Shown here: positions 1 through 64,000 of the stretch, piece by piece | Layout: every line of letters begins with the position of its first letter | Position numbering within the stretch: position 1 is the stretch's first letter | Assembly: GCF_004217545.1 (NCBI RefSeq) | Contig: NZ_SHKY01000001.1 | Location: 2,046,001 to 2,110,000 of the forward strand | Length of the DNA stretch: 64,000 nucleotides | Reading direction: 5' to 3' | From: Krasilnikovia cinnamomea | Lineage (GTDB): Bacteria; Actinomycetota; Actinomycetes; Mycobacteriales; Micromonosporaceae | Made by a program: the position numbers and the translations under genes | Notes under the pieces: generated by a model | Database searches by the model: none | What the model was told of the DNA's origin: nothing | The model's input: only the letters and a program-made list of their open reading frames with translations

Positions 1-2
1 TG

Positions 3-1256
3 TGGCGGGCCAAACGCGCGGCCCTGGAACTGCTCTGGCCGCTGGCCGCTCCGGCCGACGACGCCGACCCCGGTCTGGTGGACTTCGCCACGTTCTGCGC
101 CCTGGCCGAGCGGCACGGCCCCGACTGGCGGGAGTGGCCCGCCGAGCTGCGCCGCCCGGACACCGCGGCGGTCGGGGCGGCCCGCGCCGAGCTGCGCGAC
201 CGGGTGGCGTTCCACGTCTGGCTGCAGCGGCTGGTGGACGAGCAGCTCGGCGCCGCCCGCGCGGCGGCCCAGGCGGCCGGGATGCCGGTCGGCATCGTGC
301 ACGACCTCGCGGTCGGGATCGACCCCGGCGGTGCGGACGCCTGGTTGCTGCGCGACGTGCTGGCCGACGGGGTGCACGCGGGCGCGCCCCCGGACGCGTT
401 CAACCAGCTCGGCCAGGACTGGGGGCTGGCCGCGTGGCGGCCGGACCGGCTGGTCGAGACCGGGTACGCGGCGTACCGGGACATGCTGCGCCGCATCTTC
501 CGGCACGCCGGGGGCCTGCGGGTGGATCACGTGGCCGGGCTGTGGCGGCTGTGGTGGGTGCCGCCGGGCAGGGGCCCCGCCGACGGCACGTACGTGCGCT
601 ACGACCCGGACGCCATGCTCGGCATCCTGGCGCTGGAGGCACAGCGGGCCGGTGCCGTGGTGGTCGGCGAGGATCTGGGCACGGTGCTGCCCGAGGTCAC
701 GGCGGGCCTGGCCCGGATGAACATGCTGGGCTCGGCGGTGTTGTGGTTCACCCGCGACCGCGACGACCCGGACGGCGGCTACCTGCCCGCCGCCCGCTAC
801 CCGCGCAACGCGCTGGCCAGCGTGTCCACTCACGACCTGCCCACCGCGGCCGGGTTCCTGCGCGGGGAGCAGGTGCGCGTCCGCGCCGAGCTGGGCCTGC
901 TGACCGGACCGGTCGCGGAGGAGGAGCGGCAGGCCGCGCAGGACCGGGACCGGCTGCTGGCGGCGTTGCGAGCCGAGGGCCTGATCACCCCGGACAGCGA
1001 CCCGGAGGAGATCGTCGAGGCGCTGCACGCGTTCCTGGCCCGGACCCCGTGCCGCCTGGTCACCGCATCCCTGTACGACGTACTCGGCGAGCCGCGACAG
1101 CCCAACCTGCCCGGCACGACGCGGGAGTATCCGAACTGGCGGATGCCGCTCGCCGCCAGCCTGGAGCAGATCCGCGCCGATCCCCGGGTCCGGCGCGTCG
1201 CCGAGGTGCTCGGTGCGCCCCGGCCCACCACGACCGTGGAGGGCGTACCGCGATGA
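3..1256 (+). CDS. malQ: 4-alpha-glucanotransferase (amylomaltase), C-terminal part
   Basis: The gene enters from the left edge already in frame (first full codon at base 3), so only the last 417 residues or so are present. It is a GH77 amylomaltase, which transfers alpha-1,4-glucan segments in cytoplasmic maltodextrin metabolism. The three GH77 active-site segments are visible: GLRVDHVAG (nucleophile Asp, near base 525), VVGEDLGTV (acid/base Glu, near base 670) and VSTHDLP (transition-state Asp, near base 832), followed by the usual EYPNWRMPL segment close to the C terminus. It ends at TGA 1254-1256. Convergent with the next gene, 20 bp away. The gene order to the left is not visible. Confidence 0.93.
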   Translation, partial: WRAKRAALELLWPLAAPADDADPGLVDFATFCALAERHGPDWREWPAELRRPDTAAVGAARAELRDRVAFHVWLQRLVDEQLGAARAAAQAAGMPVGIVHDLAVGIDPGGADAWLLRDVLADGVHAGAPPDAFNQLGQDWGLAAWRPDRLVETGYAAYRDMLRRIFRHAGGLRVDHVAGLWRLWWVPPGRGPADGTYVRYDPDAMLGILALEAQRAGAVVVGEDLGTVLPEVTAGLARMNMLGSAVLWFTRDRDDPDGGYLPAARYPRNALASVSTHDLPTAAGFLRGEQVRVRAELGLLTGPVAEEERQAAQDRDRLLAALRAEGLITPDSDPEEIVEALHAFLARTPCRLVTASLYDVLGEPRQPNLPGTTREYPNWRMPLAASLEQIRADPRVRRVAEVLGAPRPTTTVEGVPR

Positions 1257-1276
1257 GTGACACCCGGCGGTAGGGC

Positions 1277-1642
1277 TCAGATGTCCAGCGGCGGGGGCGG
1301 CGGGTCGTCGTCCACCGCGAACAGCATGGGGTGCACCGTCCGGGCGGGTTCCGCCTGACGGCAGCGGATCGGTGGCAGCAGCGACGACCGGTGGTGCGGG
1401 TGCTCCCCGCAGTGCCGCATCGCCCGGGTGACCGCGTCGGTGTGGTGGCGCCCGCCGCCGTACTCGCCGCAGTCGGCGCAGTCCCAGCGCCAGTAGCCGG
1501 GCCCCTCGTCCGACGCGTAGCGGCGGATCCGTAGCGGGCGGCTGACCGGCAGCGTGACCACGACCGGCGACGGATCCGGCCCGTCGCCGACCATCTCGGC
1601 CCGCCCGTCGCCGACGATCCCGGTCGGCGCGTTGCCCGACAT
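1277..1642 (-). CDS. Small conserved hypothetical protein with Cys pair
   Basis: This 121-residue protein is of unknown function. A central stretch WRWDCADCGEYGG followed by RAMRHCGEHP supplies Cys-x2-Cys plus Cys/His, compatible with a small zinc-binding fold, but no named family is recognised. The N-terminal half predicts a short beta-rich segment and the C terminus is a proline/aspartate tail. The ATG is preceded by a purine-rich GGGGGTGAG about 3-4 nt away. The gene is transcribed away from the spermidine-synthase-like gene and runs into malQ. Its frame is clean although the opposite frames are also open, as usual at this G+C. Confidence 0.6.
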   Translation of the reverse strand: MSGNAPTGIVGDGRAEMVGDGPDPSPVVVTLPVSRPLRIRRYASDEGPGYWRWDCADCGEYGGGRHHTDAVTRAMRHCGEHPHHRSSLLPPIRCRQAEPARTVHPMLFAVDDDPPPPPLDI

Positions 1643-1810
1643 CGCTCACCCCCGCCCCGGCCCGTCCGCCCGGACGGCTCCGCTGGGGTCAGTGTGGAAC
1701 GCGACGGGTGCGCCCGATGACCGTTTTGCGCAAAGCCGCTTCACATTCACCCGCACCGGTGCGCGACAGCGGCCCGCCGCCCAGCGCGCCGGCGGCGGGC
1801 GGGCGACCGG

Positions 1811-1816
1811 CATACT
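1811..1816 (+). promoter_or_regulatory. -10 box of leaderless transcript
   Basis: CATACT ends exactly 7 nt before the GTG at 1824, so transcription would begin at or next to the start codon. No Shine-Dalgarno lies before that GTG. Confidence 0.45.
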
Positions 1817-1823
1817 GCCTCGC

Positions 1824-2675
1824 GTGGCGCAGCGCAGACGGTCGGAGCGGCGGGTCGCGACCGTCGGGTCGGGCCTGGCCGAGCTGGTGCCGGACCCGGA
1901 CCGCCGGTCCGGCTGGACGCTGCTGCTGGACGGCACCCCGCAGTCGCATGTCGACCTGGCCGACCCGACACATCTGGAGTTCGAGTACGTGCGCCGCATC
2001 GGCGCCGCCCTGGACCTGCTGGCCCCGGCCGGGCAGCCGCTGCGGGTGCTGCACCTGGGCGGCGGGGCGCTGACCCTGCCCCGGTACGTCGCGGCCACCC
2101 GTCCCGGCTCGGCGCAGCGCGTGGTGGAGATCGACGGCCCGCTGGTGGACCTGGTCCGTACCTGGCTGCCGTGGCCGCCGTCCGCCCGGATCCGGGTACG
2201 CGTCGGCGACGCCCGCGCGGAGCTGGCGGGCATGCGCCCCGGCGGGTACGACGTGGTGGTGCTGGACGTCTTCGCGGGCTCCCGTACCCCCGCGCACCTG
2301 GCCTCGGTGGAGTTCGCCCGGGAGATCGCCCGGGTGCTGGCCCCCACCGGCTTCCTGGTCGCGAACGTGGCCGACGGCCCCCCGCTGCGCCACGCCCGCG
2401 CCCAGGTCGCCACGGTCCGGGAGGTGTTGCCGCAGGCCTGCGTCACGGCCGACGCGGCGGTGCTGCGGGGCCGCCGCTTCGGCAACCTGGTGCTGCTGGC
2501 GGGGCGTACGCCGCCGCCGGTCCCGGAGCTGGCGCGGCGGGCCGCGGGCGACTGGTTCCCGGGACGGGTGGAGACCGATCTGGACCGGTTCGCCGGGGGC
2601 GCCGCCCCGGTGGGTGACGACGCGGCGGTGCCGTCCCCGGCGCCGCCGGACGGCCTCTTCCGCTCGCGCGCCTGA
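1824..2675 (+). CDS. Spermidine synthase-like SAM-binding protein
   Basis: This 283-residue protein has a spermidine synthase-type Rossmann methyltransferase fold without a polyamine-specific context. The SAM/dcSAM motif I is VLHLGGGALTLPR (about residues 73-85), the acidic residue ending strand 2 is VVEIDG, and the post-motif segment is YDVVVLDVFAGSRTP. Actinobacterial genomes contain many such 'fused/MnmC-like' spermidine synthase homologues with unknown substrates. The open frame extends upstream to 1554, but that extension overlaps the divergent gene and is low complexity. GTG 1824 was chosen because a CATACT -10 box lies 7 nt upstream and homology-like sequence begins there. Confidence 0.72.
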   Translation: MAQRRRSERRVATVGSGLAELVPDPDRRSGWTLLLDGTPQSHVDLADPTHLEFEYVRRIGAALDLLAPAGQPLRVLHLGGGALTLPRYVAATRPGSAQRVVEIDGPLVDLVRTWLPWPPSARIRVRVGDARAELAGMRPGGYDVVVLDVFAGSRTPAHLASVEFAREIARVLAPTGFLVANVADGPPLRHARAQVATVREVLPQACVTADAAVLRGRRFGNLVLLAGRTPPPVPELARRAAGDWFPGRVETDLDRFAGGAAPVGDDAAVPSPAPPDGLFRSRA

Positions 2676-2846
2676 GGGAGGTACGGCCGGGGTCGTCCGA
2701 AGGTTCAACCTTTCGGGCCCCGCCGCGCCGAGGTTCCGTGATCCGGCAAAAGTCGGGGTCGCCCGCTTGTGGGCGGCTCGGGGCGCCGATGTAATCGAGT
2801 CGGCCCCGCCCCGCCGGGCGCGGTCGCGACGCGGAGGGGGTCCGCC

Positions 2847-3584
2847 ATGTCCGTCCCGCCCGATCCGGTGGACGTGTTCGCTCCGTTGCGCGGCGGTGAA
2901 CGCGCCCTGTGGCGGGGCCGGGCCGCGGTCGCCGAGTACGCGTTCGACCGGGCCGCGGCGCTGCCCCGCTGGGCCGTGCCGGAGTCGACCGAGGTGCTGG
3001 TGACGGATCGGCGCCTGCGGTACGCGTACGCATCGTCGATCTCCCCCGACGATCTGGAGGTCGCCTCAGGCGAGCTGCGCTGGCAGTGGCCGTGGCACGT
3101 GCGGGTGCAACCCGGCGCGCCGGGCACCGGGCGGGCCGGGTCGATCAGCCAGGTCCAACTGGTGTGCGCGGGACCCGATGGGAGCTGGCCCGCGCTCGTG
3201 CTGGCGGGCGGCGACGTGGAGGCCGTCCGGGACGCCGACCGGCTGGCCAACGTGATCCGCCAGGCCATCGCCCGGTTCCGCATCGACCACGCGGACAAGC
3301 TGGGGCTCTCCACGCCGCAGGCGCGGCTGCTGTCGCGGCTGCTGATCGGCCCGGAGTTCAGCAACCACGAGGGCGGCGCCGGGCAGACCGTGTCGCTGCC
3401 GTGCGCGCTGCCGGTGAACCGTCCGGCCCCGGAGACCCGTCCGGGCTCGGAGACCCGTCCGGGCTCGGAGCCGCAGGGCCCGCCGCGGGGGGAGGCGCCG
3501 CGCCGGGCGACTGCCCGGTTCGCCGCGAACTCGGGAGGCGGGTGGTCTCGTCAGTCCGGGCCGCGGCGAGCTGTGCCGCGGTGA
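2847..3584 (+). CDS. Conserved hypothetical protein
   Basis: This 245-residue protein has unknown function. The ATG follows a strong GGAGGGGG ribosome-binding site (2832-2839). Residues 1-175 look folded, with a mixed beta/alpha composition (segments [16 protein letters not shown] and [21 protein letters not shown]) ending in a helical [17 protein letters not shown]; this resembles the small PH-like or beta-sandwich domains often found in actinobacteria, which is inference only. The last 60 residues are low complexity (repeated ETRPGS) and overlap the tail of the convergent pentapeptide gene by 227 bp. No signal peptide or membrane segment is present. Confidence 0.62.
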
Positions 3585-4311
3585 CGAACAGCGCGTCCGC
3601 CAGGTCGGCGCCGCGCAGGTCGGCCCCCCGCAGGTCCGCGCCGGTGAGATCGGCCAGCCGCAGGTCGGCGCCGCGCAGGTCGGCGCCGATCAGCAGGGCG
3701 CCGCGCAGGTTCGCCCCGCGCAGGTCGGAGCGGGCCAGCCGGCGGCCGATCAGGTTGGCGCCGCGGTGGTCGGGGCGGCGCCGCAGCCCGGCCCGGGCCG
3801 CTTCGCTGGCCTGTTGCAGCAGGGGGTTGACCCGCCGCCGCTGGGCGTCCACGTCCAGTGCCGTCAGCTCGTCGGCGCTCAGCTCGGTGAGCCGCCGGAG
3901 TTCGGCGCGGGCGTCGCGCAGCCGGTCGTGCAGGCGGGGCGCGGCGGGCAACCGCATGGCCTCGGTGAGCAGCCAGAGCAGCTCGTGCAGCTGGCGCATG
4001 ACGGGTAACGCCGCGAACATCGGCCCGGCCAGCTCCGGCTGAGCGCGCCAGTCCCGCCCGCCGAAGGTGATCTGGGTTACCTGCTGGCCCGCGCCGAAGC
4101 AGTCAAACACGACGCATCCGCCAAAGCCGCGTTCCCGCAGGTCGGCGTGGATGCCGCAGCGGAAGTCGGCGCGCAGGTTGGGGCAGGGCCGCCCGGCGGG
4201 CTTGTCGATGGCGAAGTCCGACGACTTCGCGAACGCGGGCGCGACACAGCACAGCCCGGCGCAGTTCGCGCAGTCGGCCCGCAGCGACCGGTCCTCTTGA
4301 TCCTCAGACAT
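3358..4311 (-). CDS. Pentapeptide-repeat protein with N-terminal Cys cluster
   Basis: This is a protein of 317 residues. Residues 10-75 carry a Cys-rich domain (CANCAGLCC, then a Cys-Pro, CGIH, CVVFDCF) resembling YkgJ-type metal-binding segments. A helical middle follows, then an uninterrupted run of A(D/N)LxG pentapeptides (about residues 183-245: [25 protein letters not shown]), which predicts a right-handed quadrilateral beta helix. Such repeat proteins can mimic DNA, but this subgroup has no assigned role. The ORF opens at 4359; ATG 4311 (MSEDQEDRS) was preferred because the preceding residues look untranslated. The C-terminal tail is low complexity and overlaps the opposite gene. Confidence 0.75.
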
Positions 4312-4597
4312 GACGGGTCCCACCGTAACAACTAGCGGAACGTGACTAACGACAACCACGAACAGTTACGACATTCCGGAAATATCACCTCGCGTCGACC
4401 ACCCGTTTTGGTGACGCTTCTCCAGGTGAAGCCGTACGGGCCAGGCGGTTCGGCCGAGCGGACAGCAAGGAGAACCACCGAGATGTATGACTACCCACAG
4501 TCAGACACTTAGTCTGCGGCGACCAACCGCCCACAACGGCGGTCGCTGGCGCGCGCCTCCGGGTGCCCGGCCGCGAACCGCCGAAGGAGACAAGTCA
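4312..4597. other. Divergent promoter region
   Basis: This 286-bp gap separates the pentapeptide gene from the secreted lamin-tail protein. It is locally A/T-rich near 4325-4400. A nine-codon ORF (4483-4512, MYDYPQSDT, TAG stop) is preceded by AAGGAG at 4467-4472 and may be a leader peptide. Confidence 0.4.
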
Positions 4598-5791
4598 ATG
4601 CGTTCTCGCGACACGTCGGTCACGACCGACCGACGCGCCCGACGTACCACCCTGGCCGCGCTGACGGCCGCCACCTGCCTTGCCGCTGTGGCGATCGGAT
4701 CGCCCGCGCAGGCCGCCACCGCGCCGACCATCTCGGCGCCCGCCTCGACGGTCGGCTTCTCGGAGATCACCATCACCGGCAAGGCCACCCCGGGCGCCAC
4801 GGTTACCCTGTACGAATCCGCGTTCGTGTTCAACGACTTCTATGTCGCCACGAACTGGGACACCGGCGGTCCGGTGACCGCCACGGCGTCCACCTCGGGG
4901 GCGTTCACCATTCGCCGGAACGTCGACAGTGGCTTCCTCTTCAAGGTCAAGGAGGGCAACAGCCCGGACTTCTCGAACACGGTCAAGGTGTCGGTGCAGG
5001 TGATCCCGACGCTCACCTTGGCCTCGACGACGAGCGGCACGGTCTCCGCGGAGGTCGCCGCGAATCCCAACCAGCCCTTCCTGCCCGTCGAGGTGCAGCG
5101 CCAGACGGGCAGCACCTGGACGACCGTCGCCGACGGCGTCACCGACCTTGCCGGGATCTACTCCACCGTCCTGACCAACCAGGGCGCCGGCACCGCGCAG
5201 ACCTACCGGGCGTACATCGGGGCCGACACCAACACCGCGATCCTCGCGAACCACTCGCCGGCTAAGACCATCACGGTGTCCGGCACCGCGCCGACCCCGA
5301 CGCCCACGCCGACTCCGACCCCCACCCCGACGCCGACCCCCACCCCGACGCCCACGCCCACGCCCACGCCCCCGAAGCCTCCGGCGCCGAAGCCTCCGGC
5401 GCCCAAGCCCCCGGCGCCCAAGCCGGCCGCGCCGAAGGTGGGCGACGTTCAGTTCACCAAGATCCAGTACCACGGCAAGTCCGGACTGAACAACGAGTGG
5501 TTCCGGCTCACCAACAAGACGTCGAAGACGATCAACCTGAAGGGGTGGACCGTCCGGGACAAGTCCGGCAACACGTACACGTTCACCAGCTCGTACTCGC
5601 TGGGTGCGGGCAAGAACGTCTACGTGCACACCGGCAAGGGCACGAACGGCAAGCCGAACGCCGGTGACCGGTACTGGGGCAAGCGCGCCTACGTCTGGAA
5701 CAACGGCGGCGACACCGCGTACCTGCGGTTCGGCACCAAGACGATCGATTCCTGCAAGTGGACGCGTGACCGGAAGGTCACGACCTGCTGA
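4598..5791 (+). CDS. Secreted lamin-tail-domain protein
   Basis: This 397-residue protein is exported. ATG 4598 has a GAAGGAGA ribosome-binding site. An RR-containing signal peptide spans residues 1-39 with the cleavage motif AQA. Residues 40-225 form a beta-rich region like two Ig/Big-type modules (ITITGKATPGATVTLYES). Residues 226-285 are a (PT)n then PPKPPAPK linker. The C-terminal 110 residues form a lamin tail domain (LTD) with the signature EWFRLTNKTSKTINLKGWT and a terminal disulphide-like Cys pair (DSCKWTRDRKVTTC). LTD domains in bacteria occur on secreted nucleases or surface proteins; no nuclease domain is present here. A hairpin terminator follows at 5805. Confidence 0.85.
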   Translation: MRSRDTSVTTDRRARRTTLAALTAATCLAAVAIGSPAQAATAPTISAPASTVGFSEITITGKATPGATVTLYESAFVFNDFYVATNWDTGGPVTATASTSGAFTIRRNVDSGFLFKVKEGNSPDFSNTVKVSVQVIPTLTLASTTSGTVSAEVAANPNQPFLPVEVQRQTGSTWTTVADGVTDLAGIYSTVLTNQGAGTAQTYRAYIGADTNTAILANHSPAKTITVSGTAPTPTPTPTPTPTPTPTPTPTPTPTPTPPKPPAPKPPAPKPPAPKPAAPKVGDVQFTKIQYHGKSGLNNEWFRLTNKTSKTINLKGWTVRDKSGNTYTFTSSYSLGAGKNVYVHTGKGTNGKPNAGDRYWGKRAYVWNNGGDTAYLRFGTKTIDSCKWTRDRKVTTC

Positions 5792-5804
5792 GCAGGTGAT
5801 GTGT

Positions 5805-5839
5805 GGCGGCTCCGGGTTCACTGCGAATCCGGGGCCGCC
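5805..5839 (+). terminator. Hairpin terminator after the LTD gene
   Basis: GGCGGC/GCCGCC arms extended by CCGG and GTTC/GAA pairs form a long GC stem 13 nt after the stop. There is no clear U-run, as is common in actinobacteria. Confidence 0.6.
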
Positions 5840-5932
5840 GATGCATTTCCTGGCCCAGCTCACGCTGCGTACCCTCAAGTCCCGCCAGATGGCGTCGATG
5901 GACAGCGACAACAGCTGACATCAGGGGGGAAC

Positions 5933-7489
5933 GTGCGTGACCTGAGGCACCGCGTGGTGACCCCGGTCACTGCTGCCGTGCTGGCAGGCGTCGCGCTCCA
6001 GCTGATCCTGCCGCTGCTCTCCACCCGCCTCGGCCTCGTGATCGCCAGCGTGCCGATCGCAATCGCCGGATTCCTCGCCCCCATCGGCTTCCTCCGGCAG
6101 AGCCGCGCCCACACCGGACGGCAACGGGCCGGGTGGGCGCTGGGCATAGTCGGTTCGCTCCTGCTCGGCGCGTCCTACACCCTCTACACCGGGTACGCGG
6201 CGTTCGGCCTGGAGCCGGGCAAACCCAACCTGGCCGACCTGCTCTCCGTGGGCTCCGCCACCGTGGCCCTGGTCGGGATCGCCCTCGCCGCGCCGCCCCT
6301 GCCGGGCGCGATGGCCGGGACCACCCACCTGATCGACGTCGCCACGGTCGCCGGTTCCCTGTTCGCGCTGGTCTGGCAGTTCGTCATTCCGCCCGCCACG
6401 GCCACCCTGCCGCTGGGCAACCAGCTGACCTTCGTGCTGACCCTGCTGCCGGAGATCATCGCGGCCGCGCTCGCCCTCACCCTCATGTCGCGCATCCAGG
6501 CCAGCGCCGACGGGCGCGCGCTGCACCTGCTGGCCGCCGCGCTGGCGCTGTTCGCCCTGGCCGCCGTGGGCTCCACCCACAACTCCACCCGAGGCGCGCC
6601 CTGGTACGCCACCGGCGTCGGCGCGCTGTACCTCACCGGCGGCCTGCTCGTCGCCCTGGCCAGCCGGAGCACCGTGGGCGCGGCGGACTCCTCCGGCCGC
6701 CGGGCGCTGGCGGGCTTCTGGACCGCCCTGCCGTACGTGCCCGTGGCGTTGGCCATCTGCGCCGTCAGCGGCCTGTACCTGCGCACCGGGACGCTCAGCC
6801 CCGTGCTGGTCTGGGCGCTGGTGAGCAGCACCGGGCTGGCCATGCTGCGCCAGTTCCTGAGTCTGCTCACCATCAAGCGGCTGCTCAGCGACCTCGACGA
6901 GCAGCAGGAACGCCTGCGCCACGCCGCGCACCACGACGCGCTGACCGGATTGCCGAACCGTACGGCGTTTCACGGCCGCGCCGCCGAGGCGCTCGCCGCC
7001 GCCGGCCCGGACGACCACACCGGGGTGCTGCTGGTCGACCTGGACGGGTTCAAGCCGGTCAACGACCAGCTCGGCCACGCCGCCGGGGACGCCGTACTGA
7101 TCGCGGTGGGCCGTCGCCTGCCCGACGCGCTGCGCGGCACCGACACCGCCGCCCGCCTCGGCGGCGACGAATTCGCCGTACTGTTGCCCAACCTGAACGA
7201 TCCCGGCGAGGCCGAGCTGATCGCCGCGCGCATCATCGGCCGGCTCGCCGCGCCCGTGCCGACCACGGACACCCAGGTCCGGGTCGGCGCGAGCGTCGGC
7301 ATGACGACCGCGCGGGGCGCGGGGCACAGCATCGACCGCCTGCTCCGGGAAGCCGACCACGCGTTGTACGCCGCCAAGGCGGCGGGCAAGAGCGTGGTAC
7401 GCCGCTTCGCCGCCGCTCCCCACCCCGAATCGCCGACGCTGCCGCAGCCCCGGACCTCCGTCACGGACCAGAGTCAGCACACCGCCTGA
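5933..7489 (+). CDS. Membrane diguanylate cyclase (GGDEF)
   Basis: This 518-residue protein is predicted to make cyclic di-GMP. The GTG at 5933 is preceded by AGGGGGGA, so the upstream open frame was trimmed. About nine or ten hydrophobic helices occupy residues 1-310 and are followed by a short coiled linker (SDLDEQQERLRHAA). A GGDEF domain follows, starting at HHDALTGLPNR, with the intact catalytic GGDEF at about residues 410-414. RGTD lies five residues before it, matching the RxxD allosteric inhibitory site, so product inhibition is predicted. There is no EAL, HD-GYP or PAS domain. The membrane region is of the actinobacterial MHYT/7TM-like unassigned type. Confidence 0.9.
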   Translation: MRDLRHRVVTPVTAAVLAGVALQLILPLLSTRLGLVIASVPIAIAGFLAPIGFLRQSRAHTGRQRAGWALGIVGSLLLGASYTLYTGYAAFGLEPGKPNLADLLSVGSATVALVGIALAAPPLPGAMAGTTHLIDVATVAGSLFALVWQFVIPPATATLPLGNQLTFVLTLLPEIIAAALALTLMSRIQASADGRALHLLAAALALFALAAVGSTHNSTRGAPWYATGVGALYLTGGLLVALASRSTVGAADSSGRRALAGFWTALPYVPVALAICAVSGLYLRTGTLSPVLVWALVSSTGLAMLRQFLSLLTIKRLLSDLDEQQERLRHAAHHDALTGLPNRTAFHGRAAEALAAAGPDDHTGVLLVDLDGFKPVNDQLGHAAGDAVLIAVGRRLPDALRGTDTAARLGGDEFAVLLPNLNDPGEAELIAARIIGRLAAPVPTTDTQVRVGASVGMTTARGAGHSIDRLLREADHALYAAKAAGKSVVRRFAAAPHPESPTLPQPRTSVTDQSQHTA

Positions 7490-7556
7490 CCGTTACGGTC
7501 CCGGCCGGTCCCGTGCCCGTCGCCCGCTGCCGGGCAGTCCGCACCGGTGGACCGCC

Positions 7557-8189
7557 TCAGCCGCCCGTGTACGCGGCGTACGTCTGGGCCGCCTGCTTCC
7601 GGGCCCGCTCCGGGTCGGCCCCCGCCGCGATGTCGGCCTCCGCCCAGGCCTCGCTGCTGAGCCACATGAACTCCCGGCCCTCCGGCGACGCGATCCAGGC
7701 GGCGATGGCCTCCGGGTCGCGCGGCGCCGTGGGGTCGGCGAGGTGGTTGGCGAGACCGAGCAGACCCGAGTCCCAGCCGACACCGACCGCGCCGGGACCG
7801 TACTGGTCGGCGAACTCGTCCTCGACGTGGGCGACATGCTCCAGCTCGAACCGGGTCCGGTCGGCGCTCTCCGGGGTGAGCCGGACCTCGATCCAGCTCA
7901 CGTTGCCGCCGTACTCCCAGGTGGCCGCGTACGAGCGCGGCTTGTCGCAGCGGGTGATGGTGCCGCCGGCCTGGCCCTCCAGCTGGTAGTGCCCGCCCTC
8001 GCGGAGGTCGCCGGAGACCGGCAGGAACCAGCGTGCGATCCGTTCGGCGGTGGTGAGCACGTCCCACAGATCGTCGATGTCCGTGTCGTACACCTGGCTG
8101 ATCGTGAGGACCCGGGCCTCACCGGCCTCCAGCACCCGGCCGCCCAGTGCGCGGCGTACGGCGTTGATCTGTTCTTTCGCGTCAATCAT
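7557..8189 (-). CDS. SRPBCC/AHSA1-family protein
   Basis: This 210-residue protein is of the Aha1/SRPBCC (START-like) fold. It contains the typical sequence TTAERIARWFLPVSGDLREGGHYQLEG and a C-terminal helical region (LGLANHLADP, then WIASPEGREFM) that is conserved in the actinobacterial ArsR-SRPBCC pairs. ATG 8189 overlaps the ArsR stop by 8 nt, so the two are translationally coupled. The family binds hydrophobic ligands; the ligand here is unknown. The same frame stays open far upstream into the regulator gene, which is coincidence. Confidence 0.85.
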   Translation of the reverse strand: MIDAKEQINAVRRALGGRVLEAGEARVLTISQVYDTDIDDLWDVLTTAERIARWFLPVSGDLREGGHYQLEGQAGGTITRCDKPRSYAATWEYGGNVSWIEVRLTPESADRTRFELEHVAHVEDEFADQYGPGAVGVGWDSGLLGLANHLADPTAPRDPEAIAAWIASPEGREFMWLSSEAWAEADIAAGADPERARKQAAQTYAAYTGG

Positions 8190-8604
8190 CACTGACTCCA
8201 GGAACGTCGGATTCGGTCGTACGTGCCGTGCCGTCGGTCTGGCTCGGCACCCCCTCGACGGGTGCCCGCTCGGCGGCCAGGCGACGCGTGCGCCTGCCCC
8301 GGGCCACCTCCGTGGCCATCGCGGCGAGGTGCGGCGTCCAGAACCGGCGGAACGGCCCCAGCCACGCGTCCACCTGCCGCAGACCGGCACCGTCCACCGT
8401 GTACAGGCGGCGGGCGCCGGCCGCGCGGACGGTCGCGAATCCGTTGTCCCGCAACACCCGCAGGTGCTGCGAGACGGCGGGCTGGGACACGCCGAACTCG
8501 GCCCGGATGACCTCGGTGACCGCGCCGGAGGTCTGCTCGCCGTCGGCCAGCAGCTCCAGGATGCGCCGGCGGATGGGATCGCCGAGCACGTCGAACGCAT
8601 GCAC
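8182..8604 (-). CDS. ArsR-family transcriptional regulator
   Basis: This 140-residue winged-helix protein matches the ArsR/SmtB fold: MHAFDVLGDPIRRRILELL, recognition helix VSQPAVSQHLRVLRDNGF, and wing ARRLYTVDGAGL. It lacks the Cys pairs of metal-sensing members. These SRPBCC-linked regulators usually repress their own operon. Two AGTCCAG direct repeats (8619 and 8635) lie upstream, next to a TATATA that can serve as -10 on this strand. Confidence 0.88.
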   Translation of the reverse strand: MHAFDVLGDPIRRRILELLADGEQTSGAVTEVIRAEFGVSQPAVSQHLRVLRDNGFATVRAAGARRLYTVDGAGLRQVDAWLGPFRRFWTPHLAAMATEVARGRRTRRLAAERAPVEGVPSQTDGTARTTESDVPGVSDD

Positions 8605-8618
8605 CCGGTCACGCTATC

Positions 8619-8642
8619 AGTCCAGCCGTATATAAGTCCAGG
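8619..8642 (-). promoter_or_regulatory. Promoter/operator of the arsR-SRPBCC operon
   Basis: Direct repeats AGTCCAG at 8619-8625 and 8635-8641 (16 bp apart) flank TATATA (minus strand, about 8634-8629), which is suitably placed as a -10 for the start at 8604. Occupation of the repeats would block it. Confidence 0.4.
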
Positions 8643-8872
8643 CTTAGACACTAGGTATCGCAGCGCCGTCCTCTAAGGACAGGCAGCTGCGAAAAGTCAG
8701 ACAGGAAAAGGCGGCTACGCGCGTGACAGCGCAGCAGAGCCGAGGCCGACCAAGTGGGCAGAAACCCCTCCTTAGCCGTGAACCGGTGGCTACAGTACCT
8801 GTGTCCACTCCCCCTGGATGGAGCCTGCTCATCACGCATGCGGTAGGCGATTGTCTAGCGAAGGGAGCTTAA

Positions 8873-9634
8873 ATGGCCAGGTCGCCGCAAACAGCAGAAG
8901 AACCGCCCGTTTCCCCCAATGGCCCCATTCTGCCGGGCATGAAACCACCCTCCGGCCCGCCACCGATCCTGGGAGGCGGAACAAACAACTCCGCGGGGCC
9001 GACGATCCTGACTCCGGAAACGGCCGCCGCCCCGCCGCCGAACATGTACGCGGCCCCGCCGTCGCCTGTTCCCCCCGGCGCAACGCCGCCGCAGTCGGCG
9101 ACTCCGGGAAGTGCAGCACCTCAGCCGATGTATGCCGCGCGGCCGACGGTGACCGCCGCGCCGATCAGCCGGGACCGGATCGACGAATGCCTCGACAGCT
9201 CGAAGTACTGGGCGATCCGCCTACCCCGGTACGCGAACGAGATGCAGCGAAAGTCCGACACCTACGCGCTCGCGGCGGCGTTCCTCAGCATGGTCACGGG
9301 CCTCACCATCTGGGGATTCCTGGCCGAGTCGAATTCGCGGTGGGCACAGACCGCGGCCTCCGCCGCCGCCTTCGCGGCCGCGGCCTGCGCGATCATCCCG
9401 AGGGTCAAGAACTACTCCGAAGCAGCCGGCAAAGCGCGGCAACTGGCGACCCAGTACGGCACGATCAAAGGCCGTTTGACGGACGCCCAGGTGTGGAGTT
9501 CCTCGAACATCGCCGAGGACACGGCGCTCCGGCAGGTCGTGGAGGATTTCGAGGCGATCAAGAGCGGCAAGGACTCGCTCGTCCCGTACCCGAAGCGATA
9601 CATCGAGGAGCGACACCCGGAAGCCAAGGAATGA
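8873..9634 (+). CDS. SLATT-like two-TM membrane protein
   Basis: This 253-residue protein has an unusual layout. Residues 1-98 are a Pro/Ala-rich disordered leader. Residues 99-130 form a helix (RIDECLDSSKYWAIRLPRY). Transmembrane helices lie at about 131-150 and 158-175, followed immediately by a long amphipathic helix (VKNYSEAAGKARQLATQYG) and a charged tail. A helix, a 2TM hairpin and a long cytosolic helix are the pattern of SLATT domains, known as predicted pore-forming effectors linked to nucleotide-signalling defence systems. No synthase or SLOG gene is adjacent. The ribosome-binding site is GAAGGGAG. The gene stands alone between opposite-strand genes. The SLATT assignment is inference from architecture. 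Confidence 0.6.
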   Translation: MARSPQTAEEPPVSPNGPILPGMKPPSGPPPILGGGTNNSAGPTILTPETAAAPPPNMYAAPPSPVPPGATPPQSATPGSAAPQPMYAARPTVTAAPISRDRIDECLDSSKYWAIRLPRYANEMQRKSDTYALAAAFLSMVTGLTIWGFLAESNSRWAQTAASAAAFAAAACAIIPRVKNYSEAAGKARQLATQYGTIKGRLTDAQVWSSSNIAEDTALRQVVEDFEAIKSGKDSLVPYPKRYIEERHPEAKE

Positions 9635-9730
9635 CAGGGCCCGCACCGCTGCACCGCCATGATGGCCGACAGCGCCACCACATCGCGGCCTTCGAGGGTG
9701 ACGCTGGCCCAGATCAGACCGACGGCCGAG

Positions 9731-10351
9731 TCAGGACCCGTAGCCGAGGGCCGGCGCACCGGGCGGCCGGCAAAAGGTGACGGCCACCTCAGCAGCCGGG
9801 GAACCGGGCGCCGCCCGTGCCGCAAACTCCCGGGTGAGCGCGTCAAGGCGGGCGGCGAACTCGGCGAACGTGGCGTCGTCGAGCGGAACCCGGCGGACGT
9901 CGACCCGGGGCGGGAACGGGTCCGGCCTGCGCGGGTTCGACCTTCGCGGGTCCGGAATCGCGGACCCGGCGCCTGCGACCTCCGGCTCCGGCACGAGGTT
10001 CCCGCCACGCTCCGAAGCCGGGGACATCGATCCGGTGGGGGCATCTGCGGGAAGGTCCGTGGTCCACACCGGGGCCGGGAAGCGGCCCGTGCCGGTCCAG
10101 GTCAGTCCGGGCAACGGCGCCGGGGCCGCCAGCGGAGGCGGGACCGCCGCCGCCGTGCTCACGTACACCGGTGTCGGCACGCCGCGCACCGTGCGGGAGG
10201 CGCCGACCCATACCAGCCCGGCCTGCTCGAGCAGCTTGAGCTGATAGCTGACGACGCCACCGGGCAGGTCGAGCCTGGTGGCAAGGCCGGCCACGGTGGC
10301 GGGTCCGCTGCTCAGCAGCTCGAGAATTCGGTCGCGTACGTCGCCCGTCAT
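9731..10351 (-). CDS. Winged-helix (ArsR-like) DNA-binding protein
   Basis: This 206-residue protein begins with a winged-helix domain in residues 1-60: GDVRDRILELLSSGP, then VSYQLKLLEQAGLVWVG as the recognition region. A long Pro/Ala-rich linker follows, then a C-terminal helical segment containing FAEFAARLDALTREF that resembles the tail seen in actinobacterial HTH proteins of unknown target. ATG 10351 has GAGG eight nt upstream; an ATG at 10387 is possible but has no ribosome-binding site. It is not obviously in an operon with the TPR gene to its right, whose 3' end is 87 bp away on the same strand. Confidence 0.65.
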   Translation of the reverse strand: MTGDVRDRILELLSSGPATVAGLATRLDLPGGVVSYQLKLLEQAGLVWVGASRTVRGVPTPVYVSTAAAVPPPLAAPAPLPGLTWTGTGRFPAPVWTTDLPADAPTGSMSPASERGGNLVPEPEVAGAGSAIPDPRRSNPRRPDPFPPRVDVRRVPLDDATFAEFAARLDALTREFAARAAPGSPAAEVAVTFCRPPGAPALGYGS

Positions 10352-10438
10352 CCCGACATCCTCGGTGGTCACCGGTACGCAGTTCAAACCATCCGGGCAG
10401 GTCAGGGTCGATCCGTGACCATCCTGGTCCGACCTGCC

Positions 10439-11533
10439 CTAACGGCTCGCTGATGGCCCGAGCGCGTCAACGGCTCCGCTTGCTCGCCAATCGCGGTTGG
10501 TTCGGAAGATCGTGCGCAGGATCCGGCGCACGGGTTTCCGCTGCCGGGGTGACAGGCTGTCCCGGGCGGCGATGAAGGCCTTCTGCGCGGCGAGCGCCTC
10601 GGCATGCTCACCCCGGACGGCGTACAACTCCGCCTTGTCCTGATAGACGCGGACCAGAAGTTGCCGCAGACCGAGCTCGGTGCATTGCTGGTGGGCGGCC
10701 TGAAGGCTCGCCAGCGCCCGGCCGGTCGCGCCGAGCCCACGCTGGGCCCGGGCCAGGGTCAGCAGGTACTCGGCCAGTTCCTCGGCATCGTTGGGTCCTG
10801 CGCCCTTGTAGCGGGCGATGCACACCTGCAACGTCTGCTCGGCCTCGGCGTACTCGCCGTTGGCGATCTGGATCGCCCCGATCGTCTCCAGCGCATCCGC
10901 GTCGAAGTAGTAGCCGCGCGCCACGGCGTGCTCCTGCATCCGCCGCGCGACCTCCCCGGCCTGCGGGAAGTTCCCGGTCTCGTATTCGGCGTAGGCCCAG
11001 TTGTTCAGCACCACCGTGAGCCGCTCCCACTCTCGGAGCTCCCGGGCCAGGTCCTCGGCCTCGTGGTAACGCGGACGCGCCGCGTCCATGTCACCGTTCT
11101 CGGCCAGCGCGTCGGCCAGCCTGACCCGGTGCCAGATCCGCATGTGCGCCGTGGCCGACTCATCGAGCAACTCGACCGAGCTCCGCGTGTATCCCAGGAA
11201 TTTCGCCGCGTTGCCGGACAGCCTTTCGATGTTCGCCCGTACCAGGTGGGCGCGCGCCTGCAGCCGGCGGTCGTCGTGCTTACGCGCCCACGTCTGGATG
11301 CCCTTGATCTGCCGGGCGGCTTCCTGGAGGTCACCGGTGCGCCGGAGCATGTCGATCCAGCACAGGCGGGCCCGCATGAGCAGGGCCTCGTCGCCGAGGG
11401 CCTCAGCCCGCCGTTCGAGCTGCACCGCGGCGGCGTACCCGGCGGCGGCGTCGACGATGACCCGATCCTCGAGCGCCAGCAGGGCAGCCGACAGTTCGTC
11501 GGCGCCGGCCCCGCTGCTGTCCACCCCCAGCTT
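10439..11533 (-). CDS. TPR-repeat protein, GGDEF-less paralogue A
   Basis: This protein of about 364 residues is built of helical TPR-like repeats (DEALLMRARLCWIDMLRRTGD, split across repeats; NNWAYAEYETGNFPQA; LTLARAQRGLGATGRA). It is a close tandem copy of the gene at 11678 and resembles the N-terminal sensor half of the TPR-GGEEF protein at 35554, but it stops after the last repeat and has a basic tail instead of a cyclase. The exact start is unclear: the frame opens at 11629, and GTG codons near 11540 and 11525 are possible; the coordinate given corresponds to the point where similarity to its twin is strong. Role unknown, probably protein-protein interaction. Confidence 0.6.
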   Translation of the reverse strand, partial: KLGVDSSGAGADELSAALLALEDRVIVDAAAGYAAAVQLERRAEALGDEALLMRARLCWIDMLRRTGDLQEAARQIKGIQTWARKHDDRRLQARAHLVRANIERLSGNAAKFLGYTRSSVELLDESATAHMRIWHRVRLADALAENGDMDAARPRYHEAEDLARELREWERLTVVLNNWAYAEYETGNFPQAGEVARRMQEHAVARGYYFDADALETIGAIQIANGEYAEAEQTLQVCIARYKGAGPNDAEELAEYLLTLARAQRGLGATGRALASLQAAHQQCTELGLRQLLVRVYQDKAELYAVRGEHAEALAAQKAFIAARDSLSPRQRKPVRRILRTIFRTNRDWRASGAVDALGPSASR

Positions 11534-11560
11534 GTTCACCACAGAGTGATCGGCCGCCAG

Positions 11561-11625
11561 CCCACGATGATGAGAATCTGTCGGGCAAGGGAGCGCACCT
11601 ACCCGGCAGGCTCCCACGATGATGA
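11561..11625. repeat. 13-bp direct repeat upstream of paralogue A
   Basis: CCCACGATGATGA occurs at 11561-11573 and 11613-11625, 52 bp apart (about five helical turns), in the spacer between the two TPR genes. This could be a binding site or a duplication trace. Confidence 0.4.
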
Positions 11626-11677
11626 TCATCCGGCGTTCAACCGCGTGGTCGATCGGGCAAGACGGTAGCGCGCCCGC

Positions 11678-12757
11678 TCACTCAGCGGCCCGGTTCGCGC
11701 GCAGAGCTCGGCGGGTCCGGAATATCGCGTGCGGGGTAAAGCGCATGTGTCTTCGCCGCGGGCGGGACAGGCTGTCCCGGGCGGCGACGAAGGCCTTGTT
11801 CGCGTCGAGCGCCAGGGCTTGCTCACCCCGGACGGCGTGCAGCTCCGCCTTCTCCTGGTACACCCGGACCAGGATTTCCCGCAGGTCACGCTCGACGCAC
11901 TGCTGATGGGCGGCGTCCACGCTCACCAGCGCCCGGGCGGTCGCGCCCAGGCCACGCTGAGCCCGGGCCAGGGTCAGCAGGTACTCGGCCAGTTCGTCGG
12001 CATCGTTGACGCCGGCGCTCTTGTAGCGGGCGATGCACACCTGCATCGTCTGCTCGGCCTCGGCGTACTCGCCGTTGGCGATCTGGATGGCTCCGATGGT
12101 GTCCAGCGCGCCCGCGTCGAGGTGGTAGCCGCGCGCCACGGCGTGGTCCTGCATCCGCCGCGCCACCTCAGCGGCCAGCGGAAAGTCACCTGACCTGTAC
12201 TCACCGTAGGCCCAGTTGTTCAGCACCACGGTGAGCCGTTCCCACTCGTGAAGCTCCCGGGCCAGTTCCTCGGCCTGGCGGTAGTACGGCCGCGCCGCGT
12301 CCATGCCGCCGTTCTCGGCCAGGGCACTGGCCAGCCTCAGCCGGTGCCAGATCCGCATGTGCGGGGTGGCCGTCTCATCGAGCAGCTCGACAGAGCTCTG
12401 CGCGTGCCTCAGGGTCCTGGCCCGGTTGCCGGACAGCCACTCGATGTTCGCCCACACCAGGTGGATACGCGCCTGCAGCCGGCGGTCGCCGCGCTTACGG
12501 GCCCACGCGTGGATGCCCTTGATCTGCCGGGCGGCTTCCCGGAAGTCACCCGTACGCCGCAGCATGTCGATCCAGCACAGGCGGGCCCGCATGAGCAGGG
12601 CCTCGTCGCCCTGAGCGTCGGCCCGGCGTTCGAGTTCTACCGCGGCCGAGTAGCCCGCGGCAGCGTCGACGATGACCCGGTCCTCCAAGGCGAGCAGGGC
12701 AGCCGAGAGTTCCTCGGCACCAGCCGCACCATGGTTCACCCCCTGCCGGTTCACCGC
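11678..12757 (-). CDS. TPR-repeat protein, GGDEF-less paralogue B
   Basis: This second copy of the TPR protein is near-identical over long blocks (ELSAALLALEDRVIVDAAAG, DEALLMRARLCWIDMLRRTG, EWERLTVVLNNWAY). It is about 360 residues from the conserved region; the frame itself opens at 12877, and the first 40 residues before LAADE look unlike protein, so the start is uncertain. The C terminus is an Arg-rich tail (RPRRRHMRFTP) where the related protein at 35554 continues into its GGEEF domain. It lies upstream of copy A on the same strand with a 48-bp or longer spacer, so the two are probably co-transcribed. Confidence 0.6.
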   Translation of the reverse strand, partial: AVNRQGVNHGAAGAEELSAALLALEDRVIVDAAAGYSAAVELERRADAQGDEALLMRARLCWIDMLRRTGDFREAARQIKGIHAWARKRGDRRLQARIHLVWANIEWLSGNRARTLRHAQSSVELLDETATPHMRIWHRLRLASALAENGGMDAARPYYRQAEELARELHEWERLTVVLNNWAYGEYRSGDFPLAAEVARRMQDHAVARGYHLDAGALDTIGAIQIANGEYAEAEQTMQVCIARYKSAGVNDADELAEYLLTLARAQRGLGATARALVSVDAAHQQCVERDLREILVRVYQEKAELHAVRGEQALALDANKAFVAARDSLSRPRRRHMRFTPHAIFRTRRALRANRAAE

Positions 12758-12877
12758 AGTTTCATCGGCCGCGAGCCGGGGAGGATGAGGATCTGTCTCG
12801 CGGCGGCGCGGATCGCGGCTGGTTCCTGATCGTCGACCGTCGCCGGGGACTGTCAGCGCCGCTTTTCGCCCCGCCAT

Positions 12878-13321
12878 GGCCGGTACCCGGGGATGCCGGC
12901 CTCCCCGGTCTCCACCCGGCTCGTCAGCTACGACCGCAAGTAGGTTCCCTCACGAAGGCCGATTTGTGTGCCACACGGTTCGAGACGGCCCCGCATCACC
13001 GGCCGCCAGGAGTTCCGGACTCCTCCCATGGCGGCTTCCAACGTGATCCGACAGATAGGTGGTGCGGCCCTCGATCAGCCGCGGCCCGAACCGTCTCCAC
13101 AGGCAGCGGCGACACCAACATCAATGGTTCAAATCGCCATGCCCGTACCCAGATCTTGATCCACCGCCCAATAGTCGAGAGGGCCGAGCTCTCAACTGGG
13201 CTGTCGTCGTCCGCGTCCTCATCGCCGGGGTGCTCGACGTCGGGGTCCTCGTCTCGTTCGGCGCTCTCGTCAGCCTCTGGCGGCTTAAGGTGCCCTGATC
13301 CGTTCCCAACGGGCATGGAAA
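12878..13321. other. Region without a confident gene
   Basis: No frame here has convincing protein character. One plus-strand frame ending at TGA 13298 finishes with a hydrophobic stretch (NWAVVVRVLIAGVLDVGVLV), which could be a tiny membrane protein, but no ribosome-binding site or clear start supports it. Confidence 0.35.
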
Positions 13322-13352
13322 CGGCCCCTCAGAAGATCTCTGAGGGGCCGTT
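13322..13352. terminator. Perfect hairpin next to the partial tRNA copy
   Basis: CGGCCCCTCAGA and its complement TCTGAGGGGCCG are joined through a central AGATCT-type loop, flanked by AAA and TTT, so the hairpin can work in both directions. A related hairpin sits at the intact tRNA (14850). Confidence 0.75.
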
Positions 13353-13357
13353 TCCCG

Positions 13358-13403
13358 TGGTAGCGGGGACAGGATTTGACCCTGCGACCTCTGGGTTATG
13401 AGC
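13358..13403. repeat. att-like partial copy of tRNA-fMet 3' half
   Basis: These 46 bp match 14884-14929 at 45 positions (one mismatch, C at 13380 versus A at 14906, in the T-loop). They cover the anticodon loop to the CCA end of the initiator tRNA gene. This is the pattern left by site-specific integration into a tRNA 3' end. Confidence 0.85.
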
Positions 13404-13730
13404 GGATCTTTAGCCGTCTCGACCGTCGCGAGGATTCCGACCTTCTCCCACCTGACCAGCGTCATCGTTCGCGAGCGTCTCACGCCGGCCCGCCGGTGCC
13501 ACCCCGTACCAGGACGCCCCGGTTACAGGTCTGGTTACACCGCCGATGACTTACGCGCCGTTCTGCGAACGCTCAACATGACATGCGTACCCGCAGTCCC
13601 GGAATGCCGACCGGAGCAAGCGTTGTGTTGGGCACCGCCCGGGCCCAGCTCCACGCCGCCTTGACCGACCTGCGCGCCCTGCTCTCCCACGCGGTTCAAC
13701 TCGCCCGGTCGCGTGAAGGGGTCACGGTGC
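13404..13730. other. Element interior without a confident gene
   Basis: Open frames exist but show no recognisable domain or ribosome-binding site. This is probably decayed element DNA. Confidence 0.4.
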
Positions 13731-14150
13731 TCAGCCGAGAGCGGGCCTCGCCGGGTCGGGCGGCTGGGCATCGGTGGCGATCCGCACCAGGTAGCCGACG
13801 AACCGCAGCTCGTCGCGGTCTTTCGTCCAGCCGTCCGCCTTGGACAGCGGTGTGAGGACCCCAGACCCCGGGACCGGGACCAGCTCACGGGGGGCGCCCG
13901 ACGGCGCGTACCGGCAATGCACTGCCGTGATCGACCGCACCGTCCCCACGGTTTCCGGGGTGCCCTCCGGGACGTCCTCGTGGTGGTCCTCAGCAGCGTC
14001 CATCGACGCAGCGCCCTGGTCGCCGAGCAGCACCGACAGCCATTCCCAGTCCGGCTCCCAACGCAGCGTCCACGACACATCCGACCCGACAGAGAACGGC
14101 TCCCCGCAGCACTGCATCTGCCACCCGTCCACCCAAACGTTCAACTCCAC
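13731..14150 (-). CDS. DUF6578-like hypothetical protein
   Basis: This protein of about 139 residues begins with VWVDGWQMQCCGEPF and contains the acidic HHEDVPEGTPETVG and a C-terminal DGWTKDRDELRFVGYLV. That set recalls the small actinobacterial family I know as DUF6578, which has no assigned function; the family name is from memory. GTG 14150 is the likeliest start (an in-frame ATG exists at 14207). It lies inside the tRNA-bounded element, pointing away from the integrase, and may be cargo or a host gene trapped between repeats. The frame is intact and codon usage resembles the surroundings. Confidence 0.6.
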   Translation of the reverse strand: MELNVWVDGWQMQCCGEPFSVGSDVSWTLRWEPDWEWLSVLLGDQGAASMDAAEDHHEDVPEGTPETVGTVRSITAVHCRYAPSGAPRELVPVPGSGVLTPLSKADGWTKDRDELRFVGYLVRIATDAQPPDPARPALG

Positions 14151-14321
14151 CCCCGCAGTCTGCTGCCTTGATCCACCCCGCGCCACGCCAATACCCGGGA
14201 GCCCCACGCCGCTCTCGGGTGCCGCTGACCGAGATCCCGACCCGCGTTAACCTGCAAAGGAGAACTGTCGTGTCCGCTGCCGGGTACGACCTGGCTGCCG
14301 AGCCGGCGCGGACGCCTCCCG

Positions 14322-14789
14322 GTGGCAACTACACCGGGATTGGCACCCAAGACGGTCAAGAACGTGCACCGGATGCTGCACCGGGCACTGAGCGACGCGG
14401 TGGCGTGGGGATACCTGGCGTCCAATCCAGCGGTACACGCCAGCCTGCCGCGCGAACGACGCACCAGCGCCCGGCAACGCGGCAAGACCTGGACCGCTGA
14501 GGAACTGAACGCCTGGCTCAGGGTGGACCGGGCCGACGTTCCCCTGATCCGGCTGCACGACGTGCGACATACCTACGCCACGCTTCTCGCTCGACGCGGG
14601 GGTCGAGCCGAAGGTGGTCGCCGACCGGATCGGGCACGCCAACATGGCGTACGCACTGATGTCTACACCCACCGCTCCACCGGCCGCGATCAGCCCGCCG
14701 CCGACAAGGTGGCCGGGGTGATCTTCGGGGATGCGTGGCAACTGCCCGCGGAGCCCGACGAGGACGAGAAGAACAACACCGGGACGTAA
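14322..14789 (+). pseudogene. int: Tyrosine recombinase/integrase, decayed
   Basis: Recognisable parts are a core-binding segment (LAPKTVKNVHRMLHRALSDA, then VAWGYLASNPAV), a start of the catalytic domain (WTAEELNAWL), the box II motif LHDVRHTYATL with His and Arg, and the end with the tyrosine region VYTHRS. About 100 residues, including the first catalytic Arg, are missing between WTAEELNAWL and DVPLIRLHDVRH. An extra base near 14585 shifts the frame, so the segment LDAGVEPKVVADRIGHANM is read in the +1 frame, and a second shift near 14660 restores it. No complete N-terminal arm-binding domain is seen. The enzyme cannot be active. Confidence 0.85.
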
Positions 14790-14846
14790 CCGGCACACGG
14801 TTACCGAGGCCCGATGGTTACCGATCGGGTTACATCCCCATGCGAA

Positions 14847-14881
14847 AGGCCCCCGGAGAAGATCTCTCCGGGAGCCTTTTC
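14847..14881. terminator. Terminator downstream of tRNA-fMet
   Basis: AAAGGCCCCCGGAGA pairs with TCTCCGGGAGCCTTTT (one mismatch). On the minus strand it follows the tRNA CCA end within a few bases. Confidence 0.8.
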
Positions 14882-14883
14882 CC

Positions 14884-14960
14884 TGGTAGCGGGGACAGGA
14901 TTTGAACCTGCGACCTCTGGGTTATGAGCCCAGCGAGCTACCGAGCTGCTCCACCCCGCG
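14884..14960 (-). tRNA. Initiator tRNA-fMet (CAT)
   Basis: The 77-nt gene includes an encoded CCA. Anticodon CAT sits in the loop CTCATAA. The anticodon stem ends in three consecutive G:C pairs (GGG/CCC) and position 1 (C) cannot pair with position 72 (U); both are hallmarks of initiator tRNAs. The T-arm carries GGTTCAAATCC. Its 3' half is copied at 13358, so it served as an integration site. A terminator lies immediately downstream. Confidence 0.95.
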
Positions 14961-15041
14961 TCGGCTCGTTAACACTAGCGCACCCCCGCAGCCGCCCGCA
15001 AAACCACCCCCCGAGACGCCCGCCACACCCCCCTCACGACG

Positions 15042-15071
15042 AAGGCCCCGCCGCGCAAGCGACGGGGCCTT
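15042..15071. terminator. Terminator after the UPF0182 gene
   Basis: AAGGCCCCG/CGGGGCCTT is a perfect 9-bp stem 18 bp beyond the UPF0182 stop and can act in both directions. Confidence 0.75.
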
Positions 15072-15088
15072 CACCACAAACGAGCAGC

Positions 15089-18064
15089 TCAACTACCCGG
15101 TGTCGGGTTCGCGGACGGTGGTGCCGATGGGGCTGCGGATGCCGGTGTGGACGGACTGGCGGACGGCGTGCCGGTTCCGGCCGCCTTCTGCGCGTTCTGG
15201 AAGTTGGCCATGGCCTGGTCGAGTGCCTGCATGGCCTGACCCCAGCGGGTGAAGTCCCCGGACTGCTGGGCGGCCTTGACGTTGGCGATGGCCTGATCCA
15301 GTTCCGCGGCGGCCTGGGCGAGCTGCCCGGTCAACGCGGGCGGGGTGCCCGACGTAGGCGGCTTGGCCGGGGTGCCGGTGCTGGGGCCGCTCTGGTTCTT
15401 GCCCTGCGCGACGAGCTCGTCGAGACCCGCCTTGAGGCTGTCGGCCAGGACGACGTACTCGCCGCCGTCGCCGTACGACATGAGGACCTTCTGCAGCAGG
15501 GGTACGGCGTTCTCCTGCCCGCTCTTGACGTACACCGGCTCGACGTACAGCATCCCGTTGCCGATGGGCAGAGAGATGAGGTTGCCGAACAGGACCTGAC
15601 TCTGGTTGCTGTTCGACAGCAGGGTGAGCTCGGAACGTACGGCCGCGTTGTTGGTCATCTTCTGGTGGACCTGCACCGGGCCGGGGATCGCCGTCTGGTC
15701 CGGTAGTTCCAGCACTTCCAGGCGGGGCTCGTTGTCCACGTACGAGCCGGAGATCAGCGCCGCCAGGTTCTGCCGGTTGTTCGGGGTCACCGCCGACGTG
15801 AGCTGGAACCGGGTGCCCTCCTGGCCCGGCAGCTGCACGTTGAGGTAGTACGGCGGCTGCTGGACCTGCCGGTCGGGGTTGTCCGGCGCGTTCGGGACCT
15901 GCCAGAAGTCCTGCCCGCTGAAGTACTCGGCGGGCTTGGTGACGTGGAAGCGGGCCAGCAGGTTGCGCTGCACCTTGAACAGGTCGGCCGGATACCGGAA
16001 GTGCTCGGCGAGGTTGGGCGGGGTGTCGGCCTTGGGCGTGACGAGGTGCCCGCCGAACGCCTTGTTCCACGCCTTGAGCACGGGGTCCTGCTCGTCGAAC
16101 TCGTACAGGGTGACCGTGCCGTCGTACGCGTCGACGGTGGCCTTGACCGAGTTGCGCATGTAGTTGACGTTGTCGCGGGCCAGCGCGAACGTGCCCTGGT
16201 TCGTCAGCTCGTCGCGGGTCTGCTGCTGCAGGTTGATCTGCTGCGAGTACGGGTACGACGACGAGGTCGTGTAGCCGTCCAGGATCCACTTGATCCGCCC
16301 GTCCACGACGGCGGGGTACGGGTCGCCGTCGATGGTCAGGAACGGCGCCACCTTCTCCACCCGGGTACGCGGGTCGCGCACGTACATGAGCCGGGACTTG
16401 CTGTTGACCGCGTCTGAGAGCAGGAAGTTGCTCTCCGCGTTCTTGATGGCGAAGACGAAGCGGCGGAACGTCGAGCCGATCGGCACGCCGCCGGTGCCGG
16501 TGTAGGTGTACCGCTCCTCGGCGTTGTTGTCGCCGGGCTGCGGGCGGTCGAACTCGACGTTCTTGTTCTTGTCGGCCTGCCCGACGATGGCGTACTCGGA
16601 GGCCTGCTCGCCGTAGTAGACCCGCGGCTGGTCGACCTTGATCTCTTCCTTCGGCGACGAGCAGTTGGCCTGCTGGCCCGTGCCGAGGAAGCCGGAGACG
16701 AAGTACGGCAGGCCGCCGCCGCAGACCTGGTTGGCCGGGGCGGCCACCAGCCCGTACCCGTGGGTGAAGACGGTGTGCCGGTTGAGCCAGTTGCGCTGCT
16801 GCGGGGTGAGCTGGCTGTCGTTGATCTCGCGGACGCCGACCACGTAGTCGCGGGTGGTGCCGTTCATGTCGTAGCGGTCGACGTCGAGCTTCTGGCCGAA
16901 GTCGTAGAAGCCGCGCACCTGCTGGGACTGGGTGAAGGCCTCGGACACCAGTTGCGGGTCGATCAGCCGGACGTTCTGCGCGCTGATGTTGGCGGGCAGG
17001 TTGGCCGGCGGGACGGCGTTCGAGGCGGGGTATTCGCTGACCTGTGTCTTGTCCAGGCCGAACGCGGCCCGGGTCGCCTCGATGGAGCGCGCGATGTACG
17101 GCGCCTCCTTGTCCTGCAGGCTCGGCTGGACCTGGAAGTTCTGCACCGCGAGCGGGTAGATGCCGCCGATCGCGACCGCGGAGATGGCCAGCAGGCCGAG
17201 GGCGACGCCGGGCCAGACGAGGTTACGCATGACCGCGTTGGAGAAGACGATGATCGCGATCGCCACGACGATGGAGATGTAGACGAGGATCTCTTTGGCG
17301 GGCAGCAGCGCGTTGACGTCGGTGTAGCCGGCGCCGTACAGGCCCGGGGAGACGTGCTGCTCGAGCAGCAGGGCCCGCCGGTCGAGGATGTAGGCGACCG
17401 CCTTGAGCAGCACGAAGAAGGCCACGAGGGTGGTCAGGTGGGCACGTGCGGCCGCCGTCATCCGGTCCCCGACGCCCTGCAGCCGGACGCCACCGAAGAT
17501 GTAGTGCACGGCCAGCGCCCCGATGACCGACAGCACGATCGCGGTGAAGCCGACCCCGAGCAGGTAGCGCCAGAACGGGAACTCGAAGACGTAGAACCCG
17601 ATGTCCACCTTGAACTGGGGGTCCTTGACGCCGAAGGGCTGGGCGTTGCGGAACAGCATCCAGTCCTTCCAGCGGCTCTGCGCGCTCAGCCCGGCGAAGA
17701 GTCCGATAACGGCACAGACCACCGCGATCCAGGTGCCGATCCGGGGGGCGATGATCATGCGGTACCGCTCGAGGGTGGCCTGCTCGGCGGAGTGCGGACG
17801 CAGCATGGGCCGCAGCCGGTACGCCAGGTACAGGTTCGCGCCGATGATCAGGGCCATGGCGAGGCCGATCGCCACGAACAGCAGCAACCGGGTCAGCAGG
17901 ACCCCGGTGAAGACGTTCGTGAACGCGACCTCGTTGAACCACAGCCAGTCGGTGTACGCGTCGATGCCCCAGCCGAGCAGCGTGAAAAGGAGGAAGACCC
18001 CCACCAGGACGCCCACGGTCACGCGACCACGACGGCTCATCCTCGGCAGCGGACTGTTACGCAT
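15089..18064 (-). CDS. UPF0182 family membrane protein
   Basis: This large membrane protein has about 991 residues. Seven hydrophobic helices fill roughly residues 10-310 (GVLVGVFLLFTLLGWGIDAY; GLAMALIIGANLYLAYRL). A large, presumably extracytoplasmic, domain follows with the family's conserved stretches FYDFGQKLDVDRYDMNG and WLNRHTVFTHGYGLVAAP. The C terminus has a helical pair (LAQAAAELDQAIANVKAAQQ; WGQAMQALDQAMANFQ) and a Ser/Pro/Ala tail. The family is ubiquitous in actinobacteria and uncharacterised. ATG 18064 was preferred over GTG 18082. It lies downstream of the PDZ protease on the same strand, which is its usual actinobacterial neighbour. Confidence 0.93.
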   Translation of the reverse strand: MRNSPLPRMSRRGRVTVGVLVGVFLLFTLLGWGIDAYTDWLWFNEVAFTNVFTGVLLTRLLLFVAIGLAMALIIGANLYLAYRLRPMLRPHSAEQATLERYRMIIAPRIGTWIAVVCAVIGLFAGLSAQSRWKDWMLFRNAQPFGVKDPQFKVDIGFYVFEFPFWRYLLGVGFTAIVLSVIGALAVHYIFGGVRLQGVGDRMTAAARAHLTTLVAFFVLLKAVAYILDRRALLLEQHVSPGLYGAGYTDVNALLPAKEILVYISIVVAIAIIVFSNAVMRNLVWPGVALGLLAISAVAIGGIYPLAVQNFQVQPSLQDKEAPYIARSIEATRAAFGLDKTQVSEYPASNAVPPANLPANISAQNVRLIDPQLVSEAFTQSQQVRGFYDFGQKLDVDRYDMNGTTRDYVVGVREINDSQLTPQQRNWLNRHTVFTHGYGLVAAPANQVCGGGLPYFVSGFLGTGQQANCSSPKEEIKVDQPRVYYGEQASEYAIVGQADKNKNVEFDRPQPGDNNAEERYTYTGTGGVPIGSTFRRFVFAIKNAESNFLLSDAVNSKSRLMYVRDPRTRVEKVAPFLTIDGDPYPAVVDGRIKWILDGYTTSSSYPYSQQINLQQQTRDELTNQGTFALARDNVNYMRNSVKATVDAYDGTVTLYEFDEQDPVLKAWNKAFGGHLVTPKADTPPNLAEHFRYPADLFKVQRNLLARFHVTKPAEYFSGQDFWQVPNAPDNPDRQVQQPPYYLNVQLPGQEGTRFQLTSAVTPNNRQNLAALISGSYVDNEPRLEVLELPDQTAIPGPVQVHQKMTNNAAVRSELTLLSNSNQSQVLFGNLISLPIGNGMLYVEPVYVKSGQENAVPLLQKVLMSYGDGGEYVVLADSLKAGLDELVAQGKNQSGPSTGTPAKPPTSGTPPALTGQLAQAAAELDQAIANVKAAQQSGDFTRWGQAMQALDQAMANFQNAQKAAGTGTPSASPSTPASAAPSAPPSANPTPGS

Positions 18065-18144
18065 GACCAACGTTGGCTCCACACACTCGGTCTCGCCGGT
18101 CGCCGGCCGCGGCGGCCGGCCGGTGACTCACATTACGATGCCGC

Positions 18145-18170
18145 CCGGGTGTAGTACCCGGTACACCCGG
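18145..18170. promoter_or_regulatory. Inverted repeat upstream of the UPF0182 gene
   Basis: CCGGGTGTA/TACACCCGG is a 9-bp inverted repeat with an 8-nt centre, 80 bp before the UPF0182 start. A TAATGT hexamer on the minus strand follows it, so the site may be an operator above a promoter, or a terminator for the protease gene. Confidence 0.4.
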
Positions 18171-18224
18171 ACCGATTCTTGCGCGGCCGGGCGATGCTCG
18201 GCGAGGCCACACGGCGGCCCCCAC

Positions 18225-19253
18225 TCACGCCGCCGGGCACGGGGCCGGCGTGCCACCGCTGGTGAACGTCTTCACCGCCGTGAGCGCGTCGTCCACGGTG
18301 GCCACCCTGGCCATCGGCAGGCCCGGGACGGAGTTGCGCATTGCCTCCGCACAGTTGTCGGCCGGCACGAGGAAGAGCTGCGCCCCGGCCTCCTTGGCGC
18401 CCACGAGTTTCTGCGGGATTCCCCCGATCGGCCCCACGTTGCCGTCGTCGTCGATCGTCCCCGTACCGGCGATGATCTTGCCGCCGGTGAGGTCCGCCGG
18501 GGTCAGCTTGTCGATGATGCCGAGCGTGAACATGAGTCCCGCGCTGGGCCCGCCGACCTCGTCCAGGGCGATCGCGACCTTGAAGGGGTGCGGCTGCCGC
18601 TTTTCGATCTCCACCCCGATTCGCGGCGTCTTGCCGTCCTTGTCCGCCTTGGTGGTGATCGAGGCCGTGCCCGGCTTGCCGTCCCGGGTGTAGGCCACGG
18701 CCAGCGTGGCGCCCGCCGGCTTGGCCCGGATCAGCTCGGTCAGCTTCGCCGGGCTGGTGACCGCGGTGCCGTCGACCGTCGTGACGACGTCACCGTCGCG
18801 CAGCTTGCCCTCCGACGCGCCACCGGCGGTGACCTTCTTCACGTACGTCTGCACGGGGTAGCCCAGCTCGCGCAGCGCCACCGTCTCGGCGGTGCTCTGC
18901 GACGACTGGAACTCCTCCTTGTTGTCCTGCTCGACCTGCTTCTCGCTGCGGTCCGGCGGGTAGATGAGCTCGCGCGGCACGACCGCCTGCTCCTTGCTGA
19001 ACCAGCCCCGGATCGCCCAGATCAGCTCGACGTCGGGCTGCACCCCCACCGTCGTCATCCGCAGCTGGCCGGCGGAGGTCGAGGTGGCGGCGTTCGTCAC
19101 CTGGATGACTTCCTTGCCGTTGTCCGTGCCGAGCGTGTTCACCGTCGGCCCCGGCTTGAGCACCACGTAGGGCAGGGGCGTGGCCATGACACCGACGGCG
19201 AGCAGCGCGGTGATCAGGGCGCCGAGGATGACCGTGACACCGCGACGTCTCAT
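18225..19253 (-). CDS. PDZ-Lon (S16-like) membrane-anchored serine protease
   Basis: This 342-residue protein has an N-terminal transmembrane anchor at about residues 5-27 and an intermediate domain. A PDZ domain (about 130-200, GASEGKLRDGDVVTTVDGTAV) and a C-terminal Lon-type proteolytic domain follow, with the catalytic dyad visible: Ser in GGPSAG (about 237) and Lys in GIPQK (about 282). It corresponds to the YlbL-like PDZ/S16 proteins of Gram-positive bacteria, thought to act in envelope quality control. The start ATG-AGA-CGT-CGC is chosen because the signal anchor follows at once; the longer frame upstream is the antisense of the next gene. Confidence 0.92.
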   Translation of the reverse strand: MRRRGVTVILGALITALLAVGVMATPLPYVVLKPGPTVNTLGTDNGKEVIQVTNAATSTSAGQLRMTTVGVQPDVELIWAIRGWFSKEQAVVPRELIYPPDRSEKQVEQDNKEEFQSSQSTAETVALRELGYPVQTYVKKVTAGGASEGKLRDGDVVTTVDGTAVTSPAKLTELIRAKPAGATLAVAYTRDGKPGTASITTKADKDGKTPRIGVEIEKRQPHPFKVAIALDEVGGPSAGLMFTLGIIDKLTPADLTGGKIIAGTGTIDDDGNVGPIGGIPQKLVGAKEAGAQLFLVPADNCAEAMRNSVPGLPMARVATVDDALTAVKTFTSGGTPAPCPAA

Positions 19254-19274
19254 GCGCGGAAGCGTATCCAACCA

Positions 19275-19348
19275 TGCTGAGTTCTCCCTGAGCTGGGACT
19301 TGAGCCGTGCTGGGCCGTGGCTGGCAACCTGCTGAGTTCTCTCTGAGC
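19275..19348. promoter_or_regulatory. Direct-repeat operator in divergent promoter region
   Basis: TGCTGAGTTCTCCCTGAGC (19275-19293) and TGCTGAGTTCTCTCTGAGC (19330-19348) differ at one base and lie 55 bp apart. Each holds two CTGAG half-sites 11 bp apart, the layout bound by OmpR-family response regulators. They lie between the PDZ protease and the DUF2342 gene. Confidence 0.55.
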
Positions 19349-19385
19349 GGACACCTGCGTCAGGTCCGGGCGGGCGGTTCACGCG

Positions 19386-19391
19386 TACCGT
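19386..19391 (+). promoter_or_regulatory. -10 box of leaderless transcript
   Basis: TACCGT ends 6 nt before GTG 19398, with no Shine-Dalgarno in between. Confidence 0.5.
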
Positions 19392-19397
19392 GGACTC

Positions 19398-20663
19398 GTG
19401 CCTGATATCCCGTTCGGCTTCTCGCTGCCCGGCGCCCAGCCGCCCGACCCCTCCGACCCCCAGCAGATGCAGCAGTTCATGGCTCAGCTGCAGCAGATGT
19501 TCGCCACCCCCGGCGACGGCCCGGTGAACTGGGACCTGGCCCGCCAGGTGGCGGCCAGTCAGCTTGCCGCGGCGGGTGACCCCGCGGTGACCATCGTCGA
19601 GCGCAACCAGGTCGAGGAGTCGCTGCGGCTCGCCGATCACTGGCTCGACCCGGTCGCCGCGCTGCCCTCGGGCATCCAGACCGCGGCCGCCTGGAACCGC
19701 AACGAGTGGATCTACAACACCCTCGACGTGTGGCGCAAGCTGTGCGACCCGATCGCCGGACGCATGGTCGGCGCCATGGGCGACCTGGTGCCCGAGGAGG
19801 CGCGCGCCCAGCTCGGCCCGATGCAGTCGATGGTGGCGACCCTGGGCGGGGCGCTGTTCGGTGGCCAGCTCGGCCAGGCGCTGGGCCAGCTCGCGGCCGA
19901 GGTGCTCTCGGCCGGCGACATCGGGCTCCCGCTCGGCCCGGCCGGCACGGCCGCGCTCATCCCGGTCAACATCAAGGGGTACGGCGAGGGCCTGGAGCTG
20001 CCCGAGGACCAGGTCCGGCTGTACGTGGCGCTGCGCGAGGCGGCCCACCAGCGGCTGTTCCAGCACGTCCCGTGGCTGCGGGCGCACGTGCTCAACGCGG
20101 TCGAGACGTACGCGAACGGGATCACGGTCAACCGGGACGCGATCGAGGAGGCGATGAGCCGGGTCGACCCGTCCGACCCGGAGTCGATGCAGGCCATGGC
20201 GCTGGAAGGCATCTTCACGCCCGAGGACACCCCGCAGCAGAAGGCCAGCCTGGCCCGGCTGGAGACCGCCCTGGCGCTGATCGAGGGCTGGGTCGGCACG
20301 GTGGTGGACAGCGCGGCCGGTGAGCGGTTGCCGTCGGTGGCCGCGCTGGGCGAGGCGTTCCGGCGGCGGCGTGGCGCGGGTGGCCCCGCCGAGCAGACGT
20401 TCGCGGCGCTGGTGGGTCTGGAGCTGCGGCCGCGGCGGCTGCGCGAGGCGGGGGCGCTGTGGGCCGCGCTCGGCGAGCAGCGCGGCATTCAGGGGCGCGA
20501 CGCGCTCTGGGAGCACCCGGACCTGCTACCGACCGACGACGACTTCGCCGACCCGCAGGCCTTCGCCAGCGCCCAGCTCGACTGGGACATCACCGACCTC
20601 GAAAAGCTCGGCAAGGACGACGAGAAGCCCGGCCAGGACGGCGAGCCCGGCGGGACCGCGTAG
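19398..20663 (+). CDS. Zinc-dependent metalloprotease-like protein (DUF2342)
   Basis: This 421-residue protein matches the actinobacterial DUF2342/zincin-like hydrolase family. Supporting segments are WNRNEWIYNTLDVWRKLCDP, GQLGQALGQLAAEVL and the putative metal-site helix REAAHQRLFQHVPW, which has the His residues followed by an acidic region. The C terminus is acidic and disordered. The substrate is unknown. The gene starts with a GTG preceded by TACCGT at leaderless spacing and is divergent from the PDZ protease. A 7-copy minisatellite begins directly after its stop. Confidence 0.88.
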   Translation: MPDIPFGFSLPGAQPPDPSDPQQMQQFMAQLQQMFATPGDGPVNWDLARQVAASQLAAAGDPAVTIVERNQVEESLRLADHWLDPVAALPSGIQTAAAWNRNEWIYNTLDVWRKLCDPIAGRMVGAMGDLVPEEARAQLGPMQSMVATLGGALFGGQLGQALGQLAAEVLSAGDIGLPLGPAGTAALIPVNIKGYGEGLELPEDQVRLYVALREAAHQRLFQHVPWLRAHVLNAVETYANGITVNRDAIEEAMSRVDPSDPESMQAMALEGIFTPEDTPQQKASLARLETALALIEGWVGTVVDSAAGERLPSVAALGEAFRRRRGAGGPAEQTFAALVGLELRPRRLREAGALWAALGEQRGIQGRDALWEHPDLLPTDDDFADPQAFASAQLDWDITDLEKLGKDDEKPGQDGEPGGTA

Positions 20664-20665
20664 TC

Positions 20666-20812
20666 CGGCTCCCGCTTGGTCAGGCCCGGCTCCCGCTTGG
20701 TCAGGCCCAGCTCCCGCTTGGTCAGGCCCAGCTCCCGCTTGGTCAGGCCCAGCTCCCGCTTGGTCAGGCCCAGCTCCCGCTTGGTCAGGCCCGGCTCCCG
20801 CTTGGTCAGGCC
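20666..20812. repeat. Seven tandem 21-bp repeats
   Basis: Seven contiguous 21-bp units with core CTCCCGCTTGGTCAGGCC start two bases after the DUF2342 stop. They are identical except for CGG versus CAG at the unit start. The array sits between convergent genes. The 21-bp length keeps every frame open across it, which explains spurious ORFs here. There are no spacers, so it is not a CRISPR. Confidence 0.95.
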
Positions 20813-20858
20813 CGGGTGCCGGGCCAAACCCGGGCCGCGTCTCCGGCCTCCCCGGCGC

Positions 20859-21455
20859 TCAGCCGCCCAGCAGTGCGCGGGTGGCCTCCCAGCCTTCGAG
20901 GGCCGGGTCGAGCGCGGACAGGTCGGCCGGGCCGCGCAGCCGGTGCCAGTCGGGGGTCGACTCGACCAGGCTGGGCTGCGGCGCGTCGCGGCGCAGCGCC
21001 ATCGGCGCGGCCGCGTCCAGGTCGAGGTCGGGCAGCCAGTCGGGCGCGGGCAGCCGCGCCGCCACACCGAGCGCCCCCGGCCCGGGCACGGCGGGGGCCA
21101 CCGCCACCGGCTTGGCCGACAGCGGGCGCAACAGCTTGCCGAGGATCATCCCGGGTACGTCGGGGGCGTCGGCCGCGACGATCGCCGCCTCGTCGAAGCC
21201 GTCGGCGGCGGCCGCGGCGAACACCGGTCGTACGGTCGCGGTCGGCACCTCGTAGATCCGCATGCCGGGCCAGGCGATCTCCTCCGCGAGCGCCCGGTCG
21301 GCGGCGGTGGCCGCGATGGCGGACTCCGCCTGGGCGAGCCGGGCCAGCAGGTCGGCCACGTCCTCGGCCAGCGCGGCCCGCCACGCGGCGGCGGCCGTCC
21401 CGGGCGGGTGCCAGGACACGGGTACGAGCAACGCGACGACGATCCGCTTCACCAC
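20859..21455 (-). CDS. Nucleotidyltransferase/glycosyltransferase-A-like protein (DUF2064-type)
   Basis: This is a 198-residue protein. MVKRIVVALLVPVSW at the start, then AAIVAADAPDVPGMILGKLLRPL with an Asp-rich metal-binding-like turn, and AVAPAVPGPGALGVAARLP resemble the small GT-A-fold proteins of the DUF2064/CofC-like group, in which a 'DAPDLP' motif binds the nucleotide-sugar metal. The N-terminal glycine-rich nucleotide loop of true CofC is not obvious. Function is therefore assigned only at fold level. It is followed on the same strand by nothing close and is convergent with DUF2342 through the repeat array. Confidence 0.6.
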   Translation of the reverse strand: MVKRIVVALLVPVSWHPPGTAAAAWRAALAEDVADLLARLAQAESAIAATAADRALAEEIAWPGMRIYEVPTATVRPVFAAAAADGFDEAAIVAADAPDVPGMILGKLLRPLSAKPVAVAPAVPGPGALGVAARLPAPDWLPDLDLDAAAPMALRRDAPQPSLVESTPDWHRLRGPADLSALDPALEGWEATRALLGG

Positions 21456-21543
21456 GTGCCGAGGCTAGCGAGCGCCGCCGGCCGGTCCGGGGCCGGCGCC
21501 AGCCGTGGGGCCTGCGGCCGGACGGTCGCCCGGGGGCCGTGGG

Positions 21544-22077
21544 TCAGTCCTCGGGCAGGTCCAGGCCGGTGGCGGCCGAGATGCCCTCCAGGTAGCCGCG
21601 GGCGCGTTCGGCCTTGGGGTACCGGTTGACCAGGTCCCAGAAGCGGGCGCTGTGGCTGGGCACGACCAGATGGGCGAGCTCGTGCAGCAGGACGTAGTCG
21701 ATGACCCAGTCGGGCATCTCCTGGATCCGGTGGGAGATCCGGATCGTGCCGTCGTCGGGCGTGCAGGAGCCCCACCGGCCGTTCTGGTTCGTCACCCAGC
21801 GGACGCTGTTGGGCGCGGCGTTGAGCGCGTGGTCGGCGAGGTAGCGGTTGACCAGCCGCCGGGCGCGCAGTTGCAGCTCGTCGTCGGTGCGCCGGATGCG
21901 CTCCTCGCGGGCGGCCAGCCGGGCCAGCATCCGGGCGACCCATTCGGTCTCCTCGGCCCGGGAGAACCGGTCCGGGATGAGCACGACGACCCGTTCACCG
22001 TCGCGGTAGGCGGACACCGTCCGGCGGCGGCGCTGGCTGCGCCGCACCTCGACGACAGGCTTGCGCGTGCGGGCCAT
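21544..22077 (-). CDS. YgjP-like zinc metallopeptidase (DUF45/M48-type)
   Basis: This 177-residue protein has the family hallmarks: NQNGRWGSCTPDDGTIRIS and the zincin helix VLLHELAHLVVPSHSARFW, giving HExxH plus the downstream His and an RARG tail. The N-terminal part (VRRSQRRRRTVSAYRDGERV) is the conserved basic beta segment. YgjP/WssR homologues are small cytoplasmic peptidases often annotated as metal-dependent hydrolases; the target is unknown. The start is ATG 22077, although no clear ribosome-binding site lies upstream. Confidence 0.9.
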   Translation of the reverse strand: MARTRKPVVEVRRSQRRRRTVSAYRDGERVVVLIPDRFSRAEETEWVARMLARLAAREERIRRTDDELQLRARRLVNRYLADHALNAAPNSVRWVTNQNGRWGSCTPDDGTIRISHRIQEMPDWVIDYVLLHELAHLVVPSHSARFWDLVNRYPKAERARGYLEGISAATGLDLPED

Positions 22078-22552
22078 TACCGGCTCGCGCGGCCCAGTTT
22101 CGGGTTCACGTTGAGACGCTAATCCGAGAGCCCCAGGTCACCGCAAGAGCACAGCGGGCGACACGCGGCAGAAATTTAAGGTTTGTACCGATGCGCCCGG
22201 AAGAATTTTCCGTGCCGCAACGCGGAGACGGCGAACTCGGATCACGATAGCTCACATGGGCCCAGAGCATCGGCGACGGCCATCTGTACTGTTTGGGAGC
22301 TTCTGAGCGTATTCCTCGGCGTGTCCCGGCACATCTGCCCCTATTCGGACATCTCGCATCGCACACTCACGACGTCGGCGACACCGTCGACGTCCGCGCC
22401 GACATGGAAACGGCCCGACCTGGGTAGGGAGCGCCCCGAAGCGAGTGGCCATATCCAGGTGGTCGCGGAGCGGTCCAGCGCCGCACCGGAAGCGGTCAAC
22501 CGCAGTCCGGGCGCTGGGACCGACCCGGCCGACAACGAGACGAGGAGGAACC
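22078..22552. other. Intergenic region without a gene
   Basis: These 475 bp lie between divergent genes. The part around 22165-22260 is A/T-richer (GAAATTTAAGG; GAAGAATTTTCC) and probably carries both promoters. No ORF here has a ribosome-binding site or recognisable domain. Confidence 0.5.
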
Positions 22553-22714
22553 GTGGCCGACAACACGTACAACGGCTACTGCGTGAAGTGCAAGGAGAAG
22601 CGCGACTTCCAGGGCACCGTGGAGGTCTCCAAGACCGGCATGAACATGGCAAAAGGCAAGTGCCCGGTCTGCGGCACGACCGTGAACCGGATCCTGGGCA
22701 AGGCCAAGGCCTGA
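22553..22714 (+). CDS. DUF5679 zinc-ribbon small protein
   Basis: This 53-residue protein has two CxxC knuckles (YCVKCKEK and KCPVCGTT) framing a short basic middle. It matches the tiny actinobacterial DUF5679 family of unknown function. The GTG start has a textbook GAGGAGG six nt upstream; the longer frame is spurious. A hairpin terminator follows at 22726. Confidence 0.9.
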   Translation: MADNTYNGYCVKCKEKRDFQGTVEVSKTGMNMAKGKCPVCGTTVNRILGKAKA

Positions 22715-22725
22715 TCGCCCGGTCG

Positions 22726-22763
22726 GGCCGGAGGGGGCGGCGCCGGAGTCGCCCCGTCCGGCC
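22726..22763 (+). terminator. Terminator after the DUF5679 gene
   Basis: GGCCGGA-GGGGGCG pairs with CGCCCC-GTCCGGCC 12 nt after the stop. Confidence 0.6.
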
Positions 22764-22825
22764 GTAACCCGTAGCGGCCCCGCCACGTTAGGTGATTGGC
22801 GGGGCGCCCACAGCCGCACCATGGC

Positions 22826-22887
22826 TGTGGATAACTCGCGTTTGCCTGTGGATAACCGGGGGCGGGCGGGTGCGACCCTGTGGACAA
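22826..22887. promoter_or_regulatory. Cluster of three DnaA boxes
   Basis: TGTGGATAA at 22826-22834 and 22847-22855 (reverse of TTATCCACA), and TGTGGACAA at 22879-22887 (reverse of the actinobacterial TTGTCCACA). All three are in one orientation and spaced 21 and 32 bp, i.e. two and three helical turns. They lie just before the E1-like gene. Confidence 0.75.
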
Positions 22888-22928
22888 CCATCACTGCAGA
22901 GCGCCACCGTGGTGACAGTCTGTCACCC

Positions 22929-24044
22929 ATGACGCGGACACCTCTGCTGCGCCCGACCCTGCTGCCCGGCGTACCGCGGATCTGGCGCGGGTCGCACACG
23001 CTGCAGCTCGGGCTCGATCCCGGCCGGGCCATCCTGCTCGAACTGCCGGACCCGCGCACCGCCACGCTGCTCGACCTCCTCGACGGCACCCGCCCGGAAC
23101 GGGTGGTCCTCGCCCGTGCCGCGGCACTCGGCGTCCCGCCCGACGAGGCCCGAGCCCTGCTGGACGCGCTGCACACCGCCGGGTACGTACTGGCCGGGCG
23201 CCACCTGCTGCCCACGGCGCTCCCGCCCGACACCCGGGACAGGCTCAGCGGGGAGGCCGCCGCCCTGGCGCTGCGCCGTACCGGTCCGCCGCCACGGGGA
23301 CCGCTGCCCTCCGCCCCGACACCCGCGCGCACCCTGCGCCGCCGCGCGGCCGCGCAGGTGGTGGTCGCCGGGCGGGGTCGGCTCGGCGCACCGATCGCCG
23401 TGGCCCTCGCCGCCGCCGGGGTCGGCCACGTCGACCCGGATCTCCCGGGCCGGGTCAGCCGCGCCGACCTGCCCGGCGGCCCCCTGACCGGCGACGACGT
23501 GGGCACACCGCGGCGGACGGCCGTCGCGGCCGCCGTACAGCGCGCCGCACCCGAGGCGCGGACCGGCCCGGTCCGGCGGGGCCAGGCCACGCTCGTCGTC
23601 CAGCTCGGGCACGACCGACCCGCCGCACTGGTGGCCGCCGCCCACGCGGCCCGGCGCCAGGCGCACCTCGCCGTGACCGTCCAGGACGGCGTCGCGGTCG
23701 TGGGGCCGCTCGTGCCGCCCACGGGCGGGCCGTGCCTGAACTGTCTCGACCTGCACCGGCGTGAGCGCGACACCGGCTGGCCCGGCGCCGCGCCCGTCCC
23801 CGCCGCCGCCGAGCCCTGCGCGGTGACCACCCTGCTGGCCGCGGCCGCGTACGCGACGGCGGAGGCGCTCACCTACCTCGACGGCGGCCGCCCCGAGACC
23901 CTCGGCAGCGCCGTGGAGATCACCGCGCCCGGGCGGATCCGGCGGCGCACCTGGCCACCACATCCGGACTGCGGCTGCGCGCGCACCCGGGCCCCGCGCC
24001 GGGTCCCCGCCGACCAGAACCCGGCTCCGGCCGGCCCCGGATGA
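22929..24044 (+). CDS. E1/ThiF-like protein, possible adenylyltransferase
   Basis: This 371-residue protein recalls the actinobacterial ThiF/E1-related proteins found as singletons and near RiPP cyclodehydratases. Residues 1-125 form a winged-helix-like domain (LLDLLDGTRPERVVLARA). A Rossmann segment starts at QVVVAGRGRLGAPIAVALAAAG (split here at about residue 143) and a CLNC at about 269-272 pairs with CGC near 348-350, a zinc site typical of the E1 fold. A clear catalytic Arg/Asp set of active E1 enzymes is not obvious, so it may be a non-catalytic partner. ATG 22929 was chosen because the frame upstream runs across the DnaA boxes. Confidence 0.68.
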   Translation: MTRTPLLRPTLLPGVPRIWRGSHTLQLGLDPGRAILLELPDPRTATLLDLLDGTRPERVVLARAAALGVPPDEARALLDALHTAGYVLAGRHLLPTALPPDTRDRLSGEAAALALRRTGPPPRGPLPSAPTPARTLRRRAAAQVVVAGRGRLGAPIAVALAAAGVGHVDPDLPGRVSRADLPGGPLTGDDVGTPRRTAVAAAVQRAAPEARTGPVRRGQATLVVQLGHDRPAALVAAAHAARRQAHLAVTVQDGVAVVGPLVPPTGGPCLNCLDLHRRERDTGWPGAAPVPAAAEPCAVTTLLAAAAYATAEALTYLDGGRPETLGSAVEITAPGRIRRRTWPPHPDCGCARTRAPRRVPADQNPAPAGPG

Positions 24045-24120
24045 GGTGGGATAACCGGACTTGCGGCGCGGCGCGGGCCAAACGCATTCATCCCGGTCGG
24101 TGACCCTCGGCACGGTCGGT

Positions 24121-24126
24121 CACAAT
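24121..24126 (+). promoter_or_regulatory. -10 box of leaderless transcript
   Basis: CACAAT ends 6 nt before GTG 24133. Confidence 0.4.
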
Positions 24127-24132
24127 GATCTG

Positions 24133-25479
24133 GTGAGCGACATCCCGCGTCGCGCGGCGTCCCGGACCGCGAAGCTTGCCGCGCTGCCCCTCGGCTTCGC
24201 CGGACGAACGGCGCTCGGGTTCGGTAAGCGGGCCGTCGGCATGGCGTCCGAGGTCATCTCCGCCGACATCCAGCAGCGCACCGCCGAACAGCTGTTCAGC
24301 GTCCTCGGCCAGCTCAAGGGCGGGGCGATGAAGTTCGGCCAGGCGCTGTCGGTGTTCGAGGCGGCCCTGCCCGAGGAGATGGCCGGGCCGTACCGGCAGG
24401 CGTTGACCAAGCTGCAGGAGGCGGCGCCGCCGATGCCGGTCGCCACGGTGCACAAGGCGCTGGCCGAGCAACTGGGCGCCGACTGGCGGGACCACTTCGC
24501 GGAGTTCGACGACAGCCCGGCCGCCGCGGCCAGCATCGGGCAGGTGCACCGGGCGGTGTGGAAACTGCCGCCGGCCCGCCGCAACGCGAAGCCCAAGACG
24601 CTGCCGGTCGCGGTCAAGGTGCAGTACCCGGGGGCCGGTGAGGCTCTGCTGGCGGACCTCAAGCAGCTGTCCCGGCTGGCCGGGATGTTCAAGCTCATCC
24701 ACCCGGGGATGGACATCAAGCCGCTGCTGGCCGAGCTGCGCGAGCGGGTCACCGAGGAACTCGACTACGCCATGGAGGCCGAGGCGCAGCGGGCCTTCGC
24801 CGCCGCGTACGCCGACGACCCCGAGATCTTCGTGCCGCAGGTGGTCACCGCCGCCCCGCGCGTGCTGGTCACCGAATGGGTCGAGGGCACGCCGCTGGCA
24901 CGGGTGATCAGCGACGGTGACGAGGCGCAACGCGACGAGGCTGGGCGGCTCATGGCCGTGCTGCACTTCTCCGCGCCCGCCCGGGCGGGGCTGCTGCACG
25001 CCGACCCGCACCCCGGAAACTTCCGCATCCTGGCGGACGGGCGGCTCGGCGTCATCGACTTCGGCGCGGTCGCCCGGCTGCCCGGCGGCCACCCGGAGCC
25101 GATCGGCCGACTCGTCCGGCTCGCCCTGGACGGCGACGCCGAGGCGGTCGCCGACGGGCTGCGCGACGAGGGCTTCATCAAGCCCGACGACGAGCTCGAC
25201 GCGGTGGCCGTCCTGAACTTCCTGCGGCCGATGATCGAGCCACTGGCCGGTGAGACGTTCCGGTTCACCCGATCGTGGCTGCGCTCCGAGGCCGGGCGGT
25301 TGTCCAGCCCGCGCTCCCCCGCGTACCAGCTCAGCCGGAAGCTGAATCTGCCGCCGTCGTACCTGCTGATCCACCGGGTCACCCTCGGCTCGATCGGGGT
25401 GCTGTGCCAGCTGGAGGCGCAGGCGCCGTACCGGTCGATCGTGGAGAAGTGGCTGCCCGGCTTCGCCCCGGTGAGCTGA
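24133..25479 (+). CDS. ABC1/AarF (UbiB-like) atypical kinase
   Basis: This 448-residue protein has the UbiB signature set: KFGQ (about 67-70, the KxGQ helix), AAAS (about 131-134) in place of a Gly-rich loop, VAVKVQYP with the ATP-site Lys (about 162), HADPHPGNF and VIDFGAV as catalytic and metal-binding loops. These proteins act as ATPases supporting lipid/quinone metabolism at the membrane; the partner here is unknown. GTG 24133 follows a CACAAT at leaderless spacing. A strong terminator at 25500 ends the unit. Confidence 0.92.
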   Translation: MSDIPRRAASRTAKLAALPLGFAGRTALGFGKRAVGMASEVISADIQQRTAEQLFSVLGQLKGGAMKFGQALSVFEAALPEEMAGPYRQALTKLQEAAPPMPVATVHKALAEQLGADWRDHFAEFDDSPAAAASIGQVHRAVWKLPPARRNAKPKTLPVAVKVQYPGAGEALLADLKQLSRLAGMFKLIHPGMDIKPLLAELRERVTEELDYAMEAEAQRAFAAAYADDPEIFVPQVVTAAPRVLVTEWVEGTPLARVISDGDEAQRDEAGRLMAVLHFSAPARAGLLHADPHPGNFRILADGRLGVIDFGAVARLPGGHPEPIGRLVRLALDGDAEAVADGLRDEGFIKPDDELDAVAVLNFLRPMIEPLAGETFRFTRSWLRSEAGRLSSPRSPAYQLSRKLNLPPSYLLIHRVTLGSIGVLCQLEAQAPYRSIVEKWLPGFAPVS

Positions 25480-25499
25480 CGCCCGGCAGACATCGCGAA

Positions 25500-25530
25500 A
25501 GGGCCCGTCCGCGTGTCGCGGACGGGCCCT
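25500..25530. terminator. Strong bidirectional terminator
   Basis: A perfect 14-bp stem AGGGCCCGTCCGCG/CGCGGACGGGCCCT with a 3-nt loop, between the convergent ABC1 kinase gene and the small gene after whiB7. Confidence 0.85.
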
Positions 25531-25562
25531 CTCTCACATCGGAGCGTCAGGTGCCCGATCGG

Positions 25563-25706
25563 TCAGTAACGGATTCCGCCCAGCTCACCGGCGGCGCGGT
25601 AACGCGCCTCCGTGGCGATCTGACGGGCGGGACGGTGCGCCTCAGTGCGGTACGCCTGAGGCCGACGCATTCGGGCACGGGACAACGCTTCTTGGATGAG
25701 TCTCAT
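25563..25706 (-). CDS. Small basic protein downstream of whiB7
   Basis: This 47-residue Arg/Ala-rich helical protein (MRLIQEALSRARMRRPQAYR, then EARYRAAGELGGIRY) has no recognised family. GGAG lies eight nt before ATG 25706. The same frame also has an ATG right behind the whiB7 stop, giving a 69-residue version, but without a ribosome-binding site. It is likely co-transcribed with whiB7. Confidence 0.6.
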   Translation of the reverse strand: MRLIQEALSRARMRRPQAYRTEAHRPARQIATEARYRAAGELGGIRY

Positions 25707-25773
25707 CTTCGGTGCTCCATTCGGGTTCACGGTTACGGTGCTCGTCTCTCGGTAAGGGGTGGTGATGGTCATG

Positions 25774-26133
25774 TCAGGCCGCCAGTCGCACGGCGTTGCG
25801 CTCGAGGCCGCTAGCGGCAAGCCGCTCCTCGACCTCGACCTTGAGCTCGGCGTCGCGCGCGACGTCGACCTTCCGGGGCCGACCCCGCGGCCGCTTACGC
25901 GGCACCACGGCACCCCGCTCGAAGATCTCGCCGCCCCAGACACCCCAGGGCTCGTTCCGCTCGACCGCACCGGCGAGGCACTCGACGCGCAGCGGGCAGT
26001 CCCCGCAGAGCGACTTGGCCAGCTCCAGCTGGGCCGGGGAGTCCGAGAACCACAGGTCCGGGTCGAACTTCCGACAGGGCAGGTTTGCCTCCACGTCGAC
26101 GCTCACGTCGAGTGAGGCCAGCGCCAGACTCAT
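25774..26133 (-). CDS. whiB7: WhiB7 transcriptional regulator
   Basis: This 119-residue WhiB-family protein has four Cys for the [4Fe-4S] cluster (C20, C43, C46, C52) and WGVWGGE (63-69), the sigma-factor-contacting turn. It also has a C-terminal AT-hook RPRGRPRK (81-88), the feature that separates WhiB7 from other Wbl proteins. WhiB7 binds sigma-A and A/T-rich DNA just upstream of -35 boxes and switches on intrinsic antibiotic resistance genes. Its leader here is long and structured, with a translated upstream ORF and a terminator (separate entries), so expression is probably controlled by ribosome-mediated attenuation plus autoactivation. Confidence 0.92.
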   Translation of the reverse strand: MSLALASLDVSVDVEANLPCRKFDPDLWFSDSPAQLELAKSLCGDCPLRVECLAGAVERNEPWGVWGGEIFERGAVVPRKRPRGRPRKVDVARDAELKVEVEERLAASGLERNAVRLAA

Positions 26134-26204
26134 AAAGCCCGGTCACCTCTCTCTTTCTCGATCTTCTGGATCGGTACTGCTCGTGCACCGGCCGGTGGGC
26201 CGGC

Positions 26205-26246
26205 AAAAAATTAAGGCCGCGGATCCCGGTTACGGGTTCCGCGGCC
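26205..26246 (-). terminator. Attenuator terminator in the whiB7 leader
   Basis: On the minus strand GGCCGCGGA pairs with TCCGCGGCC, with an inner CCCG/CGGG extension, followed by TTAATTTTTTG. It is one of the few hairpins in the window with a true U-run, and it lies about 70 nt before whiB7. Confidence 0.85.
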
Positions 26247-26294
26247 TCGAGGTGAGCCGGTTGGTCTGGTTGATCAGACCGGCCTTCCTCGAGG
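26245..26294 (-). promoter_or_regulatory. Upstream hairpin competing with the whiB7 attenuator
   Basis: CCTCGAGG occurs at 26245-26252 and 26287-26294 and can pair with itself. Inside it are CCGG/CCGG and GGTCTG/CAGACC stems. Its last bases overlap the 5' arm of the terminator, so the two structures compete. The stop codon of the upstream ORF (26274-26276) lies inside it. Confidence 0.6.
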
Positions 26295-26555
26295 CGGGAC
26301 ACCGCTGGCGCCATCCGTCATGCGCTTCTTGGAGACGCCATTGCTGCCCACGAACCCAGTGGTCCCGTACTTCGCGTCGACGCCGCCCGCGAGCAGAGCC
26401 AGCTCGGCCTGGCTCTGGACCTGGTGCGCCTGCGACAACGGGGCCCGCTCGACCGCGAGCACCGCGACGCGCGCGGTGGACGGCAGCCAGGAAGCGGACG
26501 GAGCGCAGGCAGCAACGGGCAGCAGCGACGGTCGCTGAATCGTGTAGATCTCCAT
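26274..26555 (-). CDS. Upstream ORF in the whiB7 leader
   Basis: This 93-codon ORF (MEIYTIQRPSLLPVAAC... to RGRPV) starts at ATG 26555 behind a strong GGAGGAGG (26563-26570 on the minus strand) and stops inside the attenuator region. Translation would therefore place or remove a ribosome at the competing hairpin. The sequence has no recognised domain. By analogy with described whiB7 leaders, in which slow or stalled translation of an upstream ORF releases attenuation, this is the likely sensor; it is longer than the short leader peptides usually described. Confidence 0.65.
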   Translation of the reverse strand: MEIYTIQRPSLLPVAACAPSASWLPSTARVAVLAVERAPLSQAHQVQSQAELALLAGGVDAKYGTTGFVGSNGVSKKRMTDGASGVPPRGRPV

Positions 26556-26654
26556 CGGTGCCACCTCCTCCATTGCCTCGCGCTCGGTGCTGATGTCTTA
26601 CAGGAGCCCCGTTGAGCAGGGTTGATACCCGCGCTCGTCGAGGTGTGCCATGAG

Positions 26655-26690
26655 GCTATGCCTACCCCGGCGGGGAGGGCAAACGAATTA
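26655..26690 (-). promoter_or_regulatory. Predicted whiB7 promoter
   Basis: On the minus strand TAATTCG is followed by TTTGCC (-35, 26683-26678), a 17-bp gap and CATAGC (-10, 26660-26655). An A/T-rich block directly above -35 is the known WhiB7 binding arrangement, so autoactivation is plausible. It abuts the uvrD2 stop. Confidence 0.45.
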
Positions 26691-26695
26691 ACGGC

Positions 26696-28834
26696 CTAGT
26701 TCGCAAAGTTTTTTCCGGGCAGCTCATCGGGGGTGACGCCGGCCACAAGCGCGAACACCGCGTCGCCGTACTGGCCGAGCTTGCGGGGGCCGATCCCGCC
26801 GATCGCCAGCAGCTCCGCCGGACTGCTCGGCCGCCGCTCCGCCAGCGCCACCAGCGTGGCGTCCGTGAACACCACGTACGCAGGGACTTTCTGCTCGGCC
26901 GCCGCGGTGGCACGCCACAGCTTGAGGCGCTCGTACAGCTCCTCGTCCAGGTCCGAGGGGCAGGTGGCGCACCGGCCCAGCTTGCGGTCGGCACCGGCCA
27001 GCAGGGTCGAGCCGCAGATCCGGCAGGACACCACCCGGGGAGGACGCCGGTCGGGTTTGCGACTGCCCGGCGGCCGGGCGCGCTCGGGGCCGCCGGTGCC
27101 GTCGAGCTGGGGCAGGAAGCGGCAGGGTCGCCGGGCCCGGCCGCCCGGCGAGCGGGACTGCCCGTACGACAGCCAGAGCCACTGCCGGGCCCGGGTCACC
27201 CCGACATACAGCAGGCGGCGTTCCTCCTCCACCTGGTCGGGCGTCTTCGCGTACGTCGTCGGGAGGGTGCCCTCGGCCAGCCCCACGAGGAACACCGCGT
27301 CCCACTCCAGGCCCTTCGCCGAATGCAGGGAGGCCAGCGTGACGCCCTCGACCGTGGGGGCGTGCTGCTGGTCGGCGCGGCGGGCCAGCTCGTCGCAGAA
27401 CGCGGCCAGCGACACGTCGCGCTGCACGGCGGCCGCGTCGCCGACCGGCACCAGCTCCGGCGCGGCCGCGTACTCCTCGGCGAGGGTGACCAGCGCGGCC
27501 AGCGCCTCCCACTGCTCGCGCTGCGCCCCGCCCGCCGGGGGCCGATCGCGCACCCAGCCGGTCGCGGACAGCGCCTCCACCACGGCGTCCACCAGTGGGG
27601 TATCCCCGGGCGTGGAGCGCACCGCCGCGCGCAGCGCGACCATCGCCCCCCGCACCTCGGGCCGCTCGAAGAACCGCTCGGCACCCCGCACCACGTACGG
27701 GACCTCGGCCTCGGCCAGCGCCTCCTCGTACGCCTCCGACTGGGCGTTGGTCCGGAACAGCACCGCGATCTCGCTGGCCGGGGTGCCCGCGGCCAGGAGT
27801 TCCCGGCAGCGGCGGGCCACCGCGGCGGCCTCGGCGGGCTCGTCCGGAAAGATCTTGAGGGCGGGCTCGGGACCCGGCGGCCGCTGGCCCACCAGCTCCA
27901 GCCGCAGCCGCGCCTCGCTGCCCCGCGCCTGCCGGATGACCGCGTTGGCCAGCCCGACCACCTGCGGCGTGGAGCGGTAGTCGCGCACCAGACGGACCAC
28001 CACGGCGCCCCGGCGCTGCCGGGGGAAGTCGATCAGATACGACGCGGTGGCGCCGGTGAACGAGTAGATCGTCTGGCTGGCGTCGCCGACCACGGTCAGG
28101 TCGTCGCGACCGCCCAGCCACGCCTCCAGCAGCCGCTGCTGCAGCGGGTTGACATCCTGATACTCGTCGACGACGAAGTGCCGGTACTGGGCGCGGATCT
28201 GCTCGGCGACGTCCGGGTGCTCCTCGATGCCCCAGACCGCGGCGCGCAGCATGTCCTCGAAGTCGATCACACCCTGCCGGCGCTTGAGCGACTCGTACGC
28301 CGCGAAGACCTCCGCCACCTTGGCGGGCTCGTGCGGCGGCTCACGCTGCGCCTTGGCCGCGGCGACCGCGTACTCCCCTGGCTCGACCAGGGAGGACTTC
28401 GCCCATTCGATCTCCCCCGCGAGGTCGCGGGCGCCGCTGCGGTCGACCCGGACCCCGGCGCGGGCGGCGGCCAGGCCGACCAGCCGGGCCTTGCTCTCCA
28501 CCAGCTCCGGCATGCCCCGGCCCGCCAGCAGCCGGGCCGCGAAGTAGCGGACCTGGCGCAGCGCCGCCGCGTGGAACGTACGGGCCTGCACGCCCGCGGC
28601 GCCCAGCCCGGCGAGGCGGGCCCGCATCTCGGCCGCCGCCCGGGCGGTGAAGGTGACCGCCAGCACGTGCCGCGGGCTGATCTCGCCGGTGGCGGCGCGG
28701 TACGCGATCCGGTGCGTCACGGCGCGGGTCTTGCCGGTGCCCGCGCCGGCCAGGACACAGACCGGCCCGGCGGGCGCGGTCACCGCCGTACGCTGCTCCG
28801 GGTCGAGCCCGGCAAGTACGCGCTCCGCTGTCAC
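26696..28834 (-). CDS. uvrD2: ATP-dependent DNA helicase UvrD2
   Basis: This 712-residue superfamily 1A helicase carries Walker A GAGTGKT (30-36), motif II VVDEYQDVNP, motif III GDASQTIYSFTGA and motif VI VTRARQWLWLS. The C-terminal 120 residues hold a CRICG...CATC tetracysteine segment and then an HRDC domain (ELYERLKLWRATAAAEQ, split across helices; AIGGIGPRKLGQYG). The tetracysteine plus HRDC layout is characteristic of actinobacterial UvrD2, a 3'-5' helicase needed for genome maintenance. It starts at GTG 28834 with no evident ribosome-binding site. Confidence 0.93.
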   Translation of the reverse strand: MTAERVLAGLDPEQRTAVTAPAGPVCVLAGAGTGKTRAVTHRIAYRAATGEISPRHVLAVTFTARAAAEMRARLAGLGAAGVQARTFHAAALRQVRYFAARLLAGRGMPELVESKARLVGLAAARAGVRVDRSGARDLAGEIEWAKSSLVEPGEYAVAAAKAQREPPHEPAKVAEVFAAYESLKRRQGVIDFEDMLRAAVWGIEEHPDVAEQIRAQYRHFVVDEYQDVNPLQQRLLEAWLGGRDDLTVVGDASQTIYSFTGATASYLIDFPRQRRGAVVVRLVRDYRSTPQVVGLANAVIRQARGSEARLRLELVGQRPPGPEPALKIFPDEPAEAAAVARRCRELLAAGTPASEIAVLFRTNAQSEAYEEALAEAEVPYVVRGAERFFERPEVRGAMVALRAAVRSTPGDTPLVDAVVEALSATGWVRDRPPAGGAQREQWEALAALVTLAEEYAAAPELVPVGDAAAVQRDVSLAAFCDELARRADQQHAPTVEGVTLASLHSAKGLEWDAVFLVGLAEGTLPTTYAKTPDQVEEERRLLYVGVTRARQWLWLSYGQSRSPGGRARRPCRFLPQLDGTGGPERARPPGSRKPDRRPPRVVSCRICGSTLLAGADRKLGRCATCPSDLDEELYERLKLWRATAAAEQKVPAYVVFTDATLVALAERRPSSPAELLAIGGIGPRKLGQYGDAVFALVAGVTPDELPGKNFAN

Positions 28835-28916
28835 AACCGGGAATCATGGCACCCCCGTCCGACGTTTCCACCGATGGCGCTGTGCCATGTGATCCTCTGC
28901 GAAGGGACGACCTCCG

Positions 28917-29180
28917 ATGTTGACCATGTACTCGACGCCGTGGTGCGGCTACTGCCACCGCCTGAAGTCGCAGCTCGACCGGGAGGGCATCGCCTATGAC
29001 GTGGTCGACATCGAGCAGGACCCGGCGGCCGCGGACTACGTGATGAGCGTCAACGGCGGCAACCAGACCGTGCCGACCGTACGCATCGTGCCCGCCGACG
29101 GCGGCGCCGAGGTCGTCATGACCAACCCGACCATCGTCCAGGTCAAGAGCGCGCTGGCCGGCTCAGGCGTAGCGGGCTGA
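28917..29180 (+). CDS. mrx1: Mycoredoxin (glutaredoxin-like)
   Basis: This 87-residue thioredoxin-fold protein starts MLTMYSTPWCGYC with the CGYC redox pair (C10, C13). The conserved cis-proline segment TVPTV and the C-terminal helix follow. In actinobacteria, which use mycothiol instead of glutathione, such proteins reduce protein-mycothiol mixed disulphides. It is divergent from uvrD2 with an 82-bp gap and is followed by a terminator shared with nudC. Confidence 0.93.
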   Translation: MLTMYSTPWCGYCHRLKSQLDREGIAYDVVDIEQDPAAADYVMSVNGGNQTVPTVRIVPADGGAEVVMTNPTIVQVKSALAGSGVAG

Positions 29181-29207
29181 CCCGAGCACCATCCGATCGA
29201 GGACCCG

Positions 29208-29232
29208 AGACCCCGGCCTTGCGCCGGGGTCT
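29208..29232. terminator. Terminator between mycoredoxin and nudC
   Basis: A perfect 9-bp stem AGACCCCGG/CCGGGGTCT with a 7-nt loop and a following TTCGCTCTT. Confidence 0.8.
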
Positions 29233-29268
29233 TCGCTCTTCCGGCGTTCGGGCCGGGCCGCCCTCCGC

Positions 29269-30258
29269 TCAGTCGCCGGGCCCGGCCAGCCAGCGCTCGA
29301 CCAGGAAGAACGCGATCGAGGAACGCATCGGCAGGCCCATGCGCACCCCGGTGTCCGGGTCCGCGTACTCGCCCGCGATCATCGCCGTCACCTCGGCGCG
29401 GGTGAACCAGCGCGCCTCGTCGATCTCCGTGGGATCCAGCACGAACTGCTGGGCGCGGTCGGCGACGGCGGTGAAGCCCAGCATCAGCGATCCCGGGTAC
29501 GGCCACGACTGGCTGCCCTCGTAGTGCAGGCTGCTGAGCCGTACCCCGACCTCCTCGGCGACCTCGCGCACGACGGCCGCCTCGGCCGACTCGCCCGGCT
29601 CGACGAAGCCCGCCAGGCAGGAGAACCGGCGCACCTCGCCGACCTGCGGCCAGGCCGCGTTGTGCCCGAGCAGGCACCGGCCCTCGGGGCCGGGCACGCC
29701 GTCGTGCACCAGCACGATCATCGCCGGGTCGGTACGCGGCCACATCTGGCCACCGGCATCGTCCACCCTCGACCAGCCGCCCTCGATCGTCCGGGTCGGC
29801 TGCCCGGAGCGCGGCGAGTAGAGATGGGTGGCATGCCAGTTGCCCAGCGCGGCGGCCGCCGTGAACACCCCGGCGTCGCGGGCGCCGAGCAGGTGCCCGA
29901 TGTCGCGCAGGGTCGCGGGACGCGTGCCGGGCAGCTCGGGCAACGCCGCGTCGATCATGAACACCGGGGTGCCGTCCGGGTCGACGCCGAGAAACATCCG
30001 CTCGCCGTCCGGCGCGTGCGCGGGGTCGAGCAGCACCAGCTCGGCGCCGCCGCCCGCCTCCCGCACCGGGGCGCGGCCGCCGTTGGCGATGTCGATCACG
30101 AGCACCCTGCCCCGCTGCCACGCCTCGGCCAGCCAGTCGGCGTCCTGGCGCCGGTGCGCGGCCCGGTCCAGCAACGTACGGGCCAGCGGCGGCCCCTCCG
30201 CGCCGGGCTGCTCGCCGACGTCGGGCTGCGCGCCGTCGGTGGAGGTGCTGCCGCTCAT
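29269..30258 (-). CDS. nudC: NADH pyrophosphatase NudC
   Basis: This 329-residue protein hydrolyses NAD(H) to NMN and AMP, and may remove NAD caps from RNA. The Nudix box runs from about 217 (GFVEPGESAE) to 239 (REVAEEVGV), and the NudC-specific SQSWPYP lies at 249-255. In NudC proteins a four-Cys zinc ribbon precedes the catalytic domain. Here the corresponding segment (about 145-175, THLYSPRSGQPTR then AGGQMWPRTDP) has no Cys at all, so the zinc site has been lost. Its ATG overlaps the stop of the M16-like gene (ATGA), making it the last gene of a three-gene operon. Confidence 0.9.
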   Translation of the reverse strand: MSGSTSTDGAQPDVGEQPGAEGPPLARTLLDRAAHRRQDADWLAEAWQRGRVLVIDIANGGRAPVREAGGGAELVLLDPAHAPDGERMFLGVDPDGTPVFMIDAALPELPGTRPATLRDIGHLLGARDAGVFTAAAALGNWHATHLYSPRSGQPTRTIEGGWSRVDDAGGQMWPRTDPAMIVLVHDGVPGPEGRCLLGHNAAWPQVGEVRRFSCLAGFVEPGESAEAAVVREVAEEVGVRLSSLHYEGSQSWPYPGSLMLGFTAVADRAQQFVLDPTEIDEARWFTRAEVTAMIAGEYADPDTGVRMGLPMRSSIAFFLVERWLAGPGD

Positions 30259-31574
30259 GCGTCGCTGCGTTCCACCGGGGTCAGCGCGGCCAGCGGCGCC
30301 GCCACCTTGTCCGCGTCGCCCAGCACCACCGTCACGGCCAGCGACGGGGCCAGGTAGCGGGAGGCCACCTCGGCCACCTGCTCGCGGGTCGCCGCGGCCA
30401 GCGCCGCCGAGTGTTCACGCAGGTAGTCCAGGCGCAGGCCGAAACTCGCGTACATGCTGGCCAGGCCCGCAAGTCCGGCCTGGGTGGACATGCCGAGGCG
30501 CAGCGTGCCCAGGGCGTACCGGCGGGCCTGCTCCAGCTCCTCCTCGCCCGGCGGGAGGCTGGCGATGCGGCCCAGCTCGTACAGGGTCTCCAGCAGGGCG
30601 GGGCCGGTCACCTCGGTGGCCACCTCGGCCGCCACGATCAGCGCGGAACCGGCGACGAAGTGCTCGATCGAGGTGTGCGGCCCGTACGTGTAGCCCTTGT
30701 CCTCGCGGATGTTCTCCACCCACCGCGAGGAGAAGTAGCCGCCGAAGACCAGGTTGGCCAGCTGCAGCGGCGCGCTGTCCGGGTGGGTACGCGGCACCGC
30801 GGGCAGCGCCATCCGCAGCGAGGACTGCACCGAGCCCGGCCGGTCCGCCAGCAACAGCGGGCCCGGTTCGAGCGGCGGGACCGCCGCGATCGTGCCGTCG
30901 CGGCCGGGGCCGATCCAGCCGCCCAGCGCCTTCTCGGCGGCGTCGATCGCCTTCTCCGGATTGAGGTCGCCGACCAGCACCAGCGTGGCGCCGTCCGGGC
31001 GCACCCGGTCGGCGTGCAGGGCGCGCAGCTGCGCCGGGCGCACCCCGCGCACCTGCTCCGGCTCGGGCGTCTGCACCGCGTACGGGTGGCGGCCGTACAT
31101 GCGCTTGAGCAGCGCCGTGCGGGCCAGGTGGGCGGGCTGGCTCTGGGCCACCTGGATGTGGTCGACCAGCCGTTCCCGCTCGGTCGCCACCTCCTCCGCC
31201 GGGTACGCCGGGTCGGTCAGCACTCCCGCCAGGATCTCCAGGGTGCGCTCCAGGCCCCCGGCCAGCGCGTTGCCGGTGACCAGCAGGCGGTCCGGATCCA
31301 GCCCTGCCGCCAGTCCACCACCGACGGCCTGCAGCTCGGCGGCGATCTCGACGCTGGACATCGTGCCCGTGCCGGTGAACAGCGCCTGCGACAGCAGGGT
31401 CGCCCGGGCCAGCGGCGCCCGCCCGAACGGCACCCGCAGGCGCACCTCCACCAGCGGCACCGCGGCACGCCGGATGGCGATCACCGTGAGCCCGTTGTCC
31501 AGCGTCCGCTCGGCCTGCCGGGGCAGCTTGAGCTGGGCGTCCGGCATCAGGTCGGGCAACGTCTTCGCGCTCAC
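30255..31574 (-). CDS. M16-family peptidase-like protein, inactive subunit
   Basis: This 439-residue protein has the two-lobed M16 fold: LDNGLTVIAIRRAAVPLVEV near the start and the paired C-terminal domain with GYFSSRWVENIREDKGYTYG, the conserved substrate-pocket Arg/Tyr region. The zinc motif HxxEH is absent (RATLLSQALFTGTG stands in its place), so it is expected to be the non-catalytic half of a heterodimer, as in the alpha-subunit of mitochondrial processing peptidase. It overlaps both neighbours by 4 nt. Confidence 0.9.
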   Translation of the reverse strand: MSAKTLPDLMPDAQLKLPRQAERTLDNGLTVIAIRRAAVPLVEVRLRVPFGRAPLARATLLSQALFTGTGTMSSVEIAAELQAVGGGLAAGLDPDRLLVTGNALAGGLERTLEILAGVLTDPAYPAEEVATERERLVDHIQVAQSQPAHLARTALLKRMYGRHPYAVQTPEPEQVRGVRPAQLRALHADRVRPDGATLVLVGDLNPEKAIDAAEKALGGWIGPGRDGTIAAVPPLEPGPLLLADRPGSVQSSLRMALPAVPRTHPDSAPLQLANLVFGGYFSSRWVENIREDKGYTYGPHTSIEHFVAGSALIVAAEVATEVTGPALLETLYELGRIASLPPGEEELEQARRYALGTLRLGMSTQAGLAGLASMYASFGLRLDYLREHSAALAAATREQVAEVASRYLAPSLAVTVVLGDADKVAAPLAALTPVERSDA

Positions 31575-32878
31575 TGGGCGGCTCCCGGTACGACCTCGAC
31601 GGTGGCGCGGCGCTCCGGCCGCAGGGTGGCGGCGGCCGCGACGACCTGCGCCTCGGTGACCTGCCCGACCAGGCGGGGCAGCTCGTTGAGCAGTTCCGGG
31701 CGGCCGCGCTGCTGTTCCAGCACGGCCATCGGCAGCGCCCGGCCCAGCACCGCGTCGGTGTCGCGCAGCAGGTGGGTGGCCATCCGGGCCTGGGTACGGG
31801 CCAGCTCGCCGGGCCGCAGCCCCTCGGACGCCAGCCGGTCCAGCTCCTCGTCGACCGTGCGCAGCACCTTGTCGGCGTCCCCGCCCGGAGGCAGGTGCGC
31901 CTGCAGCAGCATGGCGGTCGGGTTGCGCACCTGGTACTCATCGCCCATGAAGCCGATGTAGCCGCCCACGTTCGTGGCCGTCCGGTCGCGCTGCACCAGC
32001 CGCTCCACCAGCCGCGACGCGTCGCCGTCGGTGAGCACCTCGGCCAGCACCACGTACGGCAGGTAGGCGGCGAAGTCGCCGATCGGGTCGGGCACCCGCC
32101 AGCCGCTGGCCACCGCGGGCAGCGGCGCCAGCCGGTCCGTGTACGCCTCGCGGCGCTCGCCGGACAGGTCGGGCTCGTCGAAGTCGGGGCGCGGCGGCGC
32201 CGGGCGGGCCGGTACGTCGCCGAAGTGCCGTTCGATCATTGCGGTCGCCTTGGCCACGTCGAAGTCACCGGCGACCGAGAGCACCGCGTTGCCGCAGGCG
32301 TAGTAGCGCTGGAAGAACTCCTGCGCGTCGGCGACCGTGGCGCTCTCCAGGTCCTCGAACGAGCCGTACCCGTCGTGCTCGTTCGGGAAGGTGGAGAACA
32401 TCACCGGGGGCAGCTTCAGCCAGGGGAAACCGCCGTACGGTCGGTTGAGGACGTTGACCCGGATCTCCTCTTTGACCACGTCCACCTGGTTGCGCAGATT
32501 CTCCTCGGTGAGCCGGGGCCCGCGCATCCGGTCGGCTTCCAGGAACAACGCCCGTTCCAGCGCGCCCGCCGGCAGCACCTCGAAGTAGTCGGTGTAGTCC
32601 AGGTGGGTGGAGCCGTTGAAGCTGCCGCCGGCGCCCTGGACGTGCCGGAAGTGGGCGAGCTTCTCCAGGTTTTCCGAGCCCTGGAACATGAGGTGCTCGA
32701 AGAGGTGGGCGAAGCCGGTACGGCCCTGCGGTTCCGAGCGGATGCCCACGTCGTACACGACCGCGACGCCGACGACGGGCGCGCTGCGGTCCGGCGCGAG
32801 GACCACCCGCAGACCGTTGTCGAGAGTGAGCCGTTCGATCGGATACTTCGTCGCGGGGATCTTCAGTGTGCGGGCCAC
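31571..32878 (-). CDS. M16-family zinc metallopeptidase, catalytic subunit
   Basis: This 435-residue protein carries the inverted zinc motif HLFEH (residues 58-62), with the third ligand region in [11 protein letters not shown] about 75 residues later. It probably degrades peptides or processes N-terminal extensions in the cytoplasm as a dimer with the next gene's product, because their stop and start overlap (ATGA). The start is GTG 32878, six nt after a TACTGT -10 box, so the whole M16-M16-nudC operon is predicted to be leaderless. Confidence 0.93.
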
Positions 32879-32884
32879 GAAGTG

Positions 32885-32890
32885 ACAGTA
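32885..32890 (-). promoter_or_regulatory. -10 box of the M16-nudC operon (leaderless)
   Basis: TACTGT (minus strand) ends 6 nt before GTG 32878. Confidence 0.5.
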
Positions 32891-32912
32891 GCGCGCGGGT
32901 CACCGGGTGCGG

Positions 32913-33782
32913 TCACACCGGGCGCACCGACGCGAGCACTTCGTCGACCACGTGGTCGAACTGCCGGTGGGTGCCGGGAATGGACACGTACAGCACCGCG
33001 GCGGCGGGGCGGCCCACGTCGATCACCGCGACCGCCGACAGCTCGTCGGTGGCCGACAGGCCGGGCTCCTGGAAGTGCAGCCGGAACTCGCTGACCCAGG
33101 CGGGCCGCCCGCCCAGGGTGGTGAGCTCGTCGCGCAGCCGGTCCAACGTGTTGGGCTGCGGGTAGTACTCGGCGCGTACGTCCGACACCACCTGGCGGCC
33201 CACGCACTGCAGGTCCAGCGTCACCGCGTCGTTGTCCGCGGCCGGCACCGCCGCCGACAGGATCGAGGCGTGGTACTGCCCGCCCGGGTAGTTCTCCGTG
33301 ATGAAGTGCTGCCCCACCCGGTACTGCACGCGCAGCGTCCCGGCCCGCCACACCTCGTCCCACCGCTGCCACGGCGCCCCGTACGCCCGGTACGAGATGC
33401 CCGCGTGGTCGTCGACGGTGCGCGGGCCCGGCACCGGCGGGGCCGCGGGCGGTGTCGGTGCCTCGCTCGGCACCACGGTCGGCGCGGGGCATGCCTGGGC
33501 CAGCGGGGGACGTACGTCGGTGGGCTTGTCGGCCCGGCGCCCGAGCGAGTCGCCGCCGCCGGACAGCGCCAGCACCAGGATGACGGTCAGGCCGACCGCG
33601 AGGATCGCGGCGGCGAGGCCGCCGAACAGCATCAGCTGCCGCCGCCGGCGGCGCGGGCCGTCCGGCCCGGGCCCGGTGGGCGGGGCGCCCGGTGGCGGGG
33701 GCTTGGGTGGGGGCACGCCGATCGCGGTGACCATGCCGGAGCCCCAGGAGCCGGTCGGGCGGGGCGCGACGGGGTCCGACAT
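32913..33782 (-). CDS. Membrane-anchored hypothetical protein
   Basis: This 289-residue protein has a Pro/Gly-rich cytosolic N terminus (about 1-50) and one transmembrane helix (about 52-74, MLFGGLAAAILAVGLTVILV). A Pro-rich linker follows, then an external domain with YRVGQHFITENYPGGQYHAS and a Cys (LQCVGRQVV). It is a common actinobacterial layout for surface proteins of unknown function. ATG 33782 (MSDPVAPRP) was preferred over 33821. It is separated from the M16 operon by 30 bp and read in the same direction. Confidence 0.72.
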   Translation of the reverse strand: MSDPVAPRPTGSWGSGMVTAIGVPPPKPPPPGAPPTGPGPDGPRRRRRQLMLFGGLAAAILAVGLTVILVLALSGGGDSLGRRADKPTDVRPPLAQACPAPTVVPSEAPTPPAAPPVPGPRTVDDHAGISYRAYGAPWQRWDEVWRAGTLRVQYRVGQHFITENYPGGQYHASILSAAVPAADNDAVTLDLQCVGRQVVSDVRAEYYPQPNTLDRLRDELTTLGGRPAWVSEFRLHFQEPGLSATDELSAVAVIDVGRPAAAVLYVSIPGTHRQFDHVVDEVLASVRPV

Positions 33783-33834
33783 GAATTCCAGTGAACACCA
33801 CTTGAGGTACGGGTGGGTCACGGCGTCAGCGAGG

Positions 33835-33975
33835 TCACGGGGTGAGGGCGCCGGTCACCACCGGGTCGTACCAGGGCGCGAACGCCACCACGAGTACCAC
33901 GGCGATACCCGCCGCGGCCAGGTAGAACACGAGCGCGAACTCGCTGCGCGCCGCGCGGGTGTACCTGCGGTCCAT
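33835..33975 (-). CDS. Small single-TM protein
   Basis: This 46-residue protein, MDRRYTRAARSEF followed by a transmembrane helix ALVFYLAAAGIAVVLVVAF and a short tail, has no known family. GGGGAGG precedes the ATG at good distance. It lies 52 bp upstream of the membrane-anchored protein on the same strand, so the two may be co-transcribed. Confidence 0.6.
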   Translation of the reverse strand: MDRRYTRAARSEFALVFYLAAAGIAVVLVVAFAPWYDPVVTGALTP

Positions 33976-34066
33976 CCCTCGCCTCCCCGACAAGACCTGT
34001 CGTCCATAAGACGCGAGTACGGTCCGTCGGGTTGCACGTTCCATGCAAAGGTTCGGGCGGCGCCGC

Positions 34067-34072
34067 TACGGT
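34067..34072 (+). promoter_or_regulatory. -10 box of leaderless transcript
   Basis: TACGGT ends 6 nt before ATG 34079. Confidence 0.5.
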
Positions 34073-34078
34073 TGCGAC

Positions 34079-34789
34079 ATGGAGATCGTGTACCCCCCGA
34101 TCATCGGGCTCGCGAGGGCGATGTTCCGCGCGTTGGATCTGCGGATCGTCGTCGAGGGCGCGCACCACGTCCCGGCGACCGGCGGGGCGGTCCTGGCCAG
34201 CGCCCACGTCAGCTATCTGGACTTCATCTTCTGCGGGCTGGCCGCGCAACCGTCCAAGCGGCTGGTGCGGTTCATGGCGAAGAAGTCCGTCTTCGACCAC
34301 AAGATCAGCGGGCCGCTCATGCGCGGCATGCACCACATCCCGGTCGATCGCGGCGCGGGCGGCGGGGCGTTCAAGGAGGCGACCCGGGCCCTGGCGTCCG
34401 GGGAGGTGATCGGGGTGTTCCCGGAAGCGACCATCAGCGAGTCTTTCACGGTCAAGCAGTTGAAGTCCGGCGCGGCCCGGCTGGCCCACGACGCCGGGGT
34501 GCCGCTGGTTCCGATGGCGGTGTGGGGCCCGCACCGGCTGTGGACGAAGGGTCGACCGCGCCAGCTCACCAAGCGGCACGTGCCCGTACTCATCGCGGTC
34601 GGTGAGCCGGTGCCCACCCGCCCGGACACCGAGGCGACCACGGCCGAGCTGCGAACCCGCCTCGGGGCGCTGCTGGACAAGGTGCAGCGGGCGTACCCGG
34701 AGCAGCCCTCCGGCCCCGACGACACCTGGTGGCAGCCCGCCCACCTGGGCGGCACCGCCCCGCAGCCGCCGCACGCACCCACCCACTGA
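34079..34789 (+). CDS. 1-acylglycerol-3-phosphate O-acyltransferase (PlsC-like)
   Basis: This 236-residue protein has the acyltransferase signatures: block 1 ASAHVSYLDF (HX4D), block 2 RGMHHIPVDRGAGGGAF and block 3 FPEATISES (a variant of FPEGT). It would transfer an acyl chain to lysophosphatidate in phospholipid synthesis at the inner face of the membrane, or to a related lipid. There is no transmembrane helix beyond a hydrophobic N terminus. ATG 34079 is selected by the TACGGT -10 box six nt upstream rather than the earlier in-frame codon. Confidence 0.88.
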   Translation: MEIVYPPIIGLARAMFRALDLRIVVEGAHHVPATGGAVLASAHVSYLDFIFCGLAAQPSKRLVRFMAKKSVFDHKISGPLMRGMHHIPVDRGAGGGAFKEATRALASGEVIGVFPEATISESFTVKQLKSGAARLAHDAGVPLVPMAVWGPHRLWTKGRPRQLTKRHVPVLIAVGEPVPTRPDTEATTAELRTRLGALLDKVQRAYPEQPSGPDDTWWQPAHLGGTAPQPPHAPTH

Positions 34790-34796
34790 GGCGATC

Positions 34797-34828
34797 GCGC
34801 CCACCGCCTCCCGGGCGGCGGTGGGCGC
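34797..34828 (+). terminator. Terminator after the acyltransferase
   Basis: A perfect 12-bp stem GCGCCCACCGCC/GGCGGTGGGCGC 8 nt beyond the stop. Confidence 0.75.
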
Positions 34829-34882
34829 CGAGTGCTTCTTCCATCAGCCTGGCCGGTCTGGTGTCACCACGGCCAGGACTCT

Positions 34883-34924
34883 GACGGCACCGGCGCCGGC
34901 CCGGAGGACCGACGCCGGTGCGTC
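34883..34924 (-). terminator. Terminator after the cold-shock gene
   Basis: GACGCACCGGCG pairs with CGCCGGTGCCGTC with one bulge, 16 bp beyond the csp stop. Confidence 0.6.
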
Positions 34925-34939
34925 AGCGCGAATCTGAGA

Positions 34940-35143
34940 TCAGAGCGGCCGGATGTTGGCGGCCTGCGGGCCCTTCTGGCCCTGGGTCACCTCGAACTCG
35001 ACCCGCTGGTTCTCGTCCAGGGTGCGGTACCCCGAGGTCTGGATTGCGGAGAAGTGGGCGAAGACGTCAGCGCCGCCGTCGTCCGGGGTGATGAACCCGA
35101 AGCCCTTGTCCGCGTTGAACCACTTCACAACGCCGGTAACCAT
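34940..35143 (-). CDS. Cold-shock domain protein
   Basis: This 67-residue CSD protein has RNP1-like KGFGFIT and RNP2-like VFAHFSAI and a WFNADKG start. It binds single-stranded RNA/DNA and unwinds mRNA secondary structure. The ribosome-binding site is GAGGAGA. An unusually long A/T-richer leader with a hairpin at 35272-35302 precedes it, as is common for csp genes. Confidence 0.95.
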
Positions 35144-35553
35144 TTTCGTCTCCTCGACGGTCGATCGCTCCGCGCCAGGCTGGACGGGAGCGAAGTAGTA
35201 AGAACCGCGTCCTGCGGATCTCGTGTCGTCGTGCTGATCGCCCGTACCGGAGAAACCCGGGTTACGACAAAGAGCGCCTGGGGCAGGACCCCACAGGCGC
35301 TCCTGAGTACCTGGCAAACCAAAACTGACAACGCTCGCAGCCTAGCACGGCTACGGCGGCCAGATGGCGATCTCCGAGCGACTTGCCCAAGAACTCGAAA
35401 TGGCCGCCGGGCAAGCCGCCGCGCCGGGCCGGAGGGGCCGAATCTCCTGCCTTCTGGCAGCCCAGCAGCGACAGAATCTGGGTGCTGGCGAGTCGGCCAC
35501 AGCATTCAGCGACAGGGCGCGACAGCCGATATCTAACAGATGTGAGCGGTGAC
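35144..35553. other. Leader/promoter region of csp and of the TPR-GGEEF gene
   Basis: This 410-bp divergent region contains a hairpin at 35272-35302 and stretches of A/T-rich sequence with possible promoters on both strands (for example TAGGCT near 35340 on the minus strand). No convincing gene is present. Confidence 0.5.
35272..35302 (-). terminator. Attenuator-like hairpin in the csp leader
   Basis: GAGCGCCTG pairs with CAGGCGCTC plus inner GGGG/CCCC, followed on the minus strand by TTTG. It lies about 130 nt before the csp start and 37 nt after a TAGGCT -10-like box. It may attenuate csp transcription or terminate upstream reading. Confidence 0.5.
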
Positions 35554-37212
35554 ATGCTGACCCCCGGCGAGGTACAGACCTCGGCCGGCGAGCGGGCGCA
35601 ACAGCTGCTCACCGAACTGATCGCCATGGAGACCGTGCCGTTCCACGAGCTGGAAGTCGCGCGGAGGGCTCGTCCCACCGAGATCGCACGGGAGGCCGCC
35701 GAGCTCGGCGACATCGAGTTGTGGCAGCGTGCCCGCCTCCTTGCCGCGTATCTGCGCGGGCGGCTGAACGGCGACCTGGCCGAGATGGCCCGGACCGCTC
35801 AGGAAGTCCATCAGTGGGCGGTGGAGAACGATCGCCGACAACTGCTGATCCGCAGTCATTCCGTGCTCGGCACGCTGCATACCGAGCTCGGCGACGCGCC
35901 GACCATGCTCACGCACGCCGTCAGCGCGGCGGAGCTGCTCACCGACGACACCCCGCCAGGTATCCGGGTGGGGTGCCTGCTGCGGTTCGGAGCGGCCCTG
36001 GCCGCCGTCGGCTCCCACGCCGAATCCCTGCAGCGGGTCCAGCAGGCCGAGCAGTTCGCCACCGACATGGGTGATCTGAGCTGGCTCCGGATGGCGCTCA
36101 ACGACCGCGCGTACACCGAGCTCGAGGCCGGAAACCCGCAGGGGGCATCGGAGACCCTGGAGCGGCTGATGGCCGCCGTCACCCCTGCGGGCATCGCGTT
36201 CGACCTGGCCATGCTGCACCTGGAGGAAATCGACACCCTCGCCGCGGTGCAGATCGCCCTCGGCCGGTACGCCGATGCCGAACAGACGATGCAGAGCTGC
36301 CTTCAGTTACACGAAGAATCCGGCACCGCTGATCATTACGGGCACGCGGCGTTCCTGCTCACCCTCGCCAAGGCGCAACGGCACCTAGGCAAGACGCGCC
36401 TGGCTCAGCAGAGCCTGAACCGCAGCAGCACCATCTGCGCCGAACACGACCTCGCCGACCTCGCCGCCCAGATCCTGCGCGAGCAGGCCGAACTGCACGC
36501 CGCCACGGGCGACCACGTCCGCGCCTACGACGTCCTCAAAGACTTCCTCGACGCTTCGGACAAGCTGCGCTGCGCCCAACAGGAAGCCCAGGCCCGCACC
36601 CGCCAGGCCATGTTCGAAACCGCCGAGGCACGCACCCAGGCCGCCCAGTTCCGCGACCAGGCCCGCACCGATCCCCTCACCGGGCTGCGCAACCGCCGCT
36701 ACGTCGATGAACACCTGCCCGGCATGATCAACGAGGCCCGCACCCGCGGGGCGAACCTGACCGTCGCCCTGGCCGACCTGGACCACTTCAAACGCATCAA
36801 CGACACCCTCTCGCACGACGCCGGCGACCAGGTACTCACGACCGTGGCCACCATCCTGCGCGACGCACTCGCCGAGATCACCGACGTCGGTTTCATCGCC
36901 CGCATGGGCGGCGAGGAATTCCTGCTCGTCCTTCCCGACGCGAACCCTGCCGCCGCGGCGGCCCACCTCGACACCCTGCGCCTGGCCATCCGCAACCACC
37001 ACTGGCAACCCATCACCGGAGACCTACCCGTCACCGTCAGCATGGGCTCGACCACGACGGCCACCGCACCGGATCCCACCCAGGCCGGCATGCTCGCCGA
37101 CGCCGACCGCAACCTCTACGCCGCCAAACACGCCGGCCGCGACCGCGTCATCAACAACCCACCACCCCACCAAGGCACCCGCCGCTACCGCGACGCCCCC
37201 AAACCCAGCTGA
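35554..37212 (+). CDS. TPR-GGEEF diguanylate cyclase
   Basis: This 552-residue cytoplasmic protein contains about ten TPR-like helical repeats in residues 1-345 (DIELWQRARLLAAYLRGRLN, split; NDRAYTELEAGNPQGASETL; HAAFLLTLAKAQRHLGKTRL). A coiled linker (ARTRQAMFETAEARTQAAQF) leads to a GGDEF domain at TDPLTGLRNRR with the catalytic GGEEF at about 452-456. No RxxD inhibitory site lies before it, unlike the enzyme at 5933. Diguanylate cyclases with a tetratricopeptide sensor are found in many Actinoplanes-like genomes; the ligand is unknown. Two shorter, cyclase-less relatives lie at 10439 and 11678. Confidence 0.9.
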   Translation: MLTPGEVQTSAGERAQQLLTELIAMETVPFHELEVARRARPTEIAREAAELGDIELWQRARLLAAYLRGRLNGDLAEMARTAQEVHQWAVENDRRQLLIRSHSVLGTLHTELGDAPTMLTHAVSAAELLTDDTPPGIRVGCLLRFGAALAAVGSHAESLQRVQQAEQFATDMGDLSWLRMALNDRAYTELEAGNPQGASETLERLMAAVTPAGIAFDLAMLHLEEIDTLAAVQIALGRYADAEQTMQSCLQLHEESGTADHYGHAAFLLTLAKAQRHLGKTRLAQQSLNRSSTICAEHDLADLAAQILREQAELHAATGDHVRAYDVLKDFLDASDKLRCAQQEAQARTRQAMFETAEARTQAAQFRDQARTDPLTGLRNRRYVDEHLPGMINEARTRGANLTVALADLDHFKRINDTLSHDAGDQVLTTVATILRDALAEITDVGFIARMGGEEFLLVLPDANPAAAAAHLDTLRLAIRNHHWQPITGDLPVTVSMGSTTTATAPDPTQAGMLADADRNLYAAKHAGRDRVINNPPPHQGTRRYRDAPKPS

Positions 37213-37267
37213 GCGGCCACCTCCCGCCAGCGCATACCGCTGCGGTAACAGGCCGAGAGCCCACCAC

Positions 37268-40200
37268 TCAGGTTCCGGCCTCGGGGAGGTCGCCGATCAG
37301 CGCGGCGAGGGCCGTGGCGTCGGGTAGATCGGCCGGGCGCGCGGTCACCCCGTCGCGGACGTAGTGGAAGCCCGCCCGGACCCGCGACACCGGCACCCCG
37401 GCCAGCGCCGCCCAGGCGATGCGGTACGCGGCCAGCTGCACCGCCGCAGCCGCGGCTCCCGGGGGGGACGGGGGCCGCCCGGTCTTCCAGTCGATCACGT
37501 CGTAGCGGCCACCCGGATCGGCGAACACGGCGTCCATCCGGCCCCGGACCACTACTCCCGAGACCGTCGTGGCGAACGGCACCTCCACCTCGACCGGAGT
37601 ACGGAGTGCCCACTCCGAGGCCAGGAACGCCGCCTGCAGCGCGGCCAGTTCCTCGTCGGCCGCCGCGTCGTCGTCGGCCGCGCCCGGCAGCTCGTCGACC
37701 TCGAGCAGCCGCACGGAACCGAACCGCTGCTCCAACCAGGCGTGGAACGCCGTACCGCGGCGCGCGTAGGGGGTGGGGCGCTGCGGCATCGGGCGGCGCA
37801 GTGAACGGGCGAGCGCCTGCGGGTCCCGGCGCAGCACGACCAGCTGGGAAACCGACAAATGGGTCGGCACGGCGACTTCAAGCGGGCCCTCCCGGTGCTC
37901 CTGGGCCGCCTGCTCGGCCAGCAGCAGATCCGCCTCGCGCCGCCACCGCGCGACCTCCGGATCCGCCGGTTCCGTCTCGGGCCCGTCCACGCGATCCGCC
38001 TGCGCCGTCACCGCCGCTGGCTCCGGCCCCGCGAACTCCGTCCCGGGCGATGAACCCGGACCGGCGAACTCCGGCCGGGGCGATGAACCCGGGTCGGCGA
38101 TGAGGCGGCGGATCAGGTCGGCCGCCGCTGCCATCGCGGGCCGCCGGGCACCCAGCGGGTCGGCGGGCCACTCGGCCGTGGCGACGAGCCGCCCCTGCGG
38201 ATTCTCCGCGTCGCCGACCGGCTGCGGCGCCCAGGCGTCGACCACCCCGGCGCCGCTCTCGCAGGCGTCCCGAATCTCCTCCAGGAACACCGACGGGCCA
38301 CGCGGCCGTTTCACCCCGTCACCCCACCAGAAGCCGGAACAGAGCAGCAGGCGGCGGGGCCGGGTGATCGCCACGTACGCGAGCCTGCGCTCCTCCCGCT
38401 CGTCGTGCTCGCGCCAGGACCGGCCGAACTCGGTCAGCGCCGCCATCGCCTCCTTCTGATCACCCGCCGCCGCCAGGTCCAGCCGCGGCAGGCCGTCGGC
38501 GTCGCCGCGCAGCGGGAACGGCAGCACCCCGATGCCGCGCAGGTAGTGGTCGGAGCCACGGATCGTGCCGGGCCAGGTCTCCTTGGTCAGCCCGGCGACG
38601 GCGACGACGTCCCACTCCAGTCCCTTCGCGGCGTGGGCGGTGAGGATCTGTACCGCGCCCTCGACCACGTCGACCTGGCCCGGGGTCAGCCCGCGCTCCT
38701 CCTCCTCGGCCGCGGCCAGGAACGCCAGGAACCCGGCGATCGTGCCGCCGTCGGTCTCCGCGGCGTACCGGGCGGCCACGTCGCCGAGCGCGTCGAGGTG
38801 CCCGCGAGCCAGCCCGGCGTCCCCCGCCGCCCAGCCGCGCACGGCGACCTCCACGTCCAGCCCGATGGTCCGTTCGATGTCGGCGACCAGGTCGGGCAGG
38901 GGCTGGTCGAGGCGGTGCCGCAGCTCGCTGAGCTCCCAGCTGTACGCGCGCAGCCGGGCGTACCCGTCCGGCGAGTACTGTTCCGGCGCGCCCAGATCCG
39001 CCATCGCCTCGACCAGGGTGGCGTCGTCGAGCCGGTCGGCCACCACGTCCTCGGGCCGCTCCCCGTCCGGGCGCGGTCCCGTCGCGGCCGTGGCCCGGGC
39101 GGCGGCGATCGCCCGCGAGCGCCGGTGCAGGGCCACGAGGTCACGCGGCCCGATCCGCCACCGCGCGCCGGTGAGCAGGCGCAGCAGCGAGGCGCCGTCC
39201 GTCGGGTCGGCCAGCACCCGCAGCGTGCAGACCACGTCGCGTACCTCGGGGGTGTCCAGCAGGCCACCGAGGCCGACCACGTCGACCGGCAGCCCACGGG
39301 CGCGCAACGCCTCCTCGATGACGGGGATCTGGCTGCGCACGCGCACCAGCACCGCGCTGGTCGGGCGCCGTTCGAGGGGGATCTCGGCCGCGTGCGACTC
39401 CGGCATCCCGGCCGCGGCACGCCACGCGGCCAGCACACCGTCGGCGATCCAGGCGGCCTCGTCGGCGTACGTGGGCAGCAGCGCGCAGGCCACGGTACGG
39501 CCGCCGACCCGCGCGGCCACCCGGGGCGCCGGAACCAGCTCGGCGACGCGCGCGCCCGCCGCCCGTAGCGGCGTGGACAGGGCGTTGGCCACCCGCAGGA
39601 TCTCCGGCCGGTTGCGGAAGCTGCGGGTCAGGTTGAGCACCCCGGCGGGCCGTCCGCCGGGCCCGGTGAACTCGGTGGGGAAACGGTCCAGGGTGCCCGC
39701 GGACGCGCCCCGCCAGCCGTAGATGGACTGGCAGGGGTCGCCGACCGCGGTGACCGGGTGGCCGCCGCCGAACAGCGCGTTCAGCATCACCACCTGGGCG
39801 TGGCTGGTGTCCTGGTACTCGTCGAGCAGGACGATCCGGTACCGGCCGCGCTCGATCTCGCCCACCTCGGGATGGTCGCGGGCGACCCGCGCGGCGCGGG
39901 CCATCTGGTCACCGAAGTCCAACGCCGCGAGGTCCAGCTTGCGCTGCTCGTACGCCCGGACCAGCGGCAGCAGCGTGAGTCGCTGCCCCTGCCGCTGCAG
40001 CATCTCCGCCACGTCCCGGTAGACCCGCCCGGGCAGCCCCTGCACCTCGGCGACGAACCCCTGCGTCCACTCCTCCAGCTCGTCGGCGGTGACCAGGTGT
40101 TCGGCCAGTTCCCCGGCGAGCGCGAGCACATCGTCGGTCACCGTGCCCGGCGCCCGGTTGAGCCCGGTCATCTCCCCGGTGTACGTGCGCACCAGCGAGT

Positions 40201-40717
40201 CGACGATCTGCCAGCGGGCGGCCTCGGTGAGCAGCCGCGCCGACGGCTCGTACCCGGCGCGCAGGCCATGCTCGGTGACCACCCGCGCCGCGTACGAGTG
40301 GTACGTCGCGACGGTCGCCTCGCCCGTGAACGCCTCGTCGCGGCCGAGCCGCCGCACCAGTTGCCCGAGCCGGGTACGGATGCGGTGCGCCAGCTCCCCG
40401 GCCGCCTTGCGGGTGAAGGTCAGGCCGAGGATCTCGTCCGGGTGGGCGTACGAGTTGGCGACGAGCCAGACCACCCGCGACGCCATCGTCTCGGTCTTGC
40501 CGGATCCGGCGCCCGCGACCACCAGCACCGGTTCGACGGGCGCCGCGATGATCTCGGCCTGCTCGGGGGTGGGCGGGTGCAGCCGCAGCAGCCGGGCGAG
40601 TTCCAGCGGCGTGAACCGGGGACCGGAGTCGGCCTGCCGCGGCCGCCGGGGCGGCACCTCGGGGAGCAGGCCCGGTTCCCGCCCCGGCCGGGCCGACGAT
40701 TGGCGCGGCCGCGTCAC
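37268..40717 (-). CDS. adnB: AdnB, helicase-nuclease subunit of DSB-resection motor
   Basis: This 1149-residue protein joins a UvrD-like motor to a RecB-type nuclease. Walker A GAGSGKT is at 69-75, motif II is LLDEYQDTS, then GDPCQSIYGWRGA, and motif VI VAITRPRRLLLCSG. The C-terminal nuclease has the metal site VIDWKTGRP and the QxxxY motif QLAAY. Cysteines for the Fe-S staple are missing here but present in its partner. With AdnA it forms the actinobacterial helicase-nuclease that resects double-strand breaks for recombination repair. The GTG start overlaps the AdnA stop (GTGA), so the subunits are made together; the longer upstream frame is read-through of another frame. Confidence 0.92.
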   Translation of the reverse strand: MTRPRQSSARPGREPGLLPEVPPRRPRQADSGPRFTPLELARLLRLHPPTPEQAEIIAAPVEPVLVVAGAGSGKTETMASRVVWLVANSYAHPDEILGLTFTRKAAGELAHRIRTRLGQLVRRLGRDEAFTGEATVATYHSYAARVVTEHGLRAGYEPSARLLTEAARWQIVDSLVRTYTGEMTGLNRAPGTVTDDVLALAGELAEHLVTADELEEWTQGFVAEVQGLPGRVYRDVAEMLQRQGQRLTLLPLVRAYEQRKLDLAALDFGDQMARAARVARDHPEVGEIERGRYRIVLLDEYQDTSHAQVVMLNALFGGGHPVTAVGDPCQSIYGWRGASAGTLDRFPTEFTGPGGRPAGVLNLTRSFRNRPEILRVANALSTPLRAAGARVAELVPAPRVAARVGGRTVACALLPTYADEAAWIADGVLAAWRAAAGMPESHAAEIPLERRPTSAVLVRVRSQIPVIEEALRARGLPVDVVGLGGLLDTPEVRDVVCTLRVLADPTDGASLLRLLTGARWRIGPRDLVALHRRSRAIAAARATAATGPRPDGERPEDVVADRLDDATLVEAMADLGAPEQYSPDGYARLRAYSWELSELRHRLDQPLPDLVADIERTIGLDVEVAVRGWAAGDAGLARGHLDALGDVAARYAAETDGGTIAGFLAFLAAAEEEERGLTPGQVDVVEGAVQILTAHAAKGLEWDVVAVAGLTKETWPGTIRGSDHYLRGIGVLPFPLRGDADGLPRLDLAAAGDQKEAMAALTEFGRSWREHDEREERRLAYVAITRPRRLLLCSGFWWGDGVKRPRGPSVFLEEIRDACESGAGVVDAWAPQPVGDAENPQGRLVATAEWPADPLGARRPAMAAAADLIRRLIADPGSSPRPEFAGPGSSPGTEFAGPEPAAVTAQADRVDGPETEPADPEVARWRREADLLLAEQAAQEHREGPLEVAVPTHLSVSQLVVLRRDPQALARSLRRPMPQRPTPYARRGTAFHAWLEQRFGSVRLLEVDELPGAADDDAAADEELAALQAAFLASEWALRTPVEVEVPFATTVSGVVVRGRMDAVFADPGGRYDVIDWKTGRPPSPPGAAAAAVQLAAYRIAWAALAGVPVSRVRAGFHYVRDGVTARPADLPDATALAALIGDLPEAGT

Positions 40718-43700
40718 GTCGCCGCCTCCGGCGGGGGCTCCACCACCTGGCGTCCCTTGCCGGAGACGGGGCAGGCGGTGCGCACCGGGCACACCCGGCA
40801 CTTCGCGTTGACCACGGCGGAGAACGTCGCCGCTGCCATCGTGTCCGCGGTACGCCGGACCATCGCGTATGCCCAGTCCGGGTCCTCGGCCTCCGCCAGC
40901 GGGGCCTGCATCTGCTCGCGGGCCTCCTTGCCGGGGCCGAGCTGCACCAGCGCCGCCCCGCCGCTCTCGGACCCGTAGTCGGCGAACGCCCCCGCGTCCA
41001 CCGCCGCCTGGTACCCGGCGAGCTGCGCGTGCTCGTCCACGTCGGACGCCGTGACCGCGGTCGACTTGCCCGTCTTGAGGTCGATCACCACCAGCCGGCC
41101 GCGCTCGTCGACCTCCAGCCGGTCCACTCGCCCGGTGAGCTGGATCGGCCGGGTCGGGTCGTCCAGCCGGACCGTGAACTCGTGCTCGATCGCCAGCAGG
41201 CGGCGCGGGTTGCGGGCCAGCCAGCGCAGCAGCTTGTCGACCATGGCCTGCGCGCGTTCCTGTTCCGGACCGGCCAGCCAGCGCGCGGCCAACTCGATCG
41301 CGTCGAAGCGCGCGGCGACGTACTCGACGAGTTTCTCCCGCTCCGCGTTGGCGTCCTCGGCCAGCATCGCGGCCGCGTGCACCAGGTTGCCGACCCCTTG
41401 GGCCGGACCGGGCGGCGCCGCACCGCCGTGGCGTTCCAGCAGCCAGCGCAGGCTGCACCGCAGCGCGCTGTCCATCGCGGACGGCGTGACCTTCACCGGG
41501 CGGCCCTCGTCGACCAGCGGCCGGTCGTCCGAGAGCGGACGCAGCCCCCACCACTGGTCGGGATGCGCGCCGGGCACTCCGGCGCGGGCCAGGCGCGCCA
41601 ACTCGGCGGCCGCGGCCTGCCGCCGGGCCGGGGTCGACCCGGCCGCCACGACGACGGTACGCAGCTCCGCCACCAGCGCCGCCAGGGTGAGCGCCCGCGG
41701 CGCCCGCCCCATCGGCACCACCTCGCCGTCCCCGTCAGCGCGCGTGAACGCTGGATCTTGGTCGGAAACAGCCCCTCCGGGGGCCGAAACTGACCAAGAT
41801 CCGGCGGACCCAGCGGGGCCGGTCGAGCGCGCCGGGATGTCGGGGCGAGACAGGGTGTCGGGTGGGGGCGACGAGATGTCGGGTGGGGGCGGCGGGGTGT
41901 CGGGGGGAGGCGGGGCGGCGTCGCCACGGTCGTCGGGCAGCGCCAGCTCGGACAGGAAGCGGCTGGGCTGTTCCTCCCCGTCGGAGCCGCCCACACCGGC
42001 GGACGCCACGGCGGTCACCACGAGCCGCCGCCGCGCCCGGGTGGCGGCCACATAGAACAGTCGCCGTTCCTCGTCCAGCAGCGCCGAGGTCTGGCCCGCC
42101 ACGGCGGCGGCACCGGCGACCGCCCGCCCCGCGAGGACGTCGACGAACCGCTCCGAGCCGAGCAGGCTGCCGCGCAGCCGCAGATCGGGCCAGATGCCCT
42201 CCTGCACACCGGCCAGGACGACCACGTCCCACTCCAGGCCCTTGGCCGCATGCGCGGTGAGCAGGCGTACCGCGTCGCCACGGTCGCCGCTGGGCGCGAT
42301 CGAGTCGGCCGGCAGCTCCTGGCCGAGCACGTGGTCGAGGAAGATCTCGGTGCGGGCGCCGGGCAGCCGGTCGGAGAACCGGGCGGCCGCGTCGAACAGC
42401 ACGACCATCGCGTCGAGATCCCGGTCGGCGGCCGCCGCACGCCACTGCCGCGCCTGCTCCCCCTCCCCGCCCCACGCGGCCGCGGCCCCTTCCGGCGCGG
42501 GGGGTGCCGTGCGGGCGCTCAGCGCGGACCAGCGTTCGGCCAGGCCGCTGGCCTGCCACACCGACCACAACACCTGCTCCGCGCTCGCGCCGGGCGCCGC
42601 GGCGGCCTCCCGGGCGGTGGCCAGCAGCCGGGCGACGTTCTGCGCCGGAACGGCCCAGCGCCGGTCGACCACGTCCAGGGCCGCCGGATCGCGTACGGCG
42701 TCCAGCAGCAGGTCGCCCGAGGGTCGCCGGTCGCCCGCGGCCAGGGCCAGCGCCCGCAGCCCCTGGCGGAGCCGGCGTTCGGCCAGCGGATCGGCCCCGC
42801 CCAGCGGCGAGTGCAGCAGCGCGACCGCGGCCTCCTCGTCCAGGGCGGCGGGCTCCAGCGCGCAGCGCAGCAGCAGCAGGAACGGGGCGACCGCGGGCTG
42901 CAGGTGCAGCGGCAGATCCTCGGCGTGGGTCACGGTCGGCACCCCCGCCGCGGCGAGGGCGCGTTGCAGCGGGGGCAGTTGCAGCGACGTGGAGCGCAAC
43001 AGTACGGCCATCCGCGACCACGGGACGCCGTGCAGCAGGTGCGCCTCGCGCAGCACGTGGGCGACGTACGCGCTCTCGGCGGTCGGCGACCGGAACGTCC
43101 GCACCACCGCCCCCGGCTCCGGCCCGGTACCGGCCGTCTCCGCCTCGTCGCCGGTGGGCGGGAACAGCGGGCGGTGGCGGATCGGCCCGCGCATCCGGCG
43201 CGCCACCCGGCCGGTGGCCGTCAGCAGTTCGGGGGCCGCCCGGTAGCTGGTGTGCAACGTGACGGTCCCGGCGGCGGCGCCCGCGGCGCTCACGAACCGG
43301 TCCGGGAAGGCGGCCACGACGCCGGGGTCGGCGCCCCGGAAGCCGTACACCGAGGAGTCGGGGTCGCCGAACGCGACCAGCGGCTTGCCGCCGCCCGCGA
43401 CCTGGGCCAGCAGCTCGATCTGGGCGGGGTCGGTCTCGGCGAGCTCGTCGACGTACACGTACGCGAGGCGGCGGCGCTCGGTGGCCAGCAGGGCCGGGTC
43501 GTCGGCCAGCAGCCCGGACGCGGCGCGGACCAGCTCGGCCGGGTCGTACGCGGTCGAGCCGCGCGTGGTGACGTCGCGCAACGCGAGCACGGCCACGTAC
43601 TGCCGCAGGAAGCGGGCGGCGGCGGGCCAGTCGTCGCGCCCCAGGCGTTCGCCGAGCCGGGCCAGCTCGACCGGGCCGACGCCCCGCTCGGCGGCGCGCT

Positions 43701-44286
43701 GCATGAGGTCGCGCAGTTGCTGGGCGAACGCCCGGGTGGGCAGCGCGGGCCGCAGCGCGGGCGGCCAGCGCACGTCGTCGGGCGCCTCCTCGTCACCCAC
43801 GGCGGCCAGCAGCTCACGGATGATGAGGTCCTGCTCGGGGCCGGTGAGCAGCCGGGGTGAGGGTTCGCCGCGTTCGGCGGCGGCGCGGCGGAGCAGGCCG
43901 AACGCGTACGCGTGGAAGGTGCGCACCAGCGGCTCGTGCAGGATGCGCCCGGGCACCCGCGCGATGCGCGCCTCGATGCGGTCGCGCAGCGCCGCCGAGG
44001 CGCGCCGACCGAAGGTGAGTACGAGGATCCGCTCGGGGTCGACGCCCTCGGCGACGCGGGCCGCGACGGCCTCCACCAGCGCCGTGGTCTTGCCCGTCCC
44101 GGGGCCGCCGACGACGAGCAGCGGCCCGCTGGTGTGCGCGACGATCCGCCCCTGCGACGGGTCGTCCCGCAGCGGCGCCGGCGCCACGGCGGGACGCCGG
44201 ACCAGCCGGTACGCAGGGCGGCGCACCGCGCCACCACCGACGCGGGCGCGGACGGCGGCGCCCGGGACCGACGCCTGGGTGCTCAC
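40714..44286 (-). CDS. adnA: AdnA, helicase-nuclease subunit of DSB-resection motor
   Basis: This 1190-residue protein is the first gene of the adnAB operon. Walker A is GGPGTGKT (60-67), motif III FGDPDSSVYGFRGADPG and motif VI VAATRARRRLVVTAV. Motif II reads YVDELAETDP instead of the usual DEYQ, keeping Asp-Glu but lacking the Gln. The nuclease domain at the C terminus has VIDLKTGKS and QLAGY. A Cys in ALRCSLRW followed by KCRVCPVRTACPV completes a four-Cys Fe-S pattern. A Pro-rich disordered insert (near 41810-41935) separates motor and nuclease. Start GTG 44286. Confidence 0.92.
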   Translation of the reverse strand: MSTQASVPGAAVRARVGGGAVRRPAYRLVRRPAVAPAPLRDDPSQGRIVAHTSGPLLVVGGPGTGKTTALVEAVAARVAEGVDPERILVLTFGRRASAALRDRIEARIARVPGRILHEPLVRTFHAYAFGLLRRAAAERGEPSPRLLTGPEQDLIIRELLAAVGDEEAPDDVRWPPALRPALPTRAFAQQLRDLMQRAAERGVGPVELARLGERLGRDDWPAAARFLRQYVAVLALRDVTTRGSTAYDPAELVRAASGLLADDPALLATERRRLAYVYVDELAETDPAQIELLAQVAGGGKPLVAFGDPDSSVYGFRGADPGVVAAFPDRFVSAAGAAAGTVTLHTSYRAAPELLTATGRVARRMRGPIRHRPLFPPTGDEAETAGTGPEPGAVVRTFRSPTAESAYVAHVLREAHLLHGVPWSRMAVLLRSTSLQLPPLQRALAAAGVPTVTHAEDLPLHLQPAVAPFLLLLRCALEPAALDEEAAVALLHSPLGGADPLAERRLRQGLRALALAAGDRRPSGDLLLDAVRDPAALDVVDRRWAVPAQNVARLLATAREAAAAPGASAEQVLWSVWQASGLAERWSALSARTAPPAPEGAAAAWGGEGEQARQWRAAAADRDLDAMVVLFDAAARFSDRLPGARTEIFLDHVLGQELPADSIAPSGDRGDAVRLLTAHAAKGLEWDVVVLAGVQEGIWPDLRLRGSLLGSERFVDVLAGRAVAGAAAVAGQTSALLDEERRLFYVAATRARRRLVVTAVASAGVGGSDGEEQPSRFLSELALPDDRGDAAPPPPDTPPPPPDISSPPPDTLSRPDIPARSTGPAGSAGSWSVSAPGGAVSDQDPAFTRADGDGEVVPMGRAPRALTLAALVAELRTVVVAAGSTPARRQAAAAELARLARAGVPGAHPDQWWGLRPLSDDRPLVDEGRPVKVTPSAMDSALRCSLRWLLERHGGAAPPGPAQGVGNLVHAAAMLAEDANAEREKLVEYVAARFDAIELAARWLAGPEQERAQAMVDKLLRWLARNPRRLLAIEHEFTVRLDDPTRPIQLTGRVDRLEVDERGRLVVIDLKTGKSTAVTASDVDEHAQLAGYQAAVDAGAFADYGSESGGAALVQLGPGKEAREQMQAPLAEAEDPDWAYAMVRRTADTMAAATFSAVVNAKCRVCPVRTACPVSGKGRQVVEPPPEAAT

Positions 44287-44338
44287 GGCGTCAATGAGAC
44301 CACGCGGGTACGACGCCGCCCCCGGTCAGCCCGACCGT

Positions 44339-44884
44339 TCAGGCGATGGCCGCCTCGATCGCGTCGAGGGCGGCGGGGATAGAGTCGGCCACCGTGATCT
44401 GTTTCAGGGCGGCCCAGCGCATGAACTCCGTTCCGGCGAGCCCGGCCAGCCAGTTCATCAGGCCCTCGTAGAAGCCCTCCGGGTCGAGCAGCACGATCGG
44501 TTTGCGGTGCAGGCCGAGGGTGGCCGTCGTCCAGACCTCGAAGAGTTCGTCGAGGGTGCCGAGGCCGCCGGGCAGGGTGAGGAACGCGTCCGACCGTTCG
44601 ATCATCAGGTTCTTCCGGGCGCCCATGTCGCCGGTGACGATCAGCTCGTCGGCGGCGACGTCGGCCACCTCGCGGTCCATCAGGGCCTGCGGGATCACGC
44701 CGAGGGTGTGCGCCCCGCCGTCGCGGGCCCCGTCGGCGACGGCGCCCATCATGCCGACGCAGCCGCCGCCGGAGACCAGGCCGTGGCCACGGCGGGCGAG
44801 TTCCCGGCCGGTGTCGCGGGCGAGGTCGAGCCAGCGCTGGTCGAGGCTGGTCGAGGAGGCACAGAAGACGCAGATGGCGGCCAC
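44339..44884 (-). CDS. LOG-family protein, short form (TIGR00730)
   Basis: This 181-residue Rossmann-fold protein of the Lonely Guy/LOG family has GGGCVGMMGAVADGA and the signature LPGGLGTLDELFE. Characterised LOG enzymes hydrolyse cytokinin nucleotide phosphoribosyl bonds; bacterial members are widely mis-annotated as lysine decarboxylases. The GTG start is one base after the stop of the longer LOG gene, so they form a two-gene operon. Confidence 0.92.
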   Translation of the reverse strand: MAAICVFCASSTSLDQRWLDLARDTGRELARRGHGLVSGGGCVGMMGAVADGARDGGAHTLGVIPQALMDREVADVAADELIVTGDMGARKNLMIERSDAFLTLPGGLGTLDELFEVWTTATLGLHRKPIVLLDPEGFYEGLMNWLAGLAGTEFMRWAALKQITVADSIPAALDAIEAAIA

Positions 44885-44885
44885 G

Positions 44886-45656
44886 TCACTGGGTTCCGGA
44901 CAGCGCGGCGTCGGCTTCCACGATGAACTGGACCGCCTCGTCGACGTCGTCGGTGACCTGCAGCAGGTCCAGGTCGTGCGGGCCGAGTTTGCCGTCTGCC
45001 TGCGGCCCGGCGCGCAGCCAGTCGATCAGCCCGCTCCAGTAGTCGCGGCCCATGAGGATGACCGGGAACCGGGTCACCTTCTTGGTCTGCACCAGCGTGA
45101 TGGCCTCGAACAGCTCGTCGAGCGTGCCGAAGCCGCCGGGCAGCACGACGAACGCCTGGGCGTACTTGACGAACATGGTCTTGCGGACGAAGAAGTAGCG
45201 GAAGTCGATGCCGATGTCGACCCAGTCGTTGAGGCCCTGCTCGAAGGGCAGTTCGATGCCCAGGCCCACGGACATCCCGCCGGCCTCGGTGGCGCCCCGG
45301 TTCGCGGCCTCCATCACGCCGGGGCCGCCACCGGTGATCACCGCGTACCCGGCCTCGGCGAGGGCCGCGCCCAGATCGGCGGCGAGCTCGCATTCGGGGC
45401 TGTCGGGTTTGCTGCGGGCGGAGCCGAAGACGCTCACGGCCGGGGGCAGGTCGGCCAGGGTGTCGAAGCCCTCGACGAACTCGGACAGGATGCGCAGCGC
45501 GCGCCAGGCGTCCTTGGTCTTCCATTCGCTGCGGTGGTGCGAGTCGAGCAGTTTCTCGTCGGCGGTGCTCGGGGGGATCGACTCGCGCCGCAGTGTCACG
45601 GCACCCCGGTGACGCTCCGGAGGCGTCCCCCGCCGCCCGTCTGTGCTGTCCGTCAT
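44886..45656 (-). CDS. LOG-family protein, long form (TIGR00730)
   Basis: This 256-residue protein has the same motifs: TGGGPGVMEAANRGA and LPGGFGTLDELFE. The N-terminal extension (EKLLDSHHRSEWKTKDAWR) is typical of the actinobacterial longer subgroup. Possible substrates are nucleoside 5'-monophosphates. Two LOG paralogues in tandem, one-base gap, suggest a heteromeric or divergent-substrate pair. ATG 45656 is set by a TACGGT -10 box 7 nt upstream. Confidence 0.92.
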   Translation of the reverse strand: MTDSTDGRRGTPPERHRGAVTLRRESIPPSTADEKLLDSHHRSEWKTKDAWRALRILSEFVEGFDTLADLPPAVSVFGSARSKPDSPECELAADLGAALAEAGYAVITGGGPGVMEAANRGATEAGGMSVGLGIELPFEQGLNDWVDIGIDFRYFFVRKTMFVKYAQAFVVLPGGFGTLDELFEAITLVQTKKVTRFPVILMGRDYWSGLIDWLRAGPQADGKLGPHDLDLLQVTDDVDEAVQFIVEADAALSGTQ

Positions 45657-45663
45657 GGCACCC

Positions 45664-45669
45664 ACCGTA
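45664..45669 (-). promoter_or_regulatory. -10 box of the LOG operon (leaderless)
   Basis: TACGGT (minus strand) ends 7 nt before ATG 45656. Confidence 0.5.
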
Positions 45670-45849
45670 GTTCGGACGGTCAGGACCGGTGAATAACCGG
45701 GCGGGTTTCGACAAGACGATTGCGGCGCCGAAGGCTTTTTGCCAGATTGAAGCAACGGACGGTAGCTCTGCGGCGTCTGTACAGTCACGAACCCCACGGC
45801 AGCCACGGCGCCCCGACCGCGGTCGGGCATCCGGGCAGAGGGAGCCACC

Positions 45850-46026
45850 GTGATCCGTTACGAGCGCGCGAAGATGCAGCGCCGCATGCAGCGGCGCATC
45901 CGCCTGGTGGTCGAGGAACGGCGGATGGCGTTCGCGCAGCGGCCGGGGACCGTCGCGGTCGACCCGGACGCCACGTTGGAGATTCCGCAGCGCGCGATCG
46001 GCCGGGTGCGCATCCCGCGCCCCTGA
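45850..46026 (+). CDS. Small basic hypothetical protein
   Basis: This 58-residue protein is rich in Arg (VIRYERAKMQRRMQRRIRLV, then VEERRMAFAQ). Its C-terminal half is beta-like (TVAVDPDATLEIPQ). GTG 45850 is preceded by GAGGGAG at good spacing. No family is recognised. It is convergent with dapE. Confidence 0.55.
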   Translation: MIRYERAKMQRRMQRRIRLVVEERRMAFAQRPGTVAVDPDATLEIPQRAIGRVRIPRP

Positions 46027-46065
46027 CACCGACCAGCGGGCCGGCCTGTGTCCGGGGCCAGCCGC

Positions 46066-47139
46066 CTACCGGGGGGCGAGCCAGCGGTGCAGGGTCGCCG
46101 CGCCGTCGCGGATCTTGCCGATCTCCACGTGCTCGTCCGGCGCGTGGGCCAGCAGCGGATCACCCGGCCCGTAGTTGAGCGCGGGCACCCCGAGGGCGGC
46201 GAAGCGGGCCACGTCCGTCCAGCCCAGCTTGGCGGCCGGTTCGGCGCCGACCGCGGCCAGGAACTCGCGGGCCGGTGCGGCGGCCAGGCCGGGCAGCGCG
46301 CCCGGGGCCGAGTCGGTCTGCTCGACGTCGTAGCCCTCGAACACCTCGTGTATGTGTTCCAGAGCCTGCTTTTCCGTACGGTCGGGCGCGAAGCGCAGGT
46401 TGACCTCGACGCTGCACTCGTCGGGAACCACGTTGCCCGCCACGCCGCCCGCGATCCGGACGGCGTTCAGCCCTTCACGGTACGTACATCCATCGATGGT
46501 GACCGTGCGCGGGCGATAGTCCTCGAGCCGCCGCAGCACCTCGCCCGCCGCGTGGATCGCGTTGACCCCCCGCCAGGAGCGCGCGGTGTGCGCCCGCCGC
46601 CCCGTGGTCCGGATCCGCGCCCGCAGGGTGCCCTGGCACCCGGCCTCCACCACCCCGTACGTCGGTTCCAGCAGCACCGCGAAGTCCGCGGCCAGCCACT
46701 CCGGGTGGGCCTCGGAGACCAGGTTGAGGCCGTTGTACCTCGCCTCGATCTCCTCGGCCTCGTAGAAGAGGTAGGTGATGTCGTAGCAGGGGTCGGGCAG
46801 GGTGGCGGCCAGGTGCAGGGCCAGCGCGACGCCGGACTTCATGTCCGAGGTGCCGCAGCCGTAGATGAGATCGTCGACCACAGTCGACGGGAAGTTGTTG
46901 TTGAGCGGGACCGTGTCGAGGTGCCCGGCCAGCACGATCCGCCGCTTGCGGCCCAGGTCGGTGCGCGCCATCAACGTGTGGCCGTGCCGCTCGGTGTGCA
47001 GGTGCGGCGCCTGCCGCAGCACCTCCTCGACACAGTCGGCGATGACCTTCTCGTTGCGGGAGACCGACTCGATGTCGACCAGGGCCCGGGTGAGCACGAC
47101 CGGGTCGACCAGGACGTCGGGGCTGAGCGGGTTCGCCAT
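46066..47139 (-). CDS. dapE: Succinyl-diaminopimelate desuccinylase
   Basis: This 357-residue M20 metallohydrolase releases LL-diaminopimelate from its N-succinyl form in lysine and peptidoglycan precursor synthesis. Visible are GHLDTVP (first zinc His), [10 protein letters not shown] (bridging Asp), FYEAEEIEA (Glu ligands), [11 protein letters not shown] in the dimerisation domain and ALNYGPGDP near the end. ATG 47139 follows a TATCGT -10 box by 7 nt. It is divergent from dapD. Confidence 0.94.
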
Positions 47140-47146
47140 ACGCGGC

Positions 47147-47152
47147 ACGATA
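47147..47152 (-). promoter_or_regulatory. -10 box of dapE (leaderless)
   Basis: TATCGT (minus strand) ends 7 nt before ATG 47139. Confidence 0.55.
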
Positions 47153-47203
47153 CCGGCCGGTGGTGAATCCACCGGGCCGTGCCAGGTCGGAGCCGGCCTT
47201 TAG

Positions 47204-47209
47204 TAGGGT
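47204..47209 (+). promoter_or_regulatory. -10 box of dapD (leaderless)
   Basis: TAGGGT ends 7 nt before GTG 47217. Confidence 0.55.
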
Positions 47210-47216
47210 GCGCCTC

Positions 47217-48164
47217 GTGCACACGGACATCTCCACCTCGCCTGCCTGGGGCATCGGCCTCGCCACCGTCACCGCCGAGGGCCAGGTGCTGGACACCTGG
47301 TTCCCGCCCGGCTTCCTCGGCCTGGGCGGCGAGCCCGCCAACGCGCCCGCGCTGCCCGCGGGCCTGACCGGCCCCCGGTTGCTGCCGGGGGTGTCGACCG
47401 TTGAGGTACGGGTCACAGTCGGTTCGCTGGCCGACCCGATCAAGGGAGCTTCCGACGCGTACCTGAGGTTGCACCTGCTGTCGCACCGCCTGGTGCGGCC
47501 CAACGAGCAGAATCTGGACGGCATCTTCGGCGCCCTGGCGAACGTGGCCTGGACCTCGGCGGGGCCGTGCCCGGCCGACCGGGTGGAGGAGCTGCGCCTC
47601 ATCGAGCGCGCGGCGGGCCGCCACCTGTCGGTGTACGGGGTCGACAAGTTCCCCCGGATGACCGACTACGTGGTGCCCTCCGGGGTGCGCATCGCCGACG
47701 CGGACCGGGTTCGCCTGGGCGCGCACCTGGCGTCGGGCACGACCGTGATGCACGAGGGGTTCGTGAACTTCAACGCGGGCACGCTGGGCACCTCGATGGT
47801 CGAGGGCCGCATCGTGCAGGGCGTGGTGGTGGGCGACGGCTCCGACATCGGCGGCGGCAGCTCGATCATGGGCACCCTGTCCGGGGGCGGCAAGGACAAG
47901 ATCCGCATCGGTGAGCGCAGCCTGCTCGGCGCGAACGCCGGGGTGGGCATCTCGCTGGGCGACGACTGCGTGGTCGAGGCGGGCTGCTACATCACCGCAG
48001 CGTCGAAGATCGCGCTGCCCGACGGCCGGATCGTGAAGGCCCGGGAGCTGTCCGGGTTGGACAACCTGCTGTTCTGGCGCAACTCGCAGTCGGGTGCGCT
48101 GGAGGCCCGCCCCCGCAAGGGCACCGGCATCGAGCTGAACACGGCCCTGCACGCCAACGACTGA
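47217..48164 (+). CDS. dapD: Tetrahydrodipicolinate N-succinyltransferase
   Basis: This 315-residue protein transfers succinyl from succinyl-CoA to tetrahydrodipicolinate, one step of the succinylase branch that DapE later completes. The C-terminal half has hexapeptide left-handed beta-helix turns ([20 protein letters not shown], split; [38 protein letters not shown]). The actinobacterial group-2 form with [20 protein letters not shown] is recognised. GTG 47217 was chosen by the leaderless -10 box; the frame opens at 47160. Confidence 0.94.
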
Positions 48165-48181
48165 AGCCACGTATCGTCGCG

Positions 48182-48210
48182 CGCCCCCGGCCGGTTATCG
48201 GCCGGGGGCG
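48182..48210. terminator. Terminator after dapD
   Basis: A perfect 12-bp stem CGCCCCCGGCCG/CGGCCGGGGGCG with a 5-nt loop. Confidence 0.85.
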
Positions 48211-48251
48211 TGCGTGGTTAGAGGACTGTCGACCGGTTTGCCCGCCTCGAC

Positions 48252-48271
48252 TACACACGAGGGCGTGTGTA
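48252..48271. promoter_or_regulatory. Palindromic operator before the secreted hydrolase
   Basis: TACACACGAGGGCGTGTGTA is an 8-bp inverted repeat with a 4-nt centre, 16 nt before ATG 48288 and overlapping the A/T-rich TATAGAAG. It suits a TetR- or GntR-type repressor dimer, or could fold at the mRNA start. Confidence 0.6.
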
Positions 48272-48287
48272 TAGAAGAGAGGCGATA

Positions 48288-50993
48288 ATGCGGAGAACGA
48301 TCGTGACCGCCGGGCTGGCGGCGGTGCTGGTGCTGGGCACGGGGGCGCAGGCGTGGGCGGACCCACCCGAGCCCCCCACGGCGGCGCACCTGCCGTCCGG
48401 GTGGTCCTTCGAGGACGGCAGGCTGACCTGGCAGGCACCTCGGCGGGTGCCGATGGGTGACGCGGCCGTCGAGTTCTACTCCGGCGACCGGCTGCTGGGG
48501 CGGGCCCGGCCGCACCGGGGCGACCGTACGTTCACGCTCGACGTCGGTGCCGTCCCGGGCCTGGACGGCCTGCAGGTCCGCTCGGGTGGCCGGCGGCTCG
48601 ACGCGGCGGCGCCCGAGTCCCGGCTGCGCAACCGCAGCGCCCCACCCCCGCGGCAACTGCCGCCGGGCCCGGCCGCCGCGGTCGACCCGGGCCGCCCGGG
48701 TCCGTACGCGACGGTCACCGGCGAGTACGACCTGCCCGGCGTGAAGCTGCCCGACTTCCGGGAGAAGGTGGAGATGCGGGCGGTGGTGGTGGCCCCCAAG
48801 GGCGCGCCCGGTAGGCGCCCGCTGGCGCTGCTGCTGCACGGGCGCCACTACACCTGCTTCCAGGGCAAGGACGAGGACAAGGTGAGCGGCGACTGGCCGT
48901 GCCCCGCCGGCACCGAGTCGATCCCCAGCCACCGCGGCTACCTGCAGGCGCAGAAGCTGCTGGCCTCGCAGGGCTACGTGACCGTGTCCATCTCGGCCAA
49001 CGGCGTCAACGGCCAGGACTGGGCGGCCGAGGACGGCGGCGCCCAGGCCCGGTCCTCGCTGGTCCGGCTGCACCTGGCCCACTGGGCGGACTGGGCGGGC
49101 GGCGGCCGCGGGAAGGCCCCCGCGGTCGTGCGCTCCGCGCCGCCCGCCGACCTGTCGAAGGTCCTGCTCATGGGCCACTCGCGCGGCGGCGAGGGGGTCA
49201 ATCGGGCCGCCCTGGACAGCCTGTCCCCGCCCCCGGCGGCCCGCGACGGATACCCCGGCAAGGTGCGCTGGACGATCCGCGGCACGCTGCTCATCGGCCC
49301 CACCATCTTCGGGCAGAATCCCACCCCGGACGTGCCGTCGGCCACGATCCTGCCGGGCTGCGACGGCGACGTCTCCGACCTGCAGGGCCAGATGTACGTG
49401 GACGCCACGCGCGGGGTCGGCGGCGGCCGGGCCCTGCACAGCGCCGTGTACGTCGTCGGCGCCAACCACAACTTCTTCAACACCGAGTGGACTCCCGGCC
49501 AGGCGGCCGCCCCCGCGTGGGACGACTACTCCACCGAGGACGACCCGCTGTGCTCGGCCGGAAAGCCGACCCGGTTGACCGCCGGGCAGGAGCAGACCGT
49601 CGGGGCGACGTACCTTGCGGCCGCCGCGCGGCTGTTCGTGACGGGCGACGACCGGGTCCGGCCGCTGCTCGACGGCTCCGGGCTGCGGGCGCCGTCGGCC
49701 GACCCGGCGCGGGTGTTCACCCACGCGCTCGGCGGGGCCCGCACCCCGGTGCTGGTGCCGGAGGAGAAGACGAAGGTCAGCGGTGCCCGGGTGTGCGCGC
49801 AGTCGACCGACGAGGCCGCGGACGCCTGCCTGGACCCGCAGACCGTCTCGGCCACGTCGCCGCACTTCGTGCCGTTCGTGGTGCCCGAGGCGGGCCGGTA
49901 CGCGGTCCGGCTGGACTGGTCGGCGCCGGGCAGGCAGGCGACGGTACGGCCCGCGCGTCCGGTGTCGCTCGGCGGCGCACGGCAGCTCGCGTTGCGGATC
50001 GTGGTCGCGCCCAACACCACCGGGACGCCGTTCGCGGTGGCGGTGACGGACCGGGCGGGCAAGCGTACGGAGCTGGGCACGGTCACGGTGGACGGGCTGC
50101 CCGGTTCGGACTCCTCGGCCGCCTACTGGGGCCGGGAGGTCAGGGTGGCGGTCCCGGCCGGGGTGCGCGACGTCGCGGCGCTGCACCTGACCCCCAAGCA
50201 GGGCTCCGGCGCGGCGTTCCTGGTGGACGCGTGGGCGTGGCGGCCGGGCTCACCCGCGCCGCGCCCGGCGGCGCTGCCGCGCGTCGACCTGGGTTCGCTG
50301 ACGGTGAAGGAGGGTGACAAGGGCAGCAGGACGTACACGATCCCGGTGCGGGTGTCCGGGCGCGGCTCCGGCGCGGTGCGGCTGTTCCTCACCGACCCGC
50401 TCACCTATAAGCCGACCTCCTGGGTGGCGAAGGTCAAGCCCGGCACCCGCAGCATCCGGGTCCCGATCAAGGTCAAGGGCAACACCCGGTACGGCGAGGA
50501 TCGCGAACACACCCTGAACGCCAAGGCGGTACGCGGGCTGGTGGTCGGCGGGTACGTCGGCGCGCTGAAGGTCCGCGACGACGATCCGCAGCCGAAGGTC
50601 ACCGTGAAGCCGGTGCGCGACAAGGTGGCCGAGGGCGGCACGCTGTCCTGGAAGATCACCTCGTCGGCCCCGGCCGACAGTCCGCTGTTCGTGCAGTTCG
50701 TGCCGAGGCCCCCGGCGGCCGGTGCGGAACTGTCCAGCACGGACGTCGACTCGGAGTGGTTCATCACCAACTCGGGCGAGGAGCCGGAGCCGTCGCGGCC
50801 GCTGTCGGGTACGCAGCTGCAGCCGTACGTGGTGCTCGACGCCGGGGTGACCTCGGCGGAACTCACCGTGCCGACGGTCAAGGACGCCACGAAGGAGCCC
50901 GAGGAGCATGTCGAGTTCGCGGCGGGACTGCTACCCCGCGAGTTCGGCGACCCGATTCCGCTCGGCACCCTGACGGGCAAGGTCACGCCGTAG
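48288..50993 (+). CDS. Secreted alpha/beta-hydrolase with C-terminal beta domain
   Basis: This 901-residue protein has a signal peptide in residues 1-24 (cleavage after AWA) and a hydrolase domain of about 120-430. LALLLHGRHYTCF gives the oxyanion strand and LLMGHSRGGEG the nucleophile elbow (Ser at about 298), with downstream Asp/His candidates (VYVVGANHNFFN). The remaining 450 residues are beta-rich, ending in Calx-beta-like modules (VKEGDKGSRTYTIPVRVSG; VAEGGTLSWKITSSA). The large exported enzyme probably acts on polymers or lipids outside the cell. The ribosome-binding site is AGAGAGG. A palindrome sits directly upstream; a terminator follows. Confidence 0.82.
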   Translation: MRRTIVTAGLAAVLVLGTGAQAWADPPEPPTAAHLPSGWSFEDGRLTWQAPRRVPMGDAAVEFYSGDRLLGRARPHRGDRTFTLDVGAVPGLDGLQVRSGGRRLDAAAPESRLRNRSAPPPRQLPPGPAAAVDPGRPGPYATVTGEYDLPGVKLPDFREKVEMRAVVVAPKGAPGRRPLALLLHGRHYTCFQGKDEDKVSGDWPCPAGTESIPSHRGYLQAQKLLASQGYVTVSISANGVNGQDWAAEDGGAQARSSLVRLHLAHWADWAGGGRGKAPAVVRSAPPADLSKVLLMGHSRGGEGVNRAALDSLSPPPAARDGYPGKVRWTIRGTLLIGPTIFGQNPTPDVPSATILPGCDGDVSDLQGQMYVDATRGVGGGRALHSAVYVVGANHNFFNTEWTPGQAAAPAWDDYSTEDDPLCSAGKPTRLTAGQEQTVGATYLAAAARLFVTGDDRVRPLLDGSGLRAPSADPARVFTHALGGARTPVLVPEEKTKVSGARVCAQSTDEAADACLDPQTVSATSPHFVPFVVPEAGRYAVRLDWSAPGRQATVRPARPVSLGGARQLALRIVVAPNTTGTPFAVAVTDRAGKRTELGTVTVDGLPGSDSSAAYWGREVRVAVPAGVRDVAALHLTPKQGSGAAFLVDAWAWRPGSPAPRPAALPRVDLGSLTVKEGDKGSRTYTIPVRVSGRGSGAVRLFLTDPLTYKPTSWVAKVKPGTRSIRVPIKVKGNTRYGEDREHTLNAKAVRGLVVGGYVGALKVRDDDPQPKVTVKPVRDKVAEGGTLSWKITSSAPADSPLFVQFVPRPPAAGAELSSTDVDSEWFITNSGEEPEPSRPLSGTQLQPYVVLDAGVTSAELTVPTVKDATKEPEEHVEFAAGLLPREFGDPIPLGTLTGKVTP

Positions 50994-50995
50994 CA

Positions 50996-51036
50996 CAGGC
51001 GGGCGGGGCGGCGTGTGTCGCCGTCCCGCCCGCCTG
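50996..51036 (+). terminator. Terminator after the secreted hydrolase
   Basis: A long GC stem CAGGCGGGCGGG-GCGGCG/CGCCGT-CCCGCCCGCCTG with a TGTGT loop. Confidence 0.7.
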
Positions 51037-51117
51037 CGCTTGTCCTGACGGCTGAACGTCGACCGGGTAGCGTTGCTCGCGCAGTCGAGCCTCTACCCCT
51101 TGGGACGTGGTGATCGG

Positions 51118-52281
51118 ATGCTGTCGGAGTTCGCCGAGATGCTGCGCCGGCTGCGCACTGCGCGGGGTATGTCGGTGCGGGAACTCGCCGCCATGGCCCA
51201 CGTCGGCAAGTCACACGTACACGACCTGGAGACCGGCCGCCGTGGTCCCACGATGCGCGTGGCCCGCAGCCTCGACCAGGTGCTCGGCGCCGCCGGGCGG
51301 CTAACCGCAGCCATGGCCGCCGAGTCCGAGCCCACCGACGCTGCCGAGGTCGAGGCCGTCGAACTGGCCCGGCGGGTATCCGCGTCCGATCTCGGCAGTG
51401 AGACTCTCGACCGACTCGAACAGGCCGCGGACGAACTCGCCATGGCCTATGCGGCCACGCCGCCTGATCAGCTGCTCGTCCGTGTCCACCGCCACCTCGG
51501 CTATGTCGCATCGCTGCTCGACGCGAGGAAGACCCTCGAACAGCACCGGCGGCTGTTGGTCGTGGGCGGCTGGCTGGCACTGCTGCGGGCGACCGTGCAC
51601 GTCGACCTGCGACAGGACCCGGCCGCACATGCCTTCCTGCTGACCGCCGAGCAGTTTGCCGGGCAGGCCGGTCACTCGGAGATCGCCGCATGGTGCCTCG
51701 AAACCCGAGCCTGGCACGTGTTGACCTCTGGCGACTTCCGCACTGCGGTGCAATTGGCCCAGCACGCCCAGGCGGTCGCGCCACGCGGTGGATCAGCGCT
51801 GGTCCAGGCGACCGCTCAGGAAGGGCGGGCGTGGGCGCGACTCGGCGACCGTGAGCAGACCCGCCGAACGCTGGACCGAGTGGAGCGCATGGCGGACAGC
51901 CGTCCGGCGCCGGATCACCCCGAACACCATTTCCAGTACGACCCTGGCAAGGCCCGCTCGTACGCGGCGACGACGCTCGCGTGGTCCGGCGATCCCGCCG
52001 CCGAAGGACTCGCCCGCGAAGTCATCGCCGAGCTGGAGGTTGCCGGTGGCCGCCCGCGTCGCGTGGCGACGGCCCGGCTGGATCTCGGCTTGGCATTGGT
52101 CGCCGCCGACCGGCCGGACGAGGCCGCGACTGTCGCCGCCGAGGCGATCGCGTCCGGGCGGATCGCGCCGTCGAGCTGGTGGCGTGCACGTGAAGTCGTC
52201 GGCCGGGTCCGGCTTTCCGGTGTGCGTGAGGGCCGCGACCTACGCGACGCCTACGAGACGTTTCGGCCCGCCCAGTCCTGA
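51118..52281 (+). CDS. XRE-family regulator with TPR domain
   Basis: This 387-residue protein has an N-terminal Cro/C1 helix-turn-helix (LRTARGMSVRELAAMAHVGK; SHVHDLETGRRGP) followed by a TPR-like helical region (HLGYVASLLDARKTLEQHRR; AWCLETRAWHVLTSGDFRTA). Such proteins are common in streptomycetes and relatives as regulators of development or secondary metabolism; the peptide or protein they sense is unknown. ATG 51118 was chosen over the earlier in-frame codon. Two tiny genes follow in the same direction. Confidence 0.85.
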   Translation: MLSEFAEMLRRLRTARGMSVRELAAMAHVGKSHVHDLETGRRGPTMRVARSLDQVLGAAGRLTAAMAAESEPTDAAEVEAVELARRVSASDLGSETLDRLEQAADELAMAYAATPPDQLLVRVHRHLGYVASLLDARKTLEQHRRLLVVGGWLALLRATVHVDLRQDPAAHAFLLTAEQFAGQAGHSEIAAWCLETRAWHVLTSGDFRTAVQLAQHAQAVAPRGGSALVQATAQEGRAWARLGDREQTRRTLDRVERMADSRPAPDHPEHHFQYDPGKARSYAATTLAWSGDPAAEGLAREVIAELEVAGGRPRRVATARLDLGLALVAADRPDEAATVAAEAIASGRIAPSSWWRAREVVGRVRLSGVREGRDLRDAYETFRPAQS

Positions 52282-52437
52282 CCTGCCTGCGCCTGTCCGC
52301 GGACAGTCTCCGGGCGGCGCGGACACCGCACCCCTTCTCCGGCTGTGATCCGCCGGTGACGATCGGCGTGAGGGCGGGCGCCCCGTACCCGCACCGTCGG
52401 ATGCGCCCCGCCACAGTCGATCGAGGAGGCGGGTTTC

Positions 52438-52677
52438 GTGCCCCAACGGCGCAGAAGATGGCCGCTCACACGATGGTCCGAGCAGCGGCGACAGGCGGCG
52501 CTCAACGCTGCAGCGGCCGCCGAGACGGCCGAGCAACAGGCCGCACGGCGGCGGTTGCTGGAGCAGGCAACCGCACGGCTGGCGGTAAGGCCGTCGCCTG
52601 CTTCCGACCGGGCGGAACCGGACCAGCCGCTGCCAGGTGCCGTCCACGTCGCCCGCTCGCGGCGAGTAGCGCGTTGA
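52438..52677 (+). CDS. Small Arg/Ala-rich protein
   Basis: This 79-residue, strongly basic helical protein (MPQRRRRWPLTRWSEQRRQA; ETAEQQAARRRLLEQATARL) has no known family. GTG 52438 has GAGGAGG eight nt upstream. Its TGA overlaps the TTG of the next gene (TTGA), so the two are coupled. They follow the XRE-TPR gene. Confidence 0.65.
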   Translation: MPQRRRRWPLTRWSEQRRQAALNAAAAAETAEQQAARRRLLEQATARLAVRPSPASDRAEPDQPLPGAVHVARSRRVAR

Positions 52678-52889
52678 ACGACGAGCACATCGAAGAACGC
52701 CCGAGCTGGAGGTGCCGATCCTGTGGCGAGCCCTGGCCGTGCGACCAGGCCCAAGCGAACCTGGCCGCCACGTTGTCGCCCACGGCACTGCGCATCCACA
52801 TGTGGATCCGGCTGGAGATAGCTGCCCAGGACATGCCCCAGGGCCTGCCCAGCGAGATGTTCGAGCGCTTCCTCCGCTGGACCGGCTGA
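52674..52889 (+). CDS. Small protein with Cys pair (coupled gene)
   Basis: This 71-residue protein (LNDEHIEERPSWRCRSCGEP; WPCDQAQANLAATLSPTALR) has a CxxC-x4-C that could bind zinc. No ATG or GTG fits, so TTG 52674 overlapping the preceding TGA is the likeliest start. It resembles small proteins that accompany XRE-TPR regulators in Micromonosporaceae and may be their partner, which is inference. Confidence 0.6.
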   Translation: MNDEHIEERPSWRCRSCGEPWPCDQAQANLAATLSPTALRIHMWIRLEIAAQDMPQGLPSEMFERFLRWTG

Positions 52890-52938
52890 ACGCGACGATC
52901 CCCACCCACGCCGCCCCTAGCGTGCCCCGCTTTGCAGC

Positions 52939-53466
52939 TCAGAGCGGAGTTGGGCCAAGAGCCCGGCGGACGTCCGCGCACAGTGCGGGCAGGTCGACGC
53001 GACGGGTGGTGTCTACGCGCAGTACCGGTCCCAGCGCCAGCGGCTCGCCCCGCGCGGCCCAGTCGGCCCAGTCGGTGGCGAGCCGCTGCGCGTCGGCGTG
53101 CACGGCCGCGCGGCGCCGGGCCACGTACCGGGCGCGGGCCACCTCGGACGGCACGTCACACCACACTTCGACCGCTGCGGCGGCTCCCGCACCGAGCAGT
53201 CCCGCGCGGGCGTGCTCGAGATCGCGCGGCCGGAACCACCACGAGTCCACGACGACCGCCCCGGGGATGCGGGCGGCGAGCGCCCACACGGTCTCCATCG
53301 CCACCACACCCAGACCGGGCGGCACGACGCCGATCGCGCCGGCCAGCGCCTCCTTGATCCGGTCCTTGCTGAGAAACTCCGCCCCCAGACCCGAGGCCAG
53401 CGCTGGCCCCAGGGTGCTCTTGCCGGAGCCGGGCAGGCCGTTCACCAACACCACGTCGCGCGCCAC
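52939..53466 (-). CDS. P-loop kinase-like AAA protein
   Basis: This 175-residue protein opens VARDVVLVNGLPGSGKSTLG with a Walker A at GLPGSGKS and continues like small gluconate/nucleoside-type kinases (SKDRIKEALAG; VVVDSWWFRPRDLEHARAGL, split at 20). VEVWCDVPSEVARARYVARR is the usual lid region. The substrate is unknown. GTG 53466 places it just outside the aldo/keto reductase start; an ATG at 53535 would extend it but overlap that gene's start codon. Confidence 0.72.
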   Translation of the reverse strand: MARDVVLVNGLPGSGKSTLGPALASGLGAEFLSKDRIKEALAGAIGVVPPGLGVVAMETVWALAARIPGAVVVDSWWFRPRDLEHARAGLLGAGAAAAVEVWCDVPSEVARARYVARRRAAVHADAQRLATDWADWAARGEPLALGPVLRVDTTRRVDLPALCADVRRALGPTPL

Positions 53467-53520
53467 AGCGGGCAGGATCGCACGTCTCCCGAGGCGGCGG
53501 CGCGATGCCCGAAATCGCCG

Positions 53521-53526
53521 TAGGGT
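53521..53526 (+). promoter_or_regulatory. -10 box of leaderless transcript
   Basis: TAGGGT ends 7 nt before ATG 53534. Confidence 0.55.
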
Positions 53527-53533
53527 TACCCGC

Positions 53534-54385
53534 ATGACGGATTCATTCCCCCTGGGTGACCGCTCGGTCCACCGCGTCGGGTACGGGGCCATGCAGCTCG
53601 CCGGCCCGGGCGCGTTCGGGCCGCCCCGCGACCGGGACGCGGCGCTGGCCGTCCTGCGCCGCGCCGTCGAGCTGGGCGTCGACCACATCGACACGGCGCA
53701 GTACTACGGGCCGGGAGTGGTCAACGATCTGATCAGGGAGGCGCTGTACCCGTACCCGGAGGGGTTGGCGCTGGTGTCGAAGGTCGGCGCGGTCCGCGAC
53801 ACCGAGGGCCGGTGGTTGCCGGCACTGGCGCCGGATCAGTTGCGCGCCGGTGTGCACGACAACCTGCGGGCGCTGCGGGTGGACCGGCTGGACGTGGTCA
53901 ACCTGCGGCTGATGGACGACGGGCAGGCGTTCGACGAGCAGCTCGAAACCATGATCGCGATCCGGGACGAGGGCCTGATCTCGGGCATCGGGCTCAGCAA
54001 CGTCTCCATCGAGCAGCTCGTGCACGCGGTGCAACGCACCGAGATCGTCTGCGTGCAGAATCCGCTGAACCTGCTGGAACGCGCGTCGCTGCCGGTGCTG
54101 CGCGAGTGTGAGCAGCTGGGCATCGCGTTCGTGCCGTTCTTCCCGCTCGGCTCGGCGTTCGGCGAGGCGAACCGGCTGCTCACCCATCCGGGCGTGGAGG
54201 CGACCGCGGAGCGGCTGGGCGCGACGCCGTCGCAGGTGGCGCTGGCGTGGCTGCTCGACCTGGCCCCGAACGTGCTGCTGATCCCGGGCACGTCGTCGCT
54301 GTCGCACCTGGAGGAGAACGTGGCGGTGGCGCGGGTACGCCTGGACGACGACGCGCGCAAGGTCCTGGACGCCGTCCCCCTGTGA
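53534..54385 (+). CDS. Aldo/keto reductase
   Basis: This 283-residue TIM-barrel NADPH-dependent oxidoreductase has the family residues GVDHIDTAQYYGP (catalytic Asp and Tyr), LVSKVGAVRD (Lys), and the C-terminal NADPH loop LIPGTSSLSHLEENV. It reduces aldehydes or ketones; the substrate is unknown. The start is fixed by a TAGGGT -10 box 7 nt upstream. Confidence 0.93.
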   Translation: MTDSFPLGDRSVHRVGYGAMQLAGPGAFGPPRDRDAALAVLRRAVELGVDHIDTAQYYGPGVVNDLIREALYPYPEGLALVSKVGAVRDTEGRWLPALAPDQLRAGVHDNLRALRVDRLDVVNLRLMDDGQAFDEQLETMIAIRDEGLISGIGLSNVSIEQLVHAVQRTEIVCVQNPLNLLERASLPVLRECEQLGIAFVPFFPLGSAFGEANRLLTHPGVEATAERLGATPSQVALAWLLDLAPNVLLIPGTSSLSHLEENVAVARVRLDDDARKVLDAVPL

Positions 54386-54500
54386 CGGCCTGACCTGTCG
54401 AGCGCGCCGCGTAACCCACGCAACCGAAGCTCGTTGAGCCAGGTTTGGCGGCGTTCAGCCGGAACGCCACAAGCCTTGACCGGGGCAAGCGGGGCACCAC

Positions 54501-55148
54501 ATGGCAGGAACGATCAAGTCTGCTGAGGAGACGATACGGAGCCATCCGTGGACGGCCGGCTCGGCGATCATCGGAGCCCTCGCGCTTGTCGTGGCGGTTC
54601 TCGCCTACGTCAACGACCTGGCGGGCGACGCCGATGCCAGCGAGAAGGACGCTGTCGCGGCGTGCGCGCCCGTGCAGATGATCGAGGCCGGGGATTCCTC
54701 CACCAGGTTGCGCCCACCGGGCCAGGTATTCGTCGAATGGACCAGGTCTCCGACCCTTGCCGGACGCGTGTCCGCCTCGGTGAGGTGGGTCGACAACGAT
54801 CCCCGAACCTCTTTCGGCCTGCTCGAGGTGACCGGACGGTACGGGGTTTCCCACCGCGATGACACACCCGTCCGGCTGGACGGCCGGGCCCTGCCCAGTC
54901 CAGGCATCTGCGGGCATTGGTATCGGCGCTACAACGACAAGGACGACGGCGAGCGAGGCGTCTTCTTCGACGGGTTGTGGGCTGACGAACCATATTGTTT
55001 CTCGCCGAACTCGTCCGCCGAGTGGACCGGCGTTAACAAGGCGCCGTTCCCGTCCGTCGGCGCTCCGCCGAAATGTGAAACAGCGCCCTGGAATGACGGT
55101 TGGGGCTCCGCCGACCGTCCGGGAGTGCCCCGCGACACGACAGAGTGA
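54501..55148 (+). CDS. Single-TM hypothetical protein
   Basis: This 215-residue protein begins MAGTIKSAEETIRSHPWTAG and has one transmembrane helix (about 19-41, SAIIGALALVVAVLAYV). An external domain with several Cys (AACAPVQM; GICGHWYRR; PYCFSPNSS; PKCETAP) follows, probably disulphide-bonded. No family is recognised. No strong ribosome-binding site precedes it. Confidence 0.6.
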   Translation: MAGTIKSAEETIRSHPWTAGSAIIGALALVVAVLAYVNDLAGDADASEKDAVAACAPVQMIEAGDSSTRLRPPGQVFVEWTRSPTLAGRVSASVRWVDNDPRTSFGLLEVTGRYGVSHRDDTPVRLDGRALPSPGICGHWYRRYNDKDDGERGVFFDGLWADEPYCFSPNSSAEWTGVNKAPFPSVGAPPKCETAPWNDGWGSADRPGVPRDTTE

Positions 55149-55178
55149 ACCGCGAACGGCAACGCGACGGGGCGCGGC

Positions 55179-55184
55179 TACGGT
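55179..55184 (+). promoter_or_regulatory. -10 box of leaderless transcript
   Basis: TACGGT ends 7 nt before GTG 55192. Confidence 0.5.
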
Positions 55185-55191
55185 CGGGAGC

Positions 55192-55929
55192 GTGGAAGGG
55201 CTCTTCGAGGATCTGGCCGGCGCCGCGGCGGGCGTACCCCTGACGGGTTGGGAGTTCGCCTGGCTGGACGGCCGCGCCATCGGCGCCGAGCCCTCGTGGT
55301 CCTTCCCGGACCTTGCCCGGCCGCTGGTGCGCCGCGCCCGCAGCCTGCTCGACCTCGACACCGGCGGCGGTGAGCTGCTGGCCGACCTGGCTCCGCTGCC
55401 CGCGCACACGGTCGCGGTCGAGGGCTGGCCGCCGAACGTGCCGGTGGCCCGGGACCGCCTGACGCCGTTCGGGGTGTCGGTGGTCACCGAGCTGCCCGGT
55501 GGCGAGGAGGAGTTCGACGTGGCGCTGAGCCGCCACGGCCGGCTGCCCGCGGCCGACCTGGCCCGGCTGCTGCTCCCGGGCGGCATCCTGCTCAGCCAGC
55601 AGGTCGGCAGCGACGACCTGGCCGAGCTGAACGCGGAGCTGGGCGCGCCGCCGCCACACGCCCAGCGGTGGGCGGCCGACGACGCGGTCGCGGCGCTGAC
55701 CGCCGCCGGGCTGGAGATCACGGATGTACGCGAGGAGCGGCCGACGCTGACGTTCCGCGACATCGGGGCGGTGGTCTACCAGCTGCGTTCGGTGCCGTGG
55801 CAGGTCCACGACTTCACCCCGCAACGGTACGACCGGCAGCTGCGCCGCCTCGACGCGCTGATCCGCACGTACGGCGGCCTGACCGTGACCGCGCACCGCT
55901 TTCTGGTCCGCGCCGAGCGACCCGGATAG
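55192..55929 (+). CDS. Class I SAM-dependent methyltransferase-like protein
   Basis: This 245-residue protein has a Rossmann methyltransferase outline: LLDLDTGGGELLADLA (motif I), VAVEGWPPNVPVAR (acidic strand 2), FDVALSRHG (motif IV) and LLPGGILLSQQVG (motif V/VI). It resembles UbiE/Trm-type enzymes; the substrate is unknown. GTG 55192 follows a TACGGT at leaderless spacing. Confidence 0.82.
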   Translation: MEGLFEDLAGAAAGVPLTGWEFAWLDGRAIGAEPSWSFPDLARPLVRRARSLLDLDTGGGELLADLAPLPAHTVAVEGWPPNVPVARDRLTPFGVSVVTELPGGEEEFDVALSRHGRLPAADLARLLLPGGILLSQQVGSDDLAELNAELGAPPPHAQRWAADDAVAALTAAGLEITDVREERPTLTFRDIGAVVYQLRSVPWQVHDFTPQRYDRQLRRLDALIRTYGGLTVTAHRFLVRAERPG

Positions 55930-56084
55930 GCAACCGGGCAGCCCCCGGCCGGGTGACGCCAGGGGATCAGAATGCATCCTCCGATGCGGGTCGCCCGAAG
56001 GTGCACGGTATCCGGGACGGCCGCCTCTGACCCCGGCCGACACGGAGGGTCATTCTCTCAACGTGATTCGTTACGTTGGAGCTC

Positions 56085-56405
56085 ATGGATCTCTCCACCT
56101 CCGACCTCCTGATCGGACTGGGTCTCATCGCCGTGGCCACCTGCGCCGCCAGCGCCGTGTACGCGCGCGTGCGCGCCAGCCGCCGGGCACCGTGGCGGCC
56201 CATGGCGTCCGCACACCCGGACCGCGCCACACCGATCGCGCGCTTGTACGGCACGGCGCAACCCGGCTCCCCGCAGGGGCATGCGCGGCACACGACGGAG
56301 TCACCGGATCAGTCCGGCCGCCACTTCGTGCGCGACGAGCTGCTGTACGCGAAGACGTACCGGATCGGCCCCGACCGGCGCGTGCGGGCGCAGACCCCGC
56401 GATGA
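56085..56405 (+). CDS. Small membrane protein
   Basis: This 106-residue protein has one transmembrane helix near the start (DLLIGLGLIAVATCAASAVY) and a basic cytoplasmic tail rich in Arg and Pro. Function unknown. ATG 56085 is preferred over TTG 56076. It is convergent with the methyltransferase gene. Confidence 0.55.
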   Translation: MDLSTSDLLIGLGLIAVATCAASAVYARVRASRRAPWRPMASAHPDRATPIARLYGTAQPGSPQGHARHTTESPDQSGRHFVRDELLYAKTYRIGPDRRVRAQTPR

Positions 56406-56424
56406 CACCCCGATCGGTCACCGT

Positions 56425-57165
56425 TCAGCGTGGGCGGTGACCGATCGCCAGCACCGTACGGATGTCCATGGTGATCCGCCCGCCCAGCCCGTCGATGGCG
56501 GCGGCCAGCCCCGCGAGGATCGTCTGCCGTTCGCGTTCCGGGCGCTGCCGGAACGGCGCAAACGTCTCGGTGAGCCGCAGATACCCCTGCGTCGTCAGCT
56601 CGGGATACCGGTGCCATTCCACGGCCCGCGCGTCGGCGAACAACCCGCTGCCCACGATGTCGTCGTACGCGAACCCCGCGGACCGCCGGGGAACCGCCTC
56701 CGGTCCGTCGACGGCCTGGTACACCTCGTCGATGGCGTGACTGGCCGCCGGGGCGGCGTACTCGAAGCGGTTGTGGAAGACGGCCAGCGTGCCGCCCGGC
56801 GCGAGCGCGTCGTGCGCCCGCCGGGCGCGGGTCGGCGGGTCCATCCAGTGCCAGGCGCTCGCGCAGGCCAGCATGTCGGCGCCGCCCGGCGGCGGTGCCC
56901 AGTCCTCGAAGCGGACCGCCTCCACCTGGACCTGCGGGAACTTCGCGGCCAGCACGGCGGCCATCCGCGTGTCCGGCTCGACGCAGGTGACCGGCGCACC
57001 GAGCCGCAGCAGCAGTTCCGTCCCCTGTCCCGTCCCGGCGCCGATGTCCACGACCGCGTGCGGGGTGCCGCCGTGATACGCGCGGACGGTGTCGAGCAGT
57101 TCCCCGGGGTATCCGGGCCGGATGTCGTCGTAGAGTGCGGCGACCTCGCCGAAGAGGGTGCTCAT
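56425..57165 (-). CDS. Class I SAM-dependent methyltransferase
   Basis: This 246-residue protein has motif I VVDIGAGTGQGTELLLRLG, motif II VTCVEPDTRM and motif IV DMLACASAWHWM. The C-terminal region (TLAVFHNRFEY; RYPELTTQGYLRLTETFAPF) is that of the UbiE/COQ5-like methyltransferase 11 group. Its ATG overlaps the G5-domain gene's TGA (ATGA), so the two are coupled. Confidence 0.88.
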   Translation of the reverse strand: MSTLFGEVAALYDDIRPGYPGELLDTVRAYHGGTPHAVVDIGAGTGQGTELLLRLGAPVTCVEPDTRMAAVLAAKFPQVQVEAVRFEDWAPPPGGADMLACASAWHWMDPPTRARRAHDALAPGGTLAVFHNRFEYAAPAASHAIDEVYQAVDGPEAVPRRSAGFAYDDIVGSGLFADARAVEWHRYPELTTQGYLRLTETFAPFRQRPERERQTILAGLAAAIDGLGGRITMDIRTVLAIGHRPR

Positions 57166-57809
57166 CCGAGCACTCTACGAGCGATGGACCCGATGATCCG
57201 CACGGTGCTCCGGTCACAGAGGACGGCGCCGCGCTTGCCGGTGCCGACCACGACCACGCGGGTCACGGGTCGCCGGGCGACGACGCTGCGGATCAGGCGC
57301 CGCTTCCCCGGGCGCCCCTCGGTGACGGTCACCCGGTACGTCAGCACCCGCACGCCAGCCCGGCCCTTCGTCCGGACCATCTTCTTGCCTTTCGGCAGCG
57401 ACTTGTCGCGAACGGTCCGGGTGGCGTACGGGATCCTTCTGGTCACCGTGACCGTCCGGGTCCGCGCGACGCGGGTGGGCGACGGCTTCGCGGCGGGGAG
57501 CTTCCCCTCGGAAGCCTCGGGCTCGTTCAACGGCGGCACCTCGGCGAACCGGCGCGTCGAGGGCAGCGCCTCGCCGTCGCCGACCGAACCGTCGCCGACC
57601 GAACCGTCGCCAACCAAGCCGCCGCCGACCGAGCCGTCGCTGACCGAGGAGAGCCCGGCCACGGTGCCGATCACGCCGATGCCGCCGAGGCAGGGCAGCA
57701 GCAGCACGGTCATGACGAGCCCGGCCCGCTGCAACGGCGTCAGCTCGGCCCAGGGGCTCGGCGTTGTGCCCGATTGGCGGCCTGGATGGGCGGGTGTCTG
57801 GTTCGTCAC
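57162..57809 (-). CDS. G5-domain membrane protein
   Basis: This 215-residue protein has a short N terminus (VTNQTPAHPGRQSG), a transmembrane helix (GLVMTVLLLPCLGGIGVIGT), a GDGSVGDG repeat linker and a G5-like domain (TRTVTVTRRIPYATRTVRDK; VLTYRVTVTEGRPGKRRLIR; VTRVVVVGTGKR). G5 domains bind cell-wall polysaccharide or occur in Rpf-type proteins. It shares both its N-terminal layout and its leader hairpin with the 50-residue gene upstream. GTG 57809 gives an N terminus matching that neighbour. Confidence 0.8.
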   Translation of the reverse strand: MTNQTPAHPGRQSGTTPSPWAELTPLQRAGLVMTVLLLPCLGGIGVIGTVAGLSSVSDGSVGGGLVGDGSVGDGSVGDGEALPSTRRFAEVPPLNEPEASEGKLPAAKPSPTRVARTRTVTVTRRIPYATRTVRDKSLPKGKKMVRTKGRAGVRVLTYRVTVTEGRPGKRRLIRSVVARRPVTRVVVVGTGKRGAVLCDRSTVRIIGSIARRVLG

Positions 57810-57870
57810 TGGGTCAGTGTGAGCGCCCACCGCCGTCCGGAGATCGGCCGATCGGGCGAAGCCCGGCTGC

Positions 57871-57899
57871 GAAAGATCCGACTGCCTTAAGCCTCTTTC
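57871..57899 (-). promoter_or_regulatory. Leader hairpin copy 1 (before the G5 gene)
   Basis: GAAAGA (57899-57894, minus strand) pairs with TCTTTC (57876-57871), and the loop carries the conserved GGCTTAA. It lies 62 nt before the G5 start. See copy 2 at 58131. Confidence 0.6.
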
Positions 57900-57915
57900 C
57901 CACCGGTTGCGGCGC

Positions 57916-58068
57916 TCAGTACCGCACCGTGCCGACGACCATCAGGCCACAGAAGAGAATCAGTAGCAGGACGGCGGCTACCACACCGACCTTCTGCCTG
58001 GTAGCGAGGTTGGACCAGCCGTTGTTGCCGGGCTGTCCGCTCCAGTTCGGACCGGTAGGGTTCGTCAC
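57916..58068 (-). CDS. 50-residue single-TM protein
   Basis: This protein (VTNPTGPNWSGQPGNNGWSN, then LATRQKVGVVAAVLLLILFC and GLMVVGTVRY) has one C-terminal transmembrane helix. It is too short to be called by most gene finders. Its N terminus resembles the G5-domain protein's, and both genes have the same hairpin upstream, suggesting one arose from the other. No ribosome-binding site is evident. Confidence 0.6.
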   Translation of the reverse strand: MTNPTGPNWSGQPGNNGWSNLATRQKVGVVAAVLLLILFCGLMVVGTVRY

Positions 58069-58130
58069 GCGGTCCAGTGTCCCGGGCCCCCGCCGACGGG
58101 GTGGTCAGCCCTTCGGGCGCCCACCCCGCC

Positions 58131-58160
58131 GAAAGAGCCCATTCATTTAAGCCTCTTTCG
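58131..58160 (-). promoter_or_regulatory. Leader hairpin copy 2 (before the 50-residue gene)
   Basis: GAAAGAG (58160-58154, minus strand) pairs with CTCTTTC (58137-58131) around a GCTTAA loop. It lies 63 nt before GTG 58068, the same distance as copy 1. Confidence 0.6.
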
Positions 58161-58196
58161 TACGGCGGGTCGTCGGCCGCCGGGACGTGGCGCCGC

Positions 58197-58727
58197 TCAG
58201 CCGACCTTGCGCCCCAGGAAAGCCGCGAGGCGATCGAGTACGGGGGCGTCGTCGTCCACCGGCTCGGACGGCGCGAACGGGCCGTCCTGCTTGCGCACCA
58301 GCGGCAGCGCGGACCGGCTGAACGCCAACGCCTGCTCCACCACGTCGTCGGGATAGTCGGCGCGCTGGCCGGTGGCGCGGGCCAGGTCCCAGCCGTGCAC
58401 CATCAGGTCGGCGAGCCGCAGATGCAGCGCGATCGTGGCGGGCACCTGGCCGAACGGCACCGTGACGACCTTGTCCAACGCGCCCGGCGCACGGAACGCG
58501 GCCAGCATCCGGTCGGCGCTGTCGCCGTAGCCCTCGGGCGTGCCGGTCTCACCGGAGAGCTGGGCGGCGAACAGCGCGTTGCCGCCGACGATGTGGGTAA
58601 CCAGCGCGCGCACGTCCCACTCGGCGCAGGGGGTCGGGTCGGTCCACTGCTCCGGGGTGATGCCCGCGATCAGCCGGCCGGTCCGCTCCACGACGTCGGC
58701 GAGCTGATCGACGGTGGGCTCACTCAT
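58197..58727 (-). CDS. TIGR03086/DinB-type metal-binding protein
   Basis: This 176-residue protein has the mycothiol-linked DinB/maleylpyruvate isomerase-type four-helix layout: TPCAEWDVRALVTHIVGGN (the conserved TPCxxW start of the metal site), HLRLADLMVHGWDLARATG, and a final helix. The family uses bound zinc, and several members take mycothiol as co-substrate. The exact substrate is unknown. The ribosome-binding site is AGGAGG. It is divergent from the STAS/ATPase gene across a palindrome. Confidence 0.85.
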   Translation of the reverse strand: MSEPTVDQLADVVERTGRLIAGITPEQWTDPTPCAEWDVRALVTHIVGGNALFAAQLSGETGTPEGYGDSADRMLAAFRAPGALDKVVTVPFGQVPATIALHLRLADLMVHGWDLARATGQRADYPDDVVEQALAFSRSALPLVRKQDGPFAPSEPVDDDAPVLDRLAAFLGRKVG

Positions 58728-58801
58728 ACTCACGCCTCCTTTATGGACATTCCGGGAGCATATAAGTACGACGATCCCTCGACGGCCGTGGACCACGTAG
58801 G

Positions 58802-58818
58802 AATTGCAAATTGCAATT
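58802..58818. promoter_or_regulatory. AATTGCAA palindrome in divergent promoter
   Basis: AATTGCAA-A-TTGCAATT is a perfect 8-bp inverted repeat around one base, unusually A/T-rich for this genome, 75 bp before the DinB gene and about 85-100 bp before the STAS gene. It suits a MarR-, TetR- or PadR-type dimer. Confidence 0.7.
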
Positions 58819-58901
58819 AATCCGAAACTTTCACTACGCCGGTGAAGTCGGATCGTGTCCGTACGCATTCCGGATAGCACAACGCCGGTTGTGGCGTGAC
58901 C

Positions 58902-59651
58902 ATGTGGGTTATGGCGTCGATCAGGTGCATGGTCGAGCAGGTCGGCATCCGGCTGCTCGTACACATGTCCGGTGAGCTATCCATGGCCAGCGCCCCGCGC
59001 GTGCGGGCCGAGCTGATGCGAGCCCTGGTCAGACAGCCGGACGCGGTGGTGGTGGATCTGGCCGACCTGGTGGTGCGCGAGCCGACGGCGGTGTCGGTGT
59101 TCGCGGCGGTCGCCCGGCAGGCCGCGATGTGGCCCGGCACTCCGCTGCTGGTGTGCACCGAGGACGACGAGGCGGTGCCGCTGCTCACCCAGGACGGATA
59201 CGGCCGGCTGCCGGTGTTCGCCTCGGTCGAGCAGGCCCTGTCGGCGCCCGCCCCACGCCGGATGAACCTGGTGTGCGACACGTTGCTGCCGGTGACCAGC
59301 TCCGCCGGTCATGCGCGCCAGTTGGCCACCGAGGTCTGCGACCGGTGGGAACTGCCCCACCTGGCCGGCCCGGCCTGCCTGATCGCCAGCGAACTGGCCA
59401 TCAACGCGGCCGTCCACGCCGGCACGCTGGCCGACATCCGCTTCGCGGTCGGCCGCCGCTACCTGATGATCAGCGTACGGGACGGGTCCACCGCCGAGCC
59501 GCGCCTCGGGTGGGCACCGCCGACCGATCCCGGTGCCGGCCGGGGACTGCTGATGGTGGACGCGACCGCGTACCGGTGGGGATGTCTCCCGATCGAGGGA
59601 GGCAAGGTGGTGTGGGCCAGTCTGCGAACCCGGGAAGCCCCTACGCCCTGA
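58902..59651 (+). CDS. STAS domain-HATPase fusion protein
   Basis: This protein has about 249 residues. The N-terminal half (VEQVGIRLLVHMSGELSMAS; VVVDLADLVVREPTAVSVFA) is a STAS domain as in anti-anti-sigma factors. The C-terminal half is an HATPase_c domain of SpoIIAB/RsbW type with the N-box ASELAINAAVHAG and G-box AGRGLLMVDATAYRWG. The phosphorylatable Ser/Thr of real antagonists is not apparent in VREPTAV. It is probably part of a partner-switching sigma-factor control module. The start is among ATG 58902, 58911 or 58929; 58902 is taken. Confidence 0.75.
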   Translation: MWVMASIRCMVEQVGIRLLVHMSGELSMASAPRVRAELMRALVRQPDAVVVDLADLVVREPTAVSVFAAVARQAAMWPGTPLLVCTEDDEAVPLLTQDGYGRLPVFASVEQALSAPAPRRMNLVCDTLLPVTSSAGHARQLATEVCDRWELPHLAGPACLIASELAINAAVHAGTLADIRFAVGRRYLMISVRDGSTAEPRLGWAPPTDPGAGRGLLMVDATAYRWGCLPIEGGKVVWASLRTREAPTP

Positions 59652-59826
59652 CCTGCGGATCCGTCCATCTTGGTCGACGCGCTCGGCCGTCGGCGGGTCC
59701 TGTGCCGGACGCAAGGGGCACAATGCCCTATTTACACGCGTGATGATCGCGGGCAAGGTCGGTAGAGACCCCAACGCTGGGGCCGACCCCGGCCCACCCC
59801 TGCCCCACCCATCCTCTGGGGGACTC

Positions 59827-60720
59827 ATGAGGCGCGACCAGCTACCGTTCCTGCTGGCCAATCCCCGCCGCAACCACGCGGCGGCGTGGGCATCCAGGAC
59901 GCCCGACCAGTCGGTCACCGTCGTCGGCGACTTCGACACCACACTCACCGAGGTCGGGCTGCACGGCCGCTGGGATCCCCACCTGAAGGCCAAAGCCGCC
60001 CACATGCTGCGTTCCTGCCTCGTCGGCCAGCCCGCCGGAGTCATCGCCGACCTGCACGACCTTTCCGACCCGGCCGGGGAGAGCACTCCTCTGTGGTGCG
60101 CCGCCCGTACCTGGGGCGCGCACACCCCGTCCCCGGTGCCGGTCGTGGTGTGCCTGCCCACCGCCGCTCCCCTGGCCGCGATCATCACCTGTCGCGCCGC
60201 CCAATGGAACGTGCCCGTCTACCCGTCGCTGCCCGAGGCCCGCGCCGCCCTGAAATGCCACACGCTCCGGGCCCAGCGGATGACCCTGCACCTGGAACCC
60301 GAGGTCGACATCCTTCCCCTGGTCGCGCAGACCATCGGCGACGCCTGCGCCGCCTGGGACCTGATGCCCCTGCACCGCGCGGCCAGCGCCGTGCTCACCG
60401 AACTCGTCAGCAACGCCATCGAGCACGCCGGGACGCGCATCGACGTCGCCGTCACCCGCCGCCCGTCCGGGTTACACCTGGCCGTCCACGACCGCGACCC
60501 CCGGCTGCCGCACCTGCCCGGCGCCGCGCCCGGCGGCTCCGGCGACCCCGCCCGACACGGCGACGGGCTCCGCCTCGTCCACACCTCCGCCACCGCCTGG
60601 GGCGCCCTGCCCACCCGTACGGGAAAGATCGTGTGGGCCGTCCTCACCACCAAGGGCACCAGCGAGCGCAGCCTCCGCCCCTCCGCGATCCCCGGTACGA
60701 CCGGCCCGCGCCGCAGATAG
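59827..60720 (+). CDS. STAS-like domain-HATPase protein, second copy
   Basis: This 297-residue protein has the same layout as its neighbour: an N-terminal STAS-like half (VTVVGDFDTTLTEVGLHGRW; VIADLHDLSDPAGESTPLW), then HATPase N-box LTELVSNAIEHAGT and G-box HGDGLRLVHTSATAWG. The C terminus is Arg/Pro-rich. ATG 59827 is supported by TGGGGGACTC. Two such fusions in tandem could bind different sigma factors or each other. It is convergent with the 2TM gene of the KAP operon, 7 bp away. Confidence 0.75.
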   Translation: MRRDQLPFLLANPRRNHAAAWASRTPDQSVTVVGDFDTTLTEVGLHGRWDPHLKAKAAHMLRSCLVGQPAGVIADLHDLSDPAGESTPLWCAARTWGAHTPSPVPVVVCLPTAAPLAAIITCRAAQWNVPVYPSLPEARAALKCHTLRAQRMTLHLEPEVDILPLVAQTIGDACAAWDLMPLHRAASAVLTELVSNAIEHAGTRIDVAVTRRPSGLHLAVHDRDPRLPHLPGAAPGGSGDPARHGDGLRLVHTSATAWGALPTRTGKIVWAVLTTKGTSERSLRPSAIPGTTGPRRR

Positions 60721-60727
60721 CCCCCGC

Positions 60728-61378
60728 CTATCCGCGCGCGCGCCAGCCGAAGCCGCGCCCGTCGTCCCGGAGGCCCGCGCCCTCGATAATCACGAGCAAG
60801 CCATGAAATACCTGATCCTCGAACTGCCGCAGGGAGTGCCTGAGATCTTCAACGGCCTTGTCCGAGCCGATGTCAATTGAATCCGTGACGAACTCGCCGC
60901 CGTCCGGGAATTTGATGTGGTGTCTGAGTCTGTCGCCAGTTCGCTCCAGGTCCCACTTGACGGATGCGTCGTAGTGGTACATCCGAATCGATTCATGTTC
61001 GGCTGCAGGGCGTTGCTGGGCGAAGCCAGCGTGCATGATTCTGGCGCTGGCCGTGGTCAAGGATGTCTCAATCAACTCATCGCGAGACACCAGGTCTTCA
61101 TTCAACTTCGATAATGCCCGGAGCGCGCTTCGCGCCTGGAGCTGCGCATCAGCAAGTGTGGTCGGCTTGGAAAGCGCATCGATCCGCTTGCCCAGCCGCT
61201 GCTCCGCTACCCAGATATAGCCGAAGAGGAATACGGTTGTCCCAAGATTCACGATGACGCTCTGCAGGTAGTCCCAGCGAATCAGTGCTCCACACAGAGT
61301 GAGCGCAACTCCACCAACACCGAACAGAGAGATCCGCGTCCAATCGATCCGGTCCGGGTCACCAGCATCTCGATTCAT
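60728..61378 (-). CDS. Two-TM protein coupled to the KAP NTPase
   Basis: This 216-residue protein has transmembrane helices at about 15-33 and 38-57 (LFGVGGVALTLCGALIRW; SVIVNLGTTVFLFGYIWV), a coiled region (about 58-105, SALRALSKLNEDLVSRDELI) and a soluble C-terminal domain with many charged residues (YHYDASVKWDLERTGDRLRH). No family is recognised. ATG 61378 overlaps the stop of the KAP NTPase (ATGA), so the two are made together. The codon use is less G+C-biased than in most of the window. Confidence 0.75.
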   Translation of the reverse strand: MNRDAGDPDRIDWTRISLFGVGGVALTLCGALIRWDYLQSVIVNLGTTVFLFGYIWVAEQRLGKRIDALSKPTTLADAQLQARSALRALSKLNEDLVSRDELIETSLTTASARIMHAGFAQQRPAAEHESIRMYHYDASVKWDLERTGDRLRHHIKFPDGGEFVTDSIDIGSDKAVEDLRHSLRQFEDQVFHGLLVIIEGAGLRDDGRGFGWRARG

Positions 61379-63900
61379 TGCGGACCCGGCCCGATCAGCT
61401 CCAGCGCCTTGCTGGTGTACTGCGGGTATGACTCGTCCCAACTGAGGTTGTCCCACCACTGCCCGGTCGGATCGAGCAGGTCGACTGGCAAGGCCTCCGA
61501 CTCGATAGGAATCTTGGGCAGCTCCTGGCCGAGCAGCGCGCCGGCGGCCGCCTTTCCGTATCCACGGTCGTTCAGATTGAGAGCCAGGGTGCGGCGAAGC
61601 CAGTTGTTCGCCGCCAGGACCGCATAGACATCAAGATAGATGGCTAGCGCAGCATTCTTGTACCCCAGCCTTCCCAGGACGTACGCTATATCCTTTTCCG
61701 CATTTGCGGGCTCACCAAACCTCGCCATGGTGCCGGTACGCAGAAGATAGAGCAACAGCCGCGCGGCATCCGTCTCGGTCTCCAGATTCTCTCCCCACTG
61801 AAACAGGGTGTCGGCCAACAGTTTCAGCGTGCGGAAGCGCTCGGCATCGGTCCCACACGCGGAAAAGACTGTTTGGCATGTCTTATGGAGGGCGTCGAGA
61901 TTCATCAGCCACCGAAGGTGCTTCTTCTTGGTGACTCCGAGGAGGCGTCCGAGATCCGACGGGTTCGGGTCACGTGTCAGCGCGATCCGCAGGGTCTCGA
62001 AATCGGAGGCGATATCAGAAAGCCCATCCTGCAGGGCAAGCCGAACCCGGAGGGCCAACGTCCTCGCGCGGAACTCCTGCTGCCGATCAGGTAGTGCCAG
62101 GGCTCGCTCGACCGCTTCCCCCGCTTCCTTCAGGTAGCTGGTCCGTTCACTCACCAAGATGCATTGCACGAAGTTGAGATTCAGGTTCTCCCGATCCGGG
62201 CTGGCGTGAATCGCCAAACGGTGAAGGTCGATCGCCAGATCGACGTCATCTAACCGCTCGGCGATTAGCGCGGCGTTACCGACCGTGCCGGAAACCCCGG
62301 AAAGATCATGGATTCCTCGAGCGATCTGCAGGACGTCTCGTGTTTTTGCGAGCGCCTCGGAAGGGTCGGATTCCTCCTCCTGCCGGGCAAGCATGTAGCT
62401 CATGATCAGACGATTCTGCGGGTCATGCGGGAGGTTGCCCGCGTCGACGTCCCGGTCACTGACGGGAGTCCGCTGATCGACCGGCTCCAGGTCCCTGGCG
62501 TCCAGGGTGGGCACATCCGTGGACCTGGTCTCCCCGGCGCTTCCTGATTCGCTACCGAGCTTGTCGGCGTCCGCCTGCTGCGCTCTCGGCGGTTCCCAGG
62601 CCGGTTCTGCCGCCAGGTAGATGGCGACCGCCGGGTCGTCCAACGGATTCAGGATCAGGCCCTCGGCATCTGCCAGATGTTCGAATGGCTGCCGGAGGCT
62701 CTCCCCTTCCATGCCCCACAACGGAGTAAGCTTGCGCCCAATGGTGCGCAATGTCGTAACCCTCGACGCGCTCACCTCGTCAAGCGTTTCAGCCGGCCAG
62801 ATCATGCGCCACCAGAAATCCGGCCAGAACGCTTTGAGGATCCACCGCTTGACTAGTTCCGGCGTCAACTCGACTTGCGGCTGCGGGCGAAATTCGGCCA
62901 GAAACGTATTCAACCTGTACTTCACCGCCCGTGGCGTCGTCCTCCCGTCCGCCGAGTGCAGCACCGGAGCGAACACCGAATCGAGTGGGTGATCCATCGG
63001 CTCCAGTTCAAGCAAACGCTGAAGTTCGCCGATCCGCTGGCGGTCGACGCTGGAAACCGCGGTCTCGAGGAGCTGGCTCAAGAATGCCGAGATTTCGCGC
63101 GAGTTCGTCAACATGTCCGGGACCTCGAAACCCAGGTGGACGTACTTCTCGAGCGCCTCCGCCGGGCTTCGCGGCCCAAGCGGGAAGGTACTCTGCTGGA
63201 GAGACTCCAAGAGATGCGCCCGATTTGCTGCCAGGACGAAGTAGATACCCGCACCCCGCGCGCTGACCCAGTAGTTTGTGGCCACGAGGAGTTGGACCGT
63301 GAATTCCGCGGAACACCGGTCGAGGTCGTCGATGAATATGACATGAATTGGCCGGCCCTCGTCGTTGTCGCGGCCGCGACCAATCATCTCGCGCAGCCAA
63401 TGTTCAAGCATTGGCGGTGCGCCCTCATACCGCGCAAGGGCATCGAGAAACTTGATCGAACTTTGCAGGTCCCACTGGGCTCCGTTGTTCGCCAACAGGC
63501 TACCGGCATCTGCCGGCCGTAGCTCCGAAAGCAGATCGGTGGCCCTGGTCAGAACGTCCGGACTGCTAAGCAGAATCTGCAGTGCCAGACTGGCCCGAAC
63601 GTTGTTGTGCTGTTCCCACAAAGGCGCATCGAATTCAGAAATGAAGACGCTCACGCCCGCCTGCTCCGCCGCTTCCCTGACCAGATCTTCCACGAGCCGC
63701 AATGCGGAAGACTTCCCAGCACCCCACTTCCCATACAGCCCGAAGATCATCGGCGACGGGCGCGGTGCGCGACTCGCCGTTACGATGTGCTCGGCGATGC
63801 TTCTGAGATTGTGCACGAAATCGGGTCTGGTACTGAACAGGACGTCATCTTCAGGCTCGACTGGTCCGGATTCAACGAAATGACCGAATTGGACTGCCAT
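61375..63900 (-). CDS. KAP-type P-loop NTPase with helical C terminus
   Basis: This 841-residue protein has Walker A GLYGKWGAGKSS (54-65) and Walker B VIFIDDLDRC (187-196), with the Asp-rich ending of KAP ATPases. The sensor-like NRAHLLESLQQ region and the winged-helix-like module follow. Residues 480-840 are helical repeats (IHDLSGVSGTVGNAALIAER, DDVDLAIDLHRLAIHASPDR), probably TPR-like. The usual KAP pair of transmembrane helices inserted between Walker A and B is absent here, and a separate 2TM protein follows in the same operon. KAP NTPases occur in phage-exclusion and defence loci. The ribosome-binding site is GGGAGGATGC. Confidence 0.85.
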   Translation of the reverse strand: MAVQFGHFVESGPVEPEDDVLFSTRPDFVHNLRSIAEHIVTASRAPRPSPMIFGLYGKWGAGKSSALRLVEDLVREAAEQAGVSVFISEFDAPLWEQHNNVRASLALQILLSSPDVLTRATDLLSELRPADAGSLLANNGAQWDLQSSIKFLDALARYEGAPPMLEHWLREMIGRGRDNDEGRPIHVIFIDDLDRCSAEFTVQLLVATNYWVSARGAGIYFVLAANRAHLLESLQQSTFPLGPRSPAEALEKYVHLGFEVPDMLTNSREISAFLSQLLETAVSSVDRQRIGELQRLLELEPMDHPLDSVFAPVLHSADGRTTPRAVKYRLNTFLAEFRPQPQVELTPELVKRWILKAFWPDFWWRMIWPAETLDEVSASRVTTLRTIGRKLTPLWGMEGESLRQPFEHLADAEGLILNPLDDPAVAIYLAAEPAWEPPRAQQADADKLGSESGSAGETRSTDVPTLDARDLEPVDQRTPVSDRDVDAGNLPHDPQNRLIMSYMLARQEEESDPSEALAKTRDVLQIARGIHDLSGVSGTVGNAALIAERLDDVDLAIDLHRLAIHASPDRENLNLNFVQCILVSERTSYLKEAGEAVERALALPDRQQEFRARTLALRVRLALQDGLSDIASDFETLRIALTRDPNPSDLGRLLGVTKKKHLRWLMNLDALHKTCQTVFSACGTDAERFRTLKLLADTLFQWGENLETETDAARLLLYLLRTGTMARFGEPANAEKDIAYVLGRLGYKNAALAIYLDVYAVLAANNWLRRTLALNLNDRGYGKAAAGALLGQELPKIPIESEALPVDLLDPTGQWWDNLSWDESYPQYTSKALELIGPGPQ

Positions 63901-64000
63901 GCATCCTCCCGGAACGTACCGTCCGGCACTACACGCTTACAGAGATTACCTGTCTTGTACCGGACGGCACGTGCGCATTCGTCGAACGATGTGGACAGAC
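63901..64000 (-). promoter_or_regulatory. Promoter region of the KAP operon with paired repeats
   Basis: GTACCGTCCGGCAC (63916-63929) and GTACCGGACGGCAC (63957-63970) differ at two positions and lie 41 bp apart, about four helical turns. Each is partly palindromic. A TAATCT -10-like hexamer (minus strand, 63948-63943) lies between them, so a repressor bound to both would cover the promoter. A -35 is not certain. Confidence 0.55.

What the first reader, a model, noticed from the sequence alone, without database searches (positions are those of the whole stretch)
60728..64000. Two-gene KAP NTPase/2TM operon with operator-like repeats: candidate defence system
A KAP-type P-loop NTPase (Walker A and B visible, Asp-rich B motif) is translationally coupled (ATGA overlap) to a two-TM protein with a coiled region. 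KAP NTPases known from phage exclusion normally carry two transmembrane helices inserted between Walker A and B. Here that insertion is missing and the membrane part appears as a separate protein, so the pair may be a split version. Base composition is less G+C-biased than the flanks, suggesting transfer, and the promoter has two near-identical 14-bp repeats flanking a TAATCT. The known part is the KAP family link to phage exclusion. That this pair is defensive is inference.
Basis: partly seen in the sequence, partly recalled or inferred. Interest (0 to 1): 0.8.

Follow-up and report, generated by a model that had tools for sequence, protein, structure and literature searches.

The report
Rare two-gene KAP NTPase–membrane protein cassette
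Two overlapping bacterial genes, one for a switch-like ATPase with a protein-binding tail and one for a small two-helix membrane protein, occur together as a rare accessory pair in distantly related actinobacteria and could be an uncharacterised anti-virus system, although nothing yet shows that they defend.

Summary
Window 61375-63900(-) encodes an 841-aa KAP-family P-loop NTPase (Pfam KAP 73.9 bits), overlapping by ATGA with a 216-aa two-TM protein at 60728-61378(-). The same pair, with the same overlap, was found in Micromonospora yasonensis (68%/50% identity) and a Frankia MAG (37%/27%). The 16 flanking ORFs tested match nothing at the other two loci. It is not core: 0 of 59 other same-genus genomes, 1 of 160 in the Micromonospora genus, 1 of 8 in the Frankia genus. 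The Micromonospora copy lies between two transposase fragments.

New here: the KAP protein's C-terminal half is predicted as a TPR-like solenoid, suggesting a STAND-like sensor/switch. The "split KAP" idea is unsupported: KAPs without the TM insertion are common (11 of 22 sampled, 2 more borderline), and the partner's profile does not match TM-bearing KAPs. Defence is plausible but unproven: no convincing defence gene among 10 neighbouring ORFs tested.

Best reading: a horizontally moving TPR-KAP switch with a coupled membrane effector or partner, a new variant of known KAP systems.

The parts
61375..63900 (-). KAP-family P-loop NTPase with TPR-like C-terminal half, 841 aa
62902..63798 (-). 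KAP NTPase domain (residues 35-333)
   Evidence: Pfam PF07693 73.9 bits; same place in whole-genome search
63709..63732 (-). Walker A GKWGAGKS (residues 57-64)
   Evidence: translation; alignment
63316..63342 (-). Walker B VIFIDDLDR (residues 187-195), no TM insertion before it
   Evidence: translation; hydropathy
61531..62421 (-). TPR-like helical solenoid (residues about 494-790)
   Evidence: AlphaFold2 model, ten-residue blocks here 59-90, mostly 70-90; Foldseek best matches are TPR proteins, E 2.2e-5, low TM-scores; Pfam TPR model only far below its cut-off
61375..61378 (-). ATGA start/stop overlap of the two genes
   Evidence: sequence; same overlap in the two homologous pairs (23, 38)
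60728..61378 (-). two-TM partner protein, 216 aa
61205..61333 (-). TM hairpin (TM1 residues 16-34, TM2 40-58)
   Evidence: hydropathy; conservation
60779..61087 (-). soluble C-terminal alpha/beta domain of the partner (residues about 98-200)
   Evidence: AlphaFold2, blocks from residue 101 on 72-87; no Foldseek match at E 0.001
63916..63929 (.). 14-bp repeat copy 1 upstream of the KAP gene
   Evidence: modest against shuffles
63957..63970 (.). 14-bp repeat copy 2
63943..63948 (-). TAATCT, possible -10 hexamer between the repeats
   Evidence: sequence; its role is inference

Best explanation
A rare two-gene cassette that spreads horizontally among actinobacteria. The first gene makes a cytosolic KAP P-loop NTPase whose C-terminal TPR-like solenoid is the likely ligand-binding part, so the protein is built like a STAND-type sensor/switch: NTPase switch plus superstructure-forming repeats. 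The second, translationally coupled gene makes a two-helix membrane hairpin with a probably cytosolic alpha/beta domain, the likely membrane output. Most likely mechanism: an invader cue binds the TPR part, ATP-dependent assembly of the KAP protein engages the 2TM partner, and membrane permeabilisation or arrest stops the infection. Shown: gene anatomy, overlap, conservation of the pair, accessory distribution, transposase fragments around one copy, constraint on the KAP coding sequence. Predicted: TPR-like fold. Inferred: topology, interaction, trigger, membrane output, defensive role.
For: Pair present in 3 of 3 genomes with a full-length KAP of this family, each time with the 4-bp ATGA overlap. 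Homology is confined to the pair: none of 16 other ORFs around the own locus matches the other two loci at E 1e-3. Patchy distribution: 0 of 59 other same-genus genomes, 2 of 394 in a class sample, one being the own genome, 1 of 160 in the Micromonospora genus, 1 of 8 in the Frankia genus. Micromonospora copy lies between an IS110-like fragment and an IS4/5 transposase fragment. G+C lower than flanks in 2 of 3 copies. KAP pN 0.196 against pS 0.732, dN/dS about 0.08, rough because synonymous sites are near saturation. TPR-like solenoid. Partner's hairpin region more conserved than its rest: 18 of 50 against 26 of 166 invariant positions, Fisher p 0.004, three sequences only and interval chosen after seeing the alignment. 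KAP NTPases in defence: QatA (PMC12424860, passages), Tmn (PMC11846954, passages), KAP in place of STAND NTPases in proposed immunity operons (PMC8195603, passage). Weak match of the KAP to a phage family of unknown function, phrog_8614, 31.3 bits.
Against: No convincing defence gene among 10 neighbouring ORFs (weak capH HTH match only). The Frankia copy has its contig's G+C (74.3% against 74.6%) and sits among transport and metabolic genes. No member found in viral contigs, phages or plasmids beyond distant KAP domains in 4 plasmid records. Model mean pLDDT only 56.5 and NTPase part poor; Foldseek TM-scores low (target-normalised 0.43 for the best); Pfam's only TPR match is 12.6 bits against 42. 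No interaction, phage or membrane data. Only three family members, so conservation statistics are thin.
Confidence: 0.45

Rival explanations
1. The 2TM protein is only a membrane anchor or regulator; the KAP-TPR ATPase is itself the active part (for example binding DNA or a phage protein at the membrane), as in TM-bearing KAPs of the Tmn kind.
For: Tmn is described as a KAP NTPase with two TM domains (PMC11846954, passage). QatA multimerises and binds DNA (PMC12424860, passage). Hairpin with cationic flanks fits a cytosolic C-terminal domain.
Against: The hairpin region is more conserved than the rest and holds invariant polar residues (N44, T47, T48), unusual for a bare anchor (three sequences). 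No profile link to TM-bearing KAP domains.
Confidence: 0.25
2. An accessory but non-defence pair: a stress, envelope or signalling module that moves between genomes.
For: No convincing defence neighbour at the own locus; Pfam neighbours at the others include a phosphate transporter, amidohydrolases, MFS transporter and a sulfotransferase.
Against: Very patchy distribution, transposase fragments around one copy and the KAP-TPR architecture fit conflict systems better than a housekeeping role; this weighing is inference.
Confidence: 0.25
3. Split KAP: the pair arose when the inserted TM hairpin of a canonical KAP became a separate gene.
For: KAP lacks the insertion and is coupled to a 2TM protein.
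Against: KAP domains without the insertion are common: 11 of 22 none, 2 borderline, 9 clear. Profile comparisons give probability 0.2%. The partner has some 150 further residues. The family's sister group is unresolved, so the tree neither supports nor excludes it.
Confidence: 0.05

Closest known systems
QatA of the qatABCD anti-phage system
   Same: KAP NTPase with a C-terminal extension; best PADLOC and NCBIfam match (42 and 46.5 bits).
   Different: Far below the NCBIfam QatA cut-off of 600; coupled to a 2TM gene instead of qatB; TPR-like C-terminus predicted. Four of 25 survey loci (two of them identical in sequence) have an MGT-starting downstream gene as QatB has.
Tmn, KAP NTPase with two TM domains (PMC11846954, passages seen)
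   Same: KAP NTPase plus two TM helices in total.
   Different: Described there as a KAP NTPase characterised by two TM domains; here NTPase and TM part are two genes and the 2TM protein has its own soluble domain. Not compared by sequence here.
PifA and the PADLOC candidate PDC-S20
   Same: Weak PADLOC matches, 23.2 bits over residues 33-80 and up to 27 bits.
   Different: Only short stretches of the NTPase domain match.
SLATT-type 2TM effectors of conflict systems (PMC7159879, passage seen)
   Same: Works like: small 2TM protein encoded with a regulated NTPase system.
   Different: No Pfam family matched the partner at E up to 1.
STAND NTPases with superstructure-forming repeats
   Same: NTPase followed by a helical-repeat part.
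   Different: P-loop domain is KAP; NPHP3_N (19.1 against 24.8) and nSTAND5 (12.9 against 34) stay below their cut-offs.

Membership tests
KAP P-loop NTPase | Pfam PF07693 over its cut-off across most of the domain | tested here: met
   73.9 bits against 20, profile 4-286 of 293
KAP P-loop NTPase | Walker A and Asp-rich Walker B | tested here: met
   GKWGAGKS and IFIDDLDR in the window protein; D191, D192, D194, R195 invariant in three
TM-inserted KAP (Tmn type) | two TM helices between Walker A and B | tested here: not met
   no segment of hydropathy 1.6 or more in the NTPase domains of the three; hydropathy only, no dedicated TM predictor
qatABCD | QatA over NCBIfam cut-off | tested here: not met
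   46.5 bits against 600
qatABCD | adjacent qatB, qatC (QueC-like), qatD | tested here: not met
   gene downstream is the 2TM protein; nearest others are GNAT, XRE, STAS/HATPase types; no Qat match among 10 ORFs
SLATT 2TM effectors | match to a SLATT Pfam model | tested here: inconclusive
   0 Pfam families at E up to 1 for the partner; that Pfam holds SLATT models is recalled
STAND NTPase (NLR-like) | STAND-type NTPase domain over cut-off | tested here: not met
   only matches below cut-off
Anti-phage defence system | reduces phage infection | not testable with these tools
   needs plaque assays
Anti-phage defence system | location among other defence genes (common, not universal) | tested here: not met
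   only a weak capH HTH match among 10 ORFs of the own locus; other two loci looked at by Pfam only
Anti-phage defence system | patchy, horizontally moving distribution | tested here: met

The most novel reading that the evidence does not exclude
A previously undescribed two-component immune system: a TPR-KAP ATPase acts as a STAND-like invader sensor that opens or assembles a dedicated two-helix membrane effector carrying a new soluble alpha/beta domain, a KAP counterpart of sensor-NTPase/pore pairs.
Probability: 0.3. Interest if true: 0.65.

Novelty: new variant of a known kind. Interest (0 to 1): 0.42.

Why it matters
How KAP NTPases act in phage exclusion is still open: the Tmn mechanism is called unexplored in PMC11846954 (passage), and QatA proved dispensable against phage lambda-vir in PMC12424860 (passage). 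A minimal two-gene unit in which NTPase/sensor and membrane part are separate proteins would let the ATPase switch and the membrane output be tested apart, by deleting or swapping either gene.

Tried and rejected
Core-gene reading: rejected by the relatives searches. Empty site: both flanking genes were searched in 100 genomes, own included. GNAT matched in 43 of 100; 29 non-own loci were fetched and in them none of the other 17 own-locus queries matched within about 1.5 kb at E 1e-8. All 29 loci brought by the HATPase query also match the neighbouring STAS/HATPase query (in the one stretch whose coordinates I saw, at the same place, so a cross-match) and one of them (L093) also the aldo/keto reductase query; none matched KAP, 2TM or GNAT. 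Of six wider stretches one (L132) has besides GNAT a 26% match to the aldo/keto reductase query about 3 kb away; the others show nothing shared beyond the gene that brought them and that cross-match. So a clean empty site could not be shown. For Micromonospora the right flank matches another genome from L008:8133 on, but the left flank (to 4700) does not match that stretch, again no clean empty site.

Streptomyces plasmid KAP (H1) looked like a relative; it lies in a 994-aa ORF with a different N-terminal region and no 2TM ORF at its 3' end, so it was dropped. Of five genome-contig hits three (L010-L012) match only part of the KAP domain and were not counted as family members. Partner relatives L065-L068 (E 1.4e-5 to 9.3e-4): only L066 looks like a real 2TM gene and it has no KAP in the 3.2 kb fetched. 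Partner fold: Foldseek no match at E 0.001; VIA-align best Z 8.2 over 88 residues to a chain of a Mediator-initiation complex, then 7.6 and less to unrelated proteins, judged a common arrangement. PDB by sequence: nothing convincing for either protein. Operator regulon: 10 places without mismatch (two of them the pair itself) and 179 with up to one, control 55, in the own genome, so the motif is not specific; not pursued. Rfam: nothing in L008 or L002. Viral scans: none. IS110-like fragment: no Pfam match, so it rests alone. Literature searches listed no paper whose title or shown passages describe this pair; no paper was read whole, and Aravind et al. 2004 (the KAP paper) is not held, so its content is recalled.

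Limits: the genome search scored only the best few candidates per genome (for example 2, 6, 9), and the genome-contig scan used two short patterns, so counts of presence are lower bounds. One search read gapped copies of the Micromonospora KAP and of the three partners; TM positions cited are.
Full report
What is there. The window end holds two genes on the minus strand. The first (61375-63900) encodes an 841-aa protein with a KAP P-loop NTPase domain. The second (60728-61378, start corrected from the mechanical GTG ORF) encodes a 216-aa protein with two TM helices. They overlap by ATGA. The window is cut 100 bp upstream of the KAP start, so 35 kb of the own genome, 30 kb of it beyond the window, was fetched.

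Family. A single-protein search found 2 of 394 class genomes with a match, the own genome and G247. A scan of 84,980 species genomes with a two-sequence alignment found 5 loci, of which 2 are full-length relatives: Micromonospora yasonensis (68% over residues 1-837) and a Frankia sp. MAG whose contig has the same length as that of G247 (15845 bases). Both have the 2TM gene next, again by ATGA overlap. Identities to the window proteins are 68% and 37% (KAP) and 50% and 27% (partner). The three KAPs form one group with 100/100 support in a 25-row tree; its nearest neighbours are unresolved.

Accessory and mobile. 0 of 99 relatives, 59 of them same-genus, have the KAP at E 1e-10. 1 of 160 genomes of the Micromonospora genus and 1 of 8 of the genus of G247 have it. 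None of 16 other ORFs around the own locus matches the other two loci; only KAP and 2TM do, and the DNA match of own to Micromonospora spans 2140-4914 of L002 (KAP and the start of the 2TM gene) and nothing else. In Micromonospora the 2TM stop (L008:7897) is 8 bp from a stretch of about 194 bp repeated at 88.5-92.8% identity elsewhere in the genus (five matches of 192-194 bp and one of 134 bp in seven stretches examined). It encodes part of an IS4/5 transposase (Pfam DUF4096, 67.3 bits). Upstream lies a fragment (L008:3754-4044) with no Pfam match but 61% identity to a plasmid protein annotated IS110 family transposase and 59% to another annotated transposase. Similarity to another genome of the genus resumes at L008:8133, but that genome's stretch does not match the left flank. 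G+C of the pair is 60.9% (own; rest of window 72.4%), 58.3% (Micromonospora; rest 69.0%) and 74.3% (Frankia; rest 74.6%). KAP codons show pN 0.196 and pS 0.732 between own and Micromonospora, near saturation, so dN/dS 0.08 is rough; for the partner pN is 0.310 with synonymous sites saturated.

Architecture. AlphaFold2 with only three sequences gives a poor NTPase part but a confident helical C-terminal half from about residue 494 (mean pLDDT overall 56.5; ten-residue blocks there 59-90, mostly 70-90). Foldseek's best matches are TPR superhelices (best E 2.2e-5; 36 matches at E up to 0.001, mostly TPR or other helical-repeat proteins by their titles), with low TM-scores for the whole model; Pfam's only TPR match is far below its cut-off. 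The partner model (mean 64.9) shows the hairpin (blocks about 51-61), a helix, then an alpha/beta domain with blocks of 72-87; no known fold was recognised. Cationic residues lie before TM1 and after TM2 with none in the loop, so both ends are probably cytosolic (positive-inside rule, recalled).

Is it a split KAP? The premise is that KAPs carry two TMs in the NTPase domain. Of 296 class genomes, own included, 25 have a KAP match. Among 22 domains examined (three partial matches, from G152, G217 and G345 contig 777, left out), 9 have clear TM segments behind Walker A (7 with two, 2 with one; in two of the nine my pattern found no Walker B), 2 have one borderline segment and 11 have none (two of the 11 are identical rows, one has no recognisable Walker A). 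Four of 25 survey loci have an MGT-starting gene downstream, as QatB has (QatB motif from PMC12424860, passages). The 2TM profile does not match TM-bearing KAP domains (probability 0.2% in both comparisons). So lack of the insertion is ordinary and the split origin is unsupported, while a split in function (switch and membrane part in two chains) remains possible.

Is it defence? For: KAP NTPases occur in QatABCD and Tmn and replace STAND NTPases in proposed immunity operons (passages only); architecture and patchy mobility fit; the KAP weakly matches a phage family of unknown function. Against: only a weak capH match among 10 neighbouring ORFs, no defence family recognised by Pfam around the other copies, no full-length copy in the phage, plasmid or viral-contig collections searched. 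I put the defence mechanism at 0.45.

Promoter repeats. Present as described, but a 12-of-14 match arises in 25 (direct) and 41 (inverted) of 300 shuffles, both together in 2, and the same repeat or spacing is not at the other two loci, though Frankia has other repeat pairs there. A 41-bp spacing, about four helical turns, would suit an operator pair; this is inference.

Verdict. A real, small, conserved and apparently mobile two-gene unit with a combination of parts not reported as far as the searches show; a new variant within the KAP world, with function to be tested.

Noticed in passing
L066 1480-2457 (+): A 325-aa actinobacterial protein with a similar N-terminal hairpin motif (ANLGTTVLL...MER) to the partner but a different C-terminus and no KAP beside it; the hairpin may be a wider module.
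   Followed up: partly
L008 7906-8098 and 3754-4044: Two transposase fragments (IS4/5-like, IS110-like) bracket the Micromonospora copy.
   Followed up: yes
L135 4288-7269 (+): Streptomyces plasmid ORF of 994 aa with a KAP-like stretch behind a different N-terminal region that looks like a Clp N domain (recalled, not tested).
   Followed up: no
window 58896-60720 (+): STAS/HATPase-type regulators convergent to the pair; relatives of the nearer one occur in 62 of 100 genomes searched, own included.
   Followed up: no
L002 6051-6938 (-): XRE-HTH/DUF5753 regulator with a weak capH match (21.1 bits), probably just the HTH.
   Followed up: no
window 61375-63900 (-): The KAP protein weakly matches phrog_8614 (31.3 bits, unknown function), so a KAP-like family exists among phage proteins.
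   Followed up: no
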